Shown here: positions 1 through 5,195 of the stretch, in pieces
How positions within the stretch are numbered: the stretch's first letter is position 1
Layout: each line of letters begins with the position of its first letter
NCBI GenBank assembly: GCA_016188625.1
Contig: JACPHL010000311.1
Location: 1-5,195, forward strand
Length of the DNA: 5,195 bases
Source of the DNA: Candidatus Rokuibacteriota bacterium
Lineage (GTDB): Bacteria > Methylomirabilota > Methylomirabilia > Rokubacteriales > JACPHL01
Reading direction: 5' to 3'
The notes under the pieces: generated by a model
What the model was told of the DNA's origin: nothing
The model's database searches: none
Seen by the model: only the letters and a program-made list of their open reading frames with translations
Made by a program: the position numbers and the translations under genes

Positions 1-98
1 CCGGGGGGATCACCGTGGTCCACGTCGATTGGCGGCCCCCGGTCGGCGACCTCAAGATGGCCGAGCTGCTCGCGCGCCTCGAAGAGACCGAGGAGTAG
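1..98 (+). CDS. C-terminal end of an unidentified protein (partial, 5' end outside window)
   Basis: Only the last 31 codons are present, read from base 3 and ending in TAG at 96-98. The peptide begins GGITVVHVDWRPP and continues through a GDLKMAELLARL helix to an acidic EETEE tail. A hydrophobic strand, then VDWRPP, then a short Leu-rich helix recalls a sequence I associate with FdrA/DUF1116-type acyl-CoA synthetase-related proteins, where VDWRPPxGGD is common. That link comes from memory of the motif and is weak. The coding call itself is reasonable: codons end almost entirely in G or C, and a plausible protein end is followed by non-coding-looking sequence. No start, catalytic residues or upstream partner can be seen. 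Confidence 0.6.
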   Translation, partial: GGITVVHVDWRPPVGDLKMAELLARLEETEE

Positions 99-110
99 GA
101 CCCCGCCGAG

Positions 111-140
111 CGGCCTGCCGGGCCGGTGGCCCATGGCCAC
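111..140 (+). terminator. Two back-to-back hairpins after the first gene; possible weak terminator
   Basis: Thirteen bases after the stop at 98 there are two adjacent perfect inverted repeats. CGGCC (111-115) pairs with GGCCG (121-125) across a 5-nt loop. GTGGCC (126-131) pairs with GGCCAC (135-140) across a 3-nt loop. No T-run follows, so this is not a canonical intrinsic terminator. In such GC-rich DNA short stems arise easily by chance. Position is the main argument for a role in 3'-end formation. Confidence 0.2.
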
Positions 141-212
141 AGGACGCCGAGGAGGCTCGACGCCCGCAAGGAGTCCGGTCTGAGGTAAGGTGGTCGGTCC
201 GTCAGGTTTCGC

Positions 213-241
213 TTGGTGACGCCGCGCCCTGCGCGTAGAGT
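213..241 (+). promoter_or_regulatory. Weak sigma70-like promoter candidate before the DRR/ERR protein
   Basis: TTGGTG (213-218) and TAGAGT (236-241) are separated by 17 nt. They match the consensus boxes at 3 of 6 and 4 of 6 positions. Transcription would begin near 248, giving a leader of only about 10 nt before the ATG at 258. The rest of 99-257 shows only the two hairpins annotated separately. The match is poor enough to be chance. Confidence 0.15.
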
Positions 242-257
242 CATCCCGTCAAGGCGC

Positions 258-602
258 ATGGCGACTCCGGGCAAGCCTGAGGTCGGCGGAAAGGACGCCC
301 GCGGGTTCGGGAGCCCCCGCGTGCGCCATCTGATCGTGGTGCGCCGGGACCAGGAGGCCCTCTTCTCGTATCTCGGGGCTCACGCCGCCAGGGACGGGCA
401 CATCATCGTCATCCTTGATCGCCGTCTCGGCGAGCGCCGCCAGCGCGTGGAGCCGGTGCCTGCGGAGCGGCGCCTGCGTGACCGTCGCGCCCCCCCGGGC
501 CCTCAGCAGGCCGGGGACCTGCAAGAGCTCGGGTTCGCCAGCTTCGAGGCCCGGCCCCAGCCGGCGGGCGACGGCTTGACAGGCGGGACGGCGCGGGCAT
601 AG
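258..602 (+). CDS. Small hypothetical protein with repeated Asp/Glu-Arg-Arg motifs
   Basis: This encodes 114 residues. Residues 1-22 look disordered. Residues 23-53 form a compact strand-helix-strand-like core: HLIVVRRDQEAL, then a helix, then HIIVILDRR. A charged region follows with regularly placed triplets: DRR at 54-56, ERR at 59-61, ERR at 70-72 and DRR at 75-77. A DLQELGFASFEARP segment (88-100) and a low-complexity tail end the protein. I recall many small proteins of this style, a short alpha/beta piece followed by VILDRR..ERR repeats, in Rokubacteria-like genomes; their function is unknown to me. The ATG at 258 is preferred because AAGG lies just upstream and the core is kept whole. 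In-frame TTG (213) and GTG (216) starts would add up to 15 residues of unlikely sequence. It could bind nucleic acid or an acidic partner, but that is a guess. The hydrophobic core, typical codon use and remembered relatives support a real gene. Confidence 0.65.
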   Translation: MATPGKPEVGGKDARGFGSPRVRHLIVVRRDQEALFSYLGAHAARDGHIIVILDRRLGERRQRVEPVPAERRLRDRRAPPGPQQAGDLQELGFASFEARPQPAGDGLTGGTARA

Positions 603-603
603 G
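576..603 (+). promoter_or_regulatory. Promoter candidate with perfect -35 box upstream of the GYD gene
   Basis: TTGACA at 576-581 matches the sigma70 -35 consensus at all six positions, which is notable in DNA this GC-rich. A poor -10-like CATAGG lies at 598-603, 16 nt downstream. Transcription would start near 610 and leave a leader of roughly 85 nt before the ATG at 696. The site overlaps the last codons of the preceding gene. The weak -10 keeps confidence low. Confidence 0.3.
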
Positions 604-683
604 GTGTCTTTCTGCGGGGCGTGTGGCCCTGCGCGGCCCGGGACCCATCCGGCGGCTCGGGACGGCCGAACCCGCCCCGATGC

Positions 684-690
684 AGGAGGT
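684..690 (+). promoter_or_regulatory. Strong Shine-Dalgarno site for the GYD gene
   Basis: AGGAGGT lies 5 nt before the ATG at 696. It is the best ribosome binding site in the window. It fixes that start over the in-frame upstream alternative at 621, which would add 25 residues of atypical sequence. Confidence 0.8.
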
Positions 691-695
691 CAGCC

Positions 696-989
696 ATGCC
701 GACCTACGTCAGCCTCCTCAACTACACGCACCAGGGGATCCAGAACATCAAGGACTCCCCCAAGCGCCTGGACGCGGCCAAGAAGCTGCTCAAGGGGATG
801 GGGGGCGAGCTGAAGGCGTTCTACCTCACCATGGGGGCCTACGACATCGTCGTCGTCGCCGAGGCGCCCTCGGACGAGGCGATGGCCAGGTTCGCCCTGG
901 CGGTCGGCTCGGCGGGCAACGTCCGGACCACGACCCTGAAGGCCTTCACCGAGGCCGAGTACCGGAAGATCATCCAGGGGCTCCCCTGA
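696..989 (+). CDS. GYD-domain protein
   Basis: This 97-residue protein consists of a single GYD domain (Pfam GYD family). These are small, probably ferredoxin-like alpha/beta proteins whose biochemical role is not established. The opening MPTYVSLLNYTHQG is typical, followed by a Lys-rich helix (about 21-35) and a strand leading into MGAYDIVVVAEAP (46-58). G47-A48-Y49-D50 is the eponymous turn. The sequence then has a helix SDEAMARFALAVGSAG (59-74) and a final strand RTTTLKAFT (77-85). The length equals the usual family length. The start is set by a near-perfect ribosome binding site. The downstream YbhB-like gene begins 3 nt after this stop, so the two are very likely co-transcribed and perhaps translationally coupled. 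Family assignment is confident; cellular function is unknown. Confidence 0.92.
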   Translation: MPTYVSLLNYTHQGIQNIKDSPKRLDAAKKLLKGMGGELKAFYLTMGAYDIVVVAEAPSDEAMARFALAVGSAGNVRTTTLKAFTEAEYRKIIQGLP

Positions 990-992
990 GCC

Positions 993-1457
993 GTGGCGTT
1001 TGAGCTTCGCAGTCCGGCCTTCTCGTCGGGGGCCGAGATCCCCGTGCGGCACACCTGCGACGGCCCCGACCTCTCGCCGCCTCTCCTCTGGTCCGACCCC
1101 CCGGCCGACACCAAGGGCTTCGTCCTCATCGTGGACGATCCGGACGCGCCGGTCGGGACCTGGGTCCACTGGGTCCTCTACGGTCTCGCGGCGCCGGCGC
1201 ACGAGCTCCCCGAGGGCGTCCCGGCGCGCGAGACGGTCCCGGGGGTCGGCACCCAGGGGGTCAACGACTTCCGGAAGGTCGGCTACGGCGGCCCCTGCCC
1301 TCCGCGCGGCCCGGCCCACCGCTACTTCTTCAGGCTCTACGCGCTGGACACCGAGCTCGCCCTGCCGCCCCGCAAGACGAAGGCCGAGGTGCTGAAGGCG
1401 ATCGAGGGGCACGGCCTCGGCCAGGCGGAGCTGATGGGGCGCTACCGGCGCCGGTGA
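993..1457 (+). CDS. YbhB/YbcL family PEBP (Raf kinase inhibitor-like) protein
   Basis: This is a 154-residue, probably cytoplasmic bacterial member of the phosphatidylethanolamine-binding protein family, of normal length for YbhB/YbcL. It opens with FELRSPAFSSGAEIPVRHTC, as is typical. The first conserved block is DDPDAP (48-53) followed by W57 and HW (59-60). The second block is GYGGPCPPRG with HRYFF (97-113). Together these form the anion-binding pocket of the fold. A C-terminal helix with GHGLGQAELMGRY closes the protein. No signal peptide is seen. The start is GTG at 993, 3 nt after the preceding stop, and no strong separate ribosome binding site is visible, which fits coupling to the GYD gene. 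The bacterial proteins have no firmly known substrate; the kinase-inhibitor name comes from eukaryotic relatives. Confidence 0.95.
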   Translation: MAFELRSPAFSSGAEIPVRHTCDGPDLSPPLLWSDPPADTKGFVLIVDDPDAPVGTWVHWVLYGLAAPAHELPEGVPARETVPGVGTQGVNDFRKVGYGGPCPPRGPAHRYFFRLYALDTELALPPRKTKAEVLKAIEGHGLGQAELMGRYRRR

Positions 1458-1532
1458 TGCGGAGTCCTCCGCCGGATTCAGCGGGTGAGGGGCGTCGAGG
1501 CCACCGACACGCGGATCGTCGTGGAGGTCTGA
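1458..1532 (+). pseudogene. Possible remnant of an Lrp/AsnC-type ligand-binding domain (C-terminal tail)
   Basis: In the same frame as the ybhB-like gene, and directly after its TGA, 24 sense codons run to a second TGA at 1530-1532. They encode a peptide containing GVLRRIQRVRGVEATDTRIVVE. The pattern is a helix, then I..I.GV..T.T, then a final IVVE strand. It matches the end of stand-alone Lrp/AsnC ligand-binding (RAM) domain proteins of about 75-80 residues. The N-terminal two thirds of such a domain are absent upstream, where the ybhB-like gene lies. A GTG at 1485 could start only a 15-residue peptide. The piece may be a deletion scar, or read-through sequence of the ybhB-like gene. The match is by eye over a short stretch, so chance remains possible. 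Confidence 0.3.
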
Positions 1533-1542
1533 TAGAGCTGAC

Positions 1543-2670
1543 GTGAGGATCATCGCCCACCTCGACATGGACGCCTTCTACGCGGCGGTGGAGGAGCGGT
1601 ACACCCCGGCGCTCCGGGGGCGGCCGGTCGTCGTCGGGGCGGACCCGAAGGAGGGCCAGGGCCGGGGCGTCGTCACCACCGCGAACTACGCGGCCCGGCG
1701 GTACGGCATCCGCTCGGCCATGCCCATCTCCCGGGCGTGGCGGCTCGCCGAGGCGGCCCGGCGGCGCGGCGAGCCCGAGGCGGTCTTCCTCCGGGGGAAC
1801 TACCGCCTCTACCGGGAGGTCTCCGGGCGGATCATGCCCCTCGCGGCCCGGGGCGCCGACGCCTGGGAGGAGGCGAGCATCGACGAGGCCTACCTGGAGC
1901 TGTCGTCCCTCGGCGGTTTCGACCGGGCGGAGGCCCACGCCCGGGCGCTGAAGGCGGAGATCCGCGAGCAGGAGGGCCTCAGCTGCTCCATGGGGATCGG
2001 CCCGAACAAGCTCGTCGCCAAGATCGCCTCGGATCATCGGAAGCCGGACGGGCTCACCGTCGTCCGGCCGGAGGAGGTCGAGGGGTTCCTCGACCCGCTC
2101 GGGGTCCGGGTGATCCCGGGGGTCGGCCCGAAGACGGAGGAGTTCCTGCACGACAAGGGGGTCCGGACCATCGCCGCCCTCCGGGCCGTGGACCTGGCGG
2201 CGCTGACCGGGTGGTTCGGCCGGTGGGGGGAGGATCTCCACCGGAAGGCGCACGGGCTCTCCGACAGCCCGGTCTCGAACGCCTGGGAGCCGAAGTCCAT
2301 CGGCGAGCAGGAGACCTTCGAGCACGACACCCTCGGGGCGGGGTTCGTCCTGGAGCGCGCCCAGACCCTCGCCGCCGCGGTCTTCGAGCGCCTGCTCGAC
2401 GAGGGCTTCCGCGCCTTCCGGACCGTCACCGTGACGGTCCGCTTCGCCGACTTCGTGACCACCAGCCGCTCCCACACGCGGCGGACGCCCCTCACGACCC
2501 GGGAGGCGCTCCACGGCGAGGCGCTGCGGCTTCTCCTCCCGTTCCTGGACGCCCGCGAGAACCCCCGGCGGAAGGCGATCCGCCTCATCGGGGTCCGGGT
2601 CGAGAAGCTCCTCCGCGAGGACGACCTGGATCGGAGCCCGGCCCTGCTCGCCCTCGAGGGGACTCCCTGA
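1543..2670 (+). CDS. dinB: DNA polymerase IV (Y-family translesion polymerase)
   Basis: This 375-residue, probably complete protein extends primers across damaged or stalled templates in a low-fidelity, exonuclease-free reaction. The palm begins at once with HLDMDAFYAAVEE: D8 is a metal ligand and Y13 sits at the steric-gate position that excludes ribonucleotides (Phe in E. coli, Tyr in many others). SIDEAYLE (112-119) gives catalytic D114 and E115. GIGPNKLVAKIASDHRKPDG (151-170) and the helix-hairpin-helix IPGVGPKTEEFL (191-202) form the thumb region. KSIGEQETF (251-259) opens the little finger, which runs to about 355. The GTG at 1543 is chosen because the next in-frame ATG (1567) would remove D8. 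The ribosome binding site is poor: GGAGG lies 15 nt upstream. The usual C-terminal clamp-binding QLxLF-type peptide is not evident; the end reads DDLDRSPALLALEGTP. No LexA box was recognised upstream. The radical SAM gene follows 26 nt later. Confidence 0.96.
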   Translation: MRIIAHLDMDAFYAAVEERYTPALRGRPVVVGADPKEGQGRGVVTTANYAARRYGIRSAMPISRAWRLAEAARRRGEPEAVFLRGNYRLYREVSGRIMPLAARGADAWEEASIDEAYLELSSLGGFDRAEAHARALKAEIREQEGLSCSMGIGPNKLVAKIASDHRKPDGLTVVRPEEVEGFLDPLGVRVIPGVGPKTEEFLHDKGVRTIAALRAVDLAALTGWFGRWGEDLHRKAHGLSDSPVSNAWEPKSIGEQETFEHDTLGAGFVLERAQTLAAAVFERLLDEGFRAFRTVTVTVRFADFVTTSRSHTRRTPLTTREALHGEALRLLLPFLDARENPRRKAIRLIGVRVEKLLREDDLDRSPALLALEGTP

Positions 2671-2696
2671 GGCCGCGGCGTGGCGGGGTGAGGCGC

Positions 2697-4202
2697 ATGA
2701 TCACGGAGACAGCCTTCACGGTTCGTGCCCGCGACATCGAGCCGGCCTACCTCCGGCTCGGCGTCGAGGAGATCGAGCGCCGGGCGGCCGAAGCGGTGGC
2801 GACCCTGGCCTCCTGCCAGGTCTGCCCCCGGAACTGCCGCGTGGACCGGCTCCACGGCAAGGTCGCGGTCTGCCGCTCGGCGCGGTACGCCCTGGTCGGT
2901 TCCCACTTCCCGCACTTCGGGGAGGAGGACTGCCTCCGGGGCTGGAACGGCTCCGGGACCATCTTCTTCTCCTGGTGCAACCTCCGCTGCGTCTTCTGCT
3001 TTCATCCCGACACCCTCATCGCGACCGATCAAGGCCTGACCCGCATCGCCGACCTGTTCGAGCAGGGGCAGGACGAGACGGAGGGGCAGGGGGGGAGGAC
3101 GCGGTTTCTCCATGGGAAGGTCGGCGTCGTGACGCGAACGGGAGGGGCGGCCCCGGTCGCGAAGGCCTTCCGTCACCACTTCACCGGCGACCTGATTCGG
3201 GTGAAACCCTTCAACTGCCCGCCCCTTTTGTTGACACCGGATCACGAGGTCTTCGTTGCCCCTAAGACGTCGCTCCGGGAGATCGTCAAGGTGGGGGCCG
3301 AGCGTTTGACGGGGGAGTACGATCTCGTGGTTCCCAAACGGGTGCCGGGAGGGATGGAGCTTGACCCGGCCACGGGGAGGCGGCATTCGAGATGGCGGGA
3401 GGCGGAGGGGTACTTCCTGGTGCCCGTCCACAAGGTCGAGCGCGTGCCCTACGATGGCGCGGTCTTCAATCTCGAGGTGGACGATCCCGACCACTCCTAC
3501 CTGGCTCCCTTCGTGGCGGTCGGCAACTGCCAGAACTTCGACCTCAGCCAGAAGGGGGAGGGGCTCGAGGTCGCGCCGGAGCGGCTGGCGGGGATGATGC
3601 TCGAGCTCCAGGCGCGCGGCTGCCACAACATCAACTTCGTGACCCCCGAGCACGTGGTCCCCCAGATCCTGGAGGCGCTGCCGTGGGCGATCCGGGGCGG
3701 GCTCCGGCTCCCCATCGTCTACAACACCAGCGCCTACGACAGCCTGGAGAGCCTCCGGTGGATGGACGGGATCGTGGACATCTACATGCCCGACTTCAAG
3801 GTCTGGGACGGCGCCGTGGCCAAGCGCTACCTGAAGGCCCCCGACTACCCCGACGCGGCGCGGGCCGCGATCCTCGAGATGCACCGGCAGGTGGGGCCGC
3901 TTCAGATGGACGAGCACGGGCTGGCCAGGCGCGGGCTCCTGGTGCGCCACATGGTGATGCCGGGGATGCTGGAGGAGACCCGCCGGATCGTGCGCTGGCT
4001 GGCCGAGGAGCTGGGCCCCGACACCTACGTGAACGTGATGGCCCAGTACTACCCCGCGGGGGCGGTCTCCGCGGAGAAGTATCCCGAGATCAACCGGAAG
4101 CTCTCCCGCTCGGAGTACGACGAGGCCGTGAGGCTCGCGCGCGAGGCCGGGCTCCGGCGCCTGGACGAGCGCCGGCCCCGCCTCCGTCCGCTCTGGGGAT
4201 AG
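2697..4202 (+). CDS. Radical SAM protein of the PflX family (COG1313), interrupted by an intein
   Basis: The precursor has 501 residues; removing the 177-residue intein leaves 324, the normal size for PflX-like radical SAM proteins. These use a [4Fe-4S] cluster and S-adenosylmethionine to make a 5'-deoxyadenosyl radical; the substrate is unknown. The N-terminal part has the family's extra cysteine set CQVCPRNCRVDR (C40, C43, C47) with C59, then HFGEEDCLRG and GSGTIFFSWCNLRC. The cluster motif CxxxCxxC is C94, C98 and a third Cys supplied by C278 after splicing. The C-terminal extein opens CQNFDLSQKGEGLEV and continues with GCHNINFVTPEHV, VYNTSAYDS, DIYMPDFKVW, RHMVMPGMLEET and NVMAQYYPAG, all typical of the family. 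ATG 2697 is preferred; a GTG at 2688 is in frame, and GTGAGG at 2688-2693 could act as a close ribosome binding site. dinB ends 26 nt upstream, so co-transcription is likely. The family call is firm. A specific link to pyruvate formate-lyase is not implied. Confidence 0.95.
   Translation: MITETAFTVRARDIEPAYLRLGVEEIERRAAEAVATLASCQVCPRNCRVDRLHGKVAVCRSARYALVGSHFPHFGEEDCLRGWNGSGTIFFSWCNLRCVFCFHPDTLIATDQGLTRIADLFEQGQDETEGQGGRTRFLHGKVGVVTRTGGAAPVAKAFRHHFTGDLIRVKPFNCPPLLLTPDHEVFVAPKTSLREIVKVGAERLTGEYDLVVPKRVPGGMELDPATGRRHSRWREAEGYFLVPVHKVERVPYDGAVFNLEVDDPDHSYLAPFVAVGNCQNFDLSQKGEGLEVAPERLAGMMLELQARGCHNINFVTPEHVVPQILEALPWAIRGGLRLPIVYNTSAYDSLESLRWMDGIVDIYMPDFKVWDGAVAKRYLKAPDYPDAARAAILEMHRQVGPLQMDEHGLARRGLLVRHMVMPGMLEETRRIVRWLAEELGPDTYVNVMAQYYPAGAVSAEKYPEINRKLSRSEYDEAVRLAREAGLRRLDERRPRLRPLWG
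2997..3527 (+). mobile_element. Mini-intein (Hint splicing domain, no endonuclease) in the radical SAM gene
   Basis: This in-frame 177-residue insertion interrupts CVFCQN between F100 and the Cys of CQN. Block A is CFHPDTLIATDQG, with Cys1 as the N-terminal nucleophile. Block B is LLLTPDHEVFV, with the TxxH catalytic residues T80 and H83 (intein numbering). Block F is YDGAVFNLEVDDPDHSYLA (152-170), with H166. Block G is FVAVGN, ending in Asn177 for cyclisation, followed by Cys +1. This is a complete class 1 layout. The penultimate residue is Gly176 instead of the common His. Between blocks B and F there are only about 60 residues and no LAGLIDADG or other endonuclease motif. Codon use differs from the host: by hand count about 28 of 177 codons end in A or T, against about 9 of 324 in the exteins, which suggests later acquisition. 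Intein boundaries are fixed by alignment with the expected CxxxCxxCQN motif. Splicing activity is inferred, not shown. Confidence 0.95.
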
Positions 4203-4206
4203 CCCC

Positions 4207-4259
4207 CCGGGCTCGCGTTTCTCGCCGCTACGGTCCCGCCCCCGGGCCCGCGAGCCTGG
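4207..4259. terminator. Long-loop inverted repeat between the converging genes
   Basis: CCGGGCTCGCG (4207-4217) pairs with CGCGAGCCTGG (4249-4259) over 11 positions, with one G-U pair on the + strand, across a 31-nt loop. It begins 4 nt after the radical SAM stop, and its right arm lies in the last codons of the opposing peptidase gene. The position suits a shared transcription end, but there is no T-run and the loop is long. It may simply reflect high GC content. Confidence 0.25.
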
Positions 4260-5195
4260 CGACGGCTCCGATGATCCCGTGCGCGGCCCGGGCGAACTCC
4301 CGGACGTTCACCTTGTCGGGGAGGTCGAGGGGACTGTGGTAGTGGGGGTAGCGGTACGGCGCCGTGTCGGTGACCATCAGCGCGGGGTAGCCCTCCTTCC
4401 AGAACGACCAGTGATCCGACCAGTCCACGCCCGGGATCCAGGGGAAGAGCGCCGCCCCCTCGACCGGGAAGTCGGTGGCCTCCGTGAAGTGGCGAAGGAA
4501 CTCGACCAGCAGCGGCCGCGACGCCGGATTCCCGACCGCGGCCAGGAAGTTCCCCCGATCGGGGTAGAAGGCCCCGAAGGGGAAGGGGTAGCGCTGGCTG
4601 CCCGGGGCCTCGGAGTAGTACCCGAGGGTCTCCAGCGAGATCATGGCCACGATCGCCTCGCCCCGCCTCCGGGCGTCCCGGGCGTGGACGCGGCTCCCCA
4701 TCGCCTCGGTCTTGAAGAACGGCGGCTCCTCGACGGCGAAGGCCACGAACCGGAGGGTCCGCGTCGGCGTCGTCCGCTGGAGCAGCGCCGGCATCTCCAG
4801 GAGCACCGCCACGCCGGTGGCGTTGTCGTTGGCGCCGGCGGTCCCGATGAGGGAGTCGTAGTGGGCGCCGACGAGCACGATCTCCTCCAGCCGGCTCGAT
4901 CCCGGAAGCTCCACGATGAGGTTGACCGCCCGCTGCCGGCCGACCTCGAACGGCTCCTCCCTCACCGGGAACCCCCGGGCGCGCCACACCCCGCGGATGT
5001 ACTCGGCGGCGGCCGCGAGGCCCTGGGGCCGGAAGAGGTTGCGCTCGCCGATCTCGCCCGCCAGGACCTCGACGTGCCGCATGAGCCGGTCGGCCAGGAC
5101 GTCGATCTCCTCCCGGACCGTCTCGCCCAGGACGGGGCGGACGATTCCCTTCGGCTTGACGTCGATCATGAAGACGTAGCCGATGGCGGCCAGGA
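4228..5195 (-). CDS. M28-family zinc peptidase (partial, 5' end outside window)
   Basis: The gene reads leftward and ends in TAG at 4230-4228. From the Met codon at 5169 there are 313 residues. The metal site of M28 aminopeptidase-like enzymes is recognisable: GAHYDS (H103), ANDNATG (D115, the bridging ligand), VEEPPFF (E147 as general base, E148 as ligand), SLET (E180) and YHSPLDLPDKV (H278). The fold would hold two zinc ions and hydrolyse peptide N-termini or a related amide substrate. The Met at 5169 is probably not the true start. The frame stays open to the window edge and reads LAAIGYVFMIDVKPKG, like the end of a membrane anchor or signal segment, so the enzyme is likely membrane-attached or exported. 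The substrate is unknown. The gene converges with the radical SAM gene, leaving 25 nt between stops, so it is a separate transcription unit. Confidence 0.9.
   Translation of the reverse strand, partial: LAAIGYVFMIDVKPKGIVRPVLGETVREEIDVLADRLMRHVEVLAGEIGERNLFRPQGLAAAAEYIRGVWRARGFPVREEPFEVGRQRAVNLIVELPGSSRLEEIVLVGAHYDSLIGTAGANDNATGVAVLLEMPALLQRTTPTRTLRFVAFAVEEPPFFKTEAMGSRVHARDARRRGEAIVAMISLETLGYYSEAPGSQRYPFPFGAFYPDRGNFLAAVGNPASRPLLVEFLRHFTEATDFPVEGAALFPWIPGVDWSDHWSFWKEGYPALMVTDTAPYRYPHYHSPLDLPDKVNVREFARAAHGIIGAVARLAGPGAGP

Follow-up and report, generated by a model that had tools for sequence, protein, structure and literature searches.

The window, the whole stretch of 5195 bases that was analysed, carries on its plus strand a frame-3 ORF (2697..4202) for a PflX-like (COG1313-type) radical-SAM protein precursor that contains an intein. 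The ORF opens with an ATG at 2697, closes with a stop codon at 4200-4202 and has 501 codons (501 aa). Its neighbours, at 696-1457, 1543-2670 and 4228-5193, encode a GYD-domain protein, a YbhB/PEBP-type protein, DNA polymerase IV and an M28 peptidase. The DNA polymerase IV gene lies directly upstream, separated by a gap of 26 bases, and the M28 peptidase gene lies downstream on the minus strand. No glycyl-radical enzyme is found among these window neighbours.

Host gene and rebuilt cluster motif

The N-extein has 100 aa (residues 1-100; 2697..2996, + strand) and ends in ...WCNLRCVF. The C-extein has 224 aa (residues 278-501; 3528..4199, + strand) and begins with CQNFDLSQ. Homologues with an empty site align to both parts, over query 1-101 (end to end) and 278-501. 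A first-pass annotation of this DNA had described an insert of 177 residues between CNLRCVF and CQNFDLS and a spliced host of 324 residues, and the translated ORF agrees with it on all of these points. Without the insert the motif reads CNLRCVFCQN, which is the CxxxCxxCQN that had been proposed. The Pfam Radical_SAM profile (PF04055, cut-off 29.5 bits) scores the unspliced precursor at 24.3 bits and the joined exteins at 35.8 bits. By its CxxxCxxC motif and this score the spliced host is a member of the radical SAM superfamily. Its further assignment is looser: the name PflX/COG1313-like is taken from the first-pass annotation and from resemblance of the motif rather than from a family model, and no NCBIfam family scored above its cut-off with the host.

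The three cysteines of the motif are Cys-7 (2976..2978, + strand), which is invariant in the alignment of same-site sequences, Cys-3 (C98; 2988..2990, + strand), a possible disulfide partner of the first intein residue, and Cys+1 (3528..3530, + strand), which falls where empty-site homologues have CVFCQN. Cys+1 is the presumed splicing nucleophile and, judged from the motif, would also be a [4Fe-4S] cluster ligand.

The insert is a class-1 mini-intein

The insert covers precursor residues 101-277 (177 aa; 2997..3527, + strand). In the translated ORF the precursor reads ...GTIFFSWCNLRCVF / CFHPDTLIATDQG...VFNLEVDDPDHSYLAPFVAVGN / CQNFDLSQ..., where slashes mark the junctions. Both junctions, CNLRCVF/CFHPDT and VAVGN/CQNFDLSQ, are in frame. 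The search against intein HMMs that the first-pass annotation had proposed gave a score of 31.0 bits with NCBIfam TIGR01445 (intein_Nterm; cut-off 24.5 bits); the match to Pfam PF14890 (Intein_splicing) has an E value of 1.3e-4 and is under its gathering score. An AlphaFold2 model of the intein, built from six same-site sequences, has the HINT fold with a mean pLDDT of 87. The top PDB matches of this model in Foldseek are inteins (E 3.5e-8), and in a VIA re-alignment the Z score is 20.5 for PhoCDC21-1 and reaches 20.2 for a full homing intein. All of the best 50 PDB entries are inteins or other HINT proteins.

All class-1 nucleophiles (Cys1, Asn177 and Cys+1) are present in frame. Cys1, the block A nucleophile (2997..2999, + strand), is invariant in two intein alignments. 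Block B is TPDH (intein residues 80-83; 3234..3245, + strand), of which T, P and H are invariant in 13 aligned inteins from the PflX and AmmeMemo sites. Blocks F and G, AVFNLEVDDPDHSYLAPFVAVGN (3459..3527, + strand), contain the F:4 Asn, the F:13 His, the penultimate Gly and the terminal Asn177 (3525-3527, + strand), as read from the sequence and the alignment. The TIGR01445 score, the HINT model and the class-1 residues confirm that the insert at the radical SAM motif is an intein, as first proposed, and specifically a class-1 mini-intein, far outside chance.

Two positions depart from the usual pattern. The penultimate His and the F:4 Asp are not found; Gly176 and Asn158 take their places. 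Neither residue is treated here as defining class 1, because the F:4 position is described as less conserved and splicing without the penultimate His is cited (PMC4031507). The penultimate residue is Gly or Ser in 7/7 PflX-site inteins, those of other phyla included, and the F:4 Asn is kept in all seven. Since relatives conserve both, Gly176 and the F:4 Asn are probably tolerated.

The HINT fold is shared with bacterial intein-like and hedgehog-type domains, which cleave without ligation, and hedgehog (1at0) and BIL domains are among the structure matches. Such a domain is a very improbable explanation, and we reject it: the insertion lies exactly within a conserved motif and has both Cys+1 and a terminal Asn, empty alleles exist, and relatives carry a homing endonuclease.

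Occupied and empty alleles

Among 79 classifiable homologues on genome contigs, the motif runs uninterrupted into the third Cys in 74, and an intein sits at that position in five. The first-pass annotation had named failure of insert-free homologues to align across CVF/CQN as evidence against an intein. Uninterrupted homologues do align there, so this comparison did not refute the intein. A match to the precursor was found in 30 of the 95 genomes of the phylum, not all of them with the PflX gene itself, and the site is occupied in four of the 95: the window genome, G025, G044 and G094. It is empty in G039 and G019, which are close host relatives of the window. Outside the phylum it is occupied in Thermoflexus (Chloroflexota; L093, L096) and in a Rhodothermus MAG (L092); in another Rhodothermus MAG (L154), whose host is 94% identical to that of L092, it is empty. 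The same-site inteins other than the window copy are mostly full-length with an endonuclease. The PflX-type site recurs as a target of full-length inteins across three named phyla. The contig of the window is short (5195 bases, from a MAG bin of 344 contigs), which would be in keeping with an assembly chimera. We reject this explanation, the least credible of those considered, on the grounds that six other genomes, assembled independently and with inteins that have diverged, show the same junctions and that there is no frameshift.

The G025 intein is 45-47% identical to the window, G044 and G094 inteins. Its dS is near saturation (2.1-5.2), and that of the host is 0.6-0.9. These values suggest that it was acquired independently; this is graded only as likely because a tree in which the Rokubacterial inteins form a single clade is not rejected by an AU test (p 0.165). 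Phage records searched for relatives of the intein gave no match, and plasmid records gave only radical-SAM genes without an intein part. A second PflX-like gene of G094 (contig C97, L075) is intein-free, belongs to another subgroup (HCNLRCVFCQN) and, in the host tree, lies close to the Rhodothermus type.

Loss of the endonuclease and selection on the splicing domain

Same-site inteins differ in length: 452 aa in G044 and G094, 252 aa in G025 and 177 aa in the window. The G094 intein has LAGLIDADG_3 and Hom_end matches. The window intein has no LAGLIDADG domain where one would lie, after block B and before block F; the deletion is at 3362/3363. In an alignment with the full-length G044 and G094 inteins the scar reads PGGMEL/DPATGRR (3360..3365, + strand), and PGGMEL and DPATGRR both flank the endonuclease in G044. 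Read from this alignment, the window copy has lost about 275 codons of endonuclease cleanly and in frame.

When the window is compared with G044 or G094, the splicing domain has a dN/dS of 0.20-0.22, and its dS is similar to or slightly above that of the host. The splicing domain looks constrained by purifying selection. A three-point estimate of omega on the window branch is 0.23, with a bootstrap interval of 0.10-1.5 and 2.9% of replicates at or above 1. As this interval is wide, selection may have been relaxed after the endonuclease was lost.

A decaying intein would splice poorly and yield dead precursor or cleavage products from a dispensable host. The loss of the endonuclease and the atypical penultimate Gly and F:4 Asn are in keeping with decay, as is the finding that most genomes of the phylum lack a PflX-type gene or gave no match to one, so that loss of the gene may be tolerated. 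Decay is nevertheless improbable, given that the reading frame, the nucleophiles and block B are all intact, that purifying selection appears to act on both splicing domain and host, and that the Gly-or-Ser penultimate position extends to every PflX-site intein, across phyla.

Inteins at cluster cysteines of other hosts

A second radical-SAM enzyme, AmmeMemoRadiSam (TIGR04337), has an intein at GCD[YL]HCxx/C in 12 Rokubacterial genomes, the window genome included; for three of the 12 a single junction was read, and the G044 copy is in two pieces. These inteins are full, partial or mini. AmmeMemo-site inteins are also present in six Chloroflexota genomes, and the gene is uninterrupted in other genomes. 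They resemble the window intein in their position at the homologous third Cys (GCDYHCGY/C...N/CQN), in sequence (30-40% identity over the N-terminal intein part with flank) and in having an endonuclease of the same type as the full-length PflX-site inteins. They differ in their paralogous host and in a penultimate residue that is Lys, His, Ser or Gly. On contig C192 of the window genome (L036) an AmmeMemoRadiSam gene contains an endonuclease-sized intein ending VAVGN/CQNYLTSQ, the N side of which is off the contig end.

In the intein tree, PflX-site inteins form one group (76/87) between two AmmeMemo-site groups, with modest supports, and IspG inteins fall far outside these groups. Transfer between the PflX and AmmeMemo hosts may have run in either direction, since a tree with the AmmeMemo-site inteins as one clade is likewise not rejected by an AU test (p 0.115).

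A viral contig in IMG/VR (L202:1457-3061) carries a QueE-like gene with an intein at CNLRCDF/C...HN/CDTAYA, the intein ending in VVHN. This gene is a third host at the same CxxxCxxC position, the third Cys. The NCBIfam model NF038136 aligns to residues 29-360 of this QueE, a stretch that starts shortly ahead of the Cys motif and takes in the intein, which suggests that the Rv2578c inteins it describes sit at the same site. Three other viral candidates were set aside: L203 has an intact radical SAM gene and no intein, the QueE match in phage JG054 is a gene of normal size, and L211 has an intein of terminase type in a host that is not a radical SAM protein.

Inteins are also seen in IspG/GcpE genes at VMG/CEVNGPGEA (L038, on contig C241 of the window genome, and L051, L053, L054, L055 and L185). 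The frame around the intein of the L038 copy is broken or incomplete in the assembly. The +1 Cys at this site of IspG is also a [4Fe-4S] ligand, so these bacteria have inteins at a second kind of iron-sulfur cysteine.

Proposed splicing mechanism and redox control

The interpretation that we favour, with high confidence, is that the insert is a cis-splicing class-1 mini-intein, the remnant of a homing intein, at the conserved third Cys of a radical-SAM CxxxCxxC motif. By established intein chemistry, Cys1 would undergo an N-S acyl shift, the N-extein would be transferred to Cys+1, and Asn177 would cyclise, so that the ligated host regains C-x3-C-x2-C-Q-N. The Cys+1 thiol would then be free to bind the [4Fe-4S] cluster. 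The first-pass annotation had assigned Cys+1 this dual role, and the assignment holds, its cluster-ligand half being drawn from the motif. Since one residue would be both nucleophile and ligand, correct assembly of the enzyme should be impossible before splicing. On this reading the lineage lost its endonuclease through the in-frame deletion, and the mini-intein now persists because only a precise deletion could remove it.

Cys-3 and Cys1 are both present and form a -3/1 pair of the type known from the Pyrococcus abyssi MoaA intein. Redox control of splicing through this pair is possible by analogy, although we consider it rather doubtful: the identical geometry is forced by the host motif and therefore does not point to selection for a switch, and the bacterial cytosol is normally reducing. 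The precedent for such control is the MoaA intein itself, in which splicing is blocked when Cys-3 and Cys1 are oxidised to a disulfide (PMC3922620, PMC10663303). Before splicing, the precursor has a complete CxxxCxxC made up of Cys-7, Cys-3 and the intein Cys1, because Cys1 sits in the register of the third Cys. More speculatively, a [4Fe-4S] cluster, zinc or a Cys-3/Cys1 disulfide on Cys1 might gate splicing, and the recurring site might be a general iron-sulfur checkpoint. This is unlikely, but if it were true, the PflX, AmmeMemoRadiSam, QueE and probably MoaA sites would be more than a landing place for parasites.

Relation to known inteins

It is well known that inteins can lie in conserved active-site motifs, and a site of the present kind has a precedent in the P. 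abyssi MoaA intein, for which Callahan et al. 2011 is reportedly the source study. Like the window gene, P. abyssi MoaA is a radical-SAM enzyme with an intein, an N-extein Cys-3 and a catalytic Cys1; from the -3/1 spacing given in secondary descriptions, its insertion site is very probably also the third Cys of CxxxCxxC. The window differs in being bacterial and in having a PflX/COG1313-like host and a mini-intein. Two NCBIfam models, NF038136 (rSAM_Rv_intein, Rv2578c family) and NF045703 (rSAM_Tes_intein), name radical-SAM families with inteins in other hosts; the window precursor matches NF045703 through its intein (E 4.1e-9). Archaeal inteins of the KlbA/VMA/PI-PkoII type (PDB 2jmz, 7qss, 2cw7) have the HINT fold and the endonuclease type in common with the inteins described here, but have other hosts and only about 15-24% identity. 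The mycobacterial SufB intein has an iron-sulfur-linked host and redox-sensitive splicing (PMC6195587); SufB is a scaffold assembly protein, whereas the window intein lies in a radical-SAM motif.

The open-access literature searched gave no description of inteins at the PflX or AmmeMemoRadiSam site, of their re-use across phyla or of a decay series. The new elements are two hosts (PflX-type and AmmeMemoRadiSam), the occurrence of the site in several phyla and the series of endonuclease decay; they add a host and a small clade to a kind of intein already on record. The short list of radical-SAM enzymes cut exactly at the cluster motif gains one clear host family and one paralogous one. The site also offers a natural series of full (452 aa), partial (252 aa) and mini (177 aa) inteins with matched empty alleles. 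With this series two questions can be put to a direct test: whether inteins at cluster cysteines act as sensors of oxygen, metal or clusters, and how homing inteins pass between paralogous genes with a common motif.

Other inteins in Rokubacteria

The phylum (Rokubacteria and kin) is intein-rich: TIGR01445 found a match in 68 of the 95 genomes searched. Some open frames have two or three intein starts (G074:C472, G019:C166, G038:C110, G058:C129). Among 30 further Rokubacterial intein loci, which are part of the full set, none is at a radical-SAM motif; their upstream sequences resemble SMC P-loop, RecA and replication-protein sites. Contig C84 of the window genome (L037:1-2202) has a UvrD-type helicase gene interrupted by an intein, which seems to include a GIY-YIG-like stretch, YVYLMERRG...RIGVTNDLAVRL.
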